Shown: positions 1-64,000 of the stretch, one piece after another
Numbering within the stretch: the first letter of the stretch is position 1
Layout: the number at the start of each line of letters is the position of its first letter
NCBI GenBank assembly: GCA_020852255.1
Contig: JADZBD010000015.1
Span: 124,001-188,000 of the forward strand
Source: Bacteroidia bacterium
GTDB taxonomy: Bacteria; Bacteroidota; Bacteroidia; JADZBD01
Direction: 5' to 3'
Length of the DNA: 64,000 nt
The notes under the pieces: model-generated
The model's database searches: none
The model's input: the letters and a program-made list of their open reading frames with translations, nothing else
What the model was told of the DNA's origin: nothing
Program-made: the position numbers and the translations under genes

Positions 1-52
1 AACAGGGCTTCCGCCACCAGGGTTTCACCAACAGCTAACATCAGATCGAAGG

Positions 53-89
53 TAAAAAAAAAGCTCCCTCCGGTAAGGAAGGAGCTTTT
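53..89 (-). terminator. Rho-independent terminator of the large T9SS protein gene
   Basis: A 13-nt arm at 59-71 pairs with 77-89 (one mismatch) around the 5-nt loop GGTAA. Read on the minus strand, the hairpin is followed by a T run (A run at 53-60 on the plus strand). It lies 12 nt after the stop of the minus-strand gene ending at 102, the right place and polarity for its terminator. Confidence 0.8.
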
Positions 90-101
90 GTAATAACACG
101 A

Positions 102-3100
102 TTACTTCTGCAGGGAGACGGTAAAATAACCCCTGGCAGTTCCGCAGAACACCTCGAGGGTATAAATTCCGTTGGGTAGCAGAGATAAATCCAGTTCCTG
201 TGACACATCTCCGCCGGCTATCCGCTTCCGGAAAATCTCCAGTTGACGCCCACTCAGGTCCATTGTACGGATCAGAAGCTCTCCTTCGGGTAAACCCTTT
301 CCGGAGAACGTTACAGTGCCGTTGCTGGGATTCGGGTAGGCACTGATCATCCCATTCAGATTCAGTTCCCCCATTCCCAGTCCGCTGATGACAACACTTT
401 GGAAAGTAGAAGTGCTTCCGCACTGGTTGCTTACGGTAAGCACAACATTGTATGTTCCATTACTCGCATACACATGGTTCGGGTTCGTGAGGGTACTAAA
501 CGGGCTGCCGTCACCGAAATCCCACACCGAGCTAAAGGGCGGTGTAACCGAGGTATTCGTAAAGCTGACATTGTTCAGCGAGGTAATATTAAAGGAGAAG
601 GAAGGAGATGGAACAGTGAGTACGGTGACCGTTACGGTATCTGTACTGAAACATCCGGCTCCGTTCCATACGGTGATCACATACTGCGTAGTCTGGGCCG
701 GCGCTACGGTTATAAACTGCTGGCTGGAAGTGATAATACCATCCGTCCATTCGTAGGCGGCATAACCGGGAGGAGCGATCAGCATGACGCTGTTACCCTG
801 GCAAATGCTGGTATCGTTCACGCTGAACACCGGATTCTGACTGATATTCACAATGATTACATCGGTAGCCGAACATCCGTTTACGTCCGTCACGATCACG
901 GAATAAGTCCCCGATACGCTGACAAAAATCTGCTGCGTGCTGGCTGAATTGCTCCAAACATAGCTACTGCCCGGATTGCCCGCATCCAGCAACAGGGAGT
1001 CGCCACAGAGGGTTGTATCATTGCCCAGTGTAACCGCAGGTGGAGTGAAGATCGTAATGTTGATGGTATCCGAATTGGAACACCCGAATACGTTTGTTAC
1101 CACAACAGAATAGGATCCTGAGGCGGTGACGCTGATTTGCTGGGTAGTAGCGGCATTACTCCACTGATACCCGCTACCCGGATTGCCGGCATCCAGTAAA
1201 ATCGTGCCGCCGCATTGGCTGATATCCGGTCCGAGGGCCACAGCAGGGATGGGATGAATGGTAATTGTCACGGAGGCGGAAGCGGTGCACCCGTTCATAT
1301 CCGTAACCACTACCGAATAGATAGCGCTGGAACTAACAGTAATCTGCTGGGTAGTGGCATTGTTATTCCAAAGGTAGCTTGCACCCGGATTACCCGCATC
1401 CAGCAATACTGTTCCGCCACACTGGGTCTGGTTAGAACCTAACGTTACAGTGGGAGGAGTATAAATGGTTACGTTAATTGTGTCGGTGGTAGTGCATCCG
1501 TTCAGATCGGTAACGGTACACAAATAAGAGCCACCGGTACTCACGCTGATTGATTGGGTAGTGGCAGAAGTACTCCAGAGGTAGGATGCCCAGTTGCCGG
1601 AAGCTGTAAGAAGGGCCGAACCGCCACATTGGGAGAAATCCGGACCCAGGCTGAGACTTGGGGCGGGAAACACGGTAAGGTTGATTACATCGGTGTTGCT
1701 GCATCCATTTCCATCAGTAACAATTACGGAATAAATTCCCGTAGCGGTTGCATTGATGGTTTGTGTAGTGGCAGAGGTATTCCAGAGGTAAGTGCTCCCC
1801 GGATTTCCTGCATCGAGCAGAAGACCTCCACATACGCTCTGATCCGGTCCGAGGGCAACGGCCGGCAGTGTATTCACATTTACTGTTACTGTTGCCGTGT
1901 AGGTACAACCGTTAACTGCGGTAGCCGTTACCGTGTAAGTGGTTGTTACGGTAGGACTGGCAACTGGGTTGGCAACCGTAACGGAACTTAGTCCGGCGGC
2001 GGGTGCCCAGGAATAAGACGCGATGGAATAATAGCCTGCATTGGCATCGGTGAAAGTAATCGTTGCTCTTCTTAAAGCACCAACATCACCTCCCAGATCA
2101 TCTACCAGGCGCAGGTACCATGTTCCGTTCAACGGACCCGTCAGAAGCGAGAATGACTGTTCGGGCAGGAACATTCCGGAAAATGGTGCAACACCGGCGG
2201 TGACGGGAGTTACTGCTGACATACTAAAAACAGTATTGTAGAAATTATCTCCTGCCCCACCGTTGTCAGAGCAAAGGTCTATCTGACTCGCATCCGGTGC
2301 CAGGATAGAAATATCCATGTCGTTGTCAAAAGTGTGAGTCAGGGTGTCGAGGGTGATGGAACTTAAGACGTAAGATCCAGGAACACCGCTGACAGTGAAT
2401 GGAGCGTCAATGCCGCCCAAAAAATTATCCGGGATATTCAGCAATCCGGCGTAAGTAAAGGACATGGGTTGAACGTATGAAGGGGTAAAATTCACTTGCA
2501 GGTTAGTCTGACTACCCTGACAAACCGGGCTTACAGGCGGAATGCTTGCACTTACTGAAACCACCACCCTGTTTGCTGCAGCCATTGCATCGTTTGCTGG
2601 CAGACCATCACCGGCTACAGTGGTAAATGCGGAAAAAGTATAGGTTCCCGCTGCACTCATATCATACCCTGTGGCCACCACAACGTTTTGCGTAGCGTTC
2701 GGCGCGAGGGTTCCGGTATTTACTATTACCGTTGTGAACGTCTGGGGATTCGGACCTGTAACGGATGCATCAACGCTTACAGGCAGCAAACTAAAATCAA
2801 TCAGGTTAGTTCCGTAGTTTCGGATCGTTACCGTTACGGTTTCAGTGGAGGTAAAACAACCATTCACCAGGGGAGAAACAAGCATAGTAGCCCCCATATC
2901 GATGGGCGCAACAGGTTCTACAATCACATTGTCTAGTCCGATATCCGTTGTGCCCCAGTCACCCACTGCCGAGAACCGCACTACACAGGTGGAGGAAGTA
3001 GAAGTTCCGAGGTTTACAATCACTGTATTCCAAGCCGGCGCAATGGTTTGTACAGACACTGAAGGGCCAAATGTTAATCCGCCGTCGGTTGATAAAAACA

Positions 3101-4214
3101 CTTTCAGTGAATCTGTACCGGAGGTGTTGATGTAATTAAATGTAAGCTGTTTGGTAAGGATGGAAGTTGAAAAATCAAGATAATAATCCAGGTTGCCGAT
3201 TTGCGTGGTCCGGGAATCATAGGAATGAAAGCGTGCAGTATTCCCCGAAGCAGGAGAAGCTACTGTAAAAGCCCCGTTCACGCCACCCCATCCGGAAAAA
3301 ACGGTGGTTGTTGTATTCTGGCGCCACGATGAATTTCCACGTGAAGGCCAGGAACCCCAATTCGTAGTTGGAACATCCTGTGTGTTTGCCCAGTTCAGCC
3401 AGGCACCATCGAATGTTTGCATAACACCGAGGGCACCGTAAACAGGCGCTGCCGGCGCTGCGGGAGGAGCCCAGGTCCAGGTTTGGCCGCTGGTCGGAAC
3501 ATTTGTTGCACTATAGGTACAGGTGTTTGTATTTCCGGTGCCTGTAACTGAAGCATTCCATCCGGCTGTAACAAGCCTGTTCGAATAATCCGTGTTGTTA
3601 CCTCCGCGCAAGCCCACCTGCCCGGTGCGGTTGGCAGAGGAAGGCAAACAGTTTCCGTAGACAATGGCAACGGAATTAGTAGACTGTATGAGCTGGATCT
3701 GGAAATTCATTTGCATGACAGCATCTGTAGTGCTGGAGCGGACATCCTGGTATTGGATCACGAATACATAGTTCCCTGGCGTTCCGAGCAGTTCTGAACG
3801 GATTTCCGGTGTTCCAAGAGCCGATGCAGACAACGTTGCGCCGAAGCCGGAAATGATTCCGCACTGCCCTGACGGAACCGTGGTGGATGAGATGGGAGCT
3901 GAAACGGTTAATGCCGGAACAACCGATGGACCCCAGCCCTGCCGTTGTCCGGCCTGAGACGCACCAAACCAGATGAATCCGTTGTTTGAAATTCCGATGT
4001 CTGTATAGGTATTTCTGTCGTATGTAAAACTAAATCCCAGCGGTATGCCGGCGAATACTGCATCGGTATTTAATGCAACTCCTGTTTGGTGCACTGTACC
4101 ACCCGTAATCGCGGTGTAAGTACCTGAAGTTTCACTAAAAGTGTAACCCGAAACCTGAGACCGGCCGTTAAAAAATAATGCCAGCGAGAGCGTAAGAAAG
4201 GAAATGATTTTCAT
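102..4214 (-). CDS. Large T9SS type A sorted surface protein with P-domain, five Ig-like repeats and PKD domain
   Basis: This is a predicted secreted or surface protein of 1370 residues. An N-terminal signal peptide (about 1-19) is followed by a beta-rich region and a MAM/choice-of-anchor-J-like region (about 260-435). Residues 600-723 resemble a proprotein convertase P-domain. Five tandem Ig-like repeats of about 68 residues follow at 785-1124, each with an LGxDxxxCGG start, a DAGNPG turn, a YxWxxxATTQ core and a VTDxNGC end. A sixth, degenerate unit is at about 1125-1200. A PKD domain with WDFGDGSP lies at 1203-1275, and the T9SS type A sorting domain at about 1288-1370 (AYPNPSNGTVTF, LPNGIYTLEV). 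In this family the C-terminal domain directs export across the outer membrane. No enzymatic domain is evident, so adhesion or matrix binding is an inference. The gene is followed by a clear terminator and looks monocistronic. Confidence 0.9.
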   Translation of the reverse strand: MKIISFLTLSLALFFNGRSQVSGYTFSETSGTYTAITGGTVHQTGVALNTDAVFAGIPLGFSFTYDRNTYTDIGISNNGFIWFGASQAGQRQGWGPSVVPALTVSAPISSTTVPSGQCGIISGFGATLSASALGTPEIRSELLGTPGNYVFVIQYQDVRSSTTDAVMQMNFQIQLIQSTNSVAIVYGNCLPSSANRTGQVGLRGGNNTDYSNRLVTAGWNASVTGTGNTNTCTYSATNVPTSGQTWTWAPPAAPAAPVYGALGVMQTFDGAWLNWANTQDVPTTNWGSWPSRGNSSWRQNTTTTVFSGWGGVNGAFTVASPASGNTARFHSYDSRTTQIGNLDYYLDFSTSILTKQLTFNYINTSGTDSLKVFLSTDGGLTFGPSVSVQTIAPAWNTVIVNLGTSTSSTCVVRFSAVGDWGTTDIGLDNVIVEPVAPIDMGATMLVSPLVNGCFTSTETVTVTIRNYGTNLIDFSLLPVSVDASVTGPNPQTFTTVIVNTGTLAPNATQNVVVATGYDMSAAGTYTFSAFTTVAGDGLPANDAMAAANRVVVSVSASIPPVSPVCQGSQTNLQVNFTPSYVQPMSFTYAGLLNIPDNFLGGIDAPFTVSGVPGSYVLSSITLDTLTHTFDNDMDISILAPDASQIDLCSDNGGAGDNFYNTVFSMSAVTPVTAGVAPFSGMFLPEQSFSLLTGPLNGTWYLRLVDDLGGDVGALRRATITFTDANAGYYSIASYSWAPAAGLSSVTVANPVASPTVTTTYTVTATAVNGCTYTATVTVNVNTLPAVALGPDQSVCGGLLLDAGNPGSTYLWNTSATTQTINATATGIYSVIVTDGNGCSNTDVINLTVFPAPSLSLGPDFSQCGGSALLTASGNWASYLWSTSATTQSISVSTGGSYLCTVTDLNGCTTTDTINVTIYTPPTVTLGSNQTQCGGTVLLDAGNPGASYLWNNNATTQQITVSSSAIYSVVVTDMNGCTASASVTITIHPIPAVALGPDISQCGGTILLDAGNPGSGYQWSNAATTQQISVTASGSYSVVVTNVFGCSNSDTINITIFTPPAVTLGNDTTLCGDSLLLDAGNPGSSYVWSNSASTQQIFVSVSGTYSVIVTDVNGCSATDVIIVNISQNPVFSVNDTSICQGNSVMLIAPPGYAAYEWTDGIITSSQQFITVAPAQTTQYVITVWNGAGCFSTDTVTVTVLTVPSPSFSFNITSLNNVSFTNTSVTPPFSSVWDFGDGSPFSTLTNPNHVYASNGTYNVVLTVSNQCGSTSTFQSVVISGLGMGELNLNGMISAYPNPSNGTVTFSGKGLPEGELLIRTMDLSGRQLEIFRKRIAGGDVSQELDLSLLPNGIYTLEVFCGTARGYFTVSLQK
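843..1862 (-). repeat. Five tandem ~204-bp coding repeats (Ig-like units)
   Basis: These are five in-frame units of about 68 codons encoding Ig-like domains of the surface protein at 102-4214. The units share LGxDxxxCGG, LLDAGNPGSxYxW, ATTQxI and YSVxVTDxNGC motifs. Their similarity makes copy-number change by recombination plausible. They are coding repeats, not spacers or CRISPR units. Confidence 0.85.
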
Positions 4215-4344
4215 CGTATTTTTTTTATGGGGAACGAAATTACTAATAACAGCAGAGAACGTCAGATTTTGATAAGAATACTTGCTAACAAAATCGCCTG
4301 AGGTGTATTCCTAAGCAGCTAAACCGAAACAGGTTGAAAACCAG

Positions 4345-6420
4345 TCAGTAGCGAATGCCGATCAGCAGGATATCATCCACTTGCTCCAGGTTCCCTTTCC
4401 ATTCTGCGAGGGTATCATCCAGCAGCTTAACCAAGACATCCCCGGTAAGGCCGCTGTGGGTTTGCAGCAGCGCCATAAGGTTTTTGTATTTGAATTTCTT
4501 CCCCCCCGCCTTTCCGTATTTTTCTCCTCCGAACTGGTCGGCATAACCGTCGGTAAAAAGTATGAGCAGGTCATTTTTCTCGAGCCGGAAAAACTTATTG
4601 CGGAATTCTGATTCAACCATATGGTGTTTCCCCACCGGCATTTTATCCGGAGGCAATTCCAGTACTTCATTCTTTCTGACGATCCACATGGGATTATTGG
4701 CACAGGCGGCGCTAAGTTCGCCTGACTTTCGGTTCAGCCTGATCATCACCGCATCCATGCCATCTTTCCCTCCTTCGGCATCTGCCGCCAGTGAGCGGAT
4801 TACCTGTTTCCGTACATAATTCAGCATGGCTGCCGGATCTCCGTCCGGATGCCGGGTCAGCGCCTCGTTGAGAAATGTAATATTCAACAGGCTCATAAAA
4901 GCTCCCGGCACGCCGTGACCGGTGCAGTCACCAACGCAAAGCAGGCTGTCGCCCGCGGGTGTTTCCTCCGCCCAGTAAAAATCGCCGCTTACAATATCCT
5001 TTGGCCGGTAAAAAATAAAATGATCTCCGAGAATTTTCTGCATTTTGATATCGCTTGCGATCAGCGCCTTCTGAATCCTGCGCGCATACTGAATGCTCCC
5101 AAGGATATCTTTATTCTTGTCTTCGATAATATCCTTTTGCAGTGCAATCTCTTTTGTTCGTTCGTTCACTTTGTTTTCCAGCACTACATTTTGCTCCCGG
5201 ATAATGCGCTCATTTTCTGTAGCCGCCCGCAGTGCTTCGGCCTGGGCAAGTTGTTTTTCTTTCGTGGATATATTCAGCTTATCCCCAATGGCGAATGAAA
5301 GCATAATAGCCTCCATCGCACCACCGATCTCCAACACTACAATGGCTTCATCATGATAAGGCAAATGAATAACATCCACCATTATGAGAAAGAACAAGCC
5401 GATAAAATAAGAACCGAATCCCAGCAGGTAAAACTTTGCCGGCCGGTAACCACGCAGATAAACCACAATGCCTACCACCAGTGTGCAAACTGCGAATAAC
5501 ATACCACCGAGCTGAAGTAGAGAAAATCCCGTGCGGCCAAATCCCAGAAGCGTAAACAAAAATGCAGTGGCAGGCAGTACCAGCAATGCAATCATGATTT
5601 TCCTCCATACAGGTGCATATTTTGCCAGGTTGAGGAACGTAATAGTAAAAAGCACTCCAAACACACTGAATAGTGCCGGTATAATAGTTGACTGGCTGAT
5701 CAGAACCACATCCATCCATTCAGGAAGAAGGATGAGGTACCCGTTGACGATGGATACGAACAGGGCATTAAAAACCATATAGCCCACGTAATACAGGTAC
5801 ACCGATTCCCGATTGGTTACATAGAGAAAAGCATTGTACAGTATCATCATAATGATCAGGCCAAAATAAACACCGTGCAGTCGGTTTCCCTGATGGTCGT
5901 TCTCAAAAAAACGGTCCAGCGTTCCGGCCCGGATCTGAATGAGGAGGGGGGCGTAATCGAACGCGCTGATGAATACCTCTGCGGTATCACCAGGCATTAT
6001 ATCAATAGGATGGATCAGCCGGTAAAGGTGCAGTTCTCTTCTGTTTAGCGGCACAGTAAGGCCTAAGGTATCGAACCGCCACTCTCCATGGTTCACCCGG
6101 ATGTAATAGGTGAGCCGGGTGATGCTGGGATTGTTTGATTCCAGGTACCAGGGTCCTACGCCGTCCGCAGTAAACCATCCGTGCAACCAGATCACATCCG
6201 AGGTAAGATTAAAATTCAGCACATTGGACGGACTCTGCAGAAATCTCCCCTCGCTTTTCAGCCGGCACACTGTTTCAAAGTTCAGCGAAGCGGTGCTGTC
6301 TCTGAAATACTCCAGGTTCGAACCTATTTCGCGGATCGGATCACCGGGGCGAAGGGTCACCACTTTCTCCGGCCGGAGAACCGCAGGCAAGAGCAGGAGC
6401 AGAATAAAGAAAATCCGCAT
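4345..6420 (-). CDS. 7TMR-DISM receptor with C-terminal SpoIIE/PP2C serine phosphatase
   Basis: This is a membrane signalling protein of 691 residues. It has a signal peptide (1-16) and an extracellular 7TMR-DISM-type beta domain (about 20-170). About seven transmembrane helices follow (about 182-380). A coiled coil (385-440) leads into the linker DILGSIQYARRIQKALIAS, and a SpoIIE-type PP2C phosphatase domain occupies 470-691. Candidate metal-binding acidic residues sit in SGDFYW (D480), GDCTGHG (D498), FTDGYADQFGG (D624) and VDDILL (D682/D683). Known relatives (RsbU/SpoIIE) dephosphorylate anti-anti-sigma-like proteins. The extracellular ligand and intracellular target here are unknown. The start lies 6 bp after the stop of the upstream TPR-SpoIIE gene, so the two are probably co-transcribed. 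A G7 run is present in the coding strand near 4501-4507. Confidence 0.9.
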   Translation of the reverse strand: MRIFFILLLLLPAVLRPEKVVTLRPGDPIREIGSNLEYFRDSTASLNFETVCRLKSEGRFLQSPSNVLNFNLTSDVIWLHGWFTADGVGPWYLESNNPSITRLTYYIRVNHGEWRFDTLGLTVPLNRRELHLYRLIHPIDIMPGDTAEVFISAFDYAPLLIQIRAGTLDRFFENDHQGNRLHGVYFGLIIMMILYNAFLYVTNRESVYLYYVGYMVFNALFVSIVNGYLILLPEWMDVVLISQSTIIPALFSVFGVLFTITFLNLAKYAPVWRKIMIALLVLPATAFLFTLLGFGRTGFSLLQLGGMLFAVCTLVVGIVVYLRGYRPAKFYLLGFGSYFIGLFFLIMVDVIHLPYHDEAIVVLEIGGAMEAIMLSFAIGDKLNISTKEKQLAQAEALRAATENERIIREQNVVLENKVNERTKEIALQKDIIEDKNKDILGSIQYARRIQKALIASDIKMQKILGDHFIFYRPKDIVSGDFYWAEETPAGDSLLCVGDCTGHGVPGAFMSLLNITFLNEALTRHPDGDPAAMLNYVRKQVIRSLAADAEGGKDGMDAVMIRLNRKSGELSAACANNPMWIVRKNEVLELPPDKMPVGKHHMVESEFRNKFFRLEKNDLLILFTDGYADQFGGEKYGKAGGKKFKYKNLMALLQTHSGLTGDVLVKLLDDTLAEWKGNLEQVDDILLIGIRY

Positions 6421-6426
6421 CGGAGG

Positions 6427-8493
6427 TCAGGTCATTCGTACACCTATCACCAGCACATCGTCGGTTTGTTCGAATGCGCCCTTCCATTCCGTAAACCAGG
6501 CTCTCAGTTTTTCTTCCTGTTCACGGCAGGAGAGGCGGCTGATGCCCTGAATGAATTCACGGAATTTACGGTTGGTCATTTTCTTATTGTTAGACCCCCC
6601 GAACTGGTCGGCAAAACCATCCGAAAAGATATAGACTAAATCCCCTGCACTCAGATCTACACTGTGCGTGGTAAATGGCCTCTCAGTCACCAGGGCGGTT
6701 CCCACCGGCAGTTTATCAGGCTTGATGTCGCTGAACGTTCCGTCATTTCGGAAGATCCACAGCGGATTATTCGCCCCTGCGTACTTCACCTTATTACCCG
6801 GACTGATCACGCATAGTGCGGCATCCATCCCATCGCGGCTGTCGTCTTCCGCTCCTGTTTGCTTAAGAGAATGCTTCACCTTTTCTCTGAGTCTGTTCAG
6901 TATTTGCCCCGGATCCGTTATACCATCCTCCAGCACAATCTGGTTCAGAAAAGCATTGCCTATCATACTCATAAACGCCCCGGGAACACCATGCCCCGTG
7001 CAATCCACCGCTGCAATGATCCGGTCGCCGTTTCTTTCTCCAAACCAATAGAAATCCCCACTCACTACATCGCGCGGCAGAAGCAGGACAAAGGCTTCCG
7101 GAAAAAGCCGGAATTTCATTTCCTTCTCCGGAAGAATCGCCTGCTGTATCCGCGACGCATAGGAGATACTGTCGGTTATATCCTTGTTTTTTTGAGCGAT
7201 AATCGCATTCATCTCCTGTAAGATACGATTCGATTTTTGCTTGCCCAGGTAACGCAAATAAAGAACCACTATCACCACTGCCAGTGCCGCCAGCATCAGC
7301 GCACCCGCCATGCGTGTATTTTTCACCCGTTGTTCCTCCAGTTCCTTTTCCTTGTTCAGCAGATCCTTTTCCTTTTGCACCATTTCCTTTTCAAATTCCT
7401 TCTCCGTGGCCTCCACTTTGAGTCTTTCCACGTTCACCAGAGAATCGCGGAGTTCCGTGGACAAAGTAAAATAATGCAACGCTCCTTTATAATCACCTTT
7501 CTGTTCATAGATTTTATGCGCGCTGTGGTAAAGGGAAATCAGTACATCTCCTTCCTTGAATTCACGTGCTATCTCTATTCCTTTCTTTACATATTCCTCC
7601 GCATCGTTCCAGCGCTTCAGCTGCATCAGCAATTCTGCTTTATTCTGGTAGGCAACACCCAGATTATGCAGGTATCCTTTGCTCTTACTGATCATAATAG
7701 AGGAATCCAGCATCATCATGGCTTCATTCACCTTTCCCATCTTCATCAAAGGCGTGGAAATATTGAACATTACCATAGAAACTCCTTCCCAGCTCCCCTG
7801 TGAACGGTGTAACTCCAGCGCTTCCTTAAATGTGTTATACGATCCCTGCCAGTCACCCATATACGCGTAGGTGCTGGCAATATTATTCAGGGCGGTAGAT
7901 AATTTTCTCATGTCGCCCGTGCGTTCAATAATCTCCCTGGCATCCTGGAATTCTTTCAGCGATTCCTGGTACTTCCCCAGCTTGGCATACACACCGCCCG
8001 TGCCCATAATCGGCAGCACCATGTTGTTGGTATCGTTGTACATCTGAAAAACCTTACGTGCCGCCACATAGTACTCCATGGCTTCGTTGAGTTTGCCTTC
8101 ATCGCTCCGGATGAGACCGATATTGTACCAAGCTATATATGCCGCCACGGAATCCTTATCCTGCAAATGCGTTTTGTACGCCAGCATATAATGATCGTAA
8201 GCCTTGATATTGCTTCCAACATTGCCATAGGCCGTACCGAGGTTGTTGTAAATCTTTCCCAGCAGCCGCAGGTCGGTTCCTCTCAAAGCGTAAGCCAGCG
8301 CAAGTTTTCCGTGCTGAATTGCTGTTCCGGGGTCGTTGCTCTTCAGCCGCCGGAGCAGCTCATAATGGGTTTTCATCAGCACGGTATCTACCTTGCTGTT
8401 ATTAATGATCTGCAGGAGGGAATCGGTTTTCCGGTCGGAAGCCGTGCTGGTAAAGAGCGTAAAAAGGAGCAGAAGGATCAGGGTCGGTCTCAC
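6427..8493 (-). CDS. TPR protein with transmembrane helix and SpoIIE/PP2C phosphatase domain
   Basis: This is a 688-residue regulator with a GTG start. It has a signal peptide, then a periplasmic array of about seven to eight tetratricopeptide repeats (about 25-340). A Glu/Lys-rich coiled coil precedes one transmembrane helix (about 395-415), after which comes the linker ITDSISYASRIQQAILPE. The C-terminal SpoIIE domain shows SGDFYW, AVDCTGHGVPGAFMS, GMDAAL, IFSDGFADQFGG and QTDDVLVIG, so the acidic metal ligands of active PP2C phosphatases appear intact. The likely role is to convert an envelope signal, read by the TPRs, into dephosphorylation of a cytoplasmic partner. It is the first gene of a two-gene unit with the 7TMR-DISM phosphatase 6 bp downstream. 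A TAATTTTA box lies 4 nt before the GTG. Confidence 0.9.
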   Translation of the reverse strand: MRPTLILLLLFTLFTSTASDRKTDSLLQIINNSKVDTVLMKTHYELLRRLKSNDPGTAIQHGKLALAYALRGTDLRLLGKIYNNLGTAYGNVGSNIKAYDHYMLAYKTHLQDKDSVAAYIAWYNIGLIRSDEGKLNEAMEYYVAARKVFQMYNDTNNMVLPIMGTGGVYAKLGKYQESLKEFQDAREIIERTGDMRKLSTALNNIASTYAYMGDWQGSYNTFKEALELHRSQGSWEGVSMVMFNISTPLMKMGKVNEAMMMLDSSIMISKSKGYLHNLGVAYQNKAELLMQLKRWNDAEEYVKKGIEIAREFKEGDVLISLYHSAHKIYEQKGDYKGALHYFTLSTELRDSLVNVERLKVEATEKEFEKEMVQKEKDLLNKEKELEEQRVKNTRMAGALMLAALAVVIVVLYLRYLGKQKSNRILQEMNAIIAQKNKDITDSISYASRIQQAILPEKEMKFRLFPEAFVLLLPRDVVSGDFYWFGERNGDRIIAAVDCTGHGVPGAFMSMIGNAFLNQIVLEDGITDPGQILNRLREKVKHSLKQTGAEDDSRDGMDAALCVISPGNKVKYAGANNPLWIFRNDGTFSDIKPDKLPVGTALVTERPFTTHSVDLSAGDLVYIFSDGFADQFGGSNNKKMTNRKFREFIQGISRLSCREQEEKLRAWFTEWKGAFEQTDDVLVIGVRMT

Positions 8494-8497
8494 AGTG

Positions 8498-8505
8498 TAA
8501 AATTA
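8498..8505 (-). promoter_or_regulatory. Putative -7 box (TAATTTTA) of the TPR-SpoIIE gene
   Basis: On the minus strand TAATTTTA matches TAnnTTTG at five of its six fixed bases and ends 4 nt before the GTG start at 8493. No good -33 TTTG is seen at the expected distance. The call rests on the same spacing being seen at several other starts in this window. Confidence 0.35.
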
Positions 8506-8556
8506 AGGAAATAGTTCGACTCGCTCTCGCAGGCTCAAGATTCGCTCACCATTACA

Positions 8557-8564
8557 GGGGGGGG
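8557..8564. repeat. G8 homopolymer in the divergent intergenic region
   Basis: A run of eight G, followed by G5 at 8576-8580, lies between the divergent TPR-SpoIIE gene and glyS. It is upstream of the predicted -33 of glyS and outside any predicted -33/-7 spacer, so a role is uncertain. Such tracts are prone to slippage. Confidence 0.5.
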
Positions 8565-8594
8565 TATCAGAAAAAGGGGGTACCGGCTCCAACA

Positions 8595-8624
8595 TTTGTT
8601 TTTTCTTTACAGGAACTACAATTT
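8595..8624 (+). promoter_or_regulatory. Weak putative promoter of glyS
   Basis: TTTG at 8595-8598 is followed after 18 nt by TACAATTT at 8617-8624, a partial match to TAnnTTTG. The box ends 16 nt before the ATG at 8641, which supports that start over the in-frame ATG at 8596. Confidence 0.35.
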
Positions 8625-8640
8625 ATTAATTTTAAGCCCG

Positions 8641-10179
8641 ATGAACGAAGACCACTTTAAAAACATTATTTCGCACGCCAAAGAGTATGGCTTTATATTT
8701 CAAAGCTCAGAGATCTATGACGGTCTCAGTGCCGTATACGATTATGGTCAGAACGGGGCGGAATTAAAGAACAACCTGCGTCAGTACTGGTGGAAGAGCA
8801 TGGTACAGCTGCACGAGAACATTGTGGGGATTGATTCCGCCATTTTCATGCATCCCACCATTTGGAAGGCTTCAGGACATGTGGATGCATTTAACGATCC
8901 TTTGATTGACAACAAGGATTCAAAAAAACGATACCGGGCAGATGTACTCATTGAGGAGCATGTGGGAAAGATCGAGGCGAAGATGGAGAAAGAGGTGGAA
9001 AAAGCTGCCAAGCGTTTTGGAGAAACCTTTGATGAAAAGATGTACAGGGCTACCAACCCAAGGGTTCAGGAATATCAAAAGCAGGTTGACTCGATCAATG
9101 CCAAATTCAAGGATTGCCTTGATCGGGGTGATTTAGAAGGGGTCCGTCAGATTATTGTTGACTGTGAAATTGTGTGCCCGGTTTCCGGGTCAAGAAACTG
9201 GACGGAGGTGCGGCAGTTCAATCTTATGTTTTCTACCCAAATGGGCTCCGTGAGTGAAGATGCGGGCACCATTTATCTTCGACCGGAGACAGCGCAGGGT
9301 ATTTTTGTAAATTTTTTGAATGTGCAGAAGACCGGGAGGATGAAGATTCCGTTTGGTATTGCACAAACGGGAAAGGCGTTCCGCAACGAAATTGTTGCCA
9401 GGCAGTTTATATTCCGGATGAGGGAATTTGAACAAATGGAAATGCAGTTTTTTGTGAAGCCGGGAACCGAAATGGAGTGGTACCATCAATGGAAGGCAAC
9501 TCGCATGAAATGGCACCACAGTCTTGGGTTTCCTGAAAACAAATACCGTTTTCACGATCACCTGAAGCTGGCGCACTACGCGAACGCCGCCTGCGACATA
9601 GAATTTGAATTCCCGTTTGGTTTTAAAGAACTGGAAGGAATTCATTCCCGTACGGATTTTGACCTGGGCAGTCATGAGAAATTCTCCGGAAAGAAGTTGC
9701 AGTATTTCGATCCGGAGGAGAATAAGAGTTATGTGCCTTATGTGGTAGAAACGAGCATAGGATTAGACCGCTTGTTCCTGGCAACCTTATCCGCCTCGCT
9801 GAAAACAGAAAAGATCGATGACGGTTCAGAGCGTACGGTTCTTAGTCTGCCCCCTTTTCTTTCGCCTGTTAAAGCCGCTGTTTTACCATTGGTAAATAAG
9901 GACGGACTCCCGGAAAAAGCACGTGAAATCATGGATCTGCTGAAGTATGATCACAGGGTCTTCTATGAAGAAAAAGACACTATTGGGAAGCGTTACCGCC
10001 GGCAGGATGCTGTGGGTACTCCACTCTGTATTACGGTAGATCATCAAACGCTAACGGACCAAACAGTTACCATTCGTGATCGGGATACGATGAAGCAGGA
10101 GCGGGTTGCGCTATCTGCCTTGCGCGAGATCGTGGATAAGAAAGTGAGCTGGCGGGAGGCGTTGAGGACATCAAACTGA
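8641..10179 (+). CDS. glyS: Glycine--tRNA ligase (single-chain, dimeric type)
   Basis: Glycyl-tRNA synthetase charges tRNA-Gly with glycine and ATP in the cytoplasm. This is the class II alpha2 type (512 residues), not the alpha2beta2 type. Visible features are the N-terminal DYGQNGAELKNNLRQYWW segment, the LRPETAQGIFVNF motif, the motif 2 region FRNEIVARQFIFRMREFEQ, and the class II end GLDRLFLATL. The C-terminal anticodon-binding domain contains SPVKAAVLPL and YRRQDAVGTP. The start at 8641 (MNEDHFKN) is preferred. An in-frame ATG at 8596 would add 15 residues that do not look like the family and would overlap the predicted promoter. The gene converges on the adhesin-like gene with only 4 bp between the stops. 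Confidence 0.97.
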   Translation: MNEDHFKNIISHAKEYGFIFQSSEIYDGLSAVYDYGQNGAELKNNLRQYWWKSMVQLHENIVGIDSAIFMHPTIWKASGHVDAFNDPLIDNKDSKKRYRADVLIEEHVGKIEAKMEKEVEKAAKRFGETFDEKMYRATNPRVQEYQKQVDSINAKFKDCLDRGDLEGVRQIIVDCEIVCPVSGSRNWTEVRQFNLMFSTQMGSVSEDAGTIYLRPETAQGIFVNFLNVQKTGRMKIPFGIAQTGKAFRNEIVARQFIFRMREFEQMEMQFFVKPGTEMEWYHQWKATRMKWHHSLGFPENKYRFHDHLKLAHYANAACDIEFEFPFGFKELEGIHSRTDFDLGSHEKFSGKKLQYFDPEENKSYVPYVVETSIGLDRLFLATLSASLKTEKIDDGSERTVLSLPPFLSPVKAAVLPLVNKDGLPEKAREIMDLLKYDHRVFYEEKDTIGKRYRRQDAVGTPLCITVDHQTLTDQTVTIRDRDTMKQERVALSALREIVDKKVSWREALRTSN

Positions 10180-10183
10180 CGCC

Positions 10184-12733
10184 TTATCGAACCAGGTGAA
10201 AATAACCTGAATAGGTTGTTGATTGCCCATCTGCGTATTCTCCGGTGAGGAGATAATAGTAAACCCCCTCAGAAGCAGGAATACCACTCGCCGTAAAACC
10301 TTCCCACTGCATCTTGTCGCCCTGAAGATGAACGACCAAATTTCCCCACCGGTTATAGATGTCACATTTCATTTCAGACATTCCGGAATTAGGAAATAAC
10401 AGAACATCATTTATCCCATCTCCGTTCGGTGTAAAAATGTTCGGGTAATATGTACCGAATACTCTTAAACATAAAGTTGTATCAACCCTACACCCAATAG
10501 TATTAAGCAAAGTAAAATCAAAACAAGCAATTCCTGTGTCCTGGGCGAAAAAGCACCAGCTACTGACTGGTGATTGGGTTAAATTAGTTAGAATATAACT
10601 GGTTGATTGTGTATTAAGGGAGTTCTGATCAATACATAACTCCTCCCCTAAATGGATGATTGAATCCGGGCTGCTCAGGGTTAAAATTGGTTGAGGGGGG
10701 GGATACGGCGTGACGGTAAAAGAAACTGGATTCGAAGGACAGTTGTTAACATCCGTCACGGACAATGTGTATGTAGTTTGGGAAGAAGGAGATGCCCAAA
10801 ATGCGTTTCCATTAGACCCTTGGGGCATCCACGTGTAAGAATACCCGGGATTACCACCCGTTGCGTTAGCTATAAACAGAACACTGTCTCCCATGCAGAT
10901 ATTTGTGTCCTGAATGGCGCTCAAAACCAATGGAAAAGGAGACATGACTTGCACGGTGTCCTTTACCATGCACCCGTTGGAATCCGTGACTGCTACAGTG
11001 TACTGTCCCGCACCCAAGCCAGTTGGAGAGGCGGTTGAAAGCGACCCCGGCATCCATACATAGCTATACGGCGGATCGCCACCACTAGGCAATACTAGTG
11101 CTGTGCCGTTACTATACATGTAACAAGAAACATTTGTGGCGTTGCTGCTCAAGGACAGTGGTGTTGCGGGTTGCGAAACCTGAAAATTAGCCGTGTCAAC
11201 ACAACCAGCTGCATCAGTTACCAGTACTGAGTAGGTGCCTGCGCAAAGGCCCGAGGAGGTGAACGTTGTGGAGCCGTTCTGCCATAAAAAAGAGTACGGT
11301 GCAGAACCACCGAAAGGATTTGCATAAGCAAACCCGTTGCAACTACCATTGCATGTAGCAGAGGCAACGATCAGATTTGATTGCAATACCGGAGGCTCTG
11401 TTAATGAGATTAGTGGCTGAATTACACAACCATTAGCATCCGTAATTGAAACGGAATAAGCTCCTGCTGGTATTCCTGATATAAAGTTAGTAGTTGCGCC
11501 AGTCGACCATAAATATGAATATGGGGGTGTACCTCCCAGAGGTGAAACAATAATACTTCCGTTTGTGCTACCATAACAAGTTGGAATGACTAACTGAGGA
11601 TTTAAAATTCCCAATCCGGTTGGGGAAGTTATTAAAACGCTATCAGTGACCTTATAATTGCATCCAGAAGCGTCAGTAACTACGATCGTGTAACTTCCCG
11701 CCGATAATCCCGTTGCCGACTGTGTTGTTTGAACAGGGTTAGTCGACCATGAATAAGAATATGGTGGAATCCCCAAGCTGGGATAAGTAGTAGCTGTCCC
11801 CGTAGCATTACCGAAACAATCTGCCGGTAAGCTATCTGTAAATGTTAGAAGTACAGGAAGGTTATTGCAATTGAGGCAACAAGTTGATCTGGAATATGCC
11901 CATTTTACTGCAGCAGAGTAACATTCTGTTGAAGACATGGTTGTGCCAAAGTGAAAGTGAAGCGGTCCGGGTTGAACATAAGATATCCTGGTTGTATCAA
12001 TTAGCGTCCACATTCCTGGAGTTGAATTAACAGTTGACCCTGGAAACACCGTTTGAAACGGATAGGTTTCAACGTCTGAAAGGATTATCCCCTGCCTTGA
12101 ATAACTGCTATTACAAGGTAGAGACAAACCTGAGAAGAATTGTGCATAAGCCCCTGGAACATTTTTCCTGATCTCCGGACCCTCTATTAATAGAAGCTCA
12201 CCATTCCAGGTTGAAATAGTTGTGTCTCTGTAAACAACTATAATGCTGGCTCCATCCATATCATTATTTGGGTCGGTCAGTATTGTCGGTAACCCGGAAA
12301 TCACATACGAACCATTGCCACAGATCACAGAAGTAATATCTGCTTTGTAAAGATATGTCCCAGAAAAACCCCAACACTTATCTGTATCGCTTCCGGTAAT
12401 ATTCAATGGAATACTGAAACTTGACAAGGCAGGATTGGTAATATTCAATGTTACAGGAACCCCATTTCCTGAGGATTGGGCATAGAAAAAGGCTCGTTCA
12501 ATGATCGCGCTCGAAGGTATTCCGGTTAAATTCATGCCCGCAGGTTGTAAAACTCCGGTTAGAGTGCCTCTTTGCGCAAGTGTTACGGAAGCAGTAGTGT
12601 ACCCAAGGCCGCACTTTTTAATGTAGAAGGCGCTGTCGGAACGAGCTGATAATGAATATGTAAAAAGAAAGGTGATGATTAAAAAGATCATTCCCTTTGA
12701 AATCAACACCTTCCCAAAATTAAACGCACTCAT
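10184..12733 (-). CDS. SprB-repeat adhesin-like protein with T9SS type B (gliding motility-associated) C-terminal domain
   Basis: This is a secreted protein of 849 residues. A hydrophobic signal segment lies at about 15-32, and a second possible start, M15, would give a cleaner signal peptide. A beta-rich N-terminal domain (about 35-290, DUF3344-like in appearance) is followed by four SprB-type repeats (about 298-370, 377-445, 450-520, 527-597). These have GGxPPYSYxW, TGLxAGxYxVxVTDxNGC and related motifs. A PKD-like segment follows. The T9SS type B domain at about 765-849 has NIFTPNGDGINDVL, IYNRWG and EGVYYYLLTG. SprB itself is the mobile surface adhesin of gliding Flavobacterium, so a role in adhesion is inferred. 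A C8 tract lies at codons 678-680. The gene is 12 bp downstream of the small T9SS gene, and both are visibly AT-richer than their neighbours. Confidence 0.9.
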   Translation of the reverse strand: MSAFNFGKVLISKGMIFLIITFLFTYSLSARSDSAFYIKKCGLGYTTASVTLAQRGTLTGVLQPAGMNLTGIPSSAIIERAFFYAQSSGNGVPVTLNITNPALSSFSIPLNITGSDTDKCWGFSGTYLYKADITSVICGNGSYVISGLPTILTDPNNDMDGASIIVVYRDTTISTWNGELLLIEGPEIRKNVPGAYAQFFSGLSLPCNSSYSRQGIILSDVETYPFQTVFPGSTVNSTPGMWTLIDTTRISYVQPGPLHFHFGTTMSSTECYSAAVKWAYSRSTCCLNCNNLPVLLTFTDSLPADCFGNATGTATTYPSLGIPPYSYSWSTNPVQTTQSATGLSAGSYTIVVTDASGCNYKVTDSVLITSPTGLGILNPQLVIPTCYGSTNGSIIVSPLGGTPPYSYLWSTGATTNFISGIPAGAYSVSITDANGCVIQPLISLTEPPVLQSNLIVASATCNGSCNGFAYANPFGGSAPYSFLWQNGSTTFTSSGLCAGTYSVLVTDAAGCVDTANFQVSQPATPLSLSSNATNVSCYMYSNGTALVLPSGGDPPYSYVWMPGSLSTASPTGLGAGQYTVAVTDSNGCMVKDTVQVMSPFPLVLSAIQDTNICMGDSVLFIANATGGNPGYSYTWMPQGSNGNAFWASPSSQTTYTLSVTDVNNCPSNPVSFTVTPYPPPQPILTLSSPDSIIHLGEELCIDQNSLNTQSTSYILTNLTQSPVSSWCFFAQDTGIACFDFTLLNTIGCRVDTTLCLRVFGTYYPNIFTPNGDGINDVLLFPNSGMSEMKCDIYNRWGNLVVHLQGDKMQWEGFTASGIPASEGVYYYLLTGEYADGQSTTYSGYFHLVR
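10695..10702 (-). repeat. C8 homopolymer inside the adhesin coding region
   Basis: Eight consecutive C on the coding strand encode Pro678-Pro680. Gain or loss of one or two bases would shift the frame ahead of the T9SS type B sorting domain. Such a product could not be secreted and anchored normally. Confidence 0.8.
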
Positions 12734-12745
12734 AAGATAAATATA

Positions 12746-13366
12746 CTACTCCTTGAGGACTTTATCAAATAACAATACTTTGTCTCCACACACCACCTGA
12801 ATGAAATATAGCCCATTGGATTGATTGCGAATATCGATAGAAACTACTCCTTCCTTTGCCGTTTGCTCTTGAATCAATTCGCCAACAGAATTGTAAACTC
12901 TAACGGATTTTAACTCGCTTGAAGCGGGCAACTTCAGGTTAAATTCTCCTCCAGAAGGGTTAGGAAAGATCGTAATTTCTGAATTCGGCTTAGTTGGTGC
13001 TTCAAGAATATCCCCAATCCTGCAGCAAGAAAGGTCCTGCCTGTAAGTTACAGTCACCGCATCTGTGGCATATCCACATGTTTGATGAGTTACTGTAACA
13101 GTATAGGTGGTTGTAGCACCCGGTGCAGCAGTTGGATTAGCGACAGTTGTACTACTTAAGCCTGTTGACGGAGACCAGCTGTAACTAAACAATGTACATG
13201 AACATCCTGTAGAACTCCCGGTTGGACTTCCGCCAATAGTTGGTGGTGCACAACATGGCATTTGAATTGTGTTTGGTCCTGCATCTGCTACAATTGTACA
13301 TTGAGCATTGACAAAGACTGCACTAAAGATTATTAGAGCAGTCAATATTAGCTTTGTGTTTTTCAT
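12746..13366 (-). CDS. Small secreted protein with PKD-like segment and T9SS type A sorting domain
   Basis: This is a 206-residue exported protein. Its signal peptide ends near VNAQ (residue 21). A cysteine-rich stretch (MPCCAPP, TGCSCTL) is followed by a PKD/Ig-like unit (WSPSTGLSSTTVANPTA, TTYTVTVTHQTC). The C-terminal T9SS type A domain starts at about residue 132 (ITIFPNPSGGEFNLKL) and ends with LYFIQVVCGDKVLL. The first half repeats a motif seen in the PKD-like part of the large T9SS protein at 102-4214. It is the first gene of an operon with the SprB-repeat protein. The function is unknown, and a surface partner of that adhesin is only a guess from context. The predicted promoter carries a G8 tract in its spacer. 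Confidence 0.85.
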   Translation of the reverse strand: MKNTKLILTALIIFSAVFVNAQCTIVADAGPNTIQMPCCAPPTIGGSPTGSSTGCSCTLFSYSWSPSTGLSSTTVANPTAAPGATTTYTVTVTHQTCGYATDAVTVTYRQDLSCCRIGDILEAPTKPNSEITIFPNPSGGEFNLKLPASSELKSVRVYNSVGELIQEQTAKEGVVSIDIRNQSNGLYFIQVVCGDKVLLFDKVLKE

Positions 13367-13438
13367 TTTTCACATATTTATGCCCTTCACAAGCCAAAAG
13401 GGATTTGGCTAAAAATTAAATGTCGCGAACATTTTTGC

Positions 13439-13471
13439 CAAACATATGAACAAGGGGGGGGCATTTCCAAA
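13439..13471 (-). promoter_or_regulatory. Predicted promoter with a G8 tract in the -33/-7 spacer
   Basis: On the minus strand the -33 element TTTG (13468-13471) and the -7 element TATGTTTG (13439-13446, an exact TAnnTTTG) are separated by 21 nt. The spacer contains a run of eight C (G8 at 13454-13461 on the plus strand). It would drive the operon 13366 to 10184 with a leader of about 65 nt. Length change in the run would alter the -33/-7 spacing directly. Confidence 0.65.
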
Positions 13472-13619
13472 AATATTTTTTGCGGAAATCCGTAGGACAA
13501 AAAATGTATAAATGAAAACGGCCGAAATTAAAGGGCCAAACGACTTCACTTAATAGAAGTTAGAAGAAAATCAATAAATGAAAAGAAGAAGAAAAATATT
13601 TTAAATTTATTTGGGTGTC

Positions 13620-14702
13620 CTAATAAACATACGCTTTCCCCTCCCACAACGCATTCACGGTATTGATTCCGGTGGTGTATAAAACCACATCATGGAAGAG
13701 AGAAAGATCGCGGATCTTTTCAGTGGTAAGATTGCGTTTCAATTCTCCGGCAGAGAAAATCGCCAGCTTCTCGTAGTAATCCATGTACACCAGCTGGCTT
13801 TGGATCATCCCATAAGATTTTGGTAAATAATTCTCCAATTCATATTCCTTCCCGTCATAAAACACTTTGAACTGATTTCCCATCATGTAGCTCACCAGGT
13901 TATCGCGTGCAATCAGATTGGTGGGTTCAAACTGCGAGATCTGCTGTGTTTTTCCCTTGTAAAAAATCTTAAAGTTCCCATTGTAATCCAGGTACGCCAC
14001 CGTATTGTCAGAGGTATATGAATACTTCGGAATCTGAGATTCCAGGTCGTAGATCATTCCATTGTAAAAACATTTGAAGTTCTGATCAAAATTATCAGTC
14101 CACACCAGAATGTTCGCCCCTCCCTGCCATTTTCCCGGATGATCTACGCCCATGTCCCAGATTTCATTCTTCCAAAGTAATTTCAGATTGTATCCGGCAT
14201 CTGTCCATGAAAACATATTCTTCTCCATGCGGTATGTCCTGATAGTAGTGGTTTCTACCTCCCGGCTGATCTCTACGGTTGTATCGCGCAGGGTAATCTC
14301 CAGGATGCTTCCCGGCTGCTTTATCACCCTCAGAATACTGTCTCTTGCATCCGCCTTGCACCAGTCGCAAATCTCGGTGGTTATTCCGCTTCTGAAAAGA
14401 TATACATGCTTGGCGTATTCATACACCACAAAATCCTCTCCCACATGATAATAATCAAAATATTCCGTAATAAGTTTTTTCTTCCCTCCGTAGAATGCTT
14501 TCAGCTTTTCATCGTTTGAAACATACACCACGAAATGACGGGTTACTTTAAAGTCATTCACCTTCAGGTTCTCAGCTTCCCAGAACATTCCATGATCAAA
14601 GACAATAAAATAACTTCGGTAATCGTGAAAAGCCGCAAGGCCCTGTGCGGAAGAAGAGAAATCTCCGAAAGAGCAAATCAATATGATGATGAATATCCTC
14701 AT
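13620..14702 (-). CDS. Exported protein of unknown function with repeated FYxGK motifs, possible beta-propeller
   Basis: I do not recognise a named family. The product has 360 residues from ATG 14702; a GTG at 14711 in the same frame is less likely. A signal peptide ends near SSSAQG. The body contains about six repeats of roughly 45-50 residues centred on an aromatic-rich strand: LKAFYGGKK, FKCFYNGM, FKIFYKGK, FKVFYDGK, LAIFSAGE and a final NALWEGKAYVY. They alternate with VAYLDY/LVSYMM/LVYMDY-type strands. This periodicity suggests a beta-propeller, with the last strand at the C-terminus perhaps closing the ring. It is the last gene of the envelope thioredoxin-fold operon, 50 bp after the Omp28-like lipoprotein. 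A REP-like palindrome lies just before its start. Confidence 0.8.
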   Translation of the reverse strand: MRIFIIILICSFGDFSSSAQGLAAFHDYRSYFIVFDHGMFWEAENLKVNDFKVTRHFVVYVSNDEKLKAFYGGKKKLITEYFDYYHVGEDFVVYEYAKHVYLFRSGITTEICDWCKADARDSILRVIKQPGSILEITLRDTTVEISREVETTTIRTYRMEKNMFSWTDAGYNLKLLWKNEIWDMGVDHPGKWQGGANILVWTDNFDQNFKCFYNGMIYDLESQIPKYSYTSDNTVAYLDYNGNFKIFYKGKTQQISQFEPTNLIARDNLVSYMMGNQFKVFYDGKEYELENYLPKSYGMIQSQLVYMDYYEKLAIFSAGELKRNLTTEKIRDLSLFHDVVLYTTGINTVNALWEGKAYVY

Positions 14703-14703
14703 A

Positions 14704-14743
14704 GGCCTCACCCCCGTCTCCTCTCCACCGGGTGGAGAGGGGG
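14704..14743. repeat. REP-like palindromic element between two operon genes
   Basis: CCTCTCCACC at 14720-14729 pairs with GGTGGAGAGG at 14731-14740, with G-rich flanks. On the minus strand the palindrome is followed by GGGGGTGAGGCC, directly before the ATG at 14702. This pattern resembles the repetitive extragenic palindromes of Bacteroidota genomes. Only one copy is seen here, so the repeat call is from recognition rather than counting. Confidence 0.5.
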
Positions 14744-14752
14744 GAAGTTATT

Positions 14753-15622
14753 TTATCTTACTCGCACTTCCTCCGCCTGGATTACCTGGCGGTAGGTAGG
14801 AGAAGCAGAATTGTCGTCATAGAAAAACGCTACGATGTGGCACTTGGTGTCGTCACAGGCAATATTTCCGTAAGTGTTTTGGATGGTATAATTAAAGGGT
14901 GTGATGATGCTGTCTCCGGCCATAACCGTGGTAGAAATAAGTGTGTCTCCCCAAGCGGGTGTAATATTATCCCTTAGCACGTGTCGGTGCATGTAAGTCA
15001 TCACATCCGGCGGAATCGCATTATTATCTAACTGCGGAGCTATGATACTGTCCTGCATCAGTACCATTACCAGTTTATAGAGGCCGGTAAAATTCTCATA
15101 GAATTTAGTCTTCAGAGTTCCGGTGATGGTTCTGGTGCTTGAATTATACGTGTGATCAATAGTTAGGTAAGCGTCTGGCAGTGCCGTTACCATTGTATCT
15201 ACAAAAGAAGTCCAGGCTCCCCAGGGAATATTATGCGCAGCAGTCGGGAACCCAAGCCTGTTAATCATTCCACTTGGTGTAACCACCAGGTTAAAACCGG
15301 TAAGGCCAAACCAGGTATCTCCAACGGTGGTGGTAAAATTATTGGTATATGGGGCCGATGAAACTGTGGAAAGAAATCCGGCATGCACGCTCAGGATCAC
15401 TACCTGCTCACCATAGGCATCATGCAATTGCTGGGCCATTACTGCTGCGGGCGGACAGGTACCACAGCGGTGACCGGTATAATCTTCAATAAGAATCTTT
15501 CTGCGTTCTACTTCAGGTCCCGGTGTTGGATTTCCGCTGGTGTTTTGAACCGGGCTCTTCACGTAATCACAGGATACGAAAAAAAAGAGTGTAAGTCCGA
15601 AAAGGGTATGTAAGTGTTTCAT
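14753..15622 (-). CDS. Omp28-related lipoprotein with thioredoxin-like CxxC
   Basis: This is a 289-residue protein with a lipoprotein signal (FFFVSC, Cys18 predicted lipidated). It is followed by an Omp28-type domain that starts as a thioredoxin-like fold: ILIEDYTGHRCGTCPPA with the pair Cys53/Cys56, then VVILSVHAGFLS and a TPSG segment in the cis-Pro position. Omp28 family members are outer-membrane lipoproteins first described in Porphyromonas. The CxxC suggests a thiol-redox or cargo-binding role, but no substrate can be read from the sequence. It starts 11 bp after the DUF6029-like gene and belongs to the same minus-strand operon as the TlpA-like protein and the two T9SS-sorted Omp28 proteins. 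Confidence 0.88.
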   Translation of the reverse strand: MKHLHTLFGLTLFFFVSCDYVKSPVQNTSGNPTPGPEVERRKILIEDYTGHRCGTCPPAAVMAQQLHDAYGEQVVILSVHAGFLSTVSSAPYTNNFTTTVGDTWFGLTGFNLVVTPSGMINRLGFPTAAHNIPWGAWTSFVDTMVTALPDAYLTIDHTYNSSTRTITGTLKTKFYENFTGLYKLVMVLMQDSIIAPQLDNNAIPPDVMTYMHRHVLRDNITPAWGDTLISTTVMAGDSIITPFNYTIQNTYGNIACDDTKCHIVAFFYDDNSASPTYRQVIQAEEVRVR

Positions 15623-15633
15623 GCGTACAAAAG

Positions 15634-17292
15634 TTAGAAACTGGTACTGATCTGAAATGTAAATCCGTTACTGGCAGGAACATACCTGCAAACCCCTCCA
15701 ACACAAAAAATCCCGGCTCTTTGCTTCCCGTATCCCAGGGTCATGCGTGTGGCATTCTTTACATATCCCACAGAACCATTGAAATAATGAATCCTGTTGG
15801 TGTATGCTCCTGTTGTATCCTTAACGGGATTATTGTAATTGTATTGATCTGTTGCCGCAAAGAAAAACCGCTCTCCAAGGGTAAACTCTGCAAGTCCCTG
15901 AACCCAACTCATGTCCTCCTGCTTTTTACTCAGATGTTGCGCCTCAATTCTTAAGGCGTTTTCGTCCGACACCCTGAACGTGAGATCTGCAACAAAAATA
16001 TGGCTGAAAAAATCCCCGTGGCCGGGTTTTCCCTGGATCACGGCGATATCGTACTGCTGGTAGGAATACAGAAAGGTTCCCTTCACTTTTTTGGTGAACT
16101 TTTTGGTGATCTCAATATTCAGATCCTGGAAATAGATATTATCTCCGGGAGGAAAATATCCGGCTTCATATCCGATCAGGGAAATGGTATCGTTCAATTG
16201 GGTGGTATCCAGTGCATGAGAGGCAGAATAATTTATAGCCAGGTCCATGCCGTATTTTCCACCCAGTTTAGTTTCCTTCTTGAATTTATACATGAATTCG
16301 GCCTGATAGCCCAGCTCCCCGTTATTTTGGGAGGCATACGGATGGAAAGCCATCAGTCCGTACGTATGCTGCCGTACAAGGGCGGGATTAAAGTTTATAG
16401 TGCTGAAATTTCCATTGGCATCCCTGTCAGATTTATAAGACATGTTGTCAATCCGCTTCACTCCCACTAAAAACCCAATACCCTTTTTTGAATAACTGGC
16501 CTGTACAATAGCTCCTTCGCCGTGATTGTAAATATATCCGTTATCGTTGCTGGGATCATTGATTTTGTAGGCATATTCCGCATTGATCTTAAAATTGCCA
16601 TGGCTGATGATAAATCTTCCTGCGCTGAGGCCAACATTTTGGGGAAGGATCAGGTTGGGATTGCCATCGGCCTGAAATTTAGAAACAAAACTTCCGCCCA
16701 GGATCACTTTGGTTTTCTTCTCTTCCCATTTTTTCACAAACTCATTCAGATTCAGTTCTCCGTCGAGTCCACGAACCAATCCCGAGTAATTGAAAAACTT
16801 TCGCTGACGACCGATCAAACCTTTCAGGTACACCCCTTTTACCGGTTTAAAGATCACCCTCACCCCATCCAGTGAATTATCAATCCCCAGTCCGCGCTCT
16901 TCGTAAATACGCAAAGACAACCCGTTTCCGAATTGCTCATAAAAATTTCCCACGGTCACTTCAAGGTCGTCCACTTTATAGCTGGCATACCGGATGGCAA
17001 TGCCGGTTCCCTTGTACCCGGGATCATATCCCTGCAGCACATTCAGGTAAGACTCATAGCGAACCCCGGCGTTAAAATGGCCACGGGTATACGTGAGGTT
17101 GCAATATCCGTTAAAGAGCCACTTTTCCGGAACTTCCGGTGCGCCTATGGCGGAATCAGGATTGTAATATTGGCCGGTGGATTCAAAACTCCCGCGGATC
17201 TCACCGGAATTATTCGGTGCGGGAGTGTTTTCTTGGGAGTAGGTGAATGTGGAAATGCTCAGGGTTAAGACAAGGATCGCTGCCTTTTTCAC
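15634..17292 (-). CDS. DUF6029-like outer-membrane beta-barrel protein
   Basis: This is a 552-residue protein with a GTG start and a signal peptide (about 1-20). Its body consists of alternating amphipathic strands typical of an outer-membrane barrel (GYCNLTYTRGHFNAGVRYES, LKGLIGRQRKFF), and it ends in aromatic Phe (QISTSF). I recognise it as the DUF6029 family, a Bacteroidota-restricted barrel often next to thioredoxin-like genes. It lies between the Omp28-like lipoprotein (11 bp) and the TlpA-like protein (20 bp). A structural or export partner of these redox proteins is a context inference. No catalytic motif is visible. Confidence 0.8.
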   Translation of the reverse strand: MKKAAILVLTLSISTFTYSQENTPAPNNSGEIRGSFESTGQYYNPDSAIGAPEVPEKWLFNGYCNLTYTRGHFNAGVRYESYLNVLQGYDPGYKGTGIAIRYASYKVDDLEVTVGNFYEQFGNGLSLRIYEERGLGIDNSLDGVRVIFKPVKGVYLKGLIGRQRKFFNYSGLVRGLDGELNLNEFVKKWEEKKTKVILGGSFVSKFQADGNPNLILPQNVGLSAGRFIISHGNFKINAEYAYKINDPSNDNGYIYNHGEGAIVQASYSKKGIGFLVGVKRIDNMSYKSDRDANGNFSTINFNPALVRQHTYGLMAFHPYASQNNGELGYQAEFMYKFKKETKLGGKYGMDLAINYSASHALDTTQLNDTISLIGYEAGYFPPGDNIYFQDLNIEITKKFTKKVKGTFLYSYQQYDIAVIQGKPGHGDFFSHIFVADLTFRVSDENALRIEAQHLSKKQEDMSWVQGLAEFTLGERFFFAATDQYNYNNPVKDTTGAYTNRIHYFNGSVGYVKNATRMTLGYGKQRAGIFCVGGVCRYVPASNGFTFQISTSF

Positions 17293-17312
17293 AAACAGGT
17301 TTTTAAGGTTTA

Positions 17313-17837
17313 TTATTCCGGCTTTTTTCCTGCCGCAACATTTTTGATCACTTCCAGCAATTTAGCTTCTCCGCCCTCCGTATAGGTAGTGGTTTCCCAA
17401 ACCACCTCTCCTGCCCCGTTCACCACAAACACATGAGGTACATTATTCACATTCATCGCCCGCTTGAAATCCGAATTCTCGTCCAGGAGAATATCGTATT
17501 CCCAGCCTTTGCTGTCAACGTATGGCTTTACTTTGGCGGAACTCTTGGAATCGTCAATTGAAACGGCCACAATCTTCACTCCGGTCTCCTTCTGCCACTC
17601 GCTGTAAACATCCGCGATGGCATTCAGTTCCTTCTTGCAGGGCGTACACCAGGTTGCCCAGAAATCAATCACCATGGGCTTCCCGTTGTTCGAAAGCTTT
17701 CCGGTATTGAATTTCTGGCCATCCAGCGTTTTTATATCCACGGCCGGCACTTTTTTCCCATCAGAAATCCGGACTGTAAAGGCGGTAAAGAGTACCAGAG
17801 TACTCAGTGCAATGGTGCTTAAAATGATCTTTTTCAT
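17313..17837 (-). CDS. TlpA/ResA-like periplasmic thiol-disulfide oxidoreductase
   Basis: This is a 174-residue exported protein. An N-terminal hydrophobic signal (1-22) precedes a compact thioredoxin/AhpC-TSA fold with the active site DFWATWCTPCKKEL (Cys64/Cys67) and the cis-Pro segment NVNNVPHVFVV. TlpA/ResA-type proteins reduce disulfides in the periplasm, for example during cytochrome c maturation. In this operon the nearby CxxC proteins of the Omp28 type are the obvious candidate partners, but that is inference. There is no lipobox, so it is either soluble or held by an uncleaved signal. It sits 44 bp after the second Omp28-T9SS gene and 20 bp before the DUF6029-like gene. Confidence 0.92.
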   Translation of the reverse strand: MKKIILSTIALSTLVLFTAFTVRISDGKKVPAVDIKTLDGQKFNTGKLSNNGKPMVIDFWATWCTPCKKELNAIADVYSEWQKETGVKIVAVSIDDSKSSAKVKPYVDSKGWEYDILLDENSDFKRAMNVNNVPHVFVVNGAGEVVWETTTYTEGGEAKLLEVIKNVAAGKKPE

Positions 17838-17881
17838 GTCGGTGTTAAATGGTTTACCTCACTACTCAAAAAGAACGCCAA

Positions 17882-19783
17882 TTATTGCTGGATGGTCAGA
17901 AGCTTCGTAACTTTTTGACCGTCAACGATCAGGCTAACCATATAAACTCCATCCGGAAGGGTAATGCCATTCGAGAGGTTAACATTACCGGAAATCCGGG
18001 TTCCCAGGTCGCGGCTGATAATTTTTTCGCCTGTAACGGTGTACACCTCCACGCTCACCTGACCTTCATTCAACAGGGTGAAATCAAGATTCGCATTCCC
18101 GCTGGACGGATTTGGATACAGGTTGAAACCAATCACGTTGGTGTTTTCTTCCACTCCGGTACTGTTTACGATATTGATATCGTCGAGGTACAGGTTATTT
18201 CCTGAATTGGAGATACCCACAAATTTGATGATCACATCATTGTTTCCTGCGAAGGCGTTCAGGTTAACGATTTCGTTTCTCCATGCAGTGGCATTCGGGG
18301 CAAACACAGCGGTTTGCGGATTAGTGGTTTTCAGGTTGCTGCCGCTCTTACTGTACACGGTTGTCCAGGTGGCACCGCAATCGGTTGAAACACGTACTTC
18401 AAGTTTATCAATAGAAAGTGTATTGTATTGTGCATAAGCCACATTAAACGTAAGTGAAGCCGCGGTGGTATTGGAACTCAGGTCTACCATAGGAGCTACC
18501 AGTTCATCATTGGTATTGGCTGCAGCGTTAAAGAAATCCATTTTCGCTGACGAAGCAGAGTTTCCGAAACCTCCTCCGCTGGTCCATCGGGTCCAGGTAT
18601 AAGCATCTGTGTTGCCAACGGCCCATTCGCTGGGAGGCCAGGTTGTGTTCTCGTATCCTTCGGTAAGTGGTGCGGAAGAAGGAGTAAGACTAACTACGAA
18701 ATTATATACCTGCGTATCATTGGAGGGATACTGATCACCGCCCCCGTTCGGGTTGGTGGTCCATACCGTGAGTGTATGGCTTCCGTCGCCGGCATTAATG
18801 GTAGGAATAACAACGTTGGCGAAAGCCTGGGGGGCCAGGTTTCCGGTCCAGTTTATCACCTGCGGCGAGTTGGCATCGAGCTGATAATTTACATCAACCG
18901 AAGTCAGGTTGTTTGAAGAAATGTTGGTTATGGTGGCTGTCAGGTTATACGTCCCGGTGCAATTCACCACAGTAGTGTTGTTGATGGAATTCACCCCGGC
19001 GTCGAATTGGATGGTGTTGGGAGCGGAGTAAGCTGACTGGTGAACATCCTTAGTGGAGTTGTTTTCCTGAATGAATGCCACAAAAGCGAGTTCATTGATA
19101 TTGTATATGTAAGAAGGTACAGCAACCGCGAAGTTGAGCGTTTGAGTTTGCGCATTCGTCCATGTACTGCCCAGTGTTGTTCCGTTGGCATTGGGATACA
19201 TTTTACGCATTACCATAAAGAAGTCCTTTTCTCCGTTACTTCCCGGAGGGGTGGTAAAGTGGATCTCCTTTTCAACCATTGCCAGATGAAACTTCAGTGC
19301 GGATGTAGCGGTAAAGGCTTGTGCGGCGGTGATCACCACGGTTACATAAGCGGAGTCAAAATCATTCGACATCACGTGAGTGAGCTGCAGGGCAAACGGA
19401 GCCGGAGTGCTGTACCGGTTATTGATTTCCGTCTGGCTGAGACAAACCGGGGCGCCGGTATAGGCATTACAATCATTCACAATGGCCGGTCCATCCAAAC
19501 GTCCGTGCGGCACACCTGTAACGTTATAATAGGTTACACGGGTTTGCACATCGGTAGGATTCTGCGCATTCATCGGATCCACACCCGGCCAGGATGTCTG
19601 GTACTTCAGCGATACCGCTTTGGCCGTATTGGCAGCAAGCAGGGCGTTAAACGAAGGGTTCTGGGAAGCGCAGGGACCGCAGGAGGCCTGGGTAAATTCT
19701 TCTACGAACACCAGGCGTTGCGTTTGTGCTTCTGCGAACATTGCGGCTCCGAGAGCCAGTGTGGAAAGGATGAATTTTTTCAT
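17882..19783 (-). CDS. T9SS-sorted Omp28/thioredoxin-like protein, tandem paralog 1
   Basis: This is a 633-residue secreted protein. The signal peptide ends near AEAQ (residue 19). An Omp28-like thioredoxin domain follows (about 20-240) with EEFTQASCGPCASQNP (Cys35/Cys38) and YYNVTGVPHG in the cis-Pro position. Two beta-sandwich regions come next, including a choice-of-anchor-J/MAM-like domain (about 375-545). A T9SS type A sorting domain lies at about 553-633 (FNLYPNPSSGNANLDF). It is the same length as the gene at 19863-21764 and aligns with it throughout, so the pair is a tandem duplication. It combines a redox-type CxxC with cell-surface sorting. It starts only 27 nt after the terminator hairpin of its upstream paralog. 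Confidence 0.9.
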   Translation of the reverse strand: MKKFILSTLALGAAMFAEAQTQRLVFVEEFTQASCGPCASQNPSFNALLAANTAKAVSLKYQTSWPGVDPMNAQNPTDVQTRVTYYNVTGVPHGRLDGPAIVNDCNAYTGAPVCLSQTEINNRYSTPAPFALQLTHVMSNDFDSAYVTVVITAAQAFTATSALKFHLAMVEKEIHFTTPPGSNGEKDFFMVMRKMYPNANGTTLGSTWTNAQTQTLNFAVAVPSYIYNINELAFVAFIQENNSTKDVHQSAYSAPNTIQFDAGVNSINNTTVVNCTGTYNLTATITNISSNNLTSVDVNYQLDANSPQVINWTGNLAPQAFANVVIPTINAGDGSHTLTVWTTNPNGGGDQYPSNDTQVYNFVVSLTPSSAPLTEGYENTTWPPSEWAVGNTDAYTWTRWTSGGGFGNSASSAKMDFFNAAANTNDELVAPMVDLSSNTTAASLTFNVAYAQYNTLSIDKLEVRVSTDCGATWTTVYSKSGSNLKTTNPQTAVFAPNATAWRNEIVNLNAFAGNNDVIIKFVGISNSGNNLYLDDINIVNSTGVEENTNVIGFNLYPNPSSGNANLDFTLLNEGQVSVEVYTVTGEKIISRDLGTRISGNVNLSNGITLPDGVYMVSLIVDGQKVTKLLTIQQ

Positions 19784-19810
19784 TGTTGCTTTTTTAGAAC
19801 GGGATGCTTT

Positions 19811-19847
19811 AAAAAAAATCCGGGACCGGAAAAAGTTCCGGTCCCGG
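19811..19847 (-). terminator. Strong intrinsic terminator between the tandem Omp28-T9SS genes
   Basis: An 11-bp perfect stem pairs 19820-19830 with 19837-19847 around a 6-nt loop. On the minus strand it is followed by eight T (A run at 19811-19818). It lies 15 nt after the stop at 19863. The next gene starts 27 nt further on, leaving little room for an independent promoter. Confidence 0.85.
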
Positions 19848-19862
19848 TAAAACAGTAATCGG

Positions 19863-21764
19863 TCAATGACTGATTGTTACTTTTTGGGTGATGGTTTGTC
19901 CGCCAGCGGTAACGGTAATATAATACACTCCGCTGCTCAGGTCTGATCCGTCAACAGAAAGCGTATTCTCACCGGCATTCATAGAGCCGGCTGGGATTTC
20001 TTTCACCATTTCTCCCATTACATTATACATACGTACGCTCACCTCTTCCGACTGGTTCAGGAACAGGCTGATGGTAGCGTTTGCGGCAAAGGGATTTGGG
20101 AAAACAACCATTCCCGAAAGGCTCTCATGTTCTTCAACAGAGGTAGTGTTGGCAAGGTTGATATCATCAATGTACAGGTTATTTCCGTAAGCAGAAGTGG
20201 CGGTGAACTTAATGAGCACGCTGTTGTTTCCTGCGTAGGTATTCAGGTTCACGATCTCGTTTCTCCACTGCGTGGCATTGGGGGTGAATGCACTTGTGGT
20301 GGGATTGGCTGTTTTAAGGGTTGCACCCGATTTACTGAACACGGTAGTCCAGGAAGAACCGCAGTCGGTGGAAACTTTTACTTCCAGGCGGTCATTTTCG
20401 CTGGAATACTGTGCATAGGCTACGTTAAAGGAAAGTGATGCCGAAGTGCTGGAACCGGAAAGGTCAGCCAGAGGCATATAGAATTCATCTACGTTTCCAG
20501 AGGTACTGTTAAAGAAATCCATTTTTGCGCAGGCAGTTGAATTTCCGAAACCACCGGCTCCGGTTCTGCGGGTCCAGGTTGGTCCGTTATCCGGGTTTGA
20601 GATTGCCCATCCGTTGGGAGCAAAGGTGGTGTTCTGGTAACCTTCAACCAAAGGTGTGACATCCGGTACGGTATTGATCACAAAACTGGAAAGTTGCTGG
20701 TCGTTGGAAGGATTGTAATCCTGAACTCCGTTCGGAATTGTAGTCCACACGGTGAACGTATGGCTTCCATCACCGGCACTCTGAGAAGGAAGAACTACGT
20801 TCGTAGTTGCGCTGGGGGCCAGATTTCCTGTCCATGGCAAAGTGGTGGGAGTGTTGGCATCAATCTGCATATTGATGGTGCAGGAAGTAAGATTCACTGC
20901 ACCGCTGTTGATAATAGTCACCGTGGGGGTAAAGGTTCCGGAACACTGCTGAATGGGAAGGCCGGTAAGGGTGGTTACGCCCGCGTCGTTGGTCACAGGA
21001 ACAGGAGCGCTGTAGGCAGCCTGGCAGACATTTTTGTTTCCATCCTGCTGAATGAAAGCTACAAAGCCAACCTGACTGCGATTATAGATATATGCAGGAA
21101 GGACTACGTTGAAGCTCAGGGTCTGCGTTTGCGCGTTGGTCCATGAAGAAGCCAGCGTGGTACCGTTGGCATCAGGATACATTCTGCGCATTACCCAGCT
21201 GAAATCCATTTCACCATTTGTGCCCGGAGGGGTAGAGAAATTGATCTCACGCTCTACCATGGCCAGGTGCAGCTTCAGGTTACCATTAGAAGTAAACGCC
21301 TGTGCCGCGGTGATGGTAATGGTGATATAAGCAGAATCGAAATCGCTAGACATCGTGTGTACAGCGGTCAGCGAAAAAGGAGCCGAAACCGCATACTCAT
21401 TGTTAATATCGGTCTGGCTCAGACAGGCCGGCGCACCGGTATAAGCATTGCAATCATTCACAATCGCTGTTCCGTCCATCATACCATGCGGAACACCGGA
21501 AACGTTATAATAGGTAACGCGGGGTCCTACCCAGGTTTGAGTTTGAGCATTCATCGGATCAACTCCGGGCCAGCTGGTTTGATACTTAATCGCCACCACT
21601 TTGGTGGGATTCGCATCCAGCAGTGTGTTGAAGGCGGGATTTTGAGAAGCGCAGGGTCCGCAGGATGCCTGGGTGAATTCTTCCACCAGTACCAGTCGCT
21701 GCGTTTGGGCGAAGGAGGCCCCGGCAAACAGACCGGCAATAAAGAGCGTAGATAGTTTTTTCAT
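19863..21764 (-). CDS. T9SS-sorted Omp28/thioredoxin-like protein, tandem paralog 2
   Basis: This is a 633-residue secreted protein with the same domain order as its downstream paralog. It has a signal peptide (1-19), then an Omp28-like thioredoxin domain with EEFTQASCGPCASQNP (Cys35/Cys38) and YYNVSGVPHG. An Ig-like middle and an anchor-J-like domain with TWTRRTGAGGFGNSTACAK follow. The T9SS type A domain starts at about 552 (MVVFPNPFAANATISL). The thioredoxin half is clearly more conserved between the paralogs than the sorting half. The gene is the first on its strand, divergent from the helical protein at 21973, and is followed by a strong terminator. Surface display of a thioredoxin-fold domain is known for Omp28-type proteins, but the substrate is unknown. 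Confidence 0.9.
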   Translation of the reverse strand: MKKLSTLFIAGLFAGASFAQTQRLVLVEEFTQASCGPCASQNPAFNTLLDANPTKVVAIKYQTSWPGVDPMNAQTQTWVGPRVTYYNVSGVPHGMMDGTAIVNDCNAYTGAPACLSQTDINNEYAVSAPFSLTAVHTMSSDFDSAYITITITAAQAFTSNGNLKLHLAMVEREINFSTPPGTNGEMDFSWVMRRMYPDANGTTLASSWTNAQTQTLSFNVVLPAYIYNRSQVGFVAFIQQDGNKNVCQAAYSAPVPVTNDAGVTTLTGLPIQQCSGTFTPTVTIINSGAVNLTSCTINMQIDANTPTTLPWTGNLAPSATTNVVLPSQSAGDGSHTFTVWTTIPNGVQDYNPSNDQQLSSFVINTVPDVTPLVEGYQNTTFAPNGWAISNPDNGPTWTRRTGAGGFGNSTACAKMDFFNSTSGNVDEFYMPLADLSGSSTSASLSFNVAYAQYSSENDRLEVKVSTDCGSSWTTVFSKSGATLKTANPTTSAFTPNATQWRNEIVNLNTYAGNNSVLIKFTATSAYGNNLYIDDINLANTTSVEEHESLSGMVVFPNPFAANATISLFLNQSEEVSVRMYNVMGEMVKEIPAGSMNAGENTLSVDGSDLSSGVYYITVTAGGQTITQKVTISH

Positions 21765-21920
21765 GTTTGGATACTTTTGATTTGAGTGAATAAAGTTAAC
21801 TTTTTACGGTCAGCCGGCCAAGTCCGGAAAAAAACTTCCTGCTAACCCATGCAATTTCGCTCCCCGATACAGATATTTGCAACCTGAATACCCTTAAAAA
21901 CGTAAACATTCAAAACGCAC

Positions 21921-21949
21921 TTTAGATCCTTTAACGTTTTATATGTTTG
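21921..21949 (+). promoter_or_regulatory. Predicted promoter of the helical protein gene
   Basis: An exact TAnnTTTG (-7, TATGTTTG at 21942-21949) is preceded after 17 nt by TTTA (21921-21924) as a weak -33. The box ends 23 nt before the ATG at 21973, giving a short leader. Confidence 0.6.
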
Positions 21950-21972
21950 ATTTTTAGTACCTTAGAAAAATA

Positions 21973-23508
21973 ATGGCTTCGGAACAACTCTTTCTTTTGA
22001 TAAAATCGCTGAATCCGGAAGAAAAGCGCCAGTTCAAACTGTTTTCTTCAAAGTATCAGCGGGCCCGGGGGAATAACTACGTACGGTTGTTTGACGCAAT
22101 CGACAAAATGGCGCACTACGATGAGCAGGAACTACGTGTTAAATTCCGGAAGGAAAAATTCGTGAAGCAGCTGCACGTAACAAAAAATTATCTCTACAAC
22201 CTGATTCTGAATTCGCTGACGCTTACACATATTGAGAATTCAACGGATGCGCCACTGGACGGAATTCTGATTCAGGCAGAAATACTCTTTAAAAAATCGT
22301 TGTATGATCCCTGCCTGAAACTGGTAGAAAAGGGAAAAGAGCTTTCCCGGAAAATGGAACGTCCCCTTTTATTCATCGAGTTCAACGCCCTGGAACACAG
22401 GATTGCGATTAAAAAATACGATGTGGATTATTTCCGCAGAATGTCGGTGGGAGGTTATTACGAAGTAGTGAATTCCCTGAATCAACTTCGCGATTTTGTG
22501 GAATTACGCCGTTTGCTGAACTCGCTGATTGTTTTGATGGAAAAGCCTTTTGAAATGCTCTCCGACGAGGATCGGGTGAAGCTCTATGAAGAAAGCAATC
22601 ATCCCATTCTGAAATCAGAACGGCCGGAGTGGATCACCGACTGCCGCATTCTTTATTTCAATTACCGCCGGCAGTTCTATGATTATACACATGATTACAG
22701 CAAAGCTCTTCAGGTGGCAGATGAGTACGCCCAGTTTATAATGGGACCGGAGAACGCACAAAAAACAGAATTGTTTTCCAGCATTATGTTTGCACTTTCC
22801 AATCTTGTGTCCGCACAGCTGAAAGCAGGAAAATACGCCGAAGCGGCGGCATCGCTCCAGCAGCTGCAGGAAGTGCACGCCCGCACCAGCGATCAGCGCA
22901 TCATGAAGGATGAACGTTTATACCTTCTCAGGCTCAGTACGCTGATGCAGTCAAGGGCATTTGATGACGCCATCCGCTTCGCAGTAGATGCTGAAGATTT
23001 CCTGCAACGGTTCGATGAGAAAATATCCCGCCTTTTCCGTCTCGAGATCATCAGCCTGCTCTCCACTCTTTATTTTTATACCGGTCATTTTCAAAAATCG
23101 CTTCAATGGCGAAACCGCATCATTAATACCCCGGAAAAGGAAGTACACGAGGAGATTTATGAATACTCACTCCTTGCGGACCTGCTCATTCACCTGGAAC
23201 TGAAGAATCACCAGTTGCTGCAGTACAAGCTCAAATCCGCTAAACGCTATTTCCAGAAGAAAAAGCAATACCATGCCCTCGAGTCTGCGGTGATAAAAGT
23301 GATTACTCAGTCGCAGTACAAGGAGGATCAGGCAATCCGGAAAATCTTCCGGGATTCGGAGGAAAGCTTCCTTAAACTAAAGCAGCAAAAAATCAATACT
23401 TCGTATTTCGACCAGTTCGACTTTACCGCCTGGGTAAAGTCAAAGGCCGAAAAGTGCCTGATCTGTGAAATCCGTCCCGGTGGAATACGTTCCTCCTCTA
23501 AAAAGTGA
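21973..23508 (+). CDS. Alpha-helical TPR-like protein of unknown function, paralog A
   Basis: I do not recognise a named family. The 511-residue product has no signal peptide or membrane segment, so it is cytoplasmic, and it is almost entirely predicted helix. It opens with LIKSLNPEEKRQFKLFS, then VRLFDAIDKM and LHVTKNYLYNLILNSL. Helical pairs resembling degenerate TPRs follow (about 90-480), and it ends Lys-rich. The order of motifs matches the gene at 49990-51402 (LISALSLAERRRIQVRM and a helical-repeat body), so the two are probable paralogs. The N-terminal block looks like a small helical module that could bind protein or nucleic acid, but this cannot be decided. It is divergent from the Omp28-T9SS genes. 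Confidence 0.85.
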   Translation: MASEQLFLLIKSLNPEEKRQFKLFSSKYQRARGNNYVRLFDAIDKMAHYDEQELRVKFRKEKFVKQLHVTKNYLYNLILNSLTLTHIENSTDAPLDGILIQAEILFKKSLYDPCLKLVEKGKELSRKMERPLLFIEFNALEHRIAIKKYDVDYFRRMSVGGYYEVVNSLNQLRDFVELRRLLNSLIVLMEKPFEMLSDEDRVKLYEESNHPILKSERPEWITDCRILYFNYRRQFYDYTHDYSKALQVADEYAQFIMGPENAQKTELFSSIMFALSNLVSAQLKAGKYAEAAASLQQLQEVHARTSDQRIMKDERLYLLRLSTLMQSRAFDDAIRFAVDAEDFLQRFDEKISRLFRLEIISLLSTLYFYTGHFQKSLQWRNRIINTPEKEVHEEIYEYSLLADLLIHLELKNHQLLQYKLKSAKRYFQKKKQYHALESAVIKVITQSQYKEDQAIRKIFRDSEESFLKLKQQKINTSYFDQFDFTAWVKSKAEKCLICEIRPGGIRSSSKK

Positions 23509-23654
23509 TCACCGCCTGTGTTCCGGTGGGGAAAAGAAAGAGAAATAGGAACATATTAGCCTGTTAATCATTAGATTAGTAGTCTGTTTTGAACTTAGTT
23601 CCTGTCAGATTCTTACACAAACGGTGATTTCACGGTGATGCGGGGGCACAGTAA

Positions 23655-23685
23655 TTGCTTTGGGAAGAAGGATTTCATAACTTTG
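23655..23685 (+). promoter_or_regulatory. Predicted promoter of the small T9SS protein gene
   Basis: TTG (23655-23657) and an exact TAnnTTTG box (TAACTTTG, 23678-23685) are 20 nt apart. The -7 ends 24 nt before ATG 23710. This supports 23710 as the start, because the in-frame ATG at 23635 would lie upstream of the promoter. Confidence 0.65.
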
Positions 23686-23709
23686 TCTCTCTACATAAAA
23701 CGATTCAGC

Positions 23710-24435
23710 ATGAAGAAACTATTACTCACCCTGACTCTTGCAGGCACTGCGTTTGCGGGTATAGATGCGCAAACATCCTCTTACACTATTAAGGACGGAG
23801 CCGGAAACATAATCAACGGTCAAACCATTACGTTAACGGATGAGCCTTCCACTCCGCTCATCACTTTTGATTTTGACGTCACTAATAACGGGAATCTTCC
23901 CAAAACCACCTATATGGAGCGCCAGGAGCTTGTGCTCATACCCAGCACGCAGAATTATTTCTGCTGGGATGTGTGTTATCCGCCGTTTGTTAGCACCTCC
24001 ACCAATGGGGTGAGCATCACGAACGGAGGAACCTATACACTGGGCACTGTGGATTATCAGCCGCAGGGACAACTCGGCATGTCGGTGATCCGGTATGTGA
24101 TTTACGATTTTCAGAATCCGAACGACTCAGCCTGGTTCATCATTAACTGGAACATTACACCTGCATCTGTAGAAGAAGAAATGAGCGGTTCCATTCTGCC
24201 CGCTTTCCCAAATCCTGCTCTTACGCATACTACAATAAATTACGAACTGCAAGGCCGGAATGGTTATCTGAACATTTGCAATATGCTGGGCGAAATTGTG
24301 AAGGTGATTCCCGTAAGCAGCGGAAAGAATTCAGTAACGCTGGACGTAACGGAACTGAAGAGCGGTATTTACTTTTATTCTCTGGTAGCTGAGCATAAGA
24401 TTCTCGCTACCCGGAAATTCACGGTTTCCCGCTGA
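23710..24435 (+). CDS. Small secreted protein with T9SS type A sorting domain
   Basis: This is a 241-residue exported protein. A signal peptide (MKKLLLTLTLAGTAFAGIDA) is followed by a single beta-sandwich-like domain (about 25-155) containing CWDVCYPPFV and an aromatic-rich IRYVIYDFQNPNDSAWFIINW segment. The T9SS type A sorting domain starts at about residue 163 (ILPAFPNPALTHTTINY) and ends SGIYFYSLVAEHKILATRKFTV. No function can be assigned to the mature domain. It is monocistronic, with its own promoter and a shared bidirectional terminator downstream. Confidence 0.88.
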   Translation: MKKLLLTLTLAGTAFAGIDAQTSSYTIKDGAGNIINGQTITLTDEPSTPLITFDFDVTNNGNLPKTTYMERQELVLIPSTQNYFCWDVCYPPFVSTSTNGVSITNGGTYTLGTVDYQPQGQLGMSVIRYVIYDFQNPNDSAWFIINWNITPASVEEEMSGSILPAFPNPALTHTTINYELQGRNGYLNICNMLGEIVKVIPVSSGKNSVTLDVTELKSGIYFYSLVAEHKILATRKFTVSR

Positions 24436-24450
24436 TTATTTCTAAACTCA

Positions 24451-24485
24451 AAAAAAACCCGCTTCTTCCGGAGCGGGTTTTTTTA
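24451..24485. terminator. Bidirectional terminator between convergent genes
   Basis: ACCCGCT (24457-24463) pairs with AGCGGGT (24472-24478). It has an A run before and a T run after, so it can serve both the plus-strand gene ending at 24435 and the minus-strand gene ending at 24501. Confidence 0.85.
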
Positions 24486-24500
24486 TGCATTGAACATTTT

Positions 24501-25676
24501 TCAGAAGGCGGAGATTCCGGTCACATCGTAGCCGGTGATAAGGAGGTGAATGTCGTGCGTACCTTCGTAGGTAATCACGGATTCCAGGTTCATCATATGC
24601 CGCATGATAGGATATTCACCCGTAATACCCATTGCGCCGTGGATCTGTCGCGCTTCACGGGCGATCTGCAAGGCCATGTTCACATTGTTTCGCTTGGCCA
24701 TAGAGATCTGCTGCGGCGTGGCACGGTGTTCATTCTTAAGCACTCCAAGCCTCCAGGTTAGCAATTGTGCTTTGGTGATCTCGGTAAGCATTTCAGCAAG
24801 TTTTTTCTGAGTGAGCTGAAAAGATGCGATGGGCTTATCAAACTGAATGCGCTGTTTGGAATATCGCAAAGCAGAATCATAGCAATCCAGGGCCGCACCA
24901 ATGGCTCCCCATGCGATTCCGAAGCGGGCAGAATTGAGACAGTTCAGCGGGCCTTTAAGGCCTTTGATATCCGGGAAAATACTGGTCTTGGGTACCTTTA
25001 CATTATCAAACACCAGTTCCCCTGTGGCGCTGGCCCGCAGACTCCATTTATTGTGTGTTTCAGGAGTAGAAAACCCTTCCATTCCACGTTCCACAACCAA
25101 TCCGCGGATATCTCCCTTTTCATCTTTTGCCCAAACCACGGCAATATCAGCGAAAGGAGCATTGGATATCCACATTTTAGAACCATTGAGCAGGTAGTGA
25201 TCCCCTTTGTCTTTTATGTTGGTTAGCATTCCATTGGGATTGGATCCGTGATCCGGTTCGGTAAGTCCGAAGCATCCCATAATCTCACCGGAAGCCAGGC
25301 GGGGCAGATATTTCCTCTTCTGCTCTTCACTTCCATATGTATAGATGGGAAACATGACCAGTGAACTCTGAACCGAGGCGGTGGATCTCAAACCGCTGTC
25401 GCCCCGTTCCAGTTCCTGCATGATCAATCCGTAGGAGATTTGATCCATCCCTGCACCTCCGTACTCCGCGGGAATATAGGGGCCGAACGCACCGATGGAT
25501 GCCAGTCCTTTGATCCACTGCTTTGGAAACTGCGCTTTCTGACAGTATTCTTCCACCACCGGACTCACTTCCTTTTTTACCCAGGCCCGTGAAGAATCAC
25601 GGATCAGTTTATGTTCTTCGCTGAGTAATTCATCCATTAAGTAATAGTCGTGATGCTGATAAAGATCCTTGCTCAT
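24501..25676 (-). CDS. gcdH: Glutaryl-CoA dehydrogenase-like acyl-CoA dehydrogenase
   Basis: This FAD enzyme oxidises and decarboxylates glutaryl-CoA to crotonyl-CoA in lysine/tryptophan breakdown. Its 391 residues match the usual family length. It has the acyl-CoA dehydrogenase N-terminal helical domain, the middle beta domain with CFGLTEPDHGSNP and WISNAPFAD, and a C-terminal helical domain. The catalytic base is Glu371 in TYEGTHDIHLL, as in glutaryl-CoA dehydrogenases. RSTASVQSSLVM (Arg97) matches the segment that holds the substrate carboxylate in the human enzyme, which favours glutaryl-CoA over other acyl-CoAs. It is monocistronic and divergent from the YceI gene. Confidence 0.92.
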   Translation of the reverse strand: MSKDLYQHHDYYLMDELLSEEHKLIRDSSRAWVKKEVSPVVEEYCQKAQFPKQWIKGLASIGAFGPYIPAEYGGAGMDQISYGLIMQELERGDSGLRSTASVQSSLVMFPIYTYGSEEQKRKYLPRLASGEIMGCFGLTEPDHGSNPNGMLTNIKDKGDHYLLNGSKMWISNAPFADIAVVWAKDEKGDIRGLVVERGMEGFSTPETHNKWSLRASATGELVFDNVKVPKTSIFPDIKGLKGPLNCLNSARFGIAWGAIGAALDCYDSALRYSKQRIQFDKPIASFQLTQKKLAEMLTEITKAQLLTWRLGVLKNEHRATPQQISMAKRNNVNMALQIAREARQIHGAMGITGEYPIMRHMMNLESVITYEGTHDIHLLITGYDVTGISAF

Positions 25677-25695
25677 AGGGTGATTATTTGACGGC

Positions 25696-25703
25696 CAAAA
25701 GTA
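25696..25703 (-). promoter_or_regulatory. Predicted -7 box of the gcdH-like gene
   Basis: The minus strand reads TACTTTTG, an exact TAnnTTTG, ending 19 nt before the ATG at 25676. A good -33 TTTG is not seen at the expected distance, so the call rests on the -7 alone. Confidence 0.45.
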
Positions 25704-25832
25704 GGAAAAAACAGGAGGTTTTTCTTACTTTGTGAGTTGAAAATCAACCCGTCTGACGAGGCTCATATTTTTAAAGGTATCGCCGGCCCTCGGTATGGTT
25801 TTTGAAAACACACCGGAAGCCCGGACATTGTC

Positions 25833-26387
25833 ATGAAACACACCTTTTTCTTTTTACCGGCTTTGCTTCTCTGCATCGGTTTTCTCCGCGCTCAGATATA
25901 TACAGGTAAAACCACCGAGATTACTTTTTTCTCCTCGGCTCCGCTGGAGAATATTACCGCAGTAAATAAAGTGGCCAGGCCCCTGGTGAACACAAAAACA
26001 GGTGACGTGCAGATTAAGGTTCCGGTGAGAGGATTCATCTTTGAAAAGCCCCTCATGCAGGAGCATTTCAATGAGAATTACATGGAAACCGATAAATTTC
26101 CCGACGCCACTTTCAAAGGGAAACTGGAGGAAAATATTGATTGGGCCAAAGACGGCACCTACAAGGTGAGCATTAAAGGAACGCTGACGGTGCACGGGGT
26201 TGAAAAAGAAAGAACACTGCCGGCCGTGGTAACCATTAAGGACGGGATCATACAGGTTGAATGTAAATTTGACATTGTGCTCAAGGATCACTCTATTACC
26301 GTACCGGAGCTGGTATTTCAGAAGATCGCGGAGAAAGTGGAAGTGACCATAAAAAGTACACTTCAGGAGTACCATAAAAAACAATAA
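25833..26387 (+). CDS. YceI-family exported lipid-binding-like protein
   Basis: This is a 184-residue protein with a signal peptide (about 1-20). It has the YceI lipocalin-like beta-barrel pattern: GKTTEITFFSSAPLENI, VRGFIFEKPLMQEHFNENYM, YKVSIKGTLTVHGVEKERTLP. Characterised YceI proteins bind polyisoprenoid lipids in the periplasm, and Bacteroidota have many paralogs of unknown ligand. It is the first gene of a plus-strand run and lies 12 bp before the DUF5777-like barrel. The two may form one envelope function. A clear promoter was not found in the 156 bp upstream. Confidence 0.9.
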   Translation: MKHTFFFLPALLLCIGFLRAQIYTGKTTEITFFSSAPLENITAVNKVARPLVNTKTGDVQIKVPVRGFIFEKPLMQEHFNENYMETDKFPDATFKGKLEENIDWAKDGTYKVSIKGTLTVHGVEKERTLPAVVTIKDGIIQVECKFDIVLKDHSITVPELVFQKIAEKVEVTIKSTLQEYHKKQ

Positions 26388-26399
26388 ACGCGCAACATT

Positions 26400-27332
26400 A
26401 TGCGACCATACATCCTGCTTCTGTTCACTCTCACCGCATTCCGGCTGGCCGGGCAGGACGATCTGGAAAAAATGATGCAGGAGCTGGATACCACACCTGA
26501 CGCAAAAGTTTTCGCCACTTTTAAAGCAACGAAAATCATCAACGCCCAGTCAACCGAAACCGTAAAGAAGGGTACACTGGACTTTTGTGTTACGCACCGT
26601 TTCGGGAATATAGGAACCGGCAGCGGAGGCGGCGGTCACACCCTGTACGGGTTCGATGAATCCAGTGATATCAGGCTTTCTTTTGATTACGGAATAACCC
26701 CCACCCTGTCAGCTGGATTTGCCCGAAGTAAGCGGAGAGAAAATCTGGATGCTACCTTGAAATGGAGATTCCTGGAACAAACCCAGCACGACATTCCGCT
26801 GAGTCTGTGCCTGTTCGCCAACGCCGCCTTTTCTCCCATGAAAGCCGGCCAGTTTTATATCGGCGTGCATGACTCATTTGAAAGGAAGCTCAGTCACCGC
26901 ATGGTATTTACCTCCCAGCTGATTATTGCGCGCAAGTTCAGTTCCCGTCTTTCTCTGGAATTGATTGGCAGTTATACGCACCGTAATTTCATACGTGAAT
27001 CCTATAATTCCAATAATGTAGCGGATGTGAACGGTGTGCCGGCGGCCGGCATCGCCGGAAGGTTTAAACTTTCGAGAAGAACATCCGTTGTTTTTGATTA
27101 TTTCTATCCCCTTTCCGCTTATTACAAAGGAAGAGATTTTACGGAGCACCCTCTCTCCATCGGCCTGGAAATAGAAACAGGAGGCCATGTGTTTCACCTG
27201 AACTTCACCAATGCCTCGGGCATTCTGGAATCCTATTTTATTCCGAATACGAGTGACGACTGGCTCGAGGGAGGATTTAAATTCGGATTCAATATATCCA
27301 GGGTATTCACCATTGTGAAACCCAAAATGTGA
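26400..27332 (+). CDS. DUF5777-like outer-membrane beta-barrel protein
   Basis: This is a 310-residue exported protein whose signal peptide ends near AGQDD. The body is a series of barrel strands (GTLDFCVTHRFGNIG, DIRLSFDYGITPTLSAGFARSKR, FHLNFTNASGILESYF). I recognise the DUF5777 family, a Bacteroidota barrel frequently found beside YceI genes. No enzymatic motif is visible. Its stop overlaps the ATG of the next gene by one base (TGATG), so translation of the DUF4271 protein is probably coupled to it. Confidence 0.82.
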   Translation: MRPYILLLFTLTAFRLAGQDDLEKMMQELDTTPDAKVFATFKATKIINAQSTETVKKGTLDFCVTHRFGNIGTGSGGGGHTLYGFDESSDIRLSFDYGITPTLSAGFARSKRRENLDATLKWRFLEQTQHDIPLSLCLFANAAFSPMKAGQFYIGVHDSFERKLSHRMVFTSQLIIARKFSSRLSLELIGSYTHRNFIRESYNSNNVADVNGVPAAGIAGRFKLSRRTSVVFDYFYPLSAYYKGRDFTEHPLSIGLEIETGGHVFHLNFTNASGILESYFIPNTSDDWLEGGFKFGFNISRVFTIVKPKM

Positions 27333-28228
27333 TGCAGGACTCCACGGCGCTTGGGCCTGTAGAATCCGACACGCTGATCTGGGAATCGGTTGCCTTGCGG
27401 AAATTCCGGAAAGATTCCACGCTGGCGCGCAAGAAATGTGATTCTTTGTTCGCAGCATCCGGAATGAAGGAATTCTGTCCCGCCGGAACAACTCCAAATT
27501 CTGTGACCTATGAGATAGCACCCTCTCTTTTCGCTGCACACGCATTACGGCCGGACCATTTCGGAACGGTAAAACACGCCGACCGGGGTGAAGGATGGCT
27601 CAGCGGAATCCTTCTGACGATACTTCTTCTGGCGGCCATTCTGAACTGGCGGTATTTCAATCGTGTGAAAACCCTTGCAGACGCATTTGTTCTCAACCGC
27701 TTCGTAAGTCAGCTTGTTAGGGAAGAGAATGTTTTTCTCAACCGGGTGAATCTTCTGCTCAGCCTGCTTTATCTTCTTACCGCAGGTGCTTTTGCGCAAA
27801 TCAGCCTGGGAGTGCTAGGCATAGATCTGTTTCCCGGTATGGCACCCGGCCTGCTCTTTATGCTCCTCTGCGGCGGGCTGGTAGCGGGCTTTTCCATTAA
27901 AATGTTGATCATTATGACCAGCGGATTTATCTTCGATCAGCCACGTGCCGCAACAGAATATACCTTTTCTATCTTTCTCTATAACCAGATGGCAGCGCTG
28001 CTTCTCATTCCCATCCTGGCCGGTCTTCTCTATATCTCCGCCATTGATCCATATGTGTTGGTGATTACCGGGATAGGACTCCTTACCGCATTTTACCTTT
28101 TCCGGCTCTTCCGGGTGGTCTCCGGAAGTTTAGCCACACCTACCGTTTCCGGATATTATCTCTTTTTGTATCTTTGCACCCTTGAAATTTTACCCGCCGC
28201 TATGGCTGTTAAGTTTATAGTGGGGTGA
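27332..28228 (+). CDS. DUF4271 integral membrane protein
   Basis: This is a 298-residue membrane protein. A soluble N-terminal stretch (about 1-85) is followed by about six to seven hydrophobic helices (about 88-298), with FNRVKTLADAFVLNRF and FIFDQPRAATEY in the loops, as in DUF4271. The function is unknown. In this phylum the gene usually lies just upstream of uroporphyrinogen-III synthase, as here. The ATG at 27332 overlaps the previous stop (TGATG). An in-frame GTG three bases upstream is an alternative start. Confidence 0.85.
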   Translation: MQDSTALGPVESDTLIWESVALRKFRKDSTLARKKCDSLFAASGMKEFCPAGTTPNSVTYEIAPSLFAAHALRPDHFGTVKHADRGEGWLSGILLTILLLAAILNWRYFNRVKTLADAFVLNRFVSQLVREENVFLNRVNLLLSLLYLLTAGAFAQISLGVLGIDLFPGMAPGLLFMLLCGGLVAGFSIKMLIIMTSGFIFDQPRAATEYTFSIFLYNQMAALLLIPILAGLLYISAIDPYVLVITGIGLLTAFYLFRLFRVVSGSLATPTVSGYYLFLYLCTLEILPAAMAVKFIVG

Positions 28229-28252
28229 TTTTCAGGCATAAGCAAAGGCTGA

Positions 28253-29020
28253 ATGGCTAAAAAAGAAGAGCTGGTTAAGATCAAGAGTATCCTGGTCACC
28301 CAACCGAAGCCAGAAGGGGATAAATCTCCTTATTTCGACCTCCAGAAAAAGTTCAATTTAAAAGTGGATTTCCGCCCTTTCATACATGTGGAAGGAGTTC
28401 CTGCAAAGGATTTCAGAACGCAGAAAGTAAATATCCTTGATCACACGGCGGTGATCATGACCAGCCGCAACGCAGTGGATCACTTTTTCCGTATGTGCAA
28501 CGAATTGCGTTTAGCAGTGCCGGAAACGATGAAATACTTCTGTATATCCGAGTCTACCGCATACTACCTTCAAAAATATGTACTCTTCCGCAAGCGGAAG
28601 ATCTTTCACGGAAAGCAGACTTTTCTGGATCTCATTGATATCATAAAAAAGCACAAGGAGGAAAAGTTTCTCCTTCCCTGTTCGGATATTTACAAGGATG
28701 AAATTCCCGAGGTACTGGATCAACATGGCATCCAGTATACCAAAGCCATCATCTACCGGACGGTTTGCAGCGATCTTTCAGATCTGGCCAATGTTAACTA
28801 CGACTGCCTGGTCTTCTTCTCCCCTTCCGGGATCACATCGTTGCTGAAAAACTTCCCGAAGTTCAGGCAAAATAAAACCCTGATTGCCGCGTTTGGCGCC
28901 ACCACTTCAAAGGCCGTAGAAGACGCGGGGTTGCGACTGGATATTCATGCCCCTCAGCCGCAAAGTCCTTCCATGACAATGGCTCTGGAACAATACATCA
29001 AGAAAGCGGGTAAACGATAG
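28253..29020 (+). CDS. hemD: Uroporphyrinogen-III synthase
   Basis: This enzyme cyclises hydroxymethylbilane to uroporphyrinogen III in haem and sirohaem synthesis. The 255-residue protein shows the weakly conserved two-lobe HemD pattern: SILVTQPKPEGDKSPYFDL at the start, TSRNAVDHFF, CISESTAYYLQKY, LLPCSDIYKDEIPEVL, IYRTV, VFFSPSGITSLLKNF and AFGATTSKAVEDAG. HemD sequences diverge strongly, but this series is typical of the Bacteroidota version. The other haem genes are not in the window. It sits in the conserved run DUF4271-hemD-rnpA-yidD. Confidence 0.88.
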   Translation: MAKKEELVKIKSILVTQPKPEGDKSPYFDLQKKFNLKVDFRPFIHVEGVPAKDFRTQKVNILDHTAVIMTSRNAVDHFFRMCNELRLAVPETMKYFCISESTAYYLQKYVLFRKRKIFHGKQTFLDLIDIIKKHKEEKFLLPCSDIYKDEIPEVLDQHGIQYTKAIIYRTVCSDLSDLANVNYDCLVFFSPSGITSLLKNFPKFRQNKTLIAAFGATTSKAVEDAGLRLDIHAPQPQSPSMTMALEQYIKKAGKR

Positions 29021-29043
29021 TCCTGATTTTGCTACCTTTAAAG

Positions 29044-29403
29044 GTGCGGCAAACCTTTCCCAAAAAAGAACGGCTCTACAGCAGGAAACTTCTGGAATCT
29101 CTGGTGCAGAACGGTAACATTTTAAACCAGTATCCGTTACACATTAAGTGGATGGAAGCCGATCTGAAGGAAAAGGTAAAGGCCAGGGTAGCCTTTGCGG
29201 TGCCGAAAAGAAGTTTTAAAAAAGCCGTGGACCGCAACAGGCTAAAAAGAAGAATGCGGGAAGCGTGGAGAAGAAACAAGCAGGGGCTCAGCCTTAGCGG
29301 GATCGCCCTCTTACTCGTTTATACCGCACGGAAGGAAGAAACCTATGAAGTGATTGAACGAAGCATGAAAGGATGGATGTTAAAAATTGCTAAGAAGTCG
29401 TGA
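29044..29403 (+). CDS. rnpA: Ribonuclease P protein component
   Basis: This basic protein subunit helps the RNase P RNA mature tRNA 5' ends. Visible are [16 protein letters not shown] at the N-terminus, [28 protein letters not shown] (the RNA-binding RNR region) and a C-terminal helix. The GTG at 29044 gives a 119-residue protein that starts like relatives ([11 protein letters not shown]). A TTG at 29029 in the same frame would add five residues. The stop overlaps the GTG start of yidD by 4 bases (GTGA). Confidence 0.93.
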
Positions 29404-29636
29404 ATCGTATGATCAGCACGATCTTTGTAGCACTGATCAGGTTCTATCAGGGCGCAATCAGTCCCTACCTCATGCCGTCCTGCAGGTACATTCCTACCTG
29501 TTCCTGTTACGGGCTGGAGGCCGTGCAGAAACACGGACCCTGGAAGGGAGGATGGCTGACGATCAAACGTTTCTGTTCCTGCGCACCCTGGGGCGGACAC
29601 GGGTATGATCCGGTGCCGGAAACAGAAAAGAAATAA
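29400..29636 (+). CDS. yidD: Membrane protein insertion efficiency factor YidD
   Basis: This is a small (78-residue) membrane-associated protein that aids YidC-dependent insertion. It has the YidD pattern: [32 protein letters not shown], then [12 protein letters not shown] and [12 protein letters not shown]. The usual TCSxY motif reads TCSCY here, which with CRY and CSC makes an unusually Cys-rich version. GTG 29400 overlaps the rnpA stop, and ATG 29409 is an alternative. The rnpA-yidD pairing is widespread, although yidC and rpmH are absent here. Confidence 0.92.
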
Positions 29637-29654
29637 AAAAAGAGAATACTGAAG

Positions 29655-31427
29655 ATGAGAACATGGAGAAATAAAATTATTGCTGTTACCGTAGTTGCGG
29701 TAGCAACAGTGTCGTTCACCTTTGTTGATGCCTACTTTGAGATCTCTAAAAACATGGAGATTATGCATTCGGCTGTGAAGGAACTCAACGCCTATTATGT
29801 GGATGAAATCAAACCGGGAGACCTGATCACCAAAGGTATAGACGGAATGCTTAATTCACTGGACCCCTACACGGAATATTATCCGGAAAGTGAGGTGGAA
29901 GATTACAAGACCCAGCTTACAGGGCAATACGGAGGCATTGGTTCGCTGGTACAAAAACAGGGTGATTACGTGATTATTTCTGAGCCCTATGAAGGATTTC
30001 CGGCTCAGAAGGCCGGACTGATCGCCGGCGACATGATCCTGGAGGTTAACGGACAGAGTGTAAAGGGAAAAACCACAGGTGATGTGAGCAAACTGCTCAA
30101 GGGAGTTCCCAACACTCCTGTAAAACTGCTCATTCAGAGGGAGGGTGAAAAAAATCCTTTCGAAAAAAATCTTATACGGGAAGAGATCAAGATTAAAAAT
30201 GTTCCTTATTACGGTATGCTGAATGATTCGGTAGGCTATATTAAACTGACAGGATTTACCGAGGATGCCGGCGAGGAGGTGGCCCGCGCTTTTACGGATT
30301 TGAAAACAGAAAAAAAGATGAAGGCGCTGGTATTTGATCTCCGCGGTAACGGAGGAGGGCTCCTTAAAGAAGCTGTTGAAATCGTGAATCATTTTGTGGA
30401 AAAGGGCTCCCTCATTGTTTCACAAAAAGCAAAAGTGAAAGAAATGAATCGCACGCATTATGCAGAAAAACCGCCGCTCGACACTAAAATGCCCATGGTG
30501 GTACTGGTGGATAAGGGATCTGCTTCTGCCTCCGAGATTGTTTCAGGCGCATTACAGGACCTGGATCGTGCAGTAGTCATCGGACAGCGCTCCTTCGGGA
30601 AAGGATTGGTTCAGCAAACCATTCAGCTGGTGTACAATACACAGATCAAAATCACTACAGCGAAGTATTATACCCCCAGCGGGCGTTGCATACAGGCCCT
30701 CGACTATTTTCATAAAAATCCCGACGGTACAGCTGACAAAGTTCCTGATTCACTCATGAAGGAATTTAAGACCCGTGCCGGGCGACTGGTGTACGACGGC
30801 AGTGGTATCTTTCCTGACCTCATTCTTGACGCAAAAAAATACAGCCCCATCGCTGTCAGCCTTTCCAACAAAAACCTTCTCTTTGATTATGCTTCTCTTT
30901 ACAAGCGCAATCACCCGGGCATCTCAGATGCGGGCACTTTCCGCCTGTCGGACACCGATTACCAGGAATTCATCAAATTCCTGGAGGGGAAAGAATATGA
31001 TTACACCACAAAAAGTTCCAAACTTCTTGAAGATCTTCAGAAAAGCCTGGAGGAAGAAAAAAAGCTGGAAGACTCCCGTGCAGAATTGGATGAGTTGAAG
31101 AAGAAGCTGGTTCACGATAAAAAATCCGATCTGATAAAGTACCAGGATGAAATCCGCCTGTTGCTGGAAAATGAAATTTGCGCACGGTATTATTTCCAGA
31201 AAGGGCGTATTCGTTCCTCCCAAAAAAACGATCCGGAAATTGTAGAAGCACTGAAAACACTTGCCAGCTATTCTCTGTATTCACAGATCCTCCGGGGAGA
31301 AGGAAAATATAAAGTGATCGGTAAACCTTCTGTGGTGCAAAAAACCAGTACCGGTAGCAGCGACGTAAAAAAAGAGGAAAAGCAGGAAGAGAAGGACAAA
31401 AAAGAAAAGAAGAATAAAAAGGGCTGA
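29655..31427 (+). CDS. Carboxyl-terminal processing protease, S41 family
   Basis: This is a periplasmic serine protease of 590 residues. A signal/anchor helix (about 7-27) and the N-terminal DPYTEYYPESE region precede a PDZ domain (about 90-170, AGLIAGDMILEVNGQSVKGK). The catalytic core has VFDLRGNGGG and the dyad Ser291 (GSASASEIVSG) and Lys316 (FGKGLVQQ), spaced as in Tsp/CtpA. A long C-terminal extension (about 430-590) is coiled coil and ends in a Lys/Glu-rich tail. CtpA-type enzymes trim or degrade envelope proteins; T9SS or peptidoglycan-related substrates are possible, but this is inference. It is 18 bp after yidD. Confidence 0.93.
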   Translation: MRTWRNKIIAVTVVAVATVSFTFVDAYFEISKNMEIMHSAVKELNAYYVDEIKPGDLITKGIDGMLNSLDPYTEYYPESEVEDYKTQLTGQYGGIGSLVQKQGDYVIISEPYEGFPAQKAGLIAGDMILEVNGQSVKGKTTGDVSKLLKGVPNTPVKLLIQREGEKNPFEKNLIREEIKIKNVPYYGMLNDSVGYIKLTGFTEDAGEEVARAFTDLKTEKKMKALVFDLRGNGGGLLKEAVEIVNHFVEKGSLIVSQKAKVKEMNRTHYAEKPPLDTKMPMVVLVDKGSASASEIVSGALQDLDRAVVIGQRSFGKGLVQQTIQLVYNTQIKITTAKYYTPSGRCIQALDYFHKNPDGTADKVPDSLMKEFKTRAGRLVYDGSGIFPDLILDAKKYSPIAVSLSNKNLLFDYASLYKRNHPGISDAGTFRLSDTDYQEFIKFLEGKEYDYTTKSSKLLEDLQKSLEEEKKLEDSRAELDELKKKLVHDKKSDLIKYQDEIRLLLENEICARYYFQKGRIRSSQKNDPEIVEALKTLASYSLYSQILRGEGKYKVIGKPSVVQKTSTGSSDVKKEEKQEEKDKKEKKNKKG

Positions 31428-31471
31428 GGACAATAATCCCCTGAATTTCACGTTCTTTGGGAGTCATCCCC

Positions 31472-33037
31472 ATGGCTCCGTTACGTAAAGACATCCATTC
31501 CGGTATTTTCTTTTTCGGTCTTCTCCTGATCACCGCCGGTCTGCCGCTTTCCAAGTTTCTAATGAGTTTATCTTTTATGCTGCTGGCGGGGAACTGGCTG
31601 CTGGAAGGACTGTTTCGTGAAAAATGGAGTCGCTTCCGTGAATTTCCCACACTATGGCTCCTCCTTGGTTTTTACCTCCTTCACTTCCCGGTGCTTATCT
31701 GGACCTCCGATCTGCAGGGCTGGTATGCGGACGCGCGTGTAAAATTTCCTCTCTTTCTTCTACCGTTGATCATCGGCACTTCCACTCCCCTCTCTGGTGT
31801 TCAGTGGAAATGGTTACTGCGCTGCTTTACCGCTGCGGTAGTGTTGAAATCACTGATCGGAATGGGGATTTATCTGCGGCTTTGGGGGCAGGCATACGCC
31901 GACGTACGCGAGATCACCGGCAGTCTTTCACATATTCGCTTTTCACTGATGCTGTGCCTGAATATACTGCTGCTCTATTTCATGGAGTTCAGAGGTGCAG
32001 GCATCAGAAAAAAGCTGGTGACAATAGCCATTTGCCTTTGGATGCTGGTTATGCTGGTGTTGCTGCGCAATCTAACAGGCATGATGATCCTGGGAACCTG
32101 CGGTTTGATACTGTTTCTGCTTTATCTGTTTCGTTCCGGGAAAAACAAGATTACATGGGGTATCGGAACATTGGTGCTGGCCTGCATCGTGTTTGCCGGA
32201 TGGCGGACCCATGATGTTTACACCACCTGGTTTATTCCGAAACATACCGAGATTCTGCCGGGTGCAGTTTCTGCAGGTGGAGAAATCTATATCCACGACA
32301 GCAGCATGAATGCGCTGGAGAATGGTTACCGCTTAGGAGAATATATTGCCTGGACCGAATTGCAGCTTGCATGGAACGACCGAAGCGTAATCAGCTATAA
32401 CGGAAAAGACCGCCGGGGTCATGAGCTGAGATTTACACTCTTGCGATTTCTTACTTCCAAAGGTCTGAGAAAGGATGCTGCGTCCATCGGCACATTAACC
32501 CGGTCGGAAATAGCTGCGATAGAGGATGGGATCGCGAACGTAGTATATCTCACAGAAGACCCTATCACGTGCCGTATTCACCAGGTGCTGTGGGAACTGA
32601 ATGATTACACCTCAGGCGGAGCCGATCCCAGCGGTCATTCTGTTACCCAGCGCTTTGAATTCTGGAAAGCGGCGATGTATTGCTGGAAGATGAATTTTTG
32701 GATCGGAACGGGCCCGGGCGATGTGGAAGCCTGCATGCAGGAAGCGTATACTGCCATAAACAGTCCGCTGAACAAGGAGAACCGGCTTCGCCCGCATAAC
32801 CAGTATTTGAGTGTAGCGGCAGGAATGGGACTTTTCGGATTATGCGCTTTTCTGGGTATGCTCCTCATTCCGCTCTTCCTTCGCAGGCACAGAAAAATCC
32901 TCTACTTTATTTTTGTTGCGATGATGGCTATGAGTATGCTAACGGAAGATACGCTGGAGACACAGGTGGGCGTAACGCTCTTTGCACTTTTCAGCAGTCT
33001 ATTGCTGTTTCACTTTCCTCAGACGAAAGAAGAATAA
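31472..33037 (+). CDS. O-antigen ligase/polymerase-like membrane protein
   Basis: This is a 521-residue polytopic membrane protein with about ten hydrophobic helices and one large periplasmic region (about 245-430). Near the end of that region lies RPHNQYLSVAAGMGLFG, the Wzy_C/WaaL-type motif with the conserved His. Ligases of this group move a glycan from undecaprenyl diphosphate to lipid A core or to protein. The acceptor cannot be read from the sequence. ATG 31472 is preferred over a TTG at 31457. It lies 44 bp after the protease gene, and its 3' end overlaps by 19 bp the convergent GT4 gene of a three-gene glycosyltransferase unit, which fits a role in surface polysaccharide. Confidence 0.85.
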   Translation: MAPLRKDIHSGIFFFGLLLITAGLPLSKFLMSLSFMLLAGNWLLEGLFREKWSRFREFPTLWLLLGFYLLHFPVLIWTSDLQGWYADARVKFPLFLLPLIIGTSTPLSGVQWKWLLRCFTAAVVLKSLIGMGIYLRLWGQAYADVREITGSLSHIRFSLMLCLNILLLYFMEFRGAGIRKKLVTIAICLWMLVMLVLLRNLTGMMILGTCGLILFLLYLFRSGKNKITWGIGTLVLACIVFAGWRTHDVYTTWFIPKHTEILPGAVSAGGEIYIHDSSMNALENGYRLGEYIAWTELQLAWNDRSVISYNGKDRRGHELRFTLLRFLTSKGLRKDAASIGTLTRSEIAAIEDGIANVVYLTEDPITCRIHQVLWELNDYTSGGADPSGHSVTQRFEFWKAAMYCWKMNFWIGTGPGDVEACMQEAYTAINSPLNKENRLRPHNQYLSVAAGMGLFGLCAFLGMLLIPLFLRRHRKILYFIFVAMMAMSMLTEDTLETQVGVTLFALFSSLLLFHFPQTKEE

Positions 33038-34095
33038 AAATCAAAGGTTTTCCGTGCACACCGCTCCCATGTAAATTGCTGCGCATGAACCACACCCTGA
33101 GCTGTTTTCCCGGGAGATGCATTGAGTGTAGCTTTGAGTCCTTCTGCAATACTATCGGGTTCAAATGGATCACATTTCACCGCATTCTCGCTGCAAACCT
33201 CGGGCAGAGAACCATATTGTCCGATCAGCACGGGAATTCCCATGGCCATGGCTTCCAGTGCAGGTAAGCCGAAACCTTCATAATAGGTACACATCGCCAC
33301 AGCCGAAGCATGACGGTAATAATACGTGAGCTGCGTATCGTTGAGATAGCCGGTTACCTTAACAACATCCTGCAGACCCAAATCTGCGATCTCCTTCTCA
33401 ATCTCTTCCCATCCCATTCCTCTGTCGCCTGCCAGCACCAGGTCAAAGCTCCGTTGCAATCCCGCCCGATGGAAACCTCTCAGCAAACCGAGTACATTCT
33501 TCCTGATCGAAACAAGTCCGGCAAAAAGAATGTAGGTCCTGTTCGTATGGGGTAGATCCCTGACTTTAAGGGGAGCCTGATTCAGGTCGGTCCGAAGGCC
33601 AAGGTGTGTCACGATCAACCGCTTACCATGATTTGGAAAAAGTTCGTCCAGGTCGCGGGCTGTGCGCTGGCTTACACATATGATGCCATCGCATGCTTTT
33701 ACCATTGCGGATACTCTTTCCCACATAACCTTTCTGAACTTAGAATCCGTATAGCCCGGAATTTCATAATATGGCTTTTTAAAAATGGCGAGATCATGAA
33801 TGGTGATGATCACAGGCGACTTCCCGCTTTTATAGAAGAATGCATCCGTGCAGTGAACCAGATCAAATTTCTTCAGCGGCAGCCCTAATCCGTGCCAGTA
33901 ACTTTCCGTGCCGGGAAAAGACAATCCATAGGCGGAATACTTTCTCCGGGACAGTTTATATAGAAAGGAAAGTTCCATCTCCTTGCTGAACGCAGGTAAA
34001 CTCAGCAATGCTTTCGAAAGTTCAAGGCAATAGGTCCCTATCCCTCCTCTTCGGGCCGATAATGCTCCGGTAGCTTCCAGACCAATTGTTTTCAT
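33019..34095 (-). CDS. Glycosyltransferase family 4 (GT-B fold)
   Basis: This is a 358-residue cytoplasmic glycosyltransferase. The N-terminal Rossmann domain has the GGIGTY acceptor-side loop. The C-terminal domain has YILFAGLVSIRKNVLGLL and the nucleotide-sugar motif MCTYYEGFGLPALEAMAMG with the EX7E pair, followed by GSLPEV. GT4 enzymes are retaining and often transfer mannose, glucose or GlcNAc; the sugar cannot be predicted. It is the last of three co-directional genes (GT2, GT9, GT4) and overlaps the GT9 gene by 4 bases (ATGA). The 3' end overlaps the convergent O-antigen-ligase-like gene by 19 bp. Confidence 0.92.
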   Translation of the reverse strand: MKTIGLEATGALSARRGGIGTYCLELSKALLSLPAFSKEMELSFLYKLSRRKYSAYGLSFPGTESYWHGLGLPLKKFDLVHCTDAFFYKSGKSPVIITIHDLAIFKKPYYEIPGYTDSKFRKVMWERVSAMVKACDGIICVSQRTARDLDELFPNHGKRLIVTHLGLRTDLNQAPLKVRDLPHTNRTYILFAGLVSIRKNVLGLLRGFHRAGLQRSFDLVLAGDRGMGWEEIEKEIADLGLQDVVKVTGYLNDTQLTYYYRHASAVAMCTYYEGFGLPALEAMAMGIPVLIGQYGSLPEVCSENAVKCDPFEPDSIAEGLKATLNASPGKTAQGVVHAQQFTWERCARKTFDFYSSFV

Positions 34096-35072
34096 TTCCG
34101 GATCTTTAAAAGTTCATCGGCAATGCGGGCTGCTTCCACTTCACGGATGCAGTGACAATTGCCCGACTTACGGCAATCCGAACAATTCTTGTCCAGTGCA
34201 AAGGCCATGGCTTTTGATCCCAGTGGTCCCCATCTCCCGATATGAATAGGTCGCATGGGCGCGTAGATGCCGAGTGCCTGAATACCCAAAGCAGCGGCCA
34301 GATGAAGTGGTCCGGTACTGGCCGCTACCAGCGCATCCGAAACTGAAATCAATTGCATGAATTCCGGCAGAGAAAGCTTACCGGTAATGTCTGTCACCTT
34401 TTCACCGGCGATCCATTCCCTGAGCATTGACCCTTCCTGTGCGGTACCGGAAACCATAACATGAAAGTTTTCCGTGGGGAGCATTTTGATCAAAGCCGAA
34501 TAATTAGACAAACCCCATTCTCTCGCGCTTCCTTTAGATCTTGGATGAAGGATGAGATTCACTTTTCCGGGTACGAGCAGTGACTTTACTTTTTCCGAAA
34601 CTTCCGGCTTGCGTAAAACCTGCATGGTTCGGATTTCATCAAGAGAGAAATGTGCTTTTAATCCTAATGGAGCCCCCAGCTTCAGATTCAGTTGCGCTTC
34701 GTGCAGATCAGAGTTCTTTCTTCCCAAGTTCAAACGCTCCGTGCAGGTCCACCAGTGATAGAAACGATGAGAAGTACCTATTCTTTTTGGAATGCCTGCC
34801 TTTTTTGCCATAGCAGCCAGGGCGCTTTTCGGGAAAACATGAAGGATAATATCCGCTCGCATCCTTCTCCAATCATCTACGCTCCTGAGTTCATCCACAG
34901 AGTAGAATTCATCTACTGAAGGGCACGATTTGATCACGGGCTGCGTGTATCCGCGACCCAAAAAAAGAATTTGATTCGCGGGATCCAGGTTTTTCAAAGC
35001 TACCGCGAGCGGTAACGTGAGAACCACATCTCCGATGCTGTCTGTTCTGCTTATGAGAATTCTATTACCCAC
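34092..35072 (-). CDS. Glycosyltransferase family 9 (heptosyltransferase-like)
   Basis: This is a 326-residue protein with a GTG start. It shows the GT9 pattern: RILISRTDSIGDVVLTLPLA at the N-terminus, LILHPRSKGSAREWG at the domain junction, and SDALVAASTGPLHLAAALG (the nucleotide-sugar loop) followed by GIYAPMRPIHIGRW. Relatives add heptose to lipopolysaccharide inner core. In Bacteroidota the donor may differ. The C-terminus carries a CSDCRKSGNCHC cluster, common in GT9 proteins of this phylum and possibly structural. It overlaps the GT2 gene by 8 bases and the GT4 gene by 4, so the three are surely co-transcribed. Confidence 0.92.
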   Translation of the reverse strand: MGNRILISRTDSIGDVVLTLPLAVALKNLDPANQILFLGRGYTQPVIKSCPSVDEFYSVDELRSVDDWRRMRADIILHVFPKSALAAMAKKAGIPKRIGTSHRFYHWWTCTERLNLGRKNSDLHEAQLNLKLGAPLGLKAHFSLDEIRTMQVLRKPEVSEKVKSLLVPGKVNLILHPRSKGSAREWGLSNYSALIKMLPTENFHVMVSGTAQEGSMLREWIAGEKVTDITGKLSLPEFMQLISVSDALVAASTGPLHLAAALGIQALGIYAPMRPIHIGRWGPLGSKAMAFALDKNCSDCRKSGNCHCIREVEAARIADELLKIRK

Positions 35073-35820
35073 CTTTATTTAGCGCTCTTAATTTTTTGTA
35101 CTTCAAATAGGCAGCATAGGCCGAAATACGACTGATCGCAAATCCGGCACCGCCATCAAGAAATCCGAGTTTAATGATATAATCGCGAAGGAATTTTGCC
35201 ACAGCGCTCAAGTACATCACTAACCAACCAGCTTTTCTGCCCTCCTTTTGATAGGCCTTTGCCGCGATATTGGTAAAATATTCGATCTGCTTATAGTGAT
35301 CATCGCGTGTGTAATAGCTGTAATGTAAAATATCACCCTTCAGGTGTTCCTCTTTTCCGCCGGAGAAAAGTTCGTACTTATCGTGAGGATTTATACCCGT
35401 CCACCTTCCCTTTCCTGAATCCCACAATCTCAATTTAGTATCAGGGTACCAGCCGCAATAACGAACCCAGTGTCCGCAGTAATTGGTAAGGCGATTCATG
35501 GAATATCCGTCGGCCGTGAAATGCTTTTTAACCTCGATAATAGACTTTCGCAAGGTTTCATCCAGGGCTTCGTCGGCGTCGAGTGAAAGCACATGGGGGT
35601 GGGAAGCATAGGTGATGGCCCTGTTCTTTTGTTCAATATGTCCATCGAAGGCATGCTGGAAGAACTTCGCCCCTCTTTCACGACAAATGGCCTCAGTGCT
35701 ATCTTTCGAGAAGGAATCGAGCACAATGATCTCGTCCACCACCCCCTGCAAAGAATCCAGGCAACGGGCAATGTTCTTTTCTTCATTGTAGGTGATGATC
35801 ACCGCACTGATGGGGGTCAT
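35065..35820 (-). CDS. Glycosyltransferase family 2 (WaaE/KdtX-like)
   Basis: This is a 251-residue GT-A glycosyltransferase with ISAVIITYNEEKNIARCLDS at the start, EIIVLDSFSKDST, a DADEAL metal-binding motif and the Bacteroidota LPS-core pattern RLTNYCGHWVRYCGWYPD, then LRLWDSGKGRWTG and LHYSYYTRDDH. It resembles WaaE/KdtX beta-glucosyltransferases of lipopolysaccharide core assembly. ATG 35820 is chosen over a TTG at 35838. The TTG would overlap the predicted -7 box at 35827-35834. It heads the GT2-GT9-GT4 unit and is divergent from the MeaB-like gene across 45 bp. Confidence 0.92.
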   Translation of the reverse strand: MTPISAVIITYNEEKNIARCLDSLQGVVDEIIVLDSFSKDSTEAICRERGAKFFQHAFDGHIEQKNRAITYASHPHVLSLDADEALDETLRKSIIEVKKHFTADGYSMNRLTNYCGHWVRYCGWYPDTKLRLWDSGKGRWTGINPHDKYELFSGGKEEHLKGDILHYSYYTRDDHYKQIEYFTNIAAKAYQKEGRKAGWLVMYLSAVAKFLRDYIIKLGFLDGGAGFAISRISAYAAYLKYKKLRALNKGG

Positions 35821-35826
35821 GGCTTT

Positions 35827-35861
35827 CAAAGATACCAAAAGCGGTAAGATGCCTATCTTTG
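35827..35861. promoter_or_regulatory. Face-to-face -7 boxes forming an inverted repeat between GT2 and MeaB genes
   Basis: CAAAGATA (35827-35834) and its exact inverse TATCTTTG (35854-35861) are 19 nt apart. Each is a perfect TAnnTTTG box for one of the divergent genes. They end 6 nt before the GT2 ATG (35820) and 4 nt before the MeaB ATG (35866). Neither has an obvious TTTG -33, and each -33 region falls on the other box, so simultaneous use looks unlikely. Confidence 0.6.
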
Positions 35862-35865
35862 GATA

Positions 35866-36645
35866 ATGAATACAGAAATACTCTTAAAGGAGATACTGAA
35901 TGGGAACTGGAGGGCATTGGCTAAAGCAATCACGCTGGTAGAAAATGAAACGAAGGAGGGGAAAGAAATATTGTCGGGACTTAAAAACCGCGATATTCAG
36001 GTAGTGGGAATTACCGGGCCTCCGGGAGCCGGAAAATCGACTCTGATCAGCGCACTTATCACCACTTACACGGAACAGGGGAAAAAAGTTGGCGTTATGG
36101 CTGTTGATCCCACCTCGCCGTTTAGTCATGGCTCATTATTGGGTGATCGCCTGCGCATGAGTGAGCACTTTACCCATCCCGACGTATTCATACGTTCTTT
36201 AGCCACACGTGGTTCGCTGGGCGGACTTTCATCCAAAGCAGCCGAAGTGATATCGCTGATGAAAGCCTGCAATTTCGATGTGATCCTGGTTGAAACAGTA
36301 GGGGTTGGACAAAGTGAAATTGAGATCGCAGCTTTGGCAGATACCACTGTTTTGGTTTTGGTACCTGAGGCGGGAGATGATATTCAAACGATCAAATCCG
36401 GTGTCATGGAGATCGCTGATATTTTTGTGGTAAATAAAAGTGACCGCGAGGGTGCCGATATCCTGATGAAAAACCTGGAAGTATTGGTGCATGAACGGCC
36501 GGATGCTTCACGCACACCTGCTGTGTTGAAATGTTCAGCCACCCAAAAAGAAGGAATACGCGAACTTTGCCAACAGATCATTGCACATTACCCTCACCGC
36601 GACCCCGATAAAAAAGAGAAAGTGAGGAAGTTCTTAAACCGATAG
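35866..36645 (+). CDS. meaB: MeaB/ArgK-type GTPase, short form
   Basis: This G3E-class GTPase normally escorts and protects adenosylcobalamin-dependent methylmalonyl-CoA mutase. Visible are the P-loop GITGPPGAGKST (Gly51-Ser58 region), VDPTSPFSHGSLLGDRLRM, the base-contacting ETVGVGQSE segment and NKSD. The protein has 259 residues, whereas typical MeaB proteins have about 310-360. It ends soon after the guanine-specificity region (PHRDPDKKEKVRKFLNR), so the C-terminal dimerisation arm seems to be missing. No mutase gene is in the window. It is preceded by a -7 box 4 nt before the ATG. Confidence 0.9.
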   Translation: MNTEILLKEILNGNWRALAKAITLVENETKEGKEILSGLKNRDIQVVGITGPPGAGKSTLISALITTYTEQGKKVGVMAVDPTSPFSHGSLLGDRLRMSEHFTHPDVFIRSLATRGSLGGLSSKAAEVISLMKACNFDVILVETVGVGQSEIEIAALADTTVLVLVPEAGDDIQTIKSGVMEIADIFVVNKSDREGADILMKNLEVLVHERPDASRTPAVLKCSATQKEGIRELCQQIIAHYPHRDPDKKEKVRKFLNR

Positions 36646-36656
36646 GAAGGATTGCA

Positions 36657-38285
36657 TTATTCTACTTTCCAAACTTCCTGCACCTCCCAGTCGGACCGCA
36701 CTGTAAACCAGCCGGGTGAATAAATCACCCTTTCGGGTTGCACCTTCCGGGAATAATCACCGCTGTCCCATTGACCGTTTTTATTGTGATCGTAGATCAG
36801 CCGGATCCTGTATTTACCAGGGAGCAGGTACCGGCAAAACAGCTTGAGATCGCCTGAACCCTGATCGGAATGAACCACCTGTCCTTTCTCGTTAAGAAGC
36901 TGAACGATGCCCTCTTGCGGCTTCCACTGCGCTTTCACTTCCAGTGAACCGTAATACCGCAATTCCTTTACCTGGAATATTATTTTAATGCTGTCGCTGG
37001 GAAGATTCCCGAATCCTGTAAAGCAGCCCGGATTCAGAATTACCGTATGTTCCGTACCCGGATCCCAGAGTATGACACCCTTACTGCTAACCGGTCTGAC
37101 TTCCACTATATAATCCTGCATGGTGAATTCCAGCGCTGAGGAATCCATAGGACTTAGTTCATCCGTACCTCCCGTTATGCCTGTAAAACTGAACGAATCT
37201 ACCGGATGATTGAAAAGTATTCTCACCGGTTTATCCGGATCCTGCAGCTCTCCGCCGGTAAAAAGCACGCTGGCCCTGAGTTGAGGAGCCTTGCTATCTG
37301 CAATGCGGAGTGCAAGGCTTTCCTTCCACACATCTGCATCCGAAACCAGCAGCAGATCCAGCGTATCAGCAGTGAACTTCCCGTAGTGAAAAAGAATGGT
37401 ATCTGCCCTCTCATTCTTCCACATTCTTGTCTGCAGCCGGTTCGTGCGGCGCAGGTGAATTTTAAGATCCGGACAAGGTTTATTGAGAACAATCATCACT
37501 TTTCCCGGCTCCACCACAACGGAACGCCGAATGAATTGCTTCTGAGGCGGTCCTTTGAAAAGCCGGAAATTCAATTTACGGGAAGTGGTCAGATCAATCA
37601 GGGAATCGGCAAATCCAATCAGTTCCTCTTCCGGATCGTAGCGAAAATTTCGGTTCGCATCCAGAACCGCCACTGCTTTATACCACCCTGGTTTAATATG
37701 ATCCACACGAAAAGAACCATCCGGTCCGGAACGGGAAAAGTATTCAGGGGGTTTTTTGAACGGAAGGGAATCATCCTGCCCGGCATACAGCATAACTGTT
37801 ACCTGCTTCAATTGCGCGCCGGTAAACGCGTCCGTTACGGACCCGAATACGGCCACACTATCCATTACAGGACCCGTGGAAAAAACATAACGAAATCCTT
37901 CGGCAGTATTGCCTTCGTGAACATCCGCAATGGCATTGCCAAAATAAATGCCGTAGGTAGTATTCGCTTTCAGTGTTTCCCTGAATTTGATGTGCAGAAT
38001 CCTGTTCTTCTGAAGAGTGATCTCCGGTAACAATTCCATTGGGGGAGAAACCATCAGCTGCCCCTGCATATCCTTCAGCACAATGTTCTCATCAAATACG
38101 ATCTTCACTTCGTTGCCTGTAAAGTTCACCTTGGCAGAATCGGGTGAATAATTTATCACTTTGGGAGCACTCACATCCCTGGGGCCTCCGCCGGGAACCT
38201 GCATTTGGGCACAGGAATGAAAAAGCAGGCAGCAGGCAGAGGTCAGCAGGAGATGGAGTGTAATAAATGAAGAAAGCCGATGCAT
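36657..38285 (-). CDS. Ig-like domain lipoprotein (Big_5 type)
   Basis: This is a 542-residue outer lipoprotein candidate. The N-terminal signal ends in the lipobox LLFHSC (Cys25), followed by AQMQVPGGGPRD, typical of this Bacteroidota family. A Big_5 (SbsA Ig-like) domain lies at about 38-140 (APKVINYSPDSAKVNF, VKIVFDENIVL, YGIYFGNAIAD). A carboxypeptidase-regulatory-like domain follows at about 148-225 (VFGSVTDAFTGAQL, GWYKAVAVLDANRNF). A C-terminal beta-rich part ends with YRIRLIYDHNKNGQWDSGDY. No enzymatic function is visible. Its ATG overlaps the stop of the fRMsr gene by one base (TGATG). Confidence 0.88.
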   Translation of the reverse strand: MHRLSSFITLHLLLTSACCLLFHSCAQMQVPGGGPRDVSAPKVINYSPDSAKVNFTGNEVKIVFDENIVLKDMQGQLMVSPPMELLPEITLQKNRILHIKFRETLKANTTYGIYFGNAIADVHEGNTAEGFRYVFSTGPVMDSVAVFGSVTDAFTGAQLKQVTVMLYAGQDDSLPFKKPPEYFSRSGPDGSFRVDHIKPGWYKAVAVLDANRNFRYDPEEELIGFADSLIDLTTSRKLNFRLFKGPPQKQFIRRSVVVEPGKVMIVLNKPCPDLKIHLRRTNRLQTRMWKNERADTILFHYGKFTADTLDLLLVSDADVWKESLALRIADSKAPQLRASVLFTGGELQDPDKPVRILFNHPVDSFSFTGITGGTDELSPMDSSALEFTMQDYIVEVRPVSSKGVILWDPGTEHTVILNPGCFTGFGNLPSDSIKIIFQVKELRYYGSLEVKAQWKPQEGIVQLLNEKGQVVHSDQGSGDLKLFCRYLLPGKYRIRLIYDHNKNGQWDSGDYSRKVQPERVIYSPGWFTVRSDWEVQEVWKVE

Positions 38286-38755
38286 CAGGAGAGGAGTTGA
38301 GTAATGGATTCCAGATGCGTTTGATCGGTAAGTGAAAAATCATTCAGGTGTTCAGAATCAATGTCCAGGACGGCAATGACCGATCCTTGCCTGAAGAGTG
38401 GTACTACGATTTCCGATCGTGATCGAGTGCTGCAGGCAATATGTCCGGGAAATTCTGTTACATCCGGAACAATAAGGGTATGCTGCTTTACCCATGCCGT
38501 ACCGCAGACCCCTTTTCCCATTTGTATCCTTGTGCAAGCCACAGGACCCTGAAACGGACCCAGAACCAATTCATTGCCCCGCACCAGGTAAAATCCTACC
38601 CATAAAAACCCGAATGTTTCCTTCAGGGCTGCACACAGGTTCCCCATATTTGCCACAGGGTCATTCTCACCCGCCAGTAAAGACTTGAGCTGAGGAAGGA
38701 GATTGTTATATTTTTCTTCCCTGGTATTTCCCTCCACAGCGATCTGCTCTGCCAT
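38285..38755 (-). CDS. msrC: Free methionine-(R)-sulfoxide reductase (GAF domain)
   Basis: This enzyme reduces free L-methionine-(R)-sulfoxide with thioredoxin in the cytoplasm. From ATG 38755 it has 156 residues; an upstream in-frame start at 38785 would add a hydrophobic run unlike the family. The single GAF domain carries the three catalytic or resolving cysteines Cys74 (PVACTRIQMG), Cys84 (KGVCGTAW) and Cys108 (GHIACSTRSRSEIVVPL). Their spacing matches Cys84/94/118 of the E. coli enzyme. It sits between comF and the Ig-like lipoprotein on one strand and is coupled to the latter through TGATG. Confidence 0.92.
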   Translation of the reverse strand: MAEQIAVEGNTREEKYNNLLPQLKSLLAGENDPVANMGNLCAALKETFGFLWVGFYLVRGNELVLGPFQGPVACTRIQMGKGVCGTAWVKQHTLIVPDVTEFPGHIACSTRSRSEIVVPLFRQGSVIAVLDIDSEHLNDFSLTDQTHLESITQLLS

Positions 38756-38781
38756 TAGTACAAAGATCATTAAAAAAATGA

Positions 38782-39474
38782 TCAATGCAGTGTTCCGGCC
38801 ATTGCCGCAACACTCACCCTGCTGCCGCGTAATTGCAGCAGCGCGCGTGCGCAGGCTTCCAGGGTGGCTCCCGTGGTGATCACATCATCCACCAGCAGCA
38901 CATGACAACCTTCTTGCGCTCCTTTACCAAGCGTAAATTTTCCTTCGGTATTTTCCCAGCGGTGAAATCTCGATTTTCTGGTTTGCGTATTGGTGCGCTC
39001 TTTCCTGAGCAGCCAGTCGGTGTGCAAGGGCTTACCCATTGCTTCGGAGAGCCCGCTTCCAAAAACCTCACTTTGATTGAATCCCCTGGAGCGTAACCGT
39101 GCCGGATGCAGCGGCACCGGAATAATCACATCCGCTGAACGGAACTGTTCTGACTGCAGCAGCTCTCGTCCGTAGCGCCGTCCCAGAAACCTGCCAATTT
39201 CCTTTTCTCCCTTATACTTCAGGCGGTGAATCATATTCTGCACCCGTGAACCCTTCCGGTACCGGTAATACACTGCGGCGGCATTCAGATCCACCCTTCC
39301 CATAAACATGCGCTCCACGGGATTATCGGGAAGAAGATGAAAACCTGTGCCGGGAAGAGTCCTCAGGCAAATCGTGCAAAGACACTCTTCAAAATGATAC
39401 AGCGCCCGGTTACAGGCCGGACAAACGTTCGGAAAAACCAGGTGCAACACATCCGACCACATTGTTGAAATCAT
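38782..39474 (-). CDS. ComF family amidophosphoribosyltransferase-like protein
   Basis: This is a 230-residue protein with an N-terminal zinc-binding region (CPAC and CLCTIC) and a phosphoribosyltransferase domain. The latter contains VIIPVPLHPARLRSRGFNQSE and the PRPP motif VLLVDDVITTGATL. ComF proteins take part in DNA uptake in naturally competent bacteria, but homologs occur widely without proven competence. ATG 39474 is taken as the start. ATG 39462 (MWSDVLHLVFPNVCPAC) also fits the family, and a TTG at 39501 is less likely. The gene lies 26 bp upstream of the fRMsr gene on the same strand. Confidence 0.92.
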   Translation of the reverse strand: MISTMWSDVLHLVFPNVCPACNRALYHFEECLCTICLRTLPGTGFHLLPDNPVERMFMGRVDLNAAAVYYRYRKGSRVQNMIHRLKYKGEKEIGRFLGRRYGRELLQSEQFRSADVIIPVPLHPARLRSRGFNQSEVFGSGLSEAMGKPLHTDWLLRKERTNTQTRKSRFHRWENTEGKFTLGKGAQEGCHVLLVDDVITTGATLEACARALLQLRGSRVSVAAMAGTLH

Positions 39475-39522
39475 GCTGTTGATAACTTGAAGGCGACTCA
39501 AAAAGCCCTCCTCAAAATTGCC

Positions 39523-39530
39523 TAACTTTG
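39523..39530 (+). promoter_or_regulatory. Predicted -7 box of the coiled-coil membrane protein gene
   Basis: TAACTTTG is an exact TAnnTTTG, ending 38 nt before ATG 39569. No convincing -33 TTTG is seen at 17-21 nt, so the call rests on the -7 only. Confidence 0.45.
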
Positions 39531-39568
39531 TAAGTCATTGTACGTTCTGAATCAGTACCTCTACAGGC

Positions 39569-40489
39569 ATGGAAGAGCAAGCAGAAAAAAAAGAAAAAAG
39601 TAATCGTATCTATTTGATTATCATCATTATAGAGACTATCCTTATTGGTCTTTTGGGGTGGTTATTCTTCAGTCAGAAGACGAGAGTAGAAACAGTGGAA
39701 AAGGAGAAGCTCGTATTCGTTGAGAAATCGCAGAGTTTGCAGGATGAGCTTACCGCCTTGAAAACAGAATACGAAAATCTGGAGATCAGCGACAAGAAAC
39801 TGAAACGGGACTACGACGCCAAAATGAAAATGATTGATTCGCTGATGGTTCTGGCGAAGAAACACGATGGCGATGCTTACCAGATCTACCAGCTGAAGAA
39901 AGAGACGGAAACCCTGCGCCGCATCATGAAACATTTTGTGGTGCAGATTGACTCATTGGGAAGACTGAATAAGGAGATTGTAGCACAAAAAGAGAAAGTG
40001 ATCACGGAATTGTCGGAGGAGAAATTCAAGACCAAGGAACTCACGAAGGAGAAAGAGGATCTTCAGAATACGGTTAACATGGGATCCGTGCTCAAAGCAA
40101 ACGGCATTAAAGTTTCAGGGATCAAAACAAAATCGGGCGGTAAGAAGGAGGTGGAGACCAAGAGTGCCAAAAGGGTAGAAAAAATCAAGATCACGTTCAC
40201 GCTGGGAGAGAACCGGATCGCGAAGAGCGGTGACAAGACGGTCTTCATCCGCATTGTAACGCCCGACGGTAAGGAGATGGCAAAGTCGCTGGACGAGAGC
40301 AACACCTTTAGTTTTAACGGCTCCAAGGGTTATTATGCTACTAAAACCATGGTGAATTATAAAAATTCGGACACGCCGGTGACTGTTTATACAGCCAAGT
40401 CGGATATTAAATTTCTTCCCGGAAAGTACCTCATCGAAATTGCCTCAGATGGTGTGGTGATCGGGCAAACACAGCTCATCCTGGAATAG
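39569..40489 (+). CDS. Single-pass membrane protein with long coiled coil, unknown function
   Basis: I do not recognise a named family. The 306-residue protein has a short Lys/Glu-rich cytoplasmic start. One transmembrane helix follows (IYLIIIIIETILIGLLGWLF, about 14-33). A coiled coil of about 130 residues comes next (about 40-185, heptads rich in Lys/Glu/Leu), then a Lys-rich hinge. A C-terminal beta domain (about 205-306) has KIKITFTLGENRIAKSGDKT and FLPGKYLIEIASDGVVIG. With the N-terminus inside, the coiled coil and beta domain lie in the periplasm. This suggests an envelope spacer or scaffold protein, which is inference. The neighbours, convergent cotH and divergent comF, give no clue. 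Confidence 0.85.
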   Translation: MEEQAEKKEKSNRIYLIIIIIETILIGLLGWLFFSQKTRVETVEKEKLVFVEKSQSLQDELTALKTEYENLEISDKKLKRDYDAKMKMIDSLMVLAKKHDGDAYQIYQLKKETETLRRIMKHFVVQIDSLGRLNKEIVAQKEKVITELSEEKFKTKELTKEKEDLQNTVNMGSVLKANGIKVSGIKTKSGGKKEVETKSAKRVEKIKITFTLGENRIAKSGDKTVFIRIVTPDGKEMAKSLDESNTFSFNGSKGYYATKTMVNYKNSDTPVTVYTAKSDIKFLPGKYLIEIASDGVVIGQTQLILE

Positions 40490-40518
40490 GGAGGAATTGA
40501 AAGCAGAAACAGAGTGGA

Positions 40519-42135
40519 TTACTGGAAAATGATTCGACCGGACGCAACCGGTTTTCCATCCTGAACAAGCCGGTAAAGAAAAATTCCCGATGGCAAATCA
40601 CCCCTTTGAATCAGCAGGCTGTTCTCATTTAACCCGGGCAGATGCAATAATTTTCTCCCGGTAAGGTCGTACAGTTCCAGCGCCGCATTCTGCACCCTGA
40701 AAGGTTCGCTCACATCAAGAATGAACCATTCTCCCGCCGGGTTAGGATACACCTGATGCGTAACCGATGAGAACAAACCGTTGTCGTCTACGGAATAATT
40801 CCAGCAGTATCCCGGCCAGTTATTGTCTAACCACTCCGAGCGTGCGCGAAACCACCATTTGAGATAATCAATTTCGTCCTGCCATGTTTGTCCTATGAAA
40901 TAATTCCAGTTAACATAAACGCCGAGAATTGGCCATTGCTGAAAATTCCGGGTCTGGGATTCCTGCAGTTTCACTTTCATAGAATCAATTCTCGCGTTCA
41001 CCGAATCGTCGTTCAAAACGGTATTGCGAAGAAACATCCACCGGCATTTGAGCAGATGAGTAAATGCTGTATCGGTGAGAAACTTATTCCACCAGAAGGG
41101 GACCGCGCTGCTAAAGCTGCTTCCGCAAAGGGAGTTGAAATTCATTTGGTATCCCGTAGTATCATATGCATCACAATAATCCGCATTGCCGTAGGATAAA
41201 TTAAAATCCCACATAGGGCCGGCCACCAGCCAGCCACCTTTACTGTCTTTTTGTTTCCAGAGAAAAGAACTGGAACGGTATCCGTCTACCGTTCTTCCCA
41301 GCTCCTGCATGATCATGAAATCAATAAATGAATTCACATAAATAACGGAGGGGTACCCGGTGGTGAGATTCTTCCAGTTGGGGCCTGCCATAATATTTTC
41401 AAATCCAATAATTTCATTTCTGATATAGTTGTATTGCACGGGAAGTAATTCACTGTACTCGGGATCATGGCAGAGGAATTTCACTTTGGTACTGTATGGC
41501 GACTGGAAATAGGTATTGCTGCTTCCCGTGAGTTTATCCACTTTCATGATGTATCCCCCTGTAAGGTCGTCGCCGGCCGTGTCCAGCGGGGTAATCTTTG
41601 GGCAATCCACCCTGTTTTTATCTCGTTTAATGCGCTCCATGAAAGAGTACACCCCTTTGTATTGGTTATTGATCACCAGCTCGCACCATACATACCTCGA
41701 ATCCCAATACCCCATCTTCCGGAACAGATCGTAGGTGATCTCATTGCGCATGAGCGTTTTATCCGGGTACGCACCATAGAGGATCCAGTCGTTTTCCTTT
41801 GGCATTCCCAGAATGGAGGTATCCTGGTTATTTCCGAGTGCGTCCTGTGTTTCCAGGCCATATGATTTCTTGGGATATTGCTGGGAAGTGGAGCCCCTGA
41901 TCTCGATGGATATTTTTCCGGCGTAGTGATTAAAGGGATCCGTCATGTAATTCCGGTTCCCGGGTCCGTTATAGATAATACCCATATCGGCCACAATTCG
42001 AACGGTATCCTGGATTGTCTGGTTATTGGTGTTGATCACCACAATCGGCAGATCGCTGCTGGTGAAGTTCACCTGAGAAAAAAGGGAAGTGGTCAGCAGC
42101 AGGACCATAAGACCGGTGAAGGTGCGGAAATGCAT
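40519..42135 (-). CDS. CotH kinase-like secreted protein with T9SS type A sorting domain
   Basis: This is a 538-residue exported protein with a signal peptide (about 1-20). A CotH-type domain spans about 30-430. Its features are IEIRGSTSQQYPKKSYGLE, LGMPKENDWILYGAYPDKTLMRN, GVYSFMERIKRDKNRVD, GYIMKVDKLTG and MWDFNLSYGNADYC. CotH of Bacillus spores is an atypical protein kinase, and many bacterial homologs are secreted, as here. The Lys-containing GSTSQQYPKKS and the Asp in MWDFNLSYG correspond to regions conserved in the family. The T9SS type A domain starts at about residue 458 (VYPNPAGEWFILDV) and ends GIFLYRLVQDGK. Its promoter has an almost ideal geometry, 4 nt from the ATG. Confidence 0.9.
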   Translation of the reverse strand: MHFRTFTGLMVLLLTTSLFSQVNFTSSDLPIVVINTNNQTIQDTVRIVADMGIIYNGPGNRNYMTDPFNHYAGKISIEIRGSTSQQYPKKSYGLETQDALGNNQDTSILGMPKENDWILYGAYPDKTLMRNEITYDLFRKMGYWDSRYVWCELVINNQYKGVYSFMERIKRDKNRVDCPKITPLDTAGDDLTGGYIMKVDKLTGSSNTYFQSPYSTKVKFLCHDPEYSELLPVQYNYIRNEIIGFENIMAGPNWKNLTTGYPSVIYVNSFIDFMIMQELGRTVDGYRSSSFLWKQKDSKGGWLVAGPMWDFNLSYGNADYCDAYDTTGYQMNFNSLCGSSFSSAVPFWWNKFLTDTAFTHLLKCRWMFLRNTVLNDDSVNARIDSMKVKLQESQTRNFQQWPILGVYVNWNYFIGQTWQDEIDYLKWWFRARSEWLDNNWPGYCWNYSVDDNGLFSSVTHQVYPNPAGEWFILDVSEPFRVQNAALELYDLTGRKLLHLPGLNENSLLIQRGDLPSGIFLYRLVQDGKPVASGRIIFQ

Positions 42136-42139
42136 TTAA

Positions 42140-42170
42140 CAAATGTACCGGAAATTAGAGGGAAATCAAA
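42140..42170 (-). promoter_or_regulatory. Promoter of the cotH-like gene, predicted leaderless
   Basis: On the minus strand TTTG (42167-42170) and TACATTTG (42140-42147) are separated by 19 nt, the best -33/-7 match in the window. The -7 ends 4 nt before ATG 42135, so the start of transcription should fall at or within one or two bases of the A of the ATG. Confidence 0.75.
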
Positions 42171-42192
42171 GCTCCGAAACAGTCCTATTCAA

Positions 42193-42200
42193 TACCTTTG
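42193..42200 (+). promoter_or_regulatory. Predicted -7 box of the truncated TPR regulator gene
   Basis: TACCTTTG, an exact TAnnTTTG, ends 9 nt before ATG 42210. It supports this ATG over the TTG at 42198, which lies inside the box. No TTTG -33 is seen. Confidence 0.5.
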
Positions 42201-42209
42201 AGCCAGTCA

Positions 42210-43484
42210 ATGACGGTCCGGATCCTTTTGTTCACCCTGATGTTGGCCTTAGGCGCAAAGGCTGGCGAAAATGCCGACTCCATCCGGCTGTTCGGCACTC
42301 TCCTGCAAGGGGAGGGACTGGCCTTTTCCAAACCCGATAGTGCCCTCCTTTACCTGGAGCAGTGCCTGGCAGACTTGAACCGGTTGGAAGAAGACAGAGG
42401 CGAACGGCCAAACTGGGCGACCGTTCTTCGAACCTCACTTTACAACGATCTCGGTTTCATCATTCAGCGCAAAGGAAACTGGAATGATGCAATTCGCATG
42501 TACCAGGCTGCCCTTGATCTCCAGGGCGACAATGGCAACCCTGCTAATATTGCCCCTTTACAGTCGAATCTGGCCAACCTCTACCTGCAGGCGGGCAACT
42601 ACAAGCTTGCGCGGAAACACGCGGAGGAAGCCCTCAGGACTTTCCGGTCTGAAAAAGACCTTGCCGGCATGATGAATTGCACCAACCTATTGGGCGAGAT
42701 CGAAAAGAAACGGGGAAATTATCCCGCGGCGGAGAGTTATTTCAGGATGAGTATTGAGATGGGAAAAGGCATAGAAATCGTTCGCACCAACCTCCTTCGT
42801 TCCTACGAACTCCTGGGGATATCGAAATTCGAACAGCAAAAATACCGCGAAGCGGAAGAGATTTTCCATCTTGGTATTGCCGTCGGTTCCACCGGAAATG
42901 TTAAGATCAGCTTGTTCAATATCTACTATTACCTTGCGCAGGTTGCCTTGTTCAGGAGCAAGCTCTCTGATGCCGCCCACTACGCCGACTCCGCGTACTA
43001 TTTCAGTATGAACAACAATTATCCGGCGGAACAGATCAAAAGCACAGCCCTCCTGTCCGACATCCGTTACCGTTTGAACGATTTCAGATCCGCCGCCGAC
43101 CTGCTTCGCCTGAGCAATTCCTTGCGTGAAAAGTTCAATAACGAAAAGATGGCGAATGAGATCAACCTTCTTGAATCGGAAAAAAAAGAGATGCGCTTTG
43201 AAATGAACCGGATGAAGGATGAAGAAAAGATCCGGAACCAGAGGAACACCATCATGGCCGGCATCATGTTCCTGGTCCTCTTCATAGTGCTTTTACTACT
43301 CACCTACCGGAATTATCTGAATAAAAAACGAAGCCACGCAGAGATCGCATTGAAAAACAGAATCATTGAAGAGAAACAGCGGGATATCATTGCTTCCATT
43401 CACTATGCGAAGCGTATTCAGAACGGCTTGCTTCCAACGGACAAGTATATTGCTAAGAAACTAAACGATCTGAACAAGGCTTAA
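42210..43484 (+). CDS. TPR membrane regulator lacking the SpoIIE phosphatase domain
   Basis: This is a 424-residue protein built like the TPR-SpoIIE regulators of this window. It has a signal peptide, about six tetratricopeptide repeats (about 25-310), a Glu/Met-rich coiled coil and one transmembrane helix (about 346-366). The cytoplasmic linker RIIEEKQRDIIASIHYAKRIQNGLLP follows. In the full-length paralogs this linker leads straight into a phosphatase domain of about 220 residues. Here the protein ends after TDKYIAKKLNDLNKA. No phosphatase motif follows in any frame before the convergent truB, so the truncation is a natural stop rather than a nearby frameshift. It could be a sensor without output that competes with or pairs with the full-length proteins. 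Confidence 0.88.
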   Translation: MTVRILLFTLMLALGAKAGENADSIRLFGTLLQGEGLAFSKPDSALLYLEQCLADLNRLEEDRGERPNWATVLRTSLYNDLGFIIQRKGNWNDAIRMYQAALDLQGDNGNPANIAPLQSNLANLYLQAGNYKLARKHAEEALRTFRSEKDLAGMMNCTNLLGEIEKKRGNYPAAESYFRMSIEMGKGIEIVRTNLLRSYELLGISKFEQQKYREAEEIFHLGIAVGSTGNVKISLFNIYYYLAQVALFRSKLSDAAHYADSAYYFSMNNNYPAEQIKSTALLSDIRYRLNDFRSAADLLRLSNSLREKFNNEKMANEINLLESEKKEMRFEMNRMKDEEKIRNQRNTIMAGIMFLVLFIVLLLLTYRNYLNKKRSHAEIALKNRIIEEKQRDIIASIHYAKRIQNGLLPTDKYIAKKLNDLNKA

Positions 43485-44185
43485 AGCGGAAGCCCTTTCT
43501 TATCGAAACGCGGAGGAAACAGCGTGAGAACTTGCTCAAGTGTAAGCGCACGCGAGAGCGTATGCTCACCGATCCTTGTACGCACAAGGGAATGCAAATA
43601 GGCTCCTGATCCGCAGGCGAGGCCGAAATCCCTTGCGAGAGAACGGATATATGTTCCCTTTGAACAGGAGATCCGGAACCTGATCAGCGGTCCCTCTTTC
43701 GAGAGAATTTGAAATTCATTGACGGTGATCTCCGCCTTTTTCAACTCAACGGGTTTACCTGCACGTGCCAACTGGTACGCGCGCTTCCCTCCTATCCGCT
43801 TCGCGGAATGAGCCGGTGGCTCCTGCAGCAAAGTTCCTGTTAATGAAGCCGCGGCTTTTTGCATCAACGCTTCATCAATATGATCCGTAGGATACAGCCG
43901 GTCTGTTTCTGTTTCAAGATCCAGACTGGGTGTGGTGGCACCGATAAAAAATTCACCCTCGTACTCCTTTTGTTGTGCCTGATACTTTTCAATATTCCTG
44001 GTTTCCATGCCCGTACACAGGATCAGTAAGCCGGTGGCCAGAGGATCAAGCGTTCCGGCATGTCCGATCTTCACCTTCTTCCCATAATGATATAACATGG
44101 ACCACCGGAGTTTCCCCACCACATCGAAGCTGGTCCATTTCCTGGGTTTATTGATGAGAAGTACTCCTCCGGCCGAATAATCCAT
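43481..44185 (-). CDS. truB: tRNA pseudouridine(55) synthase
   Basis: This enzyme isomerises U55 to pseudouridine in the T-loop of tRNA. The 234-residue protein shows GVLLINKPRKWTSFDVV, the catalytic GTLDPLATGLL (Asp47), YEGEFFIGATTPSLDLE, PPAHSAKRIGGKRAYQLAR and CSKGTYIRSLARDFG. The C-terminal PUA-like extension of longer TruB proteins is short or absent, as is usual in Bacteroidota. It lies 2 bp after uppP and ends with a 4-bp tail-to-tail overlap with the convergent TPR gene. Confidence 0.96.
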   Translation of the reverse strand: MDYSAGGVLLINKPRKWTSFDVVGKLRWSMLYHYGKKVKIGHAGTLDPLATGLLILCTGMETRNIEKYQAQQKEYEGEFFIGATTPSLDLETETDRLYPTDHIDEALMQKAAASLTGTLLQEPPAHSAKRIGGKRAYQLARAGKPVELKKAEITVNEFQILSKEGPLIRFRISCSKGTYIRSLARDFGLACGSGAYLHSLVRTRIGEHTLSRALTLEQVLTLFPPRFDKKGLPL

Positions 44186-44187
44186 AC

Positions 44188-44985
44188 TCAGTCAATAATG
44201 CGAAGATCGTATCCCGCGTAGATCAGTATCAGTATCAGTCCGCCGATCAGGATCCTGTAGTATCCGAAAATCCTGAATCCATTTGAATTCAGTAGCGCAA
44301 TAAATCCCTTGATAGCTAGCACCGCTACTGCGAATGCGACCAGGTTACCCACCGTAAACAGCTGGATGTGCTTCGCTGTAAACTCTCCCCCGGCCACGAT
44401 ATAGTCCAGCAGAGATTTGGAAGAAGCGGCCAGCATGGTGGGTACGGCAAGAAAAAAAGAAAATTCTGCCGCTGTTTTGCGCGAGAGCTTCTGTGTGAGC
44501 CCTCCGATAATGGTAGCGGCGCTCCTCGACACTCCGGGGATCATTGCGATTACCTGAAAGCAGCCGATGATGAGCGCCTGCCGGTAGGTCACTTCCTGCT
44601 CCGCTGCTTCTTCCTTACCGGGGAAGAGTTTATCAATAAACAAAAACACCACCCCGCCCGCCAGCAATGCGAAAGCCACCACCTGAACATTTTCCAGCAA
44701 AAGTTCAATGTGGTCTTTAAAAAGGAGTCCGGCAATACCGGCGGGAATGAAGCCCACCGCCAGTTTAAAATAGAAATCCAGGGACTTAAAAAACCGTTTG
44801 TAGTATAATACAACCACTGACAAAATAGCGCCGAACTGAATAGCCACCGTAAACAGTTTGACAAAATCGTCGGAGGCAATCCCCATGGCGGAGGATCCGA
44901 TGATCATGTGGCCGGTAGAAGAAACAGGAAGGAATTCGGTTATACCTTCAATAATGGCAAGGATGATCGCTTCAAAGAGGTTCAC
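44188..44985 (-). CDS. uppP: Undecaprenyl-diphosphate phosphatase
   Basis: This integral membrane phosphatase recycles undecaprenyl diphosphate to the monophosphate carrier for peptidoglycan and O-antigen. Its 265 residues carry the BacA/UppP signatures [14 protein letters not shown] and [10 protein letters not shown], with about eight helices. The GTG start overlaps the stop of the DUF3098 gene by 4 bases (GTGA). The order ftsX-DUF3098-uppP-truB is conserved in Bacteroidota and points to one operon for cell envelope and division. Confidence 0.96.
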
Positions 44986-45218
44986 TCCTTCGGCTTCTTC
45001 ATGATTGCGAACAGCACCACACCGAATCCGGCAAGAATGGTAATGGGAGCTACGGTAAGCCTCCGGGTGGAAAATATTTCCTCGCTGAATACATTGGGGT
45101 CATCGGAGCCTCCTCCCATCATCAGGATCATTCCCACTGCAATGAGAGCTACTCCGATAATGGTGTAGAGGTAATTTTCCTTTCCGAAAGCAAAACCAGG
45201 TTTGCGAGGTGCGTTCAT
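44982..45218 (-). CDS. DUF3098 small membrane protein
   Basis: This is a 78-residue protein with two transmembrane helices (about 16-35 and 54-73) separated by a short loop with [18 protein letters not shown], the DUF3098 pattern. The function is unknown. Its fixed place between ftsX (9 bp) and uppP (4-bp overlap) suggests a role linked to division or lipid carrier metabolism, by context only. Confidence 0.9.
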
Positions 45219-45227
45219 ATGATTCTT

Positions 45228-46100
45228 TTAACGGTAGAGGTCAACAGTTTTAGTTCCCAGGTATTTCCGCACAGCGAAAAACGTTGAGGCCAAAGATATG
45301 ATAATTCCAGCGAGCAGCATCAGAACAAACAGCCCGGTAAAGAGGGTTGGATCCAGCACCTGCAGCAGCTCATTTACAAACTGTTCCTTCACCACGTAGA
45401 CGGCACCCACCAGCATTCCCATGGCAAGAATGGAACCCAGAAGTCCCTGCAGAAAACCCGTCCGGATAAAAGGCCGGGTGATGAATCCGTGCGTGGCTCC
45501 CACCAGCTGCATAGTACGGATAAGGAAACGCTTGGAATAAATTGCCAGGCGGATCGTATTGTGAATAAGGGCTATGGAGATCAGTGCCAGGATGGCTGTT
45601 ACCGCAAGAAAGAGAATGGTAAGGTTGCCGATGTTTTCGTTCATCCGCTGCAAGAGATTATCCTGGTAAAGAAATTCGGATACCACCGGTTCACGGAGTA
45701 CCTCCGCACGTATCCATTCCACGCTGTCTTTGTTGGCATAATCCGCCTTAAGACGGATATCCAGGGAAGCCGGCAATACATTCTGCTGAAGCAAAGGCAT
45801 AAAATCCTCCCCGAGCTCCTTTTTATATATCTCCAGGGCCTCTTCTTTTGAGATGTACTCGGTATTCCTGATATAAGGGCTGGCCTCCAGTGATTTCTGG
45901 AAACGGAGGATATCTGCCTCGCGGGCATCGTCCTTGAGATAAATATTATACGTAATATTTTCTTTAAAATTATCCGACACGCTGCGTGCGCAGAGGATCA
46001 TAAATCCAAGGAATCCTAATACAAACACTACCAGTGAGAGACTGATGACCGTGGTTACGGAACTCGACGGAAGCCTGCTGCCTGCTGCGGAATCACTCAT
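45228..46100 (-). CDS. ftsX: Cell division protein FtsX
   Basis: This permease-like protein works with the ATPase FtsE to activate peptidoglycan hydrolases at the septum. From ATG 46100 it has 290 residues. A first helix (about 16-40) is followed by an extracytoplasmic domain (about 45-160, EALEIYKKELGEDFMP). Three C-terminal helices include LIRTMQLVGATHGFITRPF, the FtsX cytoplasmic loop motif. An in-frame ATG at 46118 is rejected as the start because a TATTTTTG promoter box occupies 46105-46112. ftsE is not adjacent, as is common in this phylum. Confidence 0.94.
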   Translation of the reverse strand: MSDSAAGSRLPSSSVTTVISLSLVVFVLGFLGFMILCARSVSDNFKENITYNIYLKDDAREADILRFQKSLEASPYIRNTEYISKEEALEIYKKELGEDFMPLLQQNVLPASLDIRLKADYANKDSVEWIRAEVLREPVVSEFLYQDNLLQRMNENIGNLTILFLAVTAILALISIALIHNTIRLAIYSKRFLIRTMQLVGATHGFITRPFIRTGFLQGLLGSILAMGMLVGAVYVVKEQFVNELLQVLDPTLFTGLFVLMLLAGIIISLASTFFAVRKYLGTKTVDLYR

Positions 46101-46104
46101 GGTA

Positions 46105-46112
46105 CAAAAATA
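46105..46112 (-). promoter_or_regulatory. Predicted -7 box of the ftsX operon, leaderless geometry
   Basis: The minus strand reads TATTTTTG, an exact TAnnTTTG, ending 4 nt before ATG 46100. No TTTG -33 is seen at the usual distance. It decides between the two in-frame ATGs of ftsX. Confidence 0.5.
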
Positions 46113-46234
46113 ATGCATTCGCAGTGCCCCCGCTCCTATATTGGTCCGGCGGCGGCATCAATCTATGAACGGCAGGGTGTTGAAAAGGATCACTGACCTG
46201 CTGGAGACCCTGCTGAATGGGAAGGGAAATATTG

Positions 46235-46242
46235 TAAATTCG
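46235..46242 (+). promoter_or_regulatory. Weak putative -7 box of leuS
   Basis: TAAATTCG matches TAnnTTTG at five of its six fixed bases and ends 11 nt before ATG 46254. No -33 element is convincing. Confidence 0.3.
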
Positions 46243-46253
46243 CTCTCCTTACT

Positions 46254-49028
46254 ATGGAATATTCATTCAGGGAAATAGAGAAAAACTGGCAGCGCCGCTG
46301 GAAAGATGGGAATACCTACCGTACTACCGAAAATCCTGCGCAGCCTAAGTATTATGTACTCGACATGTTTCCCTATCCTTCAGGTGCCGGATTGCATGTA
46401 GGCCACCCCCTGGGCTATATCGCATCTGATATTCTTGCCAGGTACAAGCGCCACCGGGGCTTCAACGTGCTGCATCCCATGGGTTACGACGCCTTCGGAC
46501 TCCCGGCCGAGCAGTATGCAATACAAACAGGGCAGCACCCGGCTGTTACAACAGAACAAAACATCCTGCGATTCCGGGAACAACTGGATAAAATCGGGCT
46601 TTCGTACGACTGGCACCGTGAGGTGAAAACCTGCGACCCCGGTTATTACAAATGGACGCAGTGGATATTTCTGAAACTTTTTCATTCCTGGTACAATAAT
46701 AAATTGAATAAAACGGAGGATATCGCCGTGTTAACCGGAATTTTCGGGAAAACCGGCAATATGGATGTATCAGCAGCCTGCGATGAAGATACCCCTTCGT
46801 TTTCAGCAGAGGAATGGAAATCATTCCCCGAAAAAAAACAGCAGGAGATTCTCATGATGTACCGCATTGCCTACCTGAGCGAGGCATTTGTGTGGTGGTG
46901 CCCCGCGCTGGGATCTGTTCTTGCAAACGATGAGGTAAAGGAAGGAGTTTCCGAAAGGGGAGGTTACCCGGTAGAAAGGAAAAAAATGAAGCAGTGGAGC
47001 ATGAGGATCACTGCCTATGCACAGCGTTTGCTGGACGATCTGGAGGACATTCAATGGAGCGAAAGCATCAAAGAAGCCCAACGCAACTGGATCGGGAAGA
47101 GCGAGGGAGCGAGTGTGAAGTTTGACGTACGGGGTACGGAGTACTCTGTTGAGGTATTTACGACAAGGCCTGATACATTGTTTGGAGTCACTTTTATTAC
47201 GCTGGCTCCGGAACACGAGCTCGTTGAAAAGATCACCGCGGATGAACAACGGGAAAAAGTGAATGACTATGTCCAATACGCGAAAGCGCGCAGTGAACGG
47301 GAACGGCAAAGTGAGGTGAAAAAAATCACCGGAGCCTTCACCGGGGCGTACGCGAAGCATCCTTTCACCGGAGAAGAAATTCCTGTGTGGATCGGGGAAT
47401 ATGTGCTGGCCGGTTATGGTACAGGGGCCGTTATGGGTGTTCCCGCTCATGATACCAGGGATTATTCCTTCGCAAAACATTTTGGCCTGATAATCAAACA
47501 GGTTATTAATCCGGGCAAAGCCTGGGACTTCGGCAAAGAGGCGTATGAAGAGAAAGCCGGAAAATGCCTGAACTCATCCTTTCTGGATGGGAAGGAAGTA
47601 AAAGAAGCCATTACCATCTGTATCGCAGCGCTGGAGAAGCAGGGCATCGGAACCGGTAAGGTGAATTTTCGCCTGCGCGACGCGGTATTTGGACGTCAGC
47701 GTTACTGGGGCGAACCGATCCCGATTTATTATAAGGATGGCATCCCCTGCCCGCTTTCCGAAGCTGAACTGCCGCTTGAATTACCCAAGGTGGATAAATA
47801 CCTGCCCACAGAAACCGGAGAACCGCCCCTGGCGCGAGCCAAAGAATGGAAATACAAGGGACAATACGACTACGAACACACCACCATGCCCGGTTGGGCA
47901 GGCAGCTCCTGGTATTTTCTGAGGTATATGGATCCGAAGAATCCGGACGCATTTGCTTCAAAAAAAGCAGCTGAATACTGGCGCGAAATTGATTTTTACA
48001 TAGGTGGCGCGGAACACGCTACAGGCCATCTTCTGTACGTACGTTTCTGGACGAAGGCACTTTATGATCTGGGGTTTATCCCCGTAAAAGAACCGGCGAA
48101 ACGCCTGGTGAATCAGGGGATGATTCAGGGAACGAGTGCCTTTGTTTACCGGAAAAATGGTACAAACACTTTTGTATCTGCAGGTTTAAGAAACAATTTT
48201 CAAACCACTCCATTCCATGCTGATGTTTCTATGGTTGAAGGAAATGAACTAAACATAGAGGCTTTCAAATTGTGGAGAGAAGATTTAAAAGATGCAACGT
48301 TTGAACTCGAGAACGGGAATTATATAGTCGGCAATGAAGTTGAGAAAATGTCTAAGTCAAAGTACAATGTGGTGAGTCCCGACGATATGTGTGAAAAATA
48401 CGGGGCCGATACCTTCCGGATGTATGAAATGTTTTTGGGACCTCTGGAACTCAGCAAGCCCTGGAACACGAACGGGATCACAGGAGTGCATGGATTTATA
48501 AAGAAGCTGTGGAAATTATATGTGGGAGAAGCTTCCGGGATCAAAGTTGAGGAGGAAAAAGCGGAAGCGAAAGAATTGAAGGTGCTGCATAAAACCATTA
48601 AAAAGATCACGGACGACATTGAGAATCTTTCCCTGAATACGGCCGTAAGTGCCTTCATGATCTGCGTGAACGAACTCATAGAACTCAAATGCAACAAACG
48701 GGATGTTCTGGAACCCCTCCTCATCCTTCTTTCGCCGTTTGCACCCCATGTATGTGAAGAACTCTGGGAAAAGCTTGGACATCAGGAGAGCATCACCCGT
48801 GCTCCATGGCCGGAGTTCAATGCCTCATTGACCGCTGAGGATACTGTGATTTACCCCGTTCAATTCAACGGTAAAACCCGCTTTAATCTTGAATTGCCAT
48901 CATCAGTGAGCAAAGAAGAAATTGAAAAGGCGGTGCTTGCTGCGGAACATACTCATAAATACCTGGCAGGCAACACGGTGAAAAAAGTAATTGTTGTGCC
49001 GAAGCGGATTGTGAATGTTGTGTTCTGA
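46254..49028 (+). CDS. leuS: Leucine--tRNA ligase
   Basis: This class I synthetase charges tRNA-Leu. Its 924 residues include the HIGH-type motif LHVGHPLGY (about 47-55) and the CP1 editing domain with TTRPDTLFGVTF and AVMGVPAHDTRDYSFA. WAGSSWYFLRYMDP follows, then the KMSKS motif (about 697-702) and a C-terminal anticodon-binding domain (APHVCEELW). It carries the Bacteroidota-type insertion between the editing domain and KMSKS (about 630-695). The DNA for that insertion (about 48150-48365) is visibly AT-richer and uses AGA for Arg, unlike the rest of the gene. It converges on the gene at 49034 with a 5-bp gap and no terminator. Confidence 0.97.
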   Translation: MEYSFREIEKNWQRRWKDGNTYRTTENPAQPKYYVLDMFPYPSGAGLHVGHPLGYIASDILARYKRHRGFNVLHPMGYDAFGLPAEQYAIQTGQHPAVTTEQNILRFREQLDKIGLSYDWHREVKTCDPGYYKWTQWIFLKLFHSWYNNKLNKTEDIAVLTGIFGKTGNMDVSAACDEDTPSFSAEEWKSFPEKKQQEILMMYRIAYLSEAFVWWCPALGSVLANDEVKEGVSERGGYPVERKKMKQWSMRITAYAQRLLDDLEDIQWSESIKEAQRNWIGKSEGASVKFDVRGTEYSVEVFTTRPDTLFGVTFITLAPEHELVEKITADEQREKVNDYVQYAKARSERERQSEVKKITGAFTGAYAKHPFTGEEIPVWIGEYVLAGYGTGAVMGVPAHDTRDYSFAKHFGLIIKQVINPGKAWDFGKEAYEEKAGKCLNSSFLDGKEVKEAITICIAALEKQGIGTGKVNFRLRDAVFGRQRYWGEPIPIYYKDGIPCPLSEAELPLELPKVDKYLPTETGEPPLARAKEWKYKGQYDYEHTTMPGWAGSSWYFLRYMDPKNPDAFASKKAAEYWREIDFYIGGAEHATGHLLYVRFWTKALYDLGFIPVKEPAKRLVNQGMIQGTSAFVYRKNGTNTFVSAGLRNNFQTTPFHADVSMVEGNELNIEAFKLWREDLKDATFELENGNYIVGNEVEKMSKSKYNVVSPDDMCEKYGADTFRMYEMFLGPLELSKPWNTNGITGVHGFIKKLWKLYVGEASGIKVEEEKAEAKELKVLHKTIKKITDDIENLSLNTAVSAFMICVNELIELKCNKRDVLEPLLILLSPFAPHVCEELWEKLGHQESITRAPWPEFNASLTAEDTVIYPVQFNGKTRFNLELPSSVSKEEIEKAVLAAEHTHKYLAGNTVKKVIVVPKRIVNVVF

Positions 49029-49033
49029 GATAG

Positions 49034-49975
49034 TTAAAACAGCCAACCCATCCAGAATCCCGCAGTCAGAGTCATCGTAGCAGAGGAGTTAACAAAAACC
49101 TGACTCCCATAAAACATTTCAGTATATGAGTCGTTTCTGAAGCCGGTAAGCTCTTCGAACTCAGGATTAGAATATCGGCTCACTATCCCCCCCAATCCCA
49201 TTCCTGCGGATCCTCCGACAACAAATCGCTGGACAAAAACAAACTGATATCCCATACAAATGTTCAGTGAAAAACAACTGTTTATCAGGTCTGAACTTAT
49301 CAACTCATGCGGATAGGTCGAACTGGTATCAACCTCGCTTATAATATCATGAACTTTTAGCCGGCCGTACTGAAGTTCAGGCATAAGAAAGAGTCCACCT
49401 ATTCCGGGATACGCTCCGAAATTATCTGAGTTTTTTGTGCTATTTATCAGCCCGAATTTACCACCAACCCGCGCATTAAAACCCATTCGAACAGGCAGAT
49501 AGCGGACATAGCCATTGTTGATGGTATTGGTATAATAAAACTCCTCGTACCGTGCCGATGAGAAATTAAACATTGTGGTATTTATTATACCCGCCGAGAA
49601 CACAAGATTAAAGCCAGGTACGACTTTCCGCTCATAGCTGAAATTGATATATTCATGCAGTAATCCGAAGCAATTAAATTTTATCACATTTTTTCTGTGC
49701 TTCAGCGCCGTGTCAGGAGCAACCGGCGATTCAGGCTGCCTGAAATTGTCAGTGGTTCCGTCGGAATAATGAATGGAATACACCTTGTGTTTGGGAACAA
49801 CATACACCGCGCCTCCCGCATCGGAACTTTTCCGGTACTCTATATCCTTCTCTGTTACCCGGGTTACCTTTCCTATTACTTTACCTTGCGCCGTGAATAG
49901 GGTATCCTGGGAATAAAGAATCCCCGAGAGAACCAGGAACAATACAAAGGGGAAGGCAAACCTATTAATACGCAT
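49034..49975 (-). CDS. Exported outer-membrane-type protein of unknown function
   Basis: This is a 313-residue protein from ATG 49975; a TTG at 49981 is in frame. A signal peptide ends near LYSQ (about residue 22). The first domain (about 25-85) has short strands around GKVIGKVTRVTEKDIEYRK and VVPKHKVYSIHYSDGT, a pattern seen in many Bacteroidota exported proteins. The rest (about 95-313) consists of barrel-like strands ending in aromatic WLF. I cannot name a family with certainty. It lies 14 bp after the helical protein gene 49990-51402 and is probably co-transcribed with it. A G7 run in the coding strand corresponds to the GLGGI segment. Confidence 0.82.
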   Translation of the reverse strand: MRINRFAFPFVLFLVLSGILYSQDTLFTAQGKVIGKVTRVTEKDIEYRKSSDAGGAVYVVPKHKVYSIHYSDGTTDNFRQPESPVAPDTALKHRKNVIKFNCFGLLHEYINFSYERKVVPGFNLVFSAGIINTTMFNFSSARYEEFYYTNTINNGYVRYLPVRMGFNARVGGKFGLINSTKNSDNFGAYPGIGGLFLMPELQYGRLKVHDIISEVDTSSTYPHELISSDLINSCFSLNICMGYQFVFVQRFVVGGSAGMGLGGIVSRYSNPEFEELTGFRNDSYTEMFYGSQVFVNSSATMTLTAGFWMGWLF

Positions 49976-49989
49976 AATCAAAAATATAA

Positions 49990-51402
49990 TTATTTTCCGT
50001 TATGCGCCAGCCAATTGCGAATATTAAACACTATTCCCTCTGAACCTCCCTTATGCTTTCTGACTTTTTCGCGAATGCTGCGATGCGTTGCAGGTGTCTT
50101 TACTAACGCATTGAACACTATATACAAAACGGAATTGTCCATAGTTCTTTTTCCGAGAATTCTCTTCAAATTGATCCATCCGTATTCCAGCGCATCCACG
50201 TCGTTCCGTTCATAAAAGAGCAGGAGCTGAATAATCCGTGCAGAAAGCAGGAGGTCCGGACGAACGGCTTCGGCCGATTGCAGAAGCTTATTTAAATTTA
50301 GTATCGTCTCAGGATACTTTTTTTGTCCGAAATACAATACGGCCAGGTTGTAATGAAAAATGTGAGTCGCTGCAGGCCCTAAATCTCTTTCCAGATTACG
50401 GAGTTGTATTTCAGTATCCCGAATGATAGAGGTGGCGTGATCATACATCCTGCTGTCAATATACACTCCGTGCAGCGCCGGATACATTGTTACAAAGATG
50501 TCGCGCTTCCATGTCCGGGTATTTTCAAATGCAAACCTCGACGGGGCAGAACGCAAACGCGTGATCAGCGAAACTATTGCTCCGGGTTCTTTCATGGAGG
50601 CAAACACGTTCGCCATGTTATTTGCAACAGATAAAAGAAGCAGAGGCTGCTCCCGGATTCTATCAGGATGTTTCTCCAAAAACTTCAGCAAGCGGGAATG
50701 CCAGTGAATTGCCTTCTGATGCTTGCCATTGATGGTTTCATAGGCTCCATGCAGTTGAAAAAATCCAACACCACCTTTGAATGTCCGGATATTCCTTTCT
50801 GAACTGTAGAATGGTGCCCGCAGGATACGGCGAAGCAATTTCAATTGCTGCATTCTGCCGCTTTCCCCGGTGCTTCTCATCAGAAAAAATACGCGGGCTG
50901 AATCCTGCCGGACATACAGGTGTTCCTGCAAGGCCTCCATGCAGATCTTTTCCCGATCCTGATGGCGCTTGAGATCACCGGCGCGCAGCTGCATACCGGC
51001 CCTCTGCTTTAATTCAATCATACGCGCAAGTCCCACCAGCCCCTGTGCATACTCCTCTCTTAACATAAAACTGTTGATGGCCTTTTCCAGCGACTTGAGA
51101 GCTTCCCGGATGAGACCAAGCTCCTGCAACAGCTGCGCTTCTGAAATCAGATCCCTCCTTCGCCCCCTTTCTTCACCTATCAGTTCGAGTAACAAATGCC
51201 AGGCCTTGTTCCGGATAACATGGGGCTGGGTGCGAGCGGTTTTGCTTTCCGGCGAAAGAAAACCTTTCCCTTCAATCCTATCCTCCCCCAGCAGCCGGCA
51301 ACACAACCCCGCAGCCGCCCCTCTTTTCGTCTCCATACGTACCTGAATCCGCCTTCTCTCCGCTAAAGACAGAGCCGAAATCAAGTTGCTGAGTCGCTTC
51401 AT
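49990..51402 (-). CDS. Alpha-helical TPR-like protein of unknown function, paralog B
   Basis: I do not recognise a named family. The 470-residue cytoplasmic protein is nearly all helix and Arg/Lys-rich. It opens with LSNLISALSLAERRRIQVRME, matching the LIKSLNPEEKRQFKLFS opening of the gene at 21973, and a helical-repeat body follows (about 90-460). The N-terminal region between the two shared parts is diverged. Shared order and length make paralogy likely, but an alignment is needed. It is co-directional with the exported protein at 49034 and preceded by a near-consensus TATAATTG box 6 nt before the ATG. Confidence 0.82.
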   Translation of the reverse strand: MKRLSNLISALSLAERRRIQVRMETKRGAAAGLCCRLLGEDRIEGKGFLSPESKTARTQPHVIRNKAWHLLLELIGEERGRRRDLISEAQLLQELGLIREALKSLEKAINSFMLREEYAQGLVGLARMIELKQRAGMQLRAGDLKRHQDREKICMEALQEHLYVRQDSARVFFLMRSTGESGRMQQLKLLRRILRAPFYSSERNIRTFKGGVGFFQLHGAYETINGKHQKAIHWHSRLLKFLEKHPDRIREQPLLLLSVANNMANVFASMKEPGAIVSLITRLRSAPSRFAFENTRTWKRDIFVTMYPALHGVYIDSRMYDHATSIIRDTEIQLRNLERDLGPAATHIFHYNLAVLYFGQKKYPETILNLNKLLQSAEAVRPDLLLSARIIQLLLFYERNDVDALEYGWINLKRILGKRTMDNSVLYIVFNALVKTPATHRSIREKVRKHKGGSEGIVFNIRNWLAHNGK

Positions 51403-51408
51403 TCATTA

Positions 51409-51416
51409 CAATTATA
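51409..51416 (-). promoter_or_regulatory. Putative -7 box of helical protein B
   Basis: The minus strand reads TATAATTG, one mismatch from TAnnTTTG, ending 6 nt before ATG 51402. The flanking region is AT-rich. Confidence 0.4.
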
Positions 51417-51539
51417 CGAATTATTAATATTTATCTCATTGATATTCTACATTTTAAAAGAATATATTGATAGTCCATTCAATTACAATTCTGCACAATT
51501 TGATTCCATTCCCTCCGGGCCAATCCTTTCTTTTGCTGT

Positions 51540-53078
51540 ATGAAAAACCAGCACAGCGCCCAAAGCAATTCCTGGCCCAGGGGAACTCTTTTCCTTGTGG
51601 CATATCTTCTTTTCTTCCTTGTACTTCTTCTTGCCGGCAAACGGATGCAGGCACAATGCAGTTGCTCTGCTCCCTGGCCGCCTCCGCAAAACCAGACGAT
51701 TAGTGTGATCACACCTCAGCAGGGTGCGCCCGCCATACAAGCAGCAATTAACAATGCCACCGGCCCCACCACTATCTACCTCACAAACGGAACCTATTCA
51801 GTAGCTAATGGGCAGCTCAATGTGATCAAGCCGGACATCACCCTCCGTTCCCAAAGCGGGAACCGCGACAGTGTGATCCTTCTGGGCGGGGGTATGCTGG
51901 GTGGAAGCGGTTATCACGGCATCTCCATTCTCAAAAGCAACGTGACCATTGCTGATCTGACGATAAAAAATATAGATACTCATCCCATTGATATCAATTT
52001 CTGGTACCAACCCAATGCCGACATTGATAATATCACCCTGCGAAATCTTCACATCATTGACGGAGGACAACAACTGGTGAAAATGAGCTATTCAGGCAAT
52101 CCCGTTGTGAAAAGCGACAACGGCGTAATTGAATGCTGCCTTATTGAATATACCACCTCGCTGCCGGGAAATAATTATTATACCAACGGTATTGATCTGC
52201 ACAATGCACACGGGTGGATTATTCGCGACAACATCATCCGGAATATCAAAAAGGGTCCGACCGCTTCGAACCCTGCCGGCCCCGCCATCCTGTTCTTCAA
52301 AGGAGGCAGTAATGCCACCATAGAACGCAACACAGTGGTAAACTGCGATGAAGGTATTTTTCTCGGGAATTGGGGCGATAACCCCAACGTATCGCACTCC
52401 GGCGGTATCATCCGGAACAATTTCATCCGGGGGCATTCCACCTCGCGCTGCGGTATCGGCGTTGTTCTTTGTCCGAACGCGATCGTAATTAACAACAGTA
52501 TTTACGCTCCCGGCGGAACGGCATGGACCGTGGAAGAGTATTCCATAGAAGTAACCGGTGTGCAAACAACCAATCTTCTGATCCAGAATAATCTGATGGA
52601 CGAGGATATCATCAATGTTTCGAATTCCGCACCGCCCTTTACCACCGTGACCAATCTGCCTAACTGCGGCTCCGGTCATTTTGTGAACACCAGTCTTACT
52701 GCACCTGATCTGCACCTGCAGAGCAGTTCTTCCGGGATAAATGCAGGTACCGCCCATCCGCAGCGAACCACTGACTTCGATTGCGAATCGCTGACCGGAG
52801 CTCCTGATCTGGGTGCTGACGAATTGATGACCACCGGCGAGAATGAAGAAGAGCCGGTGCTGGTGATCAGGGCCTGGCCGAATCCGGTGACTCAGTACCT
52901 CATGGTAGATTTTTCTGTGTCCGCCGATTGCATGATACTCGATATGCATGGCAACGTGATGGTAAGATTCCGGACAGAAAAACATCAAATCCTGGATCTC
53001 TCTGCCCTGCCTGCCGGTATGTACCTCCTTTGTGCAGAACATCTTCCACGCAGCGGTATGTTGTTTATAAAAGAATGA
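51540..53078 (+). CDS. Right-handed parallel beta-helix protein with T9SS type A sorting domain
   Basis: This is a 512-residue secreted protein with a long signal region (hydrophobic core at about 16-34, cleavage near MQAQC). A right-handed beta-helix follows (about 55-380). Its rungs show INNATGPTTIYLTNGTY, LKSNVTIADLTIKNI, GWIIRDNIIRNI, ATIERNTVVNC and GIIRNNFIRGHS. This pectate-lyase-like fold often binds or cleaves polysaccharides, but no catalytic residues can be assigned. A short C-terminal domain leads to the T9SS type A sorting region at about residue 430 (IRAWPNPVTQYLMV to LPAGMYLLCAE). A TTCTTTTG box (one mismatch) lies 4 nt before the ATG. A perfect 12-bp palindrome follows just after the stop. 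Confidence 0.88.
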   Translation: MKNQHSAQSNSWPRGTLFLVAYLLFFLVLLLAGKRMQAQCSCSAPWPPPQNQTISVITPQQGAPAIQAAINNATGPTTIYLTNGTYSVANGQLNVIKPDITLRSQSGNRDSVILLGGGMLGGSGYHGISILKSNVTIADLTIKNIDTHPIDINFWYQPNADIDNITLRNLHIIDGGQQLVKMSYSGNPVVKSDNGVIECCLIEYTTSLPGNNYYTNGIDLHNAHGWIIRDNIIRNIKKGPTASNPAGPAILFFKGGSNATIERNTVVNCDEGIFLGNWGDNPNVSHSGGIIRNNFIRGHSTSRCGIGVVLCPNAIVINNSIYAPGGTAWTVEEYSIEVTGVQTTNLLIQNNLMDEDIINVSNSAPPFTTVTNLPNCGSGHFVNTSLTAPDLHLQSSSSGINAGTAHPQRTTDFDCESLTGAPDLGADELMTTGENEEEPVLVIRAWPNPVTQYLMVDFSVSADCMILDMHGNVMVRFRTEKHQILDLSALPAGMYLLCAEHLPRSGMLFIKE

Positions 53079-53090
53079 GAATGGCCATTC
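53079..53090. repeat. 12-bp perfect palindrome GAATGGCCATTC
   Basis: A perfect inverted repeat without a loop begins immediately after the stop codon at 53078, about 90 bp upstream of the sensor kinase gene. Without a loop or T run it is a poor terminator. It may be a protein-binding site or chance. Confidence 0.4.
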
Positions 53091-53124
53091 CAAACTTCAT
53101 CGCCTTAGTACGCTGATCCTCCGC

Positions 53125-53140
53125 TGTTAAAAAGTGTTAA
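53125..53140 (+). promoter_or_regulatory. Direct repeat TGTTAA-N4-TGTTAA upstream of the sensor kinase promoter
   Basis: TGTTAA occurs at 53125-53130 and at 53135-53140, exactly one helical turn apart. This arrangement is typical of sites bound by OmpR/PhoB-type regulators. It lies about 40-56 bp upstream of the predicted transcription start, where such regulators activate. Binding by the regulator encoded at 54710 is inferred. Confidence 0.4.
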
Positions 53141-53168
53141 CCCTCAGCAATTTAGCCCGAATTCGGGG

Positions 53169-53176
53169 TAATTTTG
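53169..53176 (+). promoter_or_regulatory. Predicted -7 box of the two-component operon, leaderless GTG
   Basis: TAATTTTG, an exact TAnnTTTG, ends 4 nt before the GTG at 53181. No TTTG -33 is seen at the usual spacing, which would fit activator dependence through the TGTTAA repeats upstream. Confidence 0.5.
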
Positions 53177-53180
53177 TGAG

Positions 53181-54713
53181 GTGAACAAGAGTAATCTTAT
53201 CTGGTTTTCTGCCTTTGCCGGCCTGGCAATTGCGGGTTTGCTCTTCATTCAGATCTACTGGATGAAAAATGCTGTAGCCGTTAAGGAAGAACGTTTTAAT
53301 CAGCAAGTGAGTGAAGCCATGTACACGGTGGCGATGAAAACGGAGAAACATAAAATGTTTTGCCGTATGCGTCAGGTCAGTATCAACACCCCCTTTCACA
53401 GCCGCCGCCATGCCGAAAACCAATGCCGTCATTTCCACGAAAGGAAATCGCTCAAGCAGAACCGGACGGAACTGCTTTCCCGCCGTTTCAGTGACAGCAT
53501 TTGCTGCGATCCGGAATGCGAGGTGCTATGTCCTGTACCCGGTGACATTCACGGAGTGGTAGTGGGCAATCCGGAGCATAAATCTTCCGAAGTATTAAAT
53601 ACAAATTCCGGCTGGATCGACTATCGTAACAATCTGATGAACGAAGTAGTGAATGAGATTACTGAACATGGAGTGGTGATTTCCGTTACAGATCAGTTTC
53701 CGGACGAAAGTTCTTTCATTGATTCTGTCCTGCACGAAGAATTCCTGTCGCGCGGCATTAACACCCCCTACGCATTCTATATCATGGATCACAAGGGTGG
53801 CAAGGTATATGATCCATTCACCGCCTCGCCTTACAAGGTAGCGCTGGCTCCGGAAAATATTCTTGCGCCGCCAAAATTCCTGGCGGTTCACTTCCCGGAA
53901 ATGAAAAGCTATCTGCTCAAAAACTCCTGGATGATGCTCTCCGCCTCTGTGCTGCTGGTGGTAGTGCTTATTTCCTCCTTTTATTACTTTGTGATCACCA
54001 TTATCCGGCAGAAGAAACTTTCAGTGATGAAGAATGATTTTATCAATAATATGACGCACGAGTTCAAAACGCCTATTTCCACGATTAATCTGGCCTGTGA
54101 AGTACTGGGAGACAAAACGGTAAGCCTGCCGAAAGATAAATCTGAAAAATATGTGGGTGTGATCAGTGAGGAAAACAAACGGCTCGGGAAACTGGTGGAG
54201 AACATTCTTCAAACCGCTATTCTGGATAAAGAGGAGTTTAAACTGAATCTTGCTCCGGTGGATCTGCACCAGATTCTCAATCAGGCCACCGGCAACATAC
54301 AATTACAGGTAGACCAGCGCGGAGGGAAGATCCTGCACCACCCGGACGCGTCCGACAGTATGATCACCGCCGACCGCATACACCTTACGAATGTGATCTA
54401 CAATTTACTTGACAACGCAGTGAAGTACACGGAGGGCGAACCGGAGATTACGATCAGTACCCGGAATACGGCCGCCGGCATTGAACTCTCCGTACAGGAC
54501 AAGGGGATTGGAATCAGCCGCGAGAATCAGAAAAAAATATTTGATAAACTTTACCGTGTATCAACCGGCAACCTGCATAATGTAAAAGGCTTCGGGCTGG
54601 GACTGAGTTATGTGAAAACCGTGGTGGAGCGTCATCACGGAAATGTAAATGTAGAAAGCATTCCGGGTAAGGGAAGCACCTTTACCATTTATCTTCCAAA
54701 AGAACAATTATGA
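53181..54713 (+). CDS. Sensor histidine kinase with Cys/His-rich periplasmic domain
   Basis: This is a 510-residue two-component kinase with a GTG start. TM1 (about 6-28) is followed by a periplasmic domain (about 30-248) and TM2 (about 251-275). A HisKA domain carries the phospho-accepting His293 (MTHEFKTPIS), and a C-terminal ATPase domain has LLDNAVKYTE, VQDKGIGIS and GFGLGLSYV. The periplasmic domain is unusual: Cys61, 82, 108, 109, 113 and 117 with His57, 73, 77, 84, 86 and 124 fall within about 70 residues. This suggests metal binding or a disulfide switch as the signal. The rest resembles RprX-type kinases of Bacteroidota. It overlaps the response regulator gene by 4 bases. Confidence 0.94.
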   Translation: MNKSNLIWFSAFAGLAIAGLLFIQIYWMKNAVAVKEERFNQQVSEAMYTVAMKTEKHKMFCRMRQVSINTPFHSRRHAENQCRHFHERKSLKQNRTELLSRRFSDSICCDPECEVLCPVPGDIHGVVVGNPEHKSSEVLNTNSGWIDYRNNLMNEVVNEITEHGVVISVTDQFPDESSFIDSVLHEEFLSRGINTPYAFYIMDHKGGKVYDPFTASPYKVALAPENILAPPKFLAVHFPEMKSYLLKNSWMMLSASVLLVVVLISSFYYFVITIIRQKKLSVMKNDFINNMTHEFKTPISTINLACEVLGDKTVSLPKDKSEKYVGVISEENKRLGKLVENILQTAILDKEEFKLNLAPVDLHQILNQATGNIQLQVDQRGGKILHHPDASDSMITADRIHLTNVIYNLLDNAVKYTEGEPEITISTRNTAAGIELSVQDKGIGISRENQKKIFDKLYRVSTGNLHNVKGFGLGLSYVKTVVERHHGNVNVESIPGKGSTFTIYLPKEQL

Positions 54714-55417
54714 GCGCAAATACGACCCGCCTGCTCCTGGTGGAGGACGATCCCAACCTGGGGTCACTGCTGAAAGATTACCTGGAAGCAAAAGGCTATG
54801 AGAGCAAACTGGCCTCCAACGGCAAGGAGGGGTATTCCGAATTCAGCAAAGAAAAATTCGACCTCTGCATTCTGGATGTGATGATGCCCGTAATGGATGG
54901 TATTACTCTGGCAAAGGAGATCCGAAAATCGGATAAAAACATTCCGATTGTTTTCCTCACTGCCAAATCCATGAAAGAAGACACCATTGAAGGCTTCAGG
55001 GCCGGCGCAGACGATTACATTACCAAGCCCTTCAGTATGGATGAGCTGATGATGCGCATACAGGCTATTCTGCGGCGCACGTCACTGCAGGCAGCACCCA
55101 AGCCTGAAAAAACACAATTTACTGTGGGTCTTTTCAAATTCGATCATCTCCGGCAAGTACTCAGCATCAACGGAAAGGAGCAGAAACTTACCACCCGTGA
55201 AGCAGACCTCTTAAAACTGCTTTGCATGCACGAGAACGAAGTGCTGGACCGGAATTTCACGCTCAAAACGCTGTGGAACGACGACAGCTACTTCAACGCG
55301 CGTTCTATGGATGTTTATATAACCAAGCTCCGTAAATTTCTGAAAGATGACCCGCGCGTGGAGATCCTCAATATCCATGGCAAGGGCTTCCGTTTACTTG
55401 TAAACAAGTCCATCTAA
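54710..55417 (+). CDS. OmpR-family response regulator
   Basis: This is a 235-residue transcription factor and the partner of the kinase just upstream (4-bp overlap, ATGA). The receiver domain (1-120) has the acidic pocket VEDD, the phospho-acceptor Asp56 (CILDVMMPVMDG), Thr84 (FLTAKS) and Lys106 (ITKPFSM). The winged-helix domain (about 130-235) has KLTTREADLLKLLCMHENEVLDR, LWNDDSYFNARSMDVYITKLRKFL and IHGKGFRLLV. It resembles RprY-type regulators. A TGTTAA direct repeat ahead of the operon is a candidate binding site, which would give autoregulation. The downstream TMTC-like gene has its own -7 box. Confidence 0.95.
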   Translation: MSANTTRLLLVEDDPNLGSLLKDYLEAKGYESKLASNGKEGYSEFSKEKFDLCILDVMMPVMDGITLAKEIRKSDKNIPIVFLTAKSMKEDTIEGFRAGADDYITKPFSMDELMMRIQAILRRTSLQAAPKPEKTQFTVGLFKFDHLRQVLSINGKEQKLTTREADLLKLLCMHENEVLDRNFTLKTLWNDDSYFNARSMDVYITKLRKFLKDDPRVEILNIHGKGFRLLVNKSI

Positions 55418-55425
55418 GGATTTAT

Positions 55426-55433
55426 TACATTTG
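55426..55433 (+). promoter_or_regulatory. Predicted -7 box of the TMTC-like gene, leaderless GTG
   Basis: TACATTTG, an exact TAnnTTTG, lies 8 nt after the response regulator stop and ends 5 nt before the GTG at 55439. This suggests separate transcription despite the short gap. Confidence 0.5.
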
Positions 55434-55438
55434 CGGAA

Positions 55439-57040
55439 GTGGCTAAGCTTCCCGTAAAAACCAGGTTCTATTATCTTTTTCCGCTTGTCATCCTCCTGCT
55501 GACAGCACTGGTCTACTGGCCTTCCCTCGACAATCAGCTGACCAACTGGGATGACGACGAATACATTACCGAAAATAAAAATCTCGGAGACGGCTCGTTC
55601 AGGAAACATTTTAAAGAGGTGCCGCATGTGATGGGAAACTACCATCCGCTGAGCATGTGGACCCTGGCCTGGGATTACCAGAGCGCCTACAACGAACAAA
55701 CAAAAACGCTGGATCCGGTACCCTTCCACCGTACCAATCTCATCCTGCACCTGCTGAGCACTGTACTGGTGTTTTTCCTCTTTTTCAAACTTTCGGAAAA
55801 CAACTGGATCGCAGGATTCACGGCTGCCCTTTTTGCCCTGCATCCCATGCACGTTGAGAGCGTTGCCTGGGCTGCGGAACGAAAAGATGTACTGTTCGCT
55901 TTTTTTTACCTCGCCGGACTCCTGTCGTGGATCTTTTTCATCGAAAGAAAGAATAACTACGTTTTCTATCTCCTCACATTTGGTCTTTTCCTGCTTTCGC
56001 TGTTTTCCAAAGCCGTTGCCGTGAGTCTTCCTATCCTGCTGCTGGCGCTCGACTACTACTATAAACGTCCGATGCACTACCGGCTGCTTCTGGAAAAACT
56101 TCCCTTTCTGGCCGTATCCGTATACTTTGGACTCGAAGCAATTGAGGCACAAAAAGAATTTGAAGCTATCCAGGGGAATGTGCTGTACGACCATGCCGAT
56201 CGCTTGTTGTTCGCCTGCTACGGCACCATGCAATACGTACTGAAATTCATTCTTCCGTCAGACCTCTCCTGCTTTTATTCATTTCCTGTTCCGGGAGTAG
56301 ATAAACCGGGTTTATATAGCATTGCACCGGTATTTGTGCTGGGCATTGGTGCAGCACTTTGGACTTTCAGGAAGAGCCGGTTTGTACTATTCGGTGCGGC
56401 CTTTTTCTTCATTACGGTAGGGCTGGTGCTGCAGCTTCTTCCAGTGGGAGGTGCAGTGATGGCCGACCGGTACTCTTACCTGCCGCACATCGGACTGGCT
56501 TTTATTCTGGCAAAGAGCGCCTGGTATCTTGTGGAAAAGAAACCCCGGCTCAAGCATGCCGTTCTGGGAACACTTATTGCCTTCACCCTGCTCATGGCCT
56601 TCCAGGCCAGGAAGCGAACAGAAGTCTGGAAGGACAGTGTTACCCTGTGGGCCGATGCGGAGCAGCACGATAAAATGTCGCCGAAACTTTATAACAACTA
56701 TGCTGATGCGCTGACCCTTGCAGGAGATCATCAGCGCGGCCTGGAGATGTACAACAAGGCTCTGTCTCTGAAACCCGATTACGCTGAAGCCTTCTACAAC
56801 CGGGGACTGGCTTATTTCTATCTGAAGAACTACCAGGCAGCGCTGAATGACTATGATGCAGCCATTCACTACAACCCTACCCTTGCGGTGGCATGGCATA
56901 ACCGGGCGGGCACCCATTTCACAGTAGGCAGATACCGGGAGGCCCTGGGCGATGCATTGAAAGCGAAAGAACTCGGATACCCCGTAGATCCGCAGTTCAT
57001 TACAGTACTGGAAGAAGAGGTAAAGAAACTGCCCCGGTAA
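55439..57040 (+). CDS. TMTC/GT-C-like membrane protein with C-terminal TPRs
   Basis: This is a 533-residue protein with a GTG start. About ten transmembrane helices occupy 10-400. The first periplasmic loop carries NWDDDEYITENKNL with the acidic pair typical of GT-C glycosyltransferases, and the HPMHVESVAWAAERKD segment is typical of the TMTC family. Three tetratricopeptide repeats (about 420-520) follow (NNYADALTLAGDHQRGLEMY, AFYNRGLAYFYLKNYQAALNDY, AWHNRAGTHFTVGRYREAL). Animal TMTC proteins are O-mannosyltransferases. The bacterial members are mostly uncharacterised, so transfer of a sugar from a polyprenyl carrier to a surface protein or glycan is inference. It follows the response regulator by 21 bp. 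Confidence 0.85.
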   Translation: MAKLPVKTRFYYLFPLVILLLTALVYWPSLDNQLTNWDDDEYITENKNLGDGSFRKHFKEVPHVMGNYHPLSMWTLAWDYQSAYNEQTKTLDPVPFHRTNLILHLLSTVLVFFLFFKLSENNWIAGFTAALFALHPMHVESVAWAAERKDVLFAFFYLAGLLSWIFFIERKNNYVFYLLTFGLFLLSLFSKAVAVSLPILLLALDYYYKRPMHYRLLLEKLPFLAVSVYFGLEAIEAQKEFEAIQGNVLYDHADRLLFACYGTMQYVLKFILPSDLSCFYSFPVPGVDKPGLYSIAPVFVLGIGAALWTFRKSRFVLFGAAFFFITVGLVLQLLPVGGAVMADRYSYLPHIGLAFILAKSAWYLVEKKPRLKHAVLGTLIAFTLLMAFQARKRTEVWKDSVTLWADAEQHDKMSPKLYNNYADALTLAGDHQRGLEMYNKALSLKPDYAEAFYNRGLAYFYLKNYQAALNDYDAAIHYNPTLAVAWHNRAGTHFTVGRYREALGDALKAKELGYPVDPQFITVLEEEVKKLPR

Positions 57041-57079
57041 CCGAACCGCTTTCTCACACCACCCGGAATCTCAGTAGGG

Positions 57080-59146
57080 TTATATTTTCAGTCCGATAAC
57101 CAGTACATCGTCAATCTGCTCCAGGTTGCGCTTCCATTCTGAGAAAGTATTTTGCAGGCATTTTTTCTGCTCATCGGCCGGCAGGTCCGAAAACCTGAGC
57201 AAAAGTTCCCGGAATTGTTTCGTAGTGAATTTTTTGGAGTCCTTCCCACCGAACTGATCCGCATAACCGTCTGTGAAGAGATAGATCATATCGCCTTTCT
57301 CCGGAGTAAGCGTATGGGTTTCGAATGGTTGATCGTCTGCGGTAAATCCGCCAATGGCCGCCTTGGTGGGTTTAACCTCCGTTATGATTCCGTTCCTGCA
57401 GTACCAGAGCGGACGGTTGGCCCCGCTGTACTGTAAATTTCCGTTTTCCCACCTCAAAAGTGCGATGTCCATTCCGTCGCGGCTCGAATCCTCGCCTGCG
57501 TCCTGCCGGAGGGTTGTTTTTACCAGCCGGTTAAGGCGGGATAAGATTTCTCCTGTTTGGTTACTTTGTCCTATGGCAGCCGCCAGCTTTTCTTTCCCAA
57601 CCATGCTCATCAGTGCTCCCGGTACTCCGTGTCCTGTGCAATCAGCACAGGCGAGGTAAAATCCGTCGGCCGAACTCTCCCAAAAGTAAAAATCCCCGCT
57701 CACGATGTCCTTGGGCTGATACATAATAAAACATTCAGGAAACACTTTTTTCAGTTCTTTCTCCTCCGGCAGAATCGCCGCCTGAATTCTCCGGGCATAA
57801 TTAATACTATCTGTTATTTCTTTCTTTTGGCCTTCTATGAGTACATTTTTGTCGGACAGTATCCTATTGTGTTCCCGCTTGTTCCTGTAAGCCATCCAAC
57901 CCAGACCAATCAGCACCAGTGCGAGACCGACAACACCGAATAGGAAATAACGGAAAGTGCGCTCCTGCGCGATCTGTGCGTCCTTCAGCGAAGCTTCGTT
58001 TTTAAGCAGAATATTTTCGTTTTCCTTTTTTTCCAGCTCCATCACAGATTCCATCTGCGCAATACGAGTAGAAACCTCTGTACCCTGGATACTGTCGTTG
58101 AGCACCATGTACTTGAGCAGCATTTCATTGGCCAGCTGATACCTTCCGGTCAGTGAATACAATCCGGCGAGTGAATTATAACATTCTCTTTCCTGCATCA
58201 GCAAACCAACACTTTTGCACAGAACCAGCGATTTCTGCAGTTCCACCTCCGCTTCCTTAAGCCGCTTTTGCTCAATGAAAATGGCCGCCCGGTTGATCAG
58301 CGAATTAGCCACGCCAAGGCTGTCGCCGTATTTTAATCGCAGCTCGTACGCCTTTTGATTGTAATGGTTGGCCGAATCCAGTTCTTTCATTTTTAAAAAA
58401 ACATTGGCCAGGTTATCCATGTAGGCGCCTGATTTTGTTTCTGAACCTATCTGCCGGGCAATGGCCAGCGCCCTCCTATATTCCTGAATGGCTTTCTCCC
58501 ACTCCCCTGTTTCCTCATAAATGATACCCAGGTTGTTGTAGGCATTGGGAAGCACCAGCGGATTGTTGGTCTTCAGGCGGTACGCAACCGAACGGTGCCC
58601 GTATTCCATAGCCCGGGTATAATTTTTCTGACGGAAGTACACCAGCGATATGTTCCCGGTACATAAGCCCAGTACACTGGTATATTCATGACGTTCTGCA
58701 ATGGCCAGTACTTTCAGATAATAATCCATCGCACGGGAATAATCGCCTTTGTCAAAATAAATCAGTCCCAGATTATTCATGATCGTGGAATACTGAAGCG
58801 AATCATGGATCATTGCCGCCTGCTGAATTCCTTTCGTATAAAATTCAATGGCTTCCTGGTACTGACCCTGATTCGACAAAATGTTTCCCAGGCCCTTGCA
58901 GGATTGTATCTGTGCCGGAATATATCCCAGATCCATAGCCATTTTCAGGGCTCTGCGGTAGATCGCTTCCCCCCGCTCATCCCCGGAACGGTAGTACTCC
59001 TGTCCCAGTGCATTGAGCGTATTTGCCATCGCTGTATCCTGCCTGTTTCCCGCGGCTATTTTCTCCAGAGAATCCAATGATACACCCGCCCGTGAAACGC
59101 CCGACAGGCAGAACATAAAGAATGAAAAAAGGAGATACCGCTTCAT
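57080..59146 (-). CDS. TPR protein with transmembrane helix and SpoIIE/PP2C phosphatase domain (third copy)
   Basis: This is a 688-residue regulator, the same length as the gene at 6427-8493. It has a signal peptide (about 1-20). About eight TPRs follow (about 25-350, with GRRYKLNPx-like LGNILSNQGQYQEAIEFY units), then a Glu-rich coiled coil and one transmembrane helix (about 402-422). The linker ITDSINYARRIQAAILPE leads into the phosphatase domain (about 470-688), which has SGDFYFWE, CADCTGHGVPGALMS, GMDIALLRW, LFTDGYADQFGG and IDDVLVIG. The acidic ligands look intact. It is upstream-coupled to the methyltransferase gene by a 4-bp overlap, so it is translated second in that unit. It converges on the TMTC-like gene with about 39 bp between the stops and no clear terminator. 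Confidence 0.92.
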   Translation of the reverse strand: MKRYLLFSFFMFCLSGVSRAGVSLDSLEKIAAGNRQDTAMANTLNALGQEYYRSGDERGEAIYRRALKMAMDLGYIPAQIQSCKGLGNILSNQGQYQEAIEFYTKGIQQAAMIHDSLQYSTIMNNLGLIYFDKGDYSRAMDYYLKVLAIAERHEYTSVLGLCTGNISLVYFRQKNYTRAMEYGHRSVAYRLKTNNPLVLPNAYNNLGIIYEETGEWEKAIQEYRRALAIARQIGSETKSGAYMDNLANVFLKMKELDSANHYNQKAYELRLKYGDSLGVANSLINRAAIFIEQKRLKEAEVELQKSLVLCKSVGLLMQERECYNSLAGLYSLTGRYQLANEMLLKYMVLNDSIQGTEVSTRIAQMESVMELEKKENENILLKNEASLKDAQIAQERTFRYFLFGVVGLALVLIGLGWMAYRNKREHNRILSDKNVLIEGQKKEITDSINYARRIQAAILPEEKELKKVFPECFIMYQPKDIVSGDFYFWESSADGFYLACADCTGHGVPGALMSMVGKEKLAAAIGQSNQTGEILSRLNRLVKTTLRQDAGEDSSRDGMDIALLRWENGNLQYSGANRPLWYCRNGIITEVKPTKAAIGGFTADDQPFETHTLTPEKGDMIYLFTDGYADQFGGKDSKKFTTKQFRELLLRFSDLPADEQKKCLQNTFSEWKRNLEQIDDVLVIGLKI

Positions 59147-60015
59147 CGGCTCTGCGTGAATCTTCCGAAAATTCCGAGGGGGAGTTTGCTTCCTGTCTTC
59201 GCCTGCAGATAAAGCTCTCCCGTTTCAAGATTCTTCCCTGCATATTTCCGAAGGAGGTTTTCGGTAACTAAAGCAGAAAGCCCGAGCGAATAAGCGTTCA
59301 GAATCAGGAAATGCTCTCCGCGGTCGAGTAACTGCAGAACGGAACGTATCATCTCGCTGAGATTTTCTTCCAGTTTCCACTTTTCCCCATCCGGACCATG
59401 TCCGTAAGCAGGAGGATCCAGTATAATCCCGTGATAGGTATTGCCACGCTTCACCTCTCTCTTTACAAATTTCAGGGCATCTTCCACCACCCACCGTATG
59501 GTATCGAGTCCTGAAAGTTTCATGTTCTCATTGGCCCATGTTACCACTTGTTTAACAGAGTCCACATGTGTTACATCAGCACCTGCCGCGCAGGCCGCCA
59601 GTGATGCAGCACCTGTATAAGCGAAAAGATTGAGAAAGCGCGGCTTATCTGTACGCAGTGCCCGTACCGCTTCGTAAATATAATCCCAGTTCACGGCCTG
59701 CTCCGGAAAAACTCCTACATGTTTGAAAGAGGTAAGTCCAAGACGTAATTGCATCTGGCGGCTGCCCTCACCATAGGAAATCTGCCACCGGTCGGGCATG
59801 CTTTTCAGTTTCTTCCACTCACCGGAAGAAGAAGATTTGGGGATGAACTTCACATGGGCCCCTTTTTCCCATTCCTGCATCGTTAATCCTGTATCCCAAA
59901 GCGCCTGCGGTTCCGGTCGGATGGTAACAAACCCTCCAAAACGTTCTAATTTGAGGAAATGGCCGCAATCCAGCAGCTCATAATCAGCAAAATGCTGAGG
60001 GGTGAGTAAAAGCAC
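59143..60015 (-). CDS. Class I SAM-dependent methyltransferase, RlmI/RlmK-like
   Basis: This is a 290-residue protein with a GTG start and a Rossmann methyltransferase domain: motif I FLNLFAYTGAASLAACAAGADVTHVDS, motif IV ILDPPAYGHGP, and LLLTPQHFADYELLD at the start. It resembles the catalytic part of 23S rRNA m5C/m7G methyltransferases (RlmI/RlmK) without the N-terminal PUA domain. This short form is common in Bacteroidota. The precise substrate is not established. It is the first gene of a unit with the SpoIIE phosphatase (4-bp overlap, ATGA) and divergent from gltX across 50 bp. Confidence 0.88.
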   Translation of the reverse strand: MLLLTPQHFADYELLDCGHFLKLERFGGFVTIRPEPQALWDTGLTMQEWEKGAHVKFIPKSSSSGEWKKLKSMPDRWQISYGEGSRQMQLRLGLTSFKHVGVFPEQAVNWDYIYEAVRALRTDKPRFLNLFAYTGAASLAACAAGADVTHVDSVKQVVTWANENMKLSGLDTIRWVVEDALKFVKREVKRGNTYHGIILDPPAYGHGPDGEKWKLEENLSEMIRSVLQLLDRGEHFLILNAYSLGLSALVTENLLRKYAGKNLETGELYLQAKTGSKLPLGIFGRFTQSR

Positions 60016-60046
60016 TGGTAAATCTAAGTATAAAAACAGAAACCAG

Positions 60047-60054
60047 TATATTTG
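60047..60054 (+). promoter_or_regulatory. Predicted -7 box of gltX-folB
   Basis: TATATTTG, an exact TAnnTTTG, ends 11 nt before ATG 60066, giving a leader of only a few bases. No TTTG -33 is evident. Confidence 0.5.
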
Positions 60055-60065
60055 CCCTTCTGAAA

Positions 60066-61604
60066 ATGAGCGACGAAAACCGTAGAGTCAGAGTACGATT
60101 TGCCCCTTCTCCCACGGGTCCGCTTCATATGGGCGGAGTGCGAACCGCCCTGTATAATTACCTTTTCGCTAAAAAGCACCAGGGCGACTTCTTACTTCGT
60201 ATTGAAGATACGGACCAGGAACGTTTTGTTCCCGGAGCTGAGGCCTATATCATAGAAAGTCTTACCTGGTGCGGTATTTCTCCCAATGAAGGCGTAGGAT
60301 TCGGTAACGGACCTCACGCTCCGTACCGTCAGAGCGAACGCAAGGAAAAAGGCATTTACCGTGAGTATGCCATGCAACTGGTTCATAACGGCCACGCTTA
60401 TTATGCCTTCGACACCAAAGAGGAACTCGAAGAGATGCGCCAACGCATGGAAGCTGCAAAAATGCCTTCCTCCTACAACGCCGTAACGCGGCAGAACATG
60501 AAAAACTCTCTCACCCTCTCGGAGGATGAGGTAAAAAAGCGGCTGGAAAGTGGTTCTCCCTATGTTATCCGCATAAAGATTCCACGCAATGAGGAAGTTC
60601 GCGTACAGGATCTCATCCGTGGCTGGGTGGTGGTTCACAGCGGGCAGCTGGATGATAAGGTACTATTCAAAAGCGACGGGATGCCCACCTATCATCTGGC
60701 CAATGTGGTGGATGATTATCTGATGAAGATCACGCATGTGATCCGCGGCGAAGAATGGCTGCCCTCCGCCCCGCTTCATGTATTATTATATAAATACCTC
60801 GGCTGGGAAACGGTAATGCCTCAGTTCGCGCATTTGCCCCTGCTCCTGAGACCAGACGGCAACGGAAAGTTAAGCAAGCGCGACGGAGACCGCCTGGGCT
60901 TTCCGGTATTTCCTATCGACTGGAAAGATCCTGTGACCGGCGAAATGTCCTCCGGCTACAGAGAGAAAGGTTATTTTCCTGAGGCCTTCATCAATATGCT
61001 TGCATTACTTGGATGGCATCCCAGCGGCAACCAGGAACTCTTCAGCCTCGAAGAACTGTGCCGGGATTTTTCACTGGAGCGCGTAAGTAAAGCCGGAGCG
61101 AAGTTCGATGCGGAAAAAACAAAGTGGTTCAACCAGCAGTACCTCCGCAGGCACAGCACAGCAGCGCTTGCTTCCAGTTGGAAAAAGATACTGGATCAGA
61201 AAAATGTAATTGCCTCCGCCGGATATATTGAGTCGGTGGTAAAACTAATTCTCGAAAAGGCCTGTTTTGTAGAAGAATTCTGGAGTCTGGGAAGCTTCTT
61301 TTTTGAAGAACCTGCAAGTTGGGATTCTGAGGTGGTTAAAAAACGTCTCAACGACAAGTCAAAGGAATTCTTGCGAAGGTTCGCCGGAACACTTAGTGCA
61401 CTCGGCGATTTCTCCGCTCCTTCCATAGAGCAGTGCTTCAAAAAAACCTGCGAGGAAAACAGCGTGAAAACCGGCGAGGTCATGCAATTGTTCAGAGTTT
61501 CGTTAAGCGGAATGGCCGGTGGTCCGGCATTGTTTGAAATGACTTCGCTGCTGGGAAAAGAAAAAGTACTTTTACGGATTCGCCACTTTCTTGAAAAGAA
61601 CTGA
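60066..61604 (+). CDS. gltX: Glutamate--tRNA ligase
   Basis: This class I synthetase charges tRNA-Glu. The 512-residue protein has VRFAPSPTGPLHMGGVRTALYN (HIGH-type motif) near the N-terminus and LLRIEDTDQERFVP. The catalytic-core segment is HVIRGEEWLPSAPLHVLLY, and KLSKRDGDRLG (KMSKS-type) lies at about 268. A C-terminal helical anticodon-binding domain follows. The stop shares a base with the start of folB (TGATG), so the two are translationally coupled. Confidence 0.97.
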   Translation: MSDENRRVRVRFAPSPTGPLHMGGVRTALYNYLFAKKHQGDFLLRIEDTDQERFVPGAEAYIIESLTWCGISPNEGVGFGNGPHAPYRQSERKEKGIYREYAMQLVHNGHAYYAFDTKEELEEMRQRMEAAKMPSSYNAVTRQNMKNSLTLSEDEVKKRLESGSPYVIRIKIPRNEEVRVQDLIRGWVVVHSGQLDDKVLFKSDGMPTYHLANVVDDYLMKITHVIRGEEWLPSAPLHVLLYKYLGWETVMPQFAHLPLLLRPDGNGKLSKRDGDRLGFPVFPIDWKDPVTGEMSSGYREKGYFPEAFINMLALLGWHPSGNQELFSLEELCRDFSLERVSKAGAKFDAEKTKWFNQQYLRRHSTAALASSWKKILDQKNVIASAGYIESVVKLILEKACFVEEFWSLGSFFFEEPASWDSEVVKKRLNDKSKEFLRRFAGTLSALGDFSAPSIEQCFKKTCEENSVKTGEVMQLFRVSLSGMAGGPALFEMTSLLGKEKVLLRIRHFLEKN

Positions 61605-61951
61605 TGGGTAAGATAGAAGTAACCGGAATGGAGTTTTATGCCTACCACGGCTGCATGGAGGAAGAAGCCCGCGTAGGCGGTAAATATCTTGTGGATGTTA
61701 CGGTAGAGGCCGGCCTAGGCAAGGCAGCGGAAACCGACTCGCTCCGCGACACGGTAGATTATGTGGCCATCTATTCCATCGCCAGAGAAGAAATGGCTGT
61801 CCGGTCGCGTTTAATTGAAACCGTTGCCGGCCGTATGGCATGTAGAATAAAAGATCTTAATGGTGTGCACTCCGGCACAGTAATCATTAAAAAACTCAGC
61901 GCTCCTGTTGGAGGTGTTGTTCATCATGTATCTGTTACCTTCCCCTTTTAA
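61604..61951 (+). CDS. folB: Dihydroneopterin aldolase
   Basis: This folate enzyme converts 7,8-dihydroneopterin to 6-hydroxymethyl-dihydropterin and glycolaldehyde. The 115-residue subunit has MEFYAYHGCMEEEARVGGKY with the pterin-contacting residues, SRLIETVAGRM with the Glu that anchors the pterin ring, and KKLSAPVGGVVHHVSV with the catalytic Lys. Its ATG overlaps the gltX stop by one base (TGATG). Confidence 0.95.
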   Translation: MGKIEVTGMEFYAYHGCMEEEARVGGKYLVDVTVEAGLGKAAETDSLRDTVDYVAIYSIAREEMAVRSRLIETVAGRMACRIKDLNGVHSGTVIIKKLSAPVGGVVHHVSVTFPF

Positions 61952-61992
61952 TCATCCATCTTTATCCCCCTTAACACTTTAATCCGAAAGTT

Positions 61993-63039
61993 ATGGCTAT
62001 CAACGTAAAACTTCTCAAGCAGATCTGTGAAATCGCCGGAGCGCCCGGGCACGAACAACGCGTGCGTGAACTGGTGATCCGCGAAGTAAAAAAACTTTGC
62101 GACAAAGTCACGGTAGATAATATGGGGAATGTTACCGCCTTCAAAAAAGGAAAGAAAAACAAAAAAGTGATGATTGCGGCACACATGGATGAGATTGCGT
62201 TCATGGTTACGCACATTGACGACAGGGGCTTTCTGCGTTTTCTTCCGTTGGGCGGCTTTGATCCAAAGACGCTTACTGCGCAACGTGTGATGGTACATGG
62301 GAAGAAGGATCTTCCGGGGGTAATGGGCTCCAAGCCCATCCATATCATGACCGCGGAAGAACGGACCAAAGTGGTACCCATCACGGATTATTACATTGAT
62401 CTGGGACTGCCGAGGAAGGAGGTGGAAAAGTACATAAAAGTTGGGGATACAGTTACCCGCGAGCGGGAACTGATCGAAATGGGGAACTGCGTGAATTGTA
62501 AGTCGCTGGATAACCGGCTCAGCGTATTCATACTTATTGAGGTACTGCGCGAATTAAAAAATTCACCCTACGATGTGTATGCCGTATTCACCGTACAGGA
62601 GGAAGTGGGAATCCGCGGCGCCAGGGTTTCTGCACTTCAGATCCAACCTGACTTCGCATTTGGTCTGGATGTAACCCTTGCTGTAGATGTTCCCGGCTCA
62701 AAAGATCACGAAGTAATCACACACATGGGAAAGGGTACCGCCATTAAGATCATGGACGGTTCGGTGATCTGCGATTACCGGATGGTGAACTATATGCGCG
62801 AAACGGCACAAAAAAAGAAGATTCCCTTCCAGATGGAAATTTTACCGGCGGGCGGCACTGACACAGCGGGATTGCAGGGTATGACTGCCGGTGGAAGCAT
62901 TGCAGGATGTATTTCCATTCCAACGCGGCATATACATCAGGTAATTGAAATGGCGGATAAGAACGACATCCGGCACAGCATCAGTCTTCTGAAGGAGTGT
63001 CTTTTGGGGCTGGATAAGTATAACTGGGGATTTAAATGA
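61993..63039 (+). CDS. M42 family aminopeptidase
   Basis: This is a 348-residue cytoplasmic dinuclear metallopeptidase. The metal ligands expected for M42 are visible: His in MIAAHMDEIAF, Asp in CKSLDNRLSVF, the Glu pair in QEEVGIRGA, Asp in FGLDVTLAVDVPG, and His in PTRHIHQVIEMAD. Relatives form tetrahedral aminopeptidase complexes that finish peptide breakdown. Some act on glutamyl or acylated peptides, so substrate preference is open. No TAnnTTTG box is seen in the 41-bp gap after folB, so it may be read from the gltX promoter. Confidence 0.92.
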   Translation: MAINVKLLKQICEIAGAPGHEQRVRELVIREVKKLCDKVTVDNMGNVTAFKKGKKNKKVMIAAHMDEIAFMVTHIDDRGFLRFLPLGGFDPKTLTAQRVMVHGKKDLPGVMGSKPIHIMTAEERTKVVPITDYYIDLGLPRKEVEKYIKVGDTVTRERELIEMGNCVNCKSLDNRLSVFILIEVLRELKNSPYDVYAVFTVQEEVGIRGARVSALQIQPDFAFGLDVTLAVDVPGSKDHEVITHMGKGTAIKIMDGSVICDYRMVNYMRETAQKKKIPFQMEILPAGGTDTAGLQGMTAGGSIAGCISIPTRHIHQVIEMADKNDIRHSISLLKECLLGLDKYNWGFK

Positions 63040-63060
63040 AGAATGTAGTTACTGGTATGC

Positions 63061-63090
63061 AGTGTGCAGCAGAACTTCCTGCTGCACACT
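63061..63090. terminator. Bidirectional hairpin between convergent genes
   Basis: A perfect 12-bp stem pairs AGTGTGCAGCAG (63061-63072) with CTGCTGCACACT (63079-63090) around a 6-nt loop. It lies 21 nt after the M42 stop and 12 nt after the stop of the minus-strand thioredoxin-fold gene. There is no T run on either side, so it may act as a 3'-end hairpin or a rho-assisted terminator. Confidence 0.6.
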
Positions 63091-63102
63091 AACCATTGCC
63101 TA

Positions 63103-64000
63103 CTATTTCAATTCCTCGATTTTCTTCAGAAGATTTTCAGTTTCCTTCACATCTTCCCCCGCCTCCTTTCCCAACTCAAGAGCCTTTAAAGCTGCCGCCC
63201 TGGCGTCAGCTTTTCTTCCCAGCTTGTACAGAATGGATGCATGGGTGTCGTTATTGTAATATTTACTATCGAGCTCTACAGATTTTTTTGCCCAACGCGC
63301 TGCATGCTCCAGCATCGCTTTGTCACTCACACTCTCATAAAACTTCCAGGCGAACGAATTCAGCTGCGAGGGGTTCTCCATTGCATATTTCTCAACGTAT
63401 TTCACCGTTACTGCAGCAAAGGATGTCCAGTCGCCGACTGCGCTATAATACGCAATCTGCCCTTTCCAGATAATTCCATCGGCATCGCCAGCCATGTTCG
63501 CCCGGATTTCCTTCTCCATTGCGTCCAGCGCCACCTTATCTTTGGAGCGCGCAATTTTTGCAAAACTTCGTTCATATACATTCTGAATCTTCCGGCTCAC
63601 CGAATCCGCAGTGTACTTCTTTCCGAATTCATCCTGGTGCTTCAACAGGTAAACAAACGCCGGTGAAGCGGATGAGGTAATATGCCTGTAAAGCATATTC
63701 CAGTTAAAACGCGATGAAAACTCCTCCGGCTTCACATGGGAAAAATACTTGTCCACCCGCTCTCCTACCGGCGCACATCCATCTGACAATGCGGTAAACA
63801 GCGCTGCGACAATAGCGGCATCGCCGGGGCTGGTGTTAAACTTTTCCTCGAGCCAGAGTAAGGTAAGCTCCGGCTTCAGCGCGTCTTTTCCTTTCTGAAT
63901 AAAATTCTGCGGAGAATCAGATCCGCATACCCGGTGAACCAGCTTCCCGCTACCGTCAATAAAAAGAAAGGTGGGATAGGCCTGAACTCCGTAGGTTTTT
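63103..64000 (-). CDS. Thioredoxin-fold protein with helical C-terminal domain, 5' end beyond the window
   Basis: The reading frame is open to the window edge, so only the last 298 residues are seen. The first visible residues KTYGVQAYPTFLFIDGSGKL carry the thioredoxin cis-Pro (YPT). This places the CxxC site upstream, beyond 64000. The remaining about 240 residues are helical, with TPR-like packing (SPGDAAIVAALFTAL, AARWAKKSVELDSKYYNN, ARAAALKALELG). In Bacteroidota such thioredoxin-helical fusions are usually exported, which cannot be checked here. An ATG at 63789 within the frame is not the start, because the coding sequence continues above it. Confidence 0.85.
   Translation of the reverse strand, partial: KTYGVQAYPTFLFIDGSGKLVHRVCGSDSPQNFIQKGKDALKPELTLLWLEEKFNTSPGDAAIVAALFTALSDGCAPVGERVDKYFSHVKPEEFSSRFNWNMLYRHITSSASPAFVYLLKHQDEFGKKYTADSVSRKIQNVYERSFAKIARSKDKVALDAMEKEIRANMAGDADGIIWKGQIAYYSAVGDWTSFAAVTVKYVEKYAMENPSQLNSFAWKFYESVSDKAMLEHAARWAKKSVELDSKYYNNDTHASILYKLGRKADARAAALKALELGKEAGEDVKETENLLKKIEELK

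Follow-up and report, generated by a model that had tools for sequence, protein, structure and literature searches.

The SprB-repeat gene P0001 is located on the reverse strand of the analysed window (the whole stretch of 64,000 nucleotides), and its product combines the two sequence features by which we recognised a type B SprB-repeat protein of the type IX secretion system (T9SS), i.e., PF13573 repeats (E value 1.3e-29, five stretches) and a TIGR04131 match above the cut-off (residues 763-849, 45.8 bits vs. 35). The same region was matched by PF13585 (CHU_C; residues 763-846, 62.7 bits vs. a cut-off of 27), the N-terminus was judged by eye to be hydrophobic, and surface secretion is predicted. 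The repeats and the TIGR04131/PF13585 domain are shared with SprB-repeat gliding and adhesion proteins that carry a type B domain; P0001 differs from the known members in its size of 849 residues and in an N-terminal part (approximately residues 36-290) that only paralogs and relatives share, with an identity of roughly 35-40%. The spacing of only 12 bases suggests that the gene for the small type A protein P0002 is the first gene of an operon and is probably co-transcribed with the SprB-repeat gene (Table 1).

Table 1 Features of the locus and related runs and elements elsewhere in the genome.
Feature	Position	Strand	Basis or remark
G8 run, third of the cluster	8557..8564	.	Intergenic; flanked by a SiaA-like TPR/phosphatase gene (6427-8493, -) and by glyS (8641-10179, +)
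SprB-repeat protein P0001, 849 aa, T9SS type B sorting domain	10184..12733	-	ORF and profile matches
CHU_C / TIGR04131 sorting domain, residues 763-849	10187..10447	-	Profile match; lost by a slip that is not a multiple of three
C8 run (G8 on the + strand)	10695..10702	-	Codons 678-680, Pro-Pro-Pro, in frame
Best-scoring SprB repeat, residues 384-414	11492..11584	-	PF13573 match
P0002, 206-aa small T9SS type A protein (Por_Secre_tail)	12746..13366	-	12 bases upstream of the SprB-repeat gene
Promoter-like element TTTG-21-TATGTTTG, spacer with C8	13439..13471	-	Layout matches the consensus in the available part of PMC7366714
C8 in the promoter spacer	13454..13461	-	Better-supported candidate switch of the operon
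Four-copy promoter-like family	window 13439-13471 (-); L132 (G000:C12) 1835-1860 and 4004-4038; G000:C4:161980-162011		
Coding-strand C8 encoding a Pro run	L002 (SPFH/GYF protein), L007 (SprB-repeat gene of the window), L010 (START-like)		
Coding-strand C8 encoding a Pro run	L013 and L014 (one cut ORF), L015 (TonB)		

The first-pass annotation had claimed that a C8 tract encodes Pro678-Pro680 of the SprB-repeat protein and that a one-base change would introduce a stop ahead of the type B domain, and we confirmed both claims by reading the tract, its frame and its codons. The run begins exactly at codon 678 (TAT CCC CCC CCT CAA, Y-PPP-Q), in a linker that lies at 80% of the ORF, where the last Ig/SprB-like module gives way to the C-terminal part. 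Frame computation placed the stop after 683 residues for a tract of 7 C and after 701 for 9 C, and after 700 and 684 residues for 6 C and 10 C, respectively. All four products end before the sorting domain begins at residue 763, and every slip that shifts the frame removes it. The tract therefore has two features of a contingency locus, namely a G/C run of at least 7 within an ORF (a cut-off taken from the available part of PMC6321876) and a length that decides between a full-length and a truncated product.

The frequency of such runs was compared to chance by shuffling synonymous codons in the 43 genes of the window (500 rounds), which gave an expectation of 0.87 coding G/C runs of at least 8 against the one observed, so that the excess over codon use looked for in a contingency locus was not found in these genes. 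A first-order Markov model of the window had been tried as the null and was rejected since it overestimates runs (22.5 runs of 6 expected vs. 5 seen), and the codon shuffle was relied on for this reason. For the SprB-repeat gene taken alone, a run of at least 8 arose in 2.4% of the shuffles, a low value because CCC is used for only 8 of its 58 prolines. Across the whole assembly (3,284,239 bases, a draft of 28 contigs) we counted 67 G/C runs of exactly 7, 16 of exactly 8 and 17 longer ones, with lengths of 9 (ten runs), 10 (four) and 11 (three), the latter 17 being counted from overlapping matches. These counts fall steeply from 7 to 8 and flatten from 9 on, suggesting that any special class of long tracts starts at about 9 and not at 8. 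Three of the 16 exact-8 runs are located within 4.9 kb of each other in this window; when runs were placed at random, a trio this tight arose in 3.5% of trials with 33 runs and in 0.36% with the 16 exact-8 runs, in a post hoc test that ignores contig structure. The intergenic G8 of this trio was found outside any recognised promoter spacer.

In a wider comparison, the reading frame was determined at 20 runs of at least 8 in or near ORFs of the genome. All exact C8 runs that were placed on coding strands genome-wide (6 of 6, including that of the SprB-repeat gene) encode proline runs. Runs of G9-G10 were found inside genes for an enoyl-CoA hydratase (L022), trpS (L026), an ispE-like protein (L037; TIGR00154, 141.3 bits vs. 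138.7) and holA (L041), which indicates that coding runs of such length are tolerated where an on/off switch would serve no purpose. The tracts of the hydratase and ispE-like genes encode glycine-rich LGGG stretches, which we take to be conserved motifs of those enzymes. A caution follows for genome scans of this kind: G/C runs of 8-10 in the genes of this organism frequently do no more than encode stretches of proline or glycine, and this extends to trpS, the ispE-like gene and holA; tract length alone is therefore no marker of a phase-variable gene. An intact mutS1 was also found, at 917.5 bits and above its family cut-off.

In two other surface genes of the genome, the reading frame as assembled breaks precisely at a G tract (signal peptides in this set were judged by eye). 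In the first, a Por_Secre_tail gene (L016; G000:C25, G8 at 1502-1509), the signal-peptide part and the mature part lie in different frames on either side of the tract, which comes directly after the signal peptide; the shift is possibly a sequencing error. In the second (L042; G000:C27, G10 at 1501-1510), the signal-peptide frame ends at the tract, within the region coding for the signal peptide; its paralog L023 (G000:C2, G11 at 1501-1511) is in frame and reads through. No Pfam match was obtained for L042 or L023. Since both L016 and L042 lose their frame exactly at the G tract, switching by coding G tracts may occur in this organism, and a tract as short as 8 may be enough. An intact paralog was observed directly upstream of L016, which lies close to a contig end.

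Homologues of the SprB-repeat protein proved to be distant, the best full-length identity being about 40%. Of the eight pattern matches from a single-protein GTDB scan, none was confirmed, and within 40 genomes including the source genome only distant SprB matches and no close ortholog were found; the only other genome of the same family among them (G001) reached 38% identity at best. The glyS locus of G001 has a small P0002-like T9SS gene at a distance of 6.2 kb, and no SprB-repeat gene was found beside glyS as judged from ORF ends, which precluded a syntenic comparison. Eleven homologous C-terminal regions were aligned with P0001, and the linker was proline-rich in most of them (VHPNP, VFPLP, AYPNP and similar). 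P680 was invariant across an 11-sequence alignment, P678 and P679 were variable, and a stretch of PPP or longer occurred in one homologue of the 11 (L079, PPPP). No G/C run of at least 7 was found in ORFs of 400 or more residues on the 11 homologue stretches, L079 included. Homologues that keep the prolines with mixed codons had been named beforehand as an observation that would speak against a switch, and the homologues agreed with this in part: P680 was kept throughout and L079 has its prolines without such a run, whereas P678 and P679 were not kept. At the homologue loci of 29 other genomes, a single one of the 29 longest ORFs had a G/C run of at least 8, and its genome gave 191 matches to G9 compared to 27 in the source genome. 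A further 80 loci came from named genomes, of which the 52 with an ORF bearing the sorting-domain signature were counted (191,235 bases) and the 28 without such an ORF were left out; none of the 52 ORFs contained a G/C run of at least 8. Among these distant homologues (11 stretches, 29 genomes and 52 ORFs), the tract was thus not found to be kept.

A second C8 lies upstream of the operon, in the spacer of a promoter-like element roughly 70 bases from the start of P0002. TTTG and TAnnTTTG are the Bacteroides promoter consensus as cited in PMC7366714 (part of which was available). The three best-matching paralogs in the genome (contigs C4 and C12) share the layout and differ in the length of the C tract, the four copies having tract and spacer lengths of C8/21, C9/20, C11/23 and an interrupted C6/20, and each of these elements precedes a small gene of the Por_Secre_tail type. 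A genome-wide search for the layout returned these four places alone and nothing in the reversed control; because the search pattern was drawn from the same four copies, only the absence of others is informative. With a G run in place of the C run, the layout was found at 0 places in the genome compared to 3 in the reversed control. The two relatives in G001 had no tract. The tract is therefore located between two promoter elements whose spacing differs among the copies, as in a promoter-spacer switch, and, judged by layout, the promoter C8 is a credible switch and the more likely candidate of the two tracts. The promoter-spacer poly-G switch of Neisseria porA (available part of PMC3639595) offers a likeness, in that the upstream C8 of the operon lies between both promoter elements and the paralogs vary in tract length and spacing. 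It differs in that the predicted elements here are those of Bacteroidota (TTTG / TAnnTTTG), and the likeness applies to the upstream tract and does not extend to the coding C8.

We consider it likely that the coding C8 is incidental, a consequence of three proline codons at a domain boundary, and at most a low-rate off switch, because coding runs occur at chance level, exact C8 runs originate from proline runs, housekeeping genes carry runs as well and the tract is absent from homologues. At the assembled length the full-length protein would be made, and a slip would yield a product without the sorting domain that would be retained or degraded; at a length of C8 and with mutS present, the site would behave as a low-rate hot spot for loss of function rather than as a tuned on/off switch. 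The more likely point at which operon expression would be switched is the promoter, with a C tract that would determine how far apart the -33 and -7 elements lie. Against an incidental origin stand the value for the SprB-repeat gene alone, the G8 trio, the two surface genes out of frame and the fact that Campylobacter G/C tracts of at least 8 do vary (PMC6321876, available part). The proposal of two independent switches, one for level and one for on/off, gained support for its promoter half (a C8 in the spacer and paralogs with other lengths), whereas the coding C8 as an evolved second switch was not upheld in view of its chance frequency, its proline run, homologues without the tract, its position at 80% of the ORF and equal or longer runs in housekeeping genes.

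An alternative that we regard as unlikely, and that was kept under consideration because of L016 and L042, is a two-tier contingency locus in which operon level would be set by the promoter C8, while slipped-strand mispairing at the coding C8 would toggle the SprB-repeat protein between a secreted and a non-secreted form. The truncation of slip products before the sorting domain, the four-copy promoter family with its varied C tracts, the loss of frame at a G tract in two other surface genes of this genome and the cluster of three G8 would all agree with such a locus. However, one coding run against 0.87 expected, the proline-run origin of the coding C8, its late position (codon 678 of 849), its absence both from the aligned homologues and from the 52 ORFs of named genomes, and the presence of mutS argue against it. 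The coding tract shares with the poly-G/C contingency loci of Neisseria (hmbR/hpuA, PMC3786947) and Campylobacter (phasome, PMC6321876), as described in the available parts of these sources, a G/C run of at least 7 in the ORF of a surface protein where a slip would truncate the product. It differs from them in its chance frequency, its absence from homologues and its position late in the ORF; moreover, its host is a member of the Bacteroidota with mutS, and the tract is known from one assembled length. If the coding tract did switch, one operon would combine independent control of adhesin level and of secretion.

It is improbable that the three prolines matter as a peptide, either as a rigid interdomain linker or as an EF-P-dependent pause before the sorting domain, with the C run following from codon choice: the invariant P680 and the proline-rich linker site of most aligned homologues fit such a role, but P678 and P679 are not conserved and only L079 has PPP or longer. 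An assembly error with a true run of another length is barely credible. In its favour, homopolymers are error-prone in some sequencing methods and the assembly is a 28-contig draft; against it, the assembled length leaves the ORF open with a complete sorting domain, and the large genes of the window show no interruption.

More broadly, a Bacteroidota lineage with homopolymer phase variation on T9SS surface proteins, comprising the four-copy C-tract promoters and coding G/C tracts, with both tiers united in the SprB-repeat operon, appears rather doubtful as a whole. The phylum is better known for invertible promoters. No homopolymer switch in T9SS proteins was reported in the titles and abstract beginnings of literature on homopolymer phase variation, Bacteroidetes/Bacteroidota, Flavobacterium, SprB and type IX secretion. 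The four-copy promoter family is a better lead than the coding tract.

A small Por_Secre_tail gene was repeatedly observed ahead of a second surface gene (L129 and L130 in G001, L131 and L132 in G000), the second gene resembling a beta-propeller gene in the case tested (L131). Within one genome, copies located at separate sites appear almost identical at the ends of their ORFs, suggesting that the small gene and the surface gene behind it form a recombining cassette.

Follow-up and report, generated by a model that had tools for sequence, protein, structure and literature searches.

In the window, by which we mean the whole stretch of 64,000 nucleotides that was analysed, a run of eight C on the minus strand lies in the likely promoter region of an operon encoding two secreted T9SS proteins, in an uncultured member of the Bacteroidota. 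The best-supported reading, which we hold with just short of even confidence, is that this run is a slippage-prone promoter tract, whichever of the two boxes flanking it is the true -7 element. The tract would belong to a paralogous promoter family driving small T9SS-secreted proteins and, here, also an adhesin with SprB repeats. Replication slippage would most likely alter the length of the tract, tract length would set the transcription of the operon, and cells would consequently differ in their amounts of two surface proteins. In the register that we slightly favour, with TATGTTTG as the presumed -7 box, the tract would be part of the -33/-7 spacer, and each C gained or lost would shift the TTTG relative to TATGTTTG in distance as well as in rotation. 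Eight bases are short for fast slippage, which counts against this reading. The operon and its promoter comprise the following features:

Positions 10184 to 12733, minus strand: P0002, second operon gene, 849 aa, with SprB repeats and a CHU_C T9SS type B tail.
Positions 10695 to 10702, minus strand: second C8 of the operon, inside P0002 and in frame (YPPPQP), read from the sequence.
Positions 12746 to 13366, minus strand: P0001, first operon gene, 206 aa, with a signal peptide and a T9SS type A tail (Por_Secre_tail).
Positions 13439 to 13446, minus strand: downstream -7-type box TATGTTTG, 7.7 bits, the top -7 score in the promoter region.
Positions 13454 to 13461, minus strand: the C8 homopolymer (G8 on the plus strand), read from the sequence.
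Positions 13468 to 13471, minus strand: TTTG, taken as the -33 element in the initial annotation and at the same time forming the 3' half of TATTTTTG, read from the sequence.
Positions 13468 to 13475, minus strand: upstream -7-type box TATTTTTG, a perfect TAnnTTTG, score 6.8.
Positions 13498 to 13501, minus strand: TTTG at N22 from TATTTTTG, a candidate -33 element with poor spacing, read from the sequence.

P0001 starts at 13366, 72 nt 3' of the TATGTTTG box, and P0002 begins 12 nt after P0001. The tails and repeats of both proteins bear out the description of the operon in the initial annotation as encoding two secreted T9SS proteins, one of them of SprB type. Judging from these tails, the operon controlled by the tract promoter encodes surface proteins, their surface exposure itself being predicted. 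At the second C8 of the operon, each of the two alternative frames runs into a stop within 3 or 21 codons, ahead of the T9SS tail of P0002, and a slip at 10695-10702 would cost the protein that tail.

When the minus strand was re-read, positions 13471-13439 gave TTTG-GAAATG-CCCCCCCC-TTGTTCA-TATGTTTG, with a spacer of 6+8+7 = 21 nt, and the coordinates of the previously claimed TTTG-N21-TATGTTTG arrangement, with its eight-base run in the spacer, were thus exact. What had been overlooked is that the TTTG is the tail of TATTTTTG, so that two -7 boxes flank the C8 tract, both TATGTTTG and TATTTTTG having the TAnnTTTG form of the -7 box of sigma-ABfr promoters. The homopolymer is located between core boxes for the TTTG/TATGTTTG pair; with TATTTTTG as the -7 box, itself preceded at 22 nt by another TTTG (the pair spanning 13501-13468), it is located downstream of the promoter. 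The two-box motif with a spacer of N19-23 occurred 88 times genome-wide versus 86 times in the reversed control. At control frequency, a match to this motif alone carries no weight, and we discarded it as evidence on its own.

More was learned from the P0001 paralogues of the source genome. They are encoded at contig C12:1161-1700 (41%), contig C12:3291-4000 and contig C4:162120-162683 (38%), and their three promoters have the core of the window promoter, AATAnnTTTGGAnnTG-Cn-(tgtcc)TATTATTG, with box-to-box spacings to be compared with 21 in the window:

Contig C12, C9 at 1848-1856: TATATTTGGATTTG-C9-TGTCCTATTATTG, box-to-box spacing 20.
Contig C12, C11 at 4017-4027: TAAATTTGGAATTGT-C11-TGTCCTATTATTG, box-to-box spacing 23.
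Contig C4, 161980: TAACTTTGGAATTG-CCGCCCCCC-TGCCATATTATTG, with the run interrupted, box-to-box spacing 20.

A search of the 3.28 Mb genome with the core pattern returned exactly these three paralogue sites and none in the control. The earlier placement of the tract in a promoter region is supported, and the paralogous promoters have tracts of other lengths. By this comparison, the C run is a retained and length-diverse element of a promoter family, interrupted in one copy; the difference in run length is one between paralogues and no proof of variation within a population. The run could also be a neutral homopolymer that arose by chance in an AT-rich intergenic stretch, the boxes being coincidental and the paralogues alike by common descent. 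We consider this unlikely but the most serious of the alternatives. It would fit with a two-box motif no commoner than in the control, and is opposed by a run that has been kept, at diverse lengths and between conserved flanks, in four paralogous promoters.

To assign the register, we used a -7 model trained on 297 upstream regions from about 660 kb of the source genome, in which TAnnTTTG was found 73 times upstream of genes versus 7-8 times for scrambles. The downstream box scored higher than the upstream one in the window (7.7 vs 6.8) and in the two contig C12 copies (C12a, 7.9 vs 5.9; C12b, 7.4 vs 5.5). This order was reversed in the contig C4 copy, where the upstream box scored 10.2 and the downstream box 5.2. 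In the window, the distance to the ATG favours the downstream box: it is 72 nt, at the 90th percentile of box-to-ATG distances (73), as compared with 101 nt for the upstream box, beyond the 95th, the median being 21. The -33 element is weak in the source genome: among 156 boxes, TTG preceded the -7 box at N19, N20 and N21 in 8, 10 and 5 cases, and in about 2 at other spacings. These counts agree with the usual spacing of about 19-20 nt that had been claimed. They lend less to the idea that the N21 of the window is a weaker state, which is speculative since 21 lies inside the tolerated range. In Flavobacterium johnsoniae, the -33 motif is not detectable (PMC7366714), and a strong dependence on spacing is thus not assured.

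Since the upstream TTTG is part of a perfect -7 box in all four promoters, the tract may be at the start of the transcript and not in a spacer. In this overlapping sub-case of the main reading, which we consider unlikely, TATTTTTG would be the true -7 box, transcription would start at about 13461-13464 and the tract would be the first transcribed stretch or 5' UTR; changes in its length, or stuttering of the RNA polymerase at the C run, would then alter productive initiation or the leader. The perfect upstream boxes differ each time at their nn positions (TT, AT, AA and AC), as expected of a constrained -7 element, and three of the four downstream boxes are imperfect (TATTATTG). The contig C4 scores point in the same direction, as does a TTTCG kept in the paralogues 19-20 nt upstream of the upstream box. 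Against this, the downstream box has the higher score in three of the four promoters, TATTTTTG is preceded in the window by a single TTTG, at N22 and outside the optimum of 19-20, and the leader would be about 98 nt long for a median box-to-ATG distance of 21. A transcript starting upstream of the tract could pair TTCATATGTTTGGC (13439-13453) with GCATAAATATGTGAA (13370-13384, just 5' of the P0001 start codon), and this fold is ordinary: neither leader hairpin was notable, with z values of -1.24 and, for the TTCATATGTTTGGC/GCATAAATATGTGAA fold, -1.65. The tract would thus be either in the -33/-7 spacer or at the transcript start, with the spacer register slightly favoured. Of the original spacer claim, TATGTTTG stands as the box with the best -7 score, and the TTTG is at the same time the end of a second perfect -7 box.

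The main reading also draws on G/C tracts elsewhere in the genome. The window contains three G/C8 tracts (at 8557, 10695 and 13454), not one, where the genome averages 0.64 in 64 kb (Poisson P ~0.03); for the window, a Markov model of order 1 gave an expectation of 2.35, and models of orders 2 and 3 about 0.3. The first of these tracts, a G8 at 8557-8564, is intergenic, with glyS (8596, plus strand) on one side and a gene at 6427-8493 (minus strand) on the other. Genome-wide, we counted 33 tracts, of lengths 8, 9, 10 and 11 in 16, 10, 4 and 3 cases. Runs of 5, 6 and 7 numbered 280, 30 and 11 in 464 kb, and geometric decay would give about 19, about 4 and less than 1 tracts of at least 8, 9 and 10 bases genome-wide, versus 33, 17 and 7 observed. 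Tracts of at least 9 bases are thus about four times commoner than run-length decay predicts, which speaks against neutral runs. Thirteen of the 33 fell in the roughly 8% of the DNA that lies between genes (P ~1e-6). Some of these intergenic tracts precede ordinary genes (glnN, an amino-acid permease and glyS), and such tracts in front of housekeeping genes are in favour of neutrality. An enrichment of tracts in T9SS genes was weak, these genes making up roughly a tenth of the genome, and was not retained.

Several coding tracts coincided with frame junctions. Two homologous secreted proteins have a tract in the signal peptide, a G10 at contig C27:13785-13794 with the frame closed (MKITNTLFLSALLMGGG-stop) and, in the paralogue at contig C2:360571-360581, a G11 with the frame open (MKFSLSFTFAFLLLGGGGMYAQT); this pair are candidates for phase variation. 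At contig C25:126517-126524, a G8 splits a T9SS-tail protein, with QTNLVPNPSFEVYTAWPG in one frame and EVFQANPWYDPTGATSDYFNQC in another, and the adjacent paralogue is continuous. These homopolymer frame junctions suggest slippage in this genome, in support of the initial annotation. Switching of the slippage type thus seems to be genuine in the lineage, with tract lengths that come from the assembly, in which homopolymer errors are possible. We also observed that a beta-propeller (SBBP) protein has a C9 in frame in its signal peptide, right after the start codon (contig C4:147703-147711). In the same-family genome G001, a G14 (contig C49:16425-16438) is present in a lipoprotein-like gene whose frame closes soon after, and a C11 on contig C17 has a similar frame-junction appearance. 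More broadly, and somewhat more tentatively than for the window tract itself, we propose that this environmental lineage may use slippage as the basis of a contingency system for its secreted and T9SS surface proteins, combining tracts in -33/-7 promoters (the C8 of the window and the C9 and C11 of contig C12) with coding tracts in the signal peptide or at the N-terminus (C2:360571, C27:13785, C4:147703 and C25:126517).

Across 395 Bacteroidia genomes, C8 upstream of TAnnTTTG gave 37 raw matches versus about 31 in the reversed control and was not enriched, and C8 downstream of TAnnTTTG gave 27 versus about 32. A poly-C next to the -7 box as a general Bacteroidia theme was ruled out by these control-level counts on both sides. 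The arrangement is thus at most lineage-specific, and the class-wide counts are also what a neutral run would give. The comparison with related genomes that had been proposed at the outset gave a point against the main reading, the P0001 homologues of G001, the only same-family genome found, being without a promoter C tract. The relatives searched included no second genome from the same genus. A glyS scan of GTDB found none closer than 80% protein identity and no orthologue of the operon beside glyS.

C runs close to -7 boxes were seen in another setting. Across Bacteroidia, glnN, the gene for type III glutamine synthetase, has C5-C9 or G5-G6 blocks in its promoter. The C5-C7 blocks precede TAnnTTTG by 7-11 nt and are often accompanied by a partner C block another 52-54 nt upstream (such pairs, with the proximal block near TAnnTTTG, were found in the glnN promoters of six relatives), and the source genome's own glnN has a C9 at contig C2:120630-120638. 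These blocks are probably operators, that is, a conserved nitrogen-regulator site, and their conservation implies that a C run beside a -7 box need not be a switch. By analogy, the tract of the window could be a fixed operator or promoter-strength element, a C-rich site bound by a regulator beside the -7 box with no slippage switch, for which the glnN blocks, often paired, and the C9 are the precedent. We regard this as improbable: the window promoter is without a partner block, the paralogues range from CCGCCCCCC to C11, beyond what an operator should vary, and the downstream genes have no relation to nitrogen metabolism. A slippage-prone promoter tract remains the best-supported reading, with the contig C4 register, the class-wide control-level C8 counts, the tract-less G001 homologues, the tracts before ordinary genes and the conserved C runs of glnN promoters as the points against it.

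To our knowledge, DNA inversion is the main route by which phase variation has been described in Bacteroidota. Invertible promoters are known from Bacteroides, and the contingency system, if true, would be an alternative to them. We found no paper in the open-access literature on homopolymer phase variation of T9SS substrates, and the proposal would name T9SS surface proteins for which heterogeneous expression from cell to cell is to be expected.

Poly-G/C contingency genes that switch out of frame occur in Campylobacter, Helicobacter and Neisseria. Other tracts of the source genome resemble these in breaking the frames of secreted proteins beside intact paralogues, whereas the tract at 13454-13461 is outside a gene. 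In Moraxella catarrhalis uspA1, a phase-variable tract is located in the 5' UTR/leader of an adhesin gene. Were the upstream box the -7 element, the window would be similar, with a homopolymer between the transcription start and the start codon of an adhesin operon, although in another organism, with another secretion route and with tract-length variation as a prediction.

The boxes themselves recall the sigma-ABfr promoters. The B. fragilis consensus has a -33 TTTG and a -7 TAnnTTTG, and is similar to the main promoter of B. thetaiotaomicron (PMC7366714). The source genome is strongly enriched for TAnnTTTG before genes, with a weak TTG at N19-20, but the consensus has no homopolymer. If control by a spacer homopolymer were true, it would mean that this -33/-7 class is tuned by box spacing, a point of interest given that some Bacteroidota have a -33 element that is difficult to detect. 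The closest likeness in the favoured register is with Neisseria meningitidis opc (also porA and fetA), in which a poly-C or poly-G lies between two promoter boxes of a surface-protein gene; expression of opc depends on the number of C, 11 versus 12 (PMC2791445, PMC3447861). The opc class has sigma-70 boxes and proven length variation, whereas the window has Bacteroidota -33/-7 boxes, a shorter run, an ambiguous register and T9SS cargo. In our best-supported reading, the window tract would work like this class of Neisseria promoters, of which it is a candidate member.
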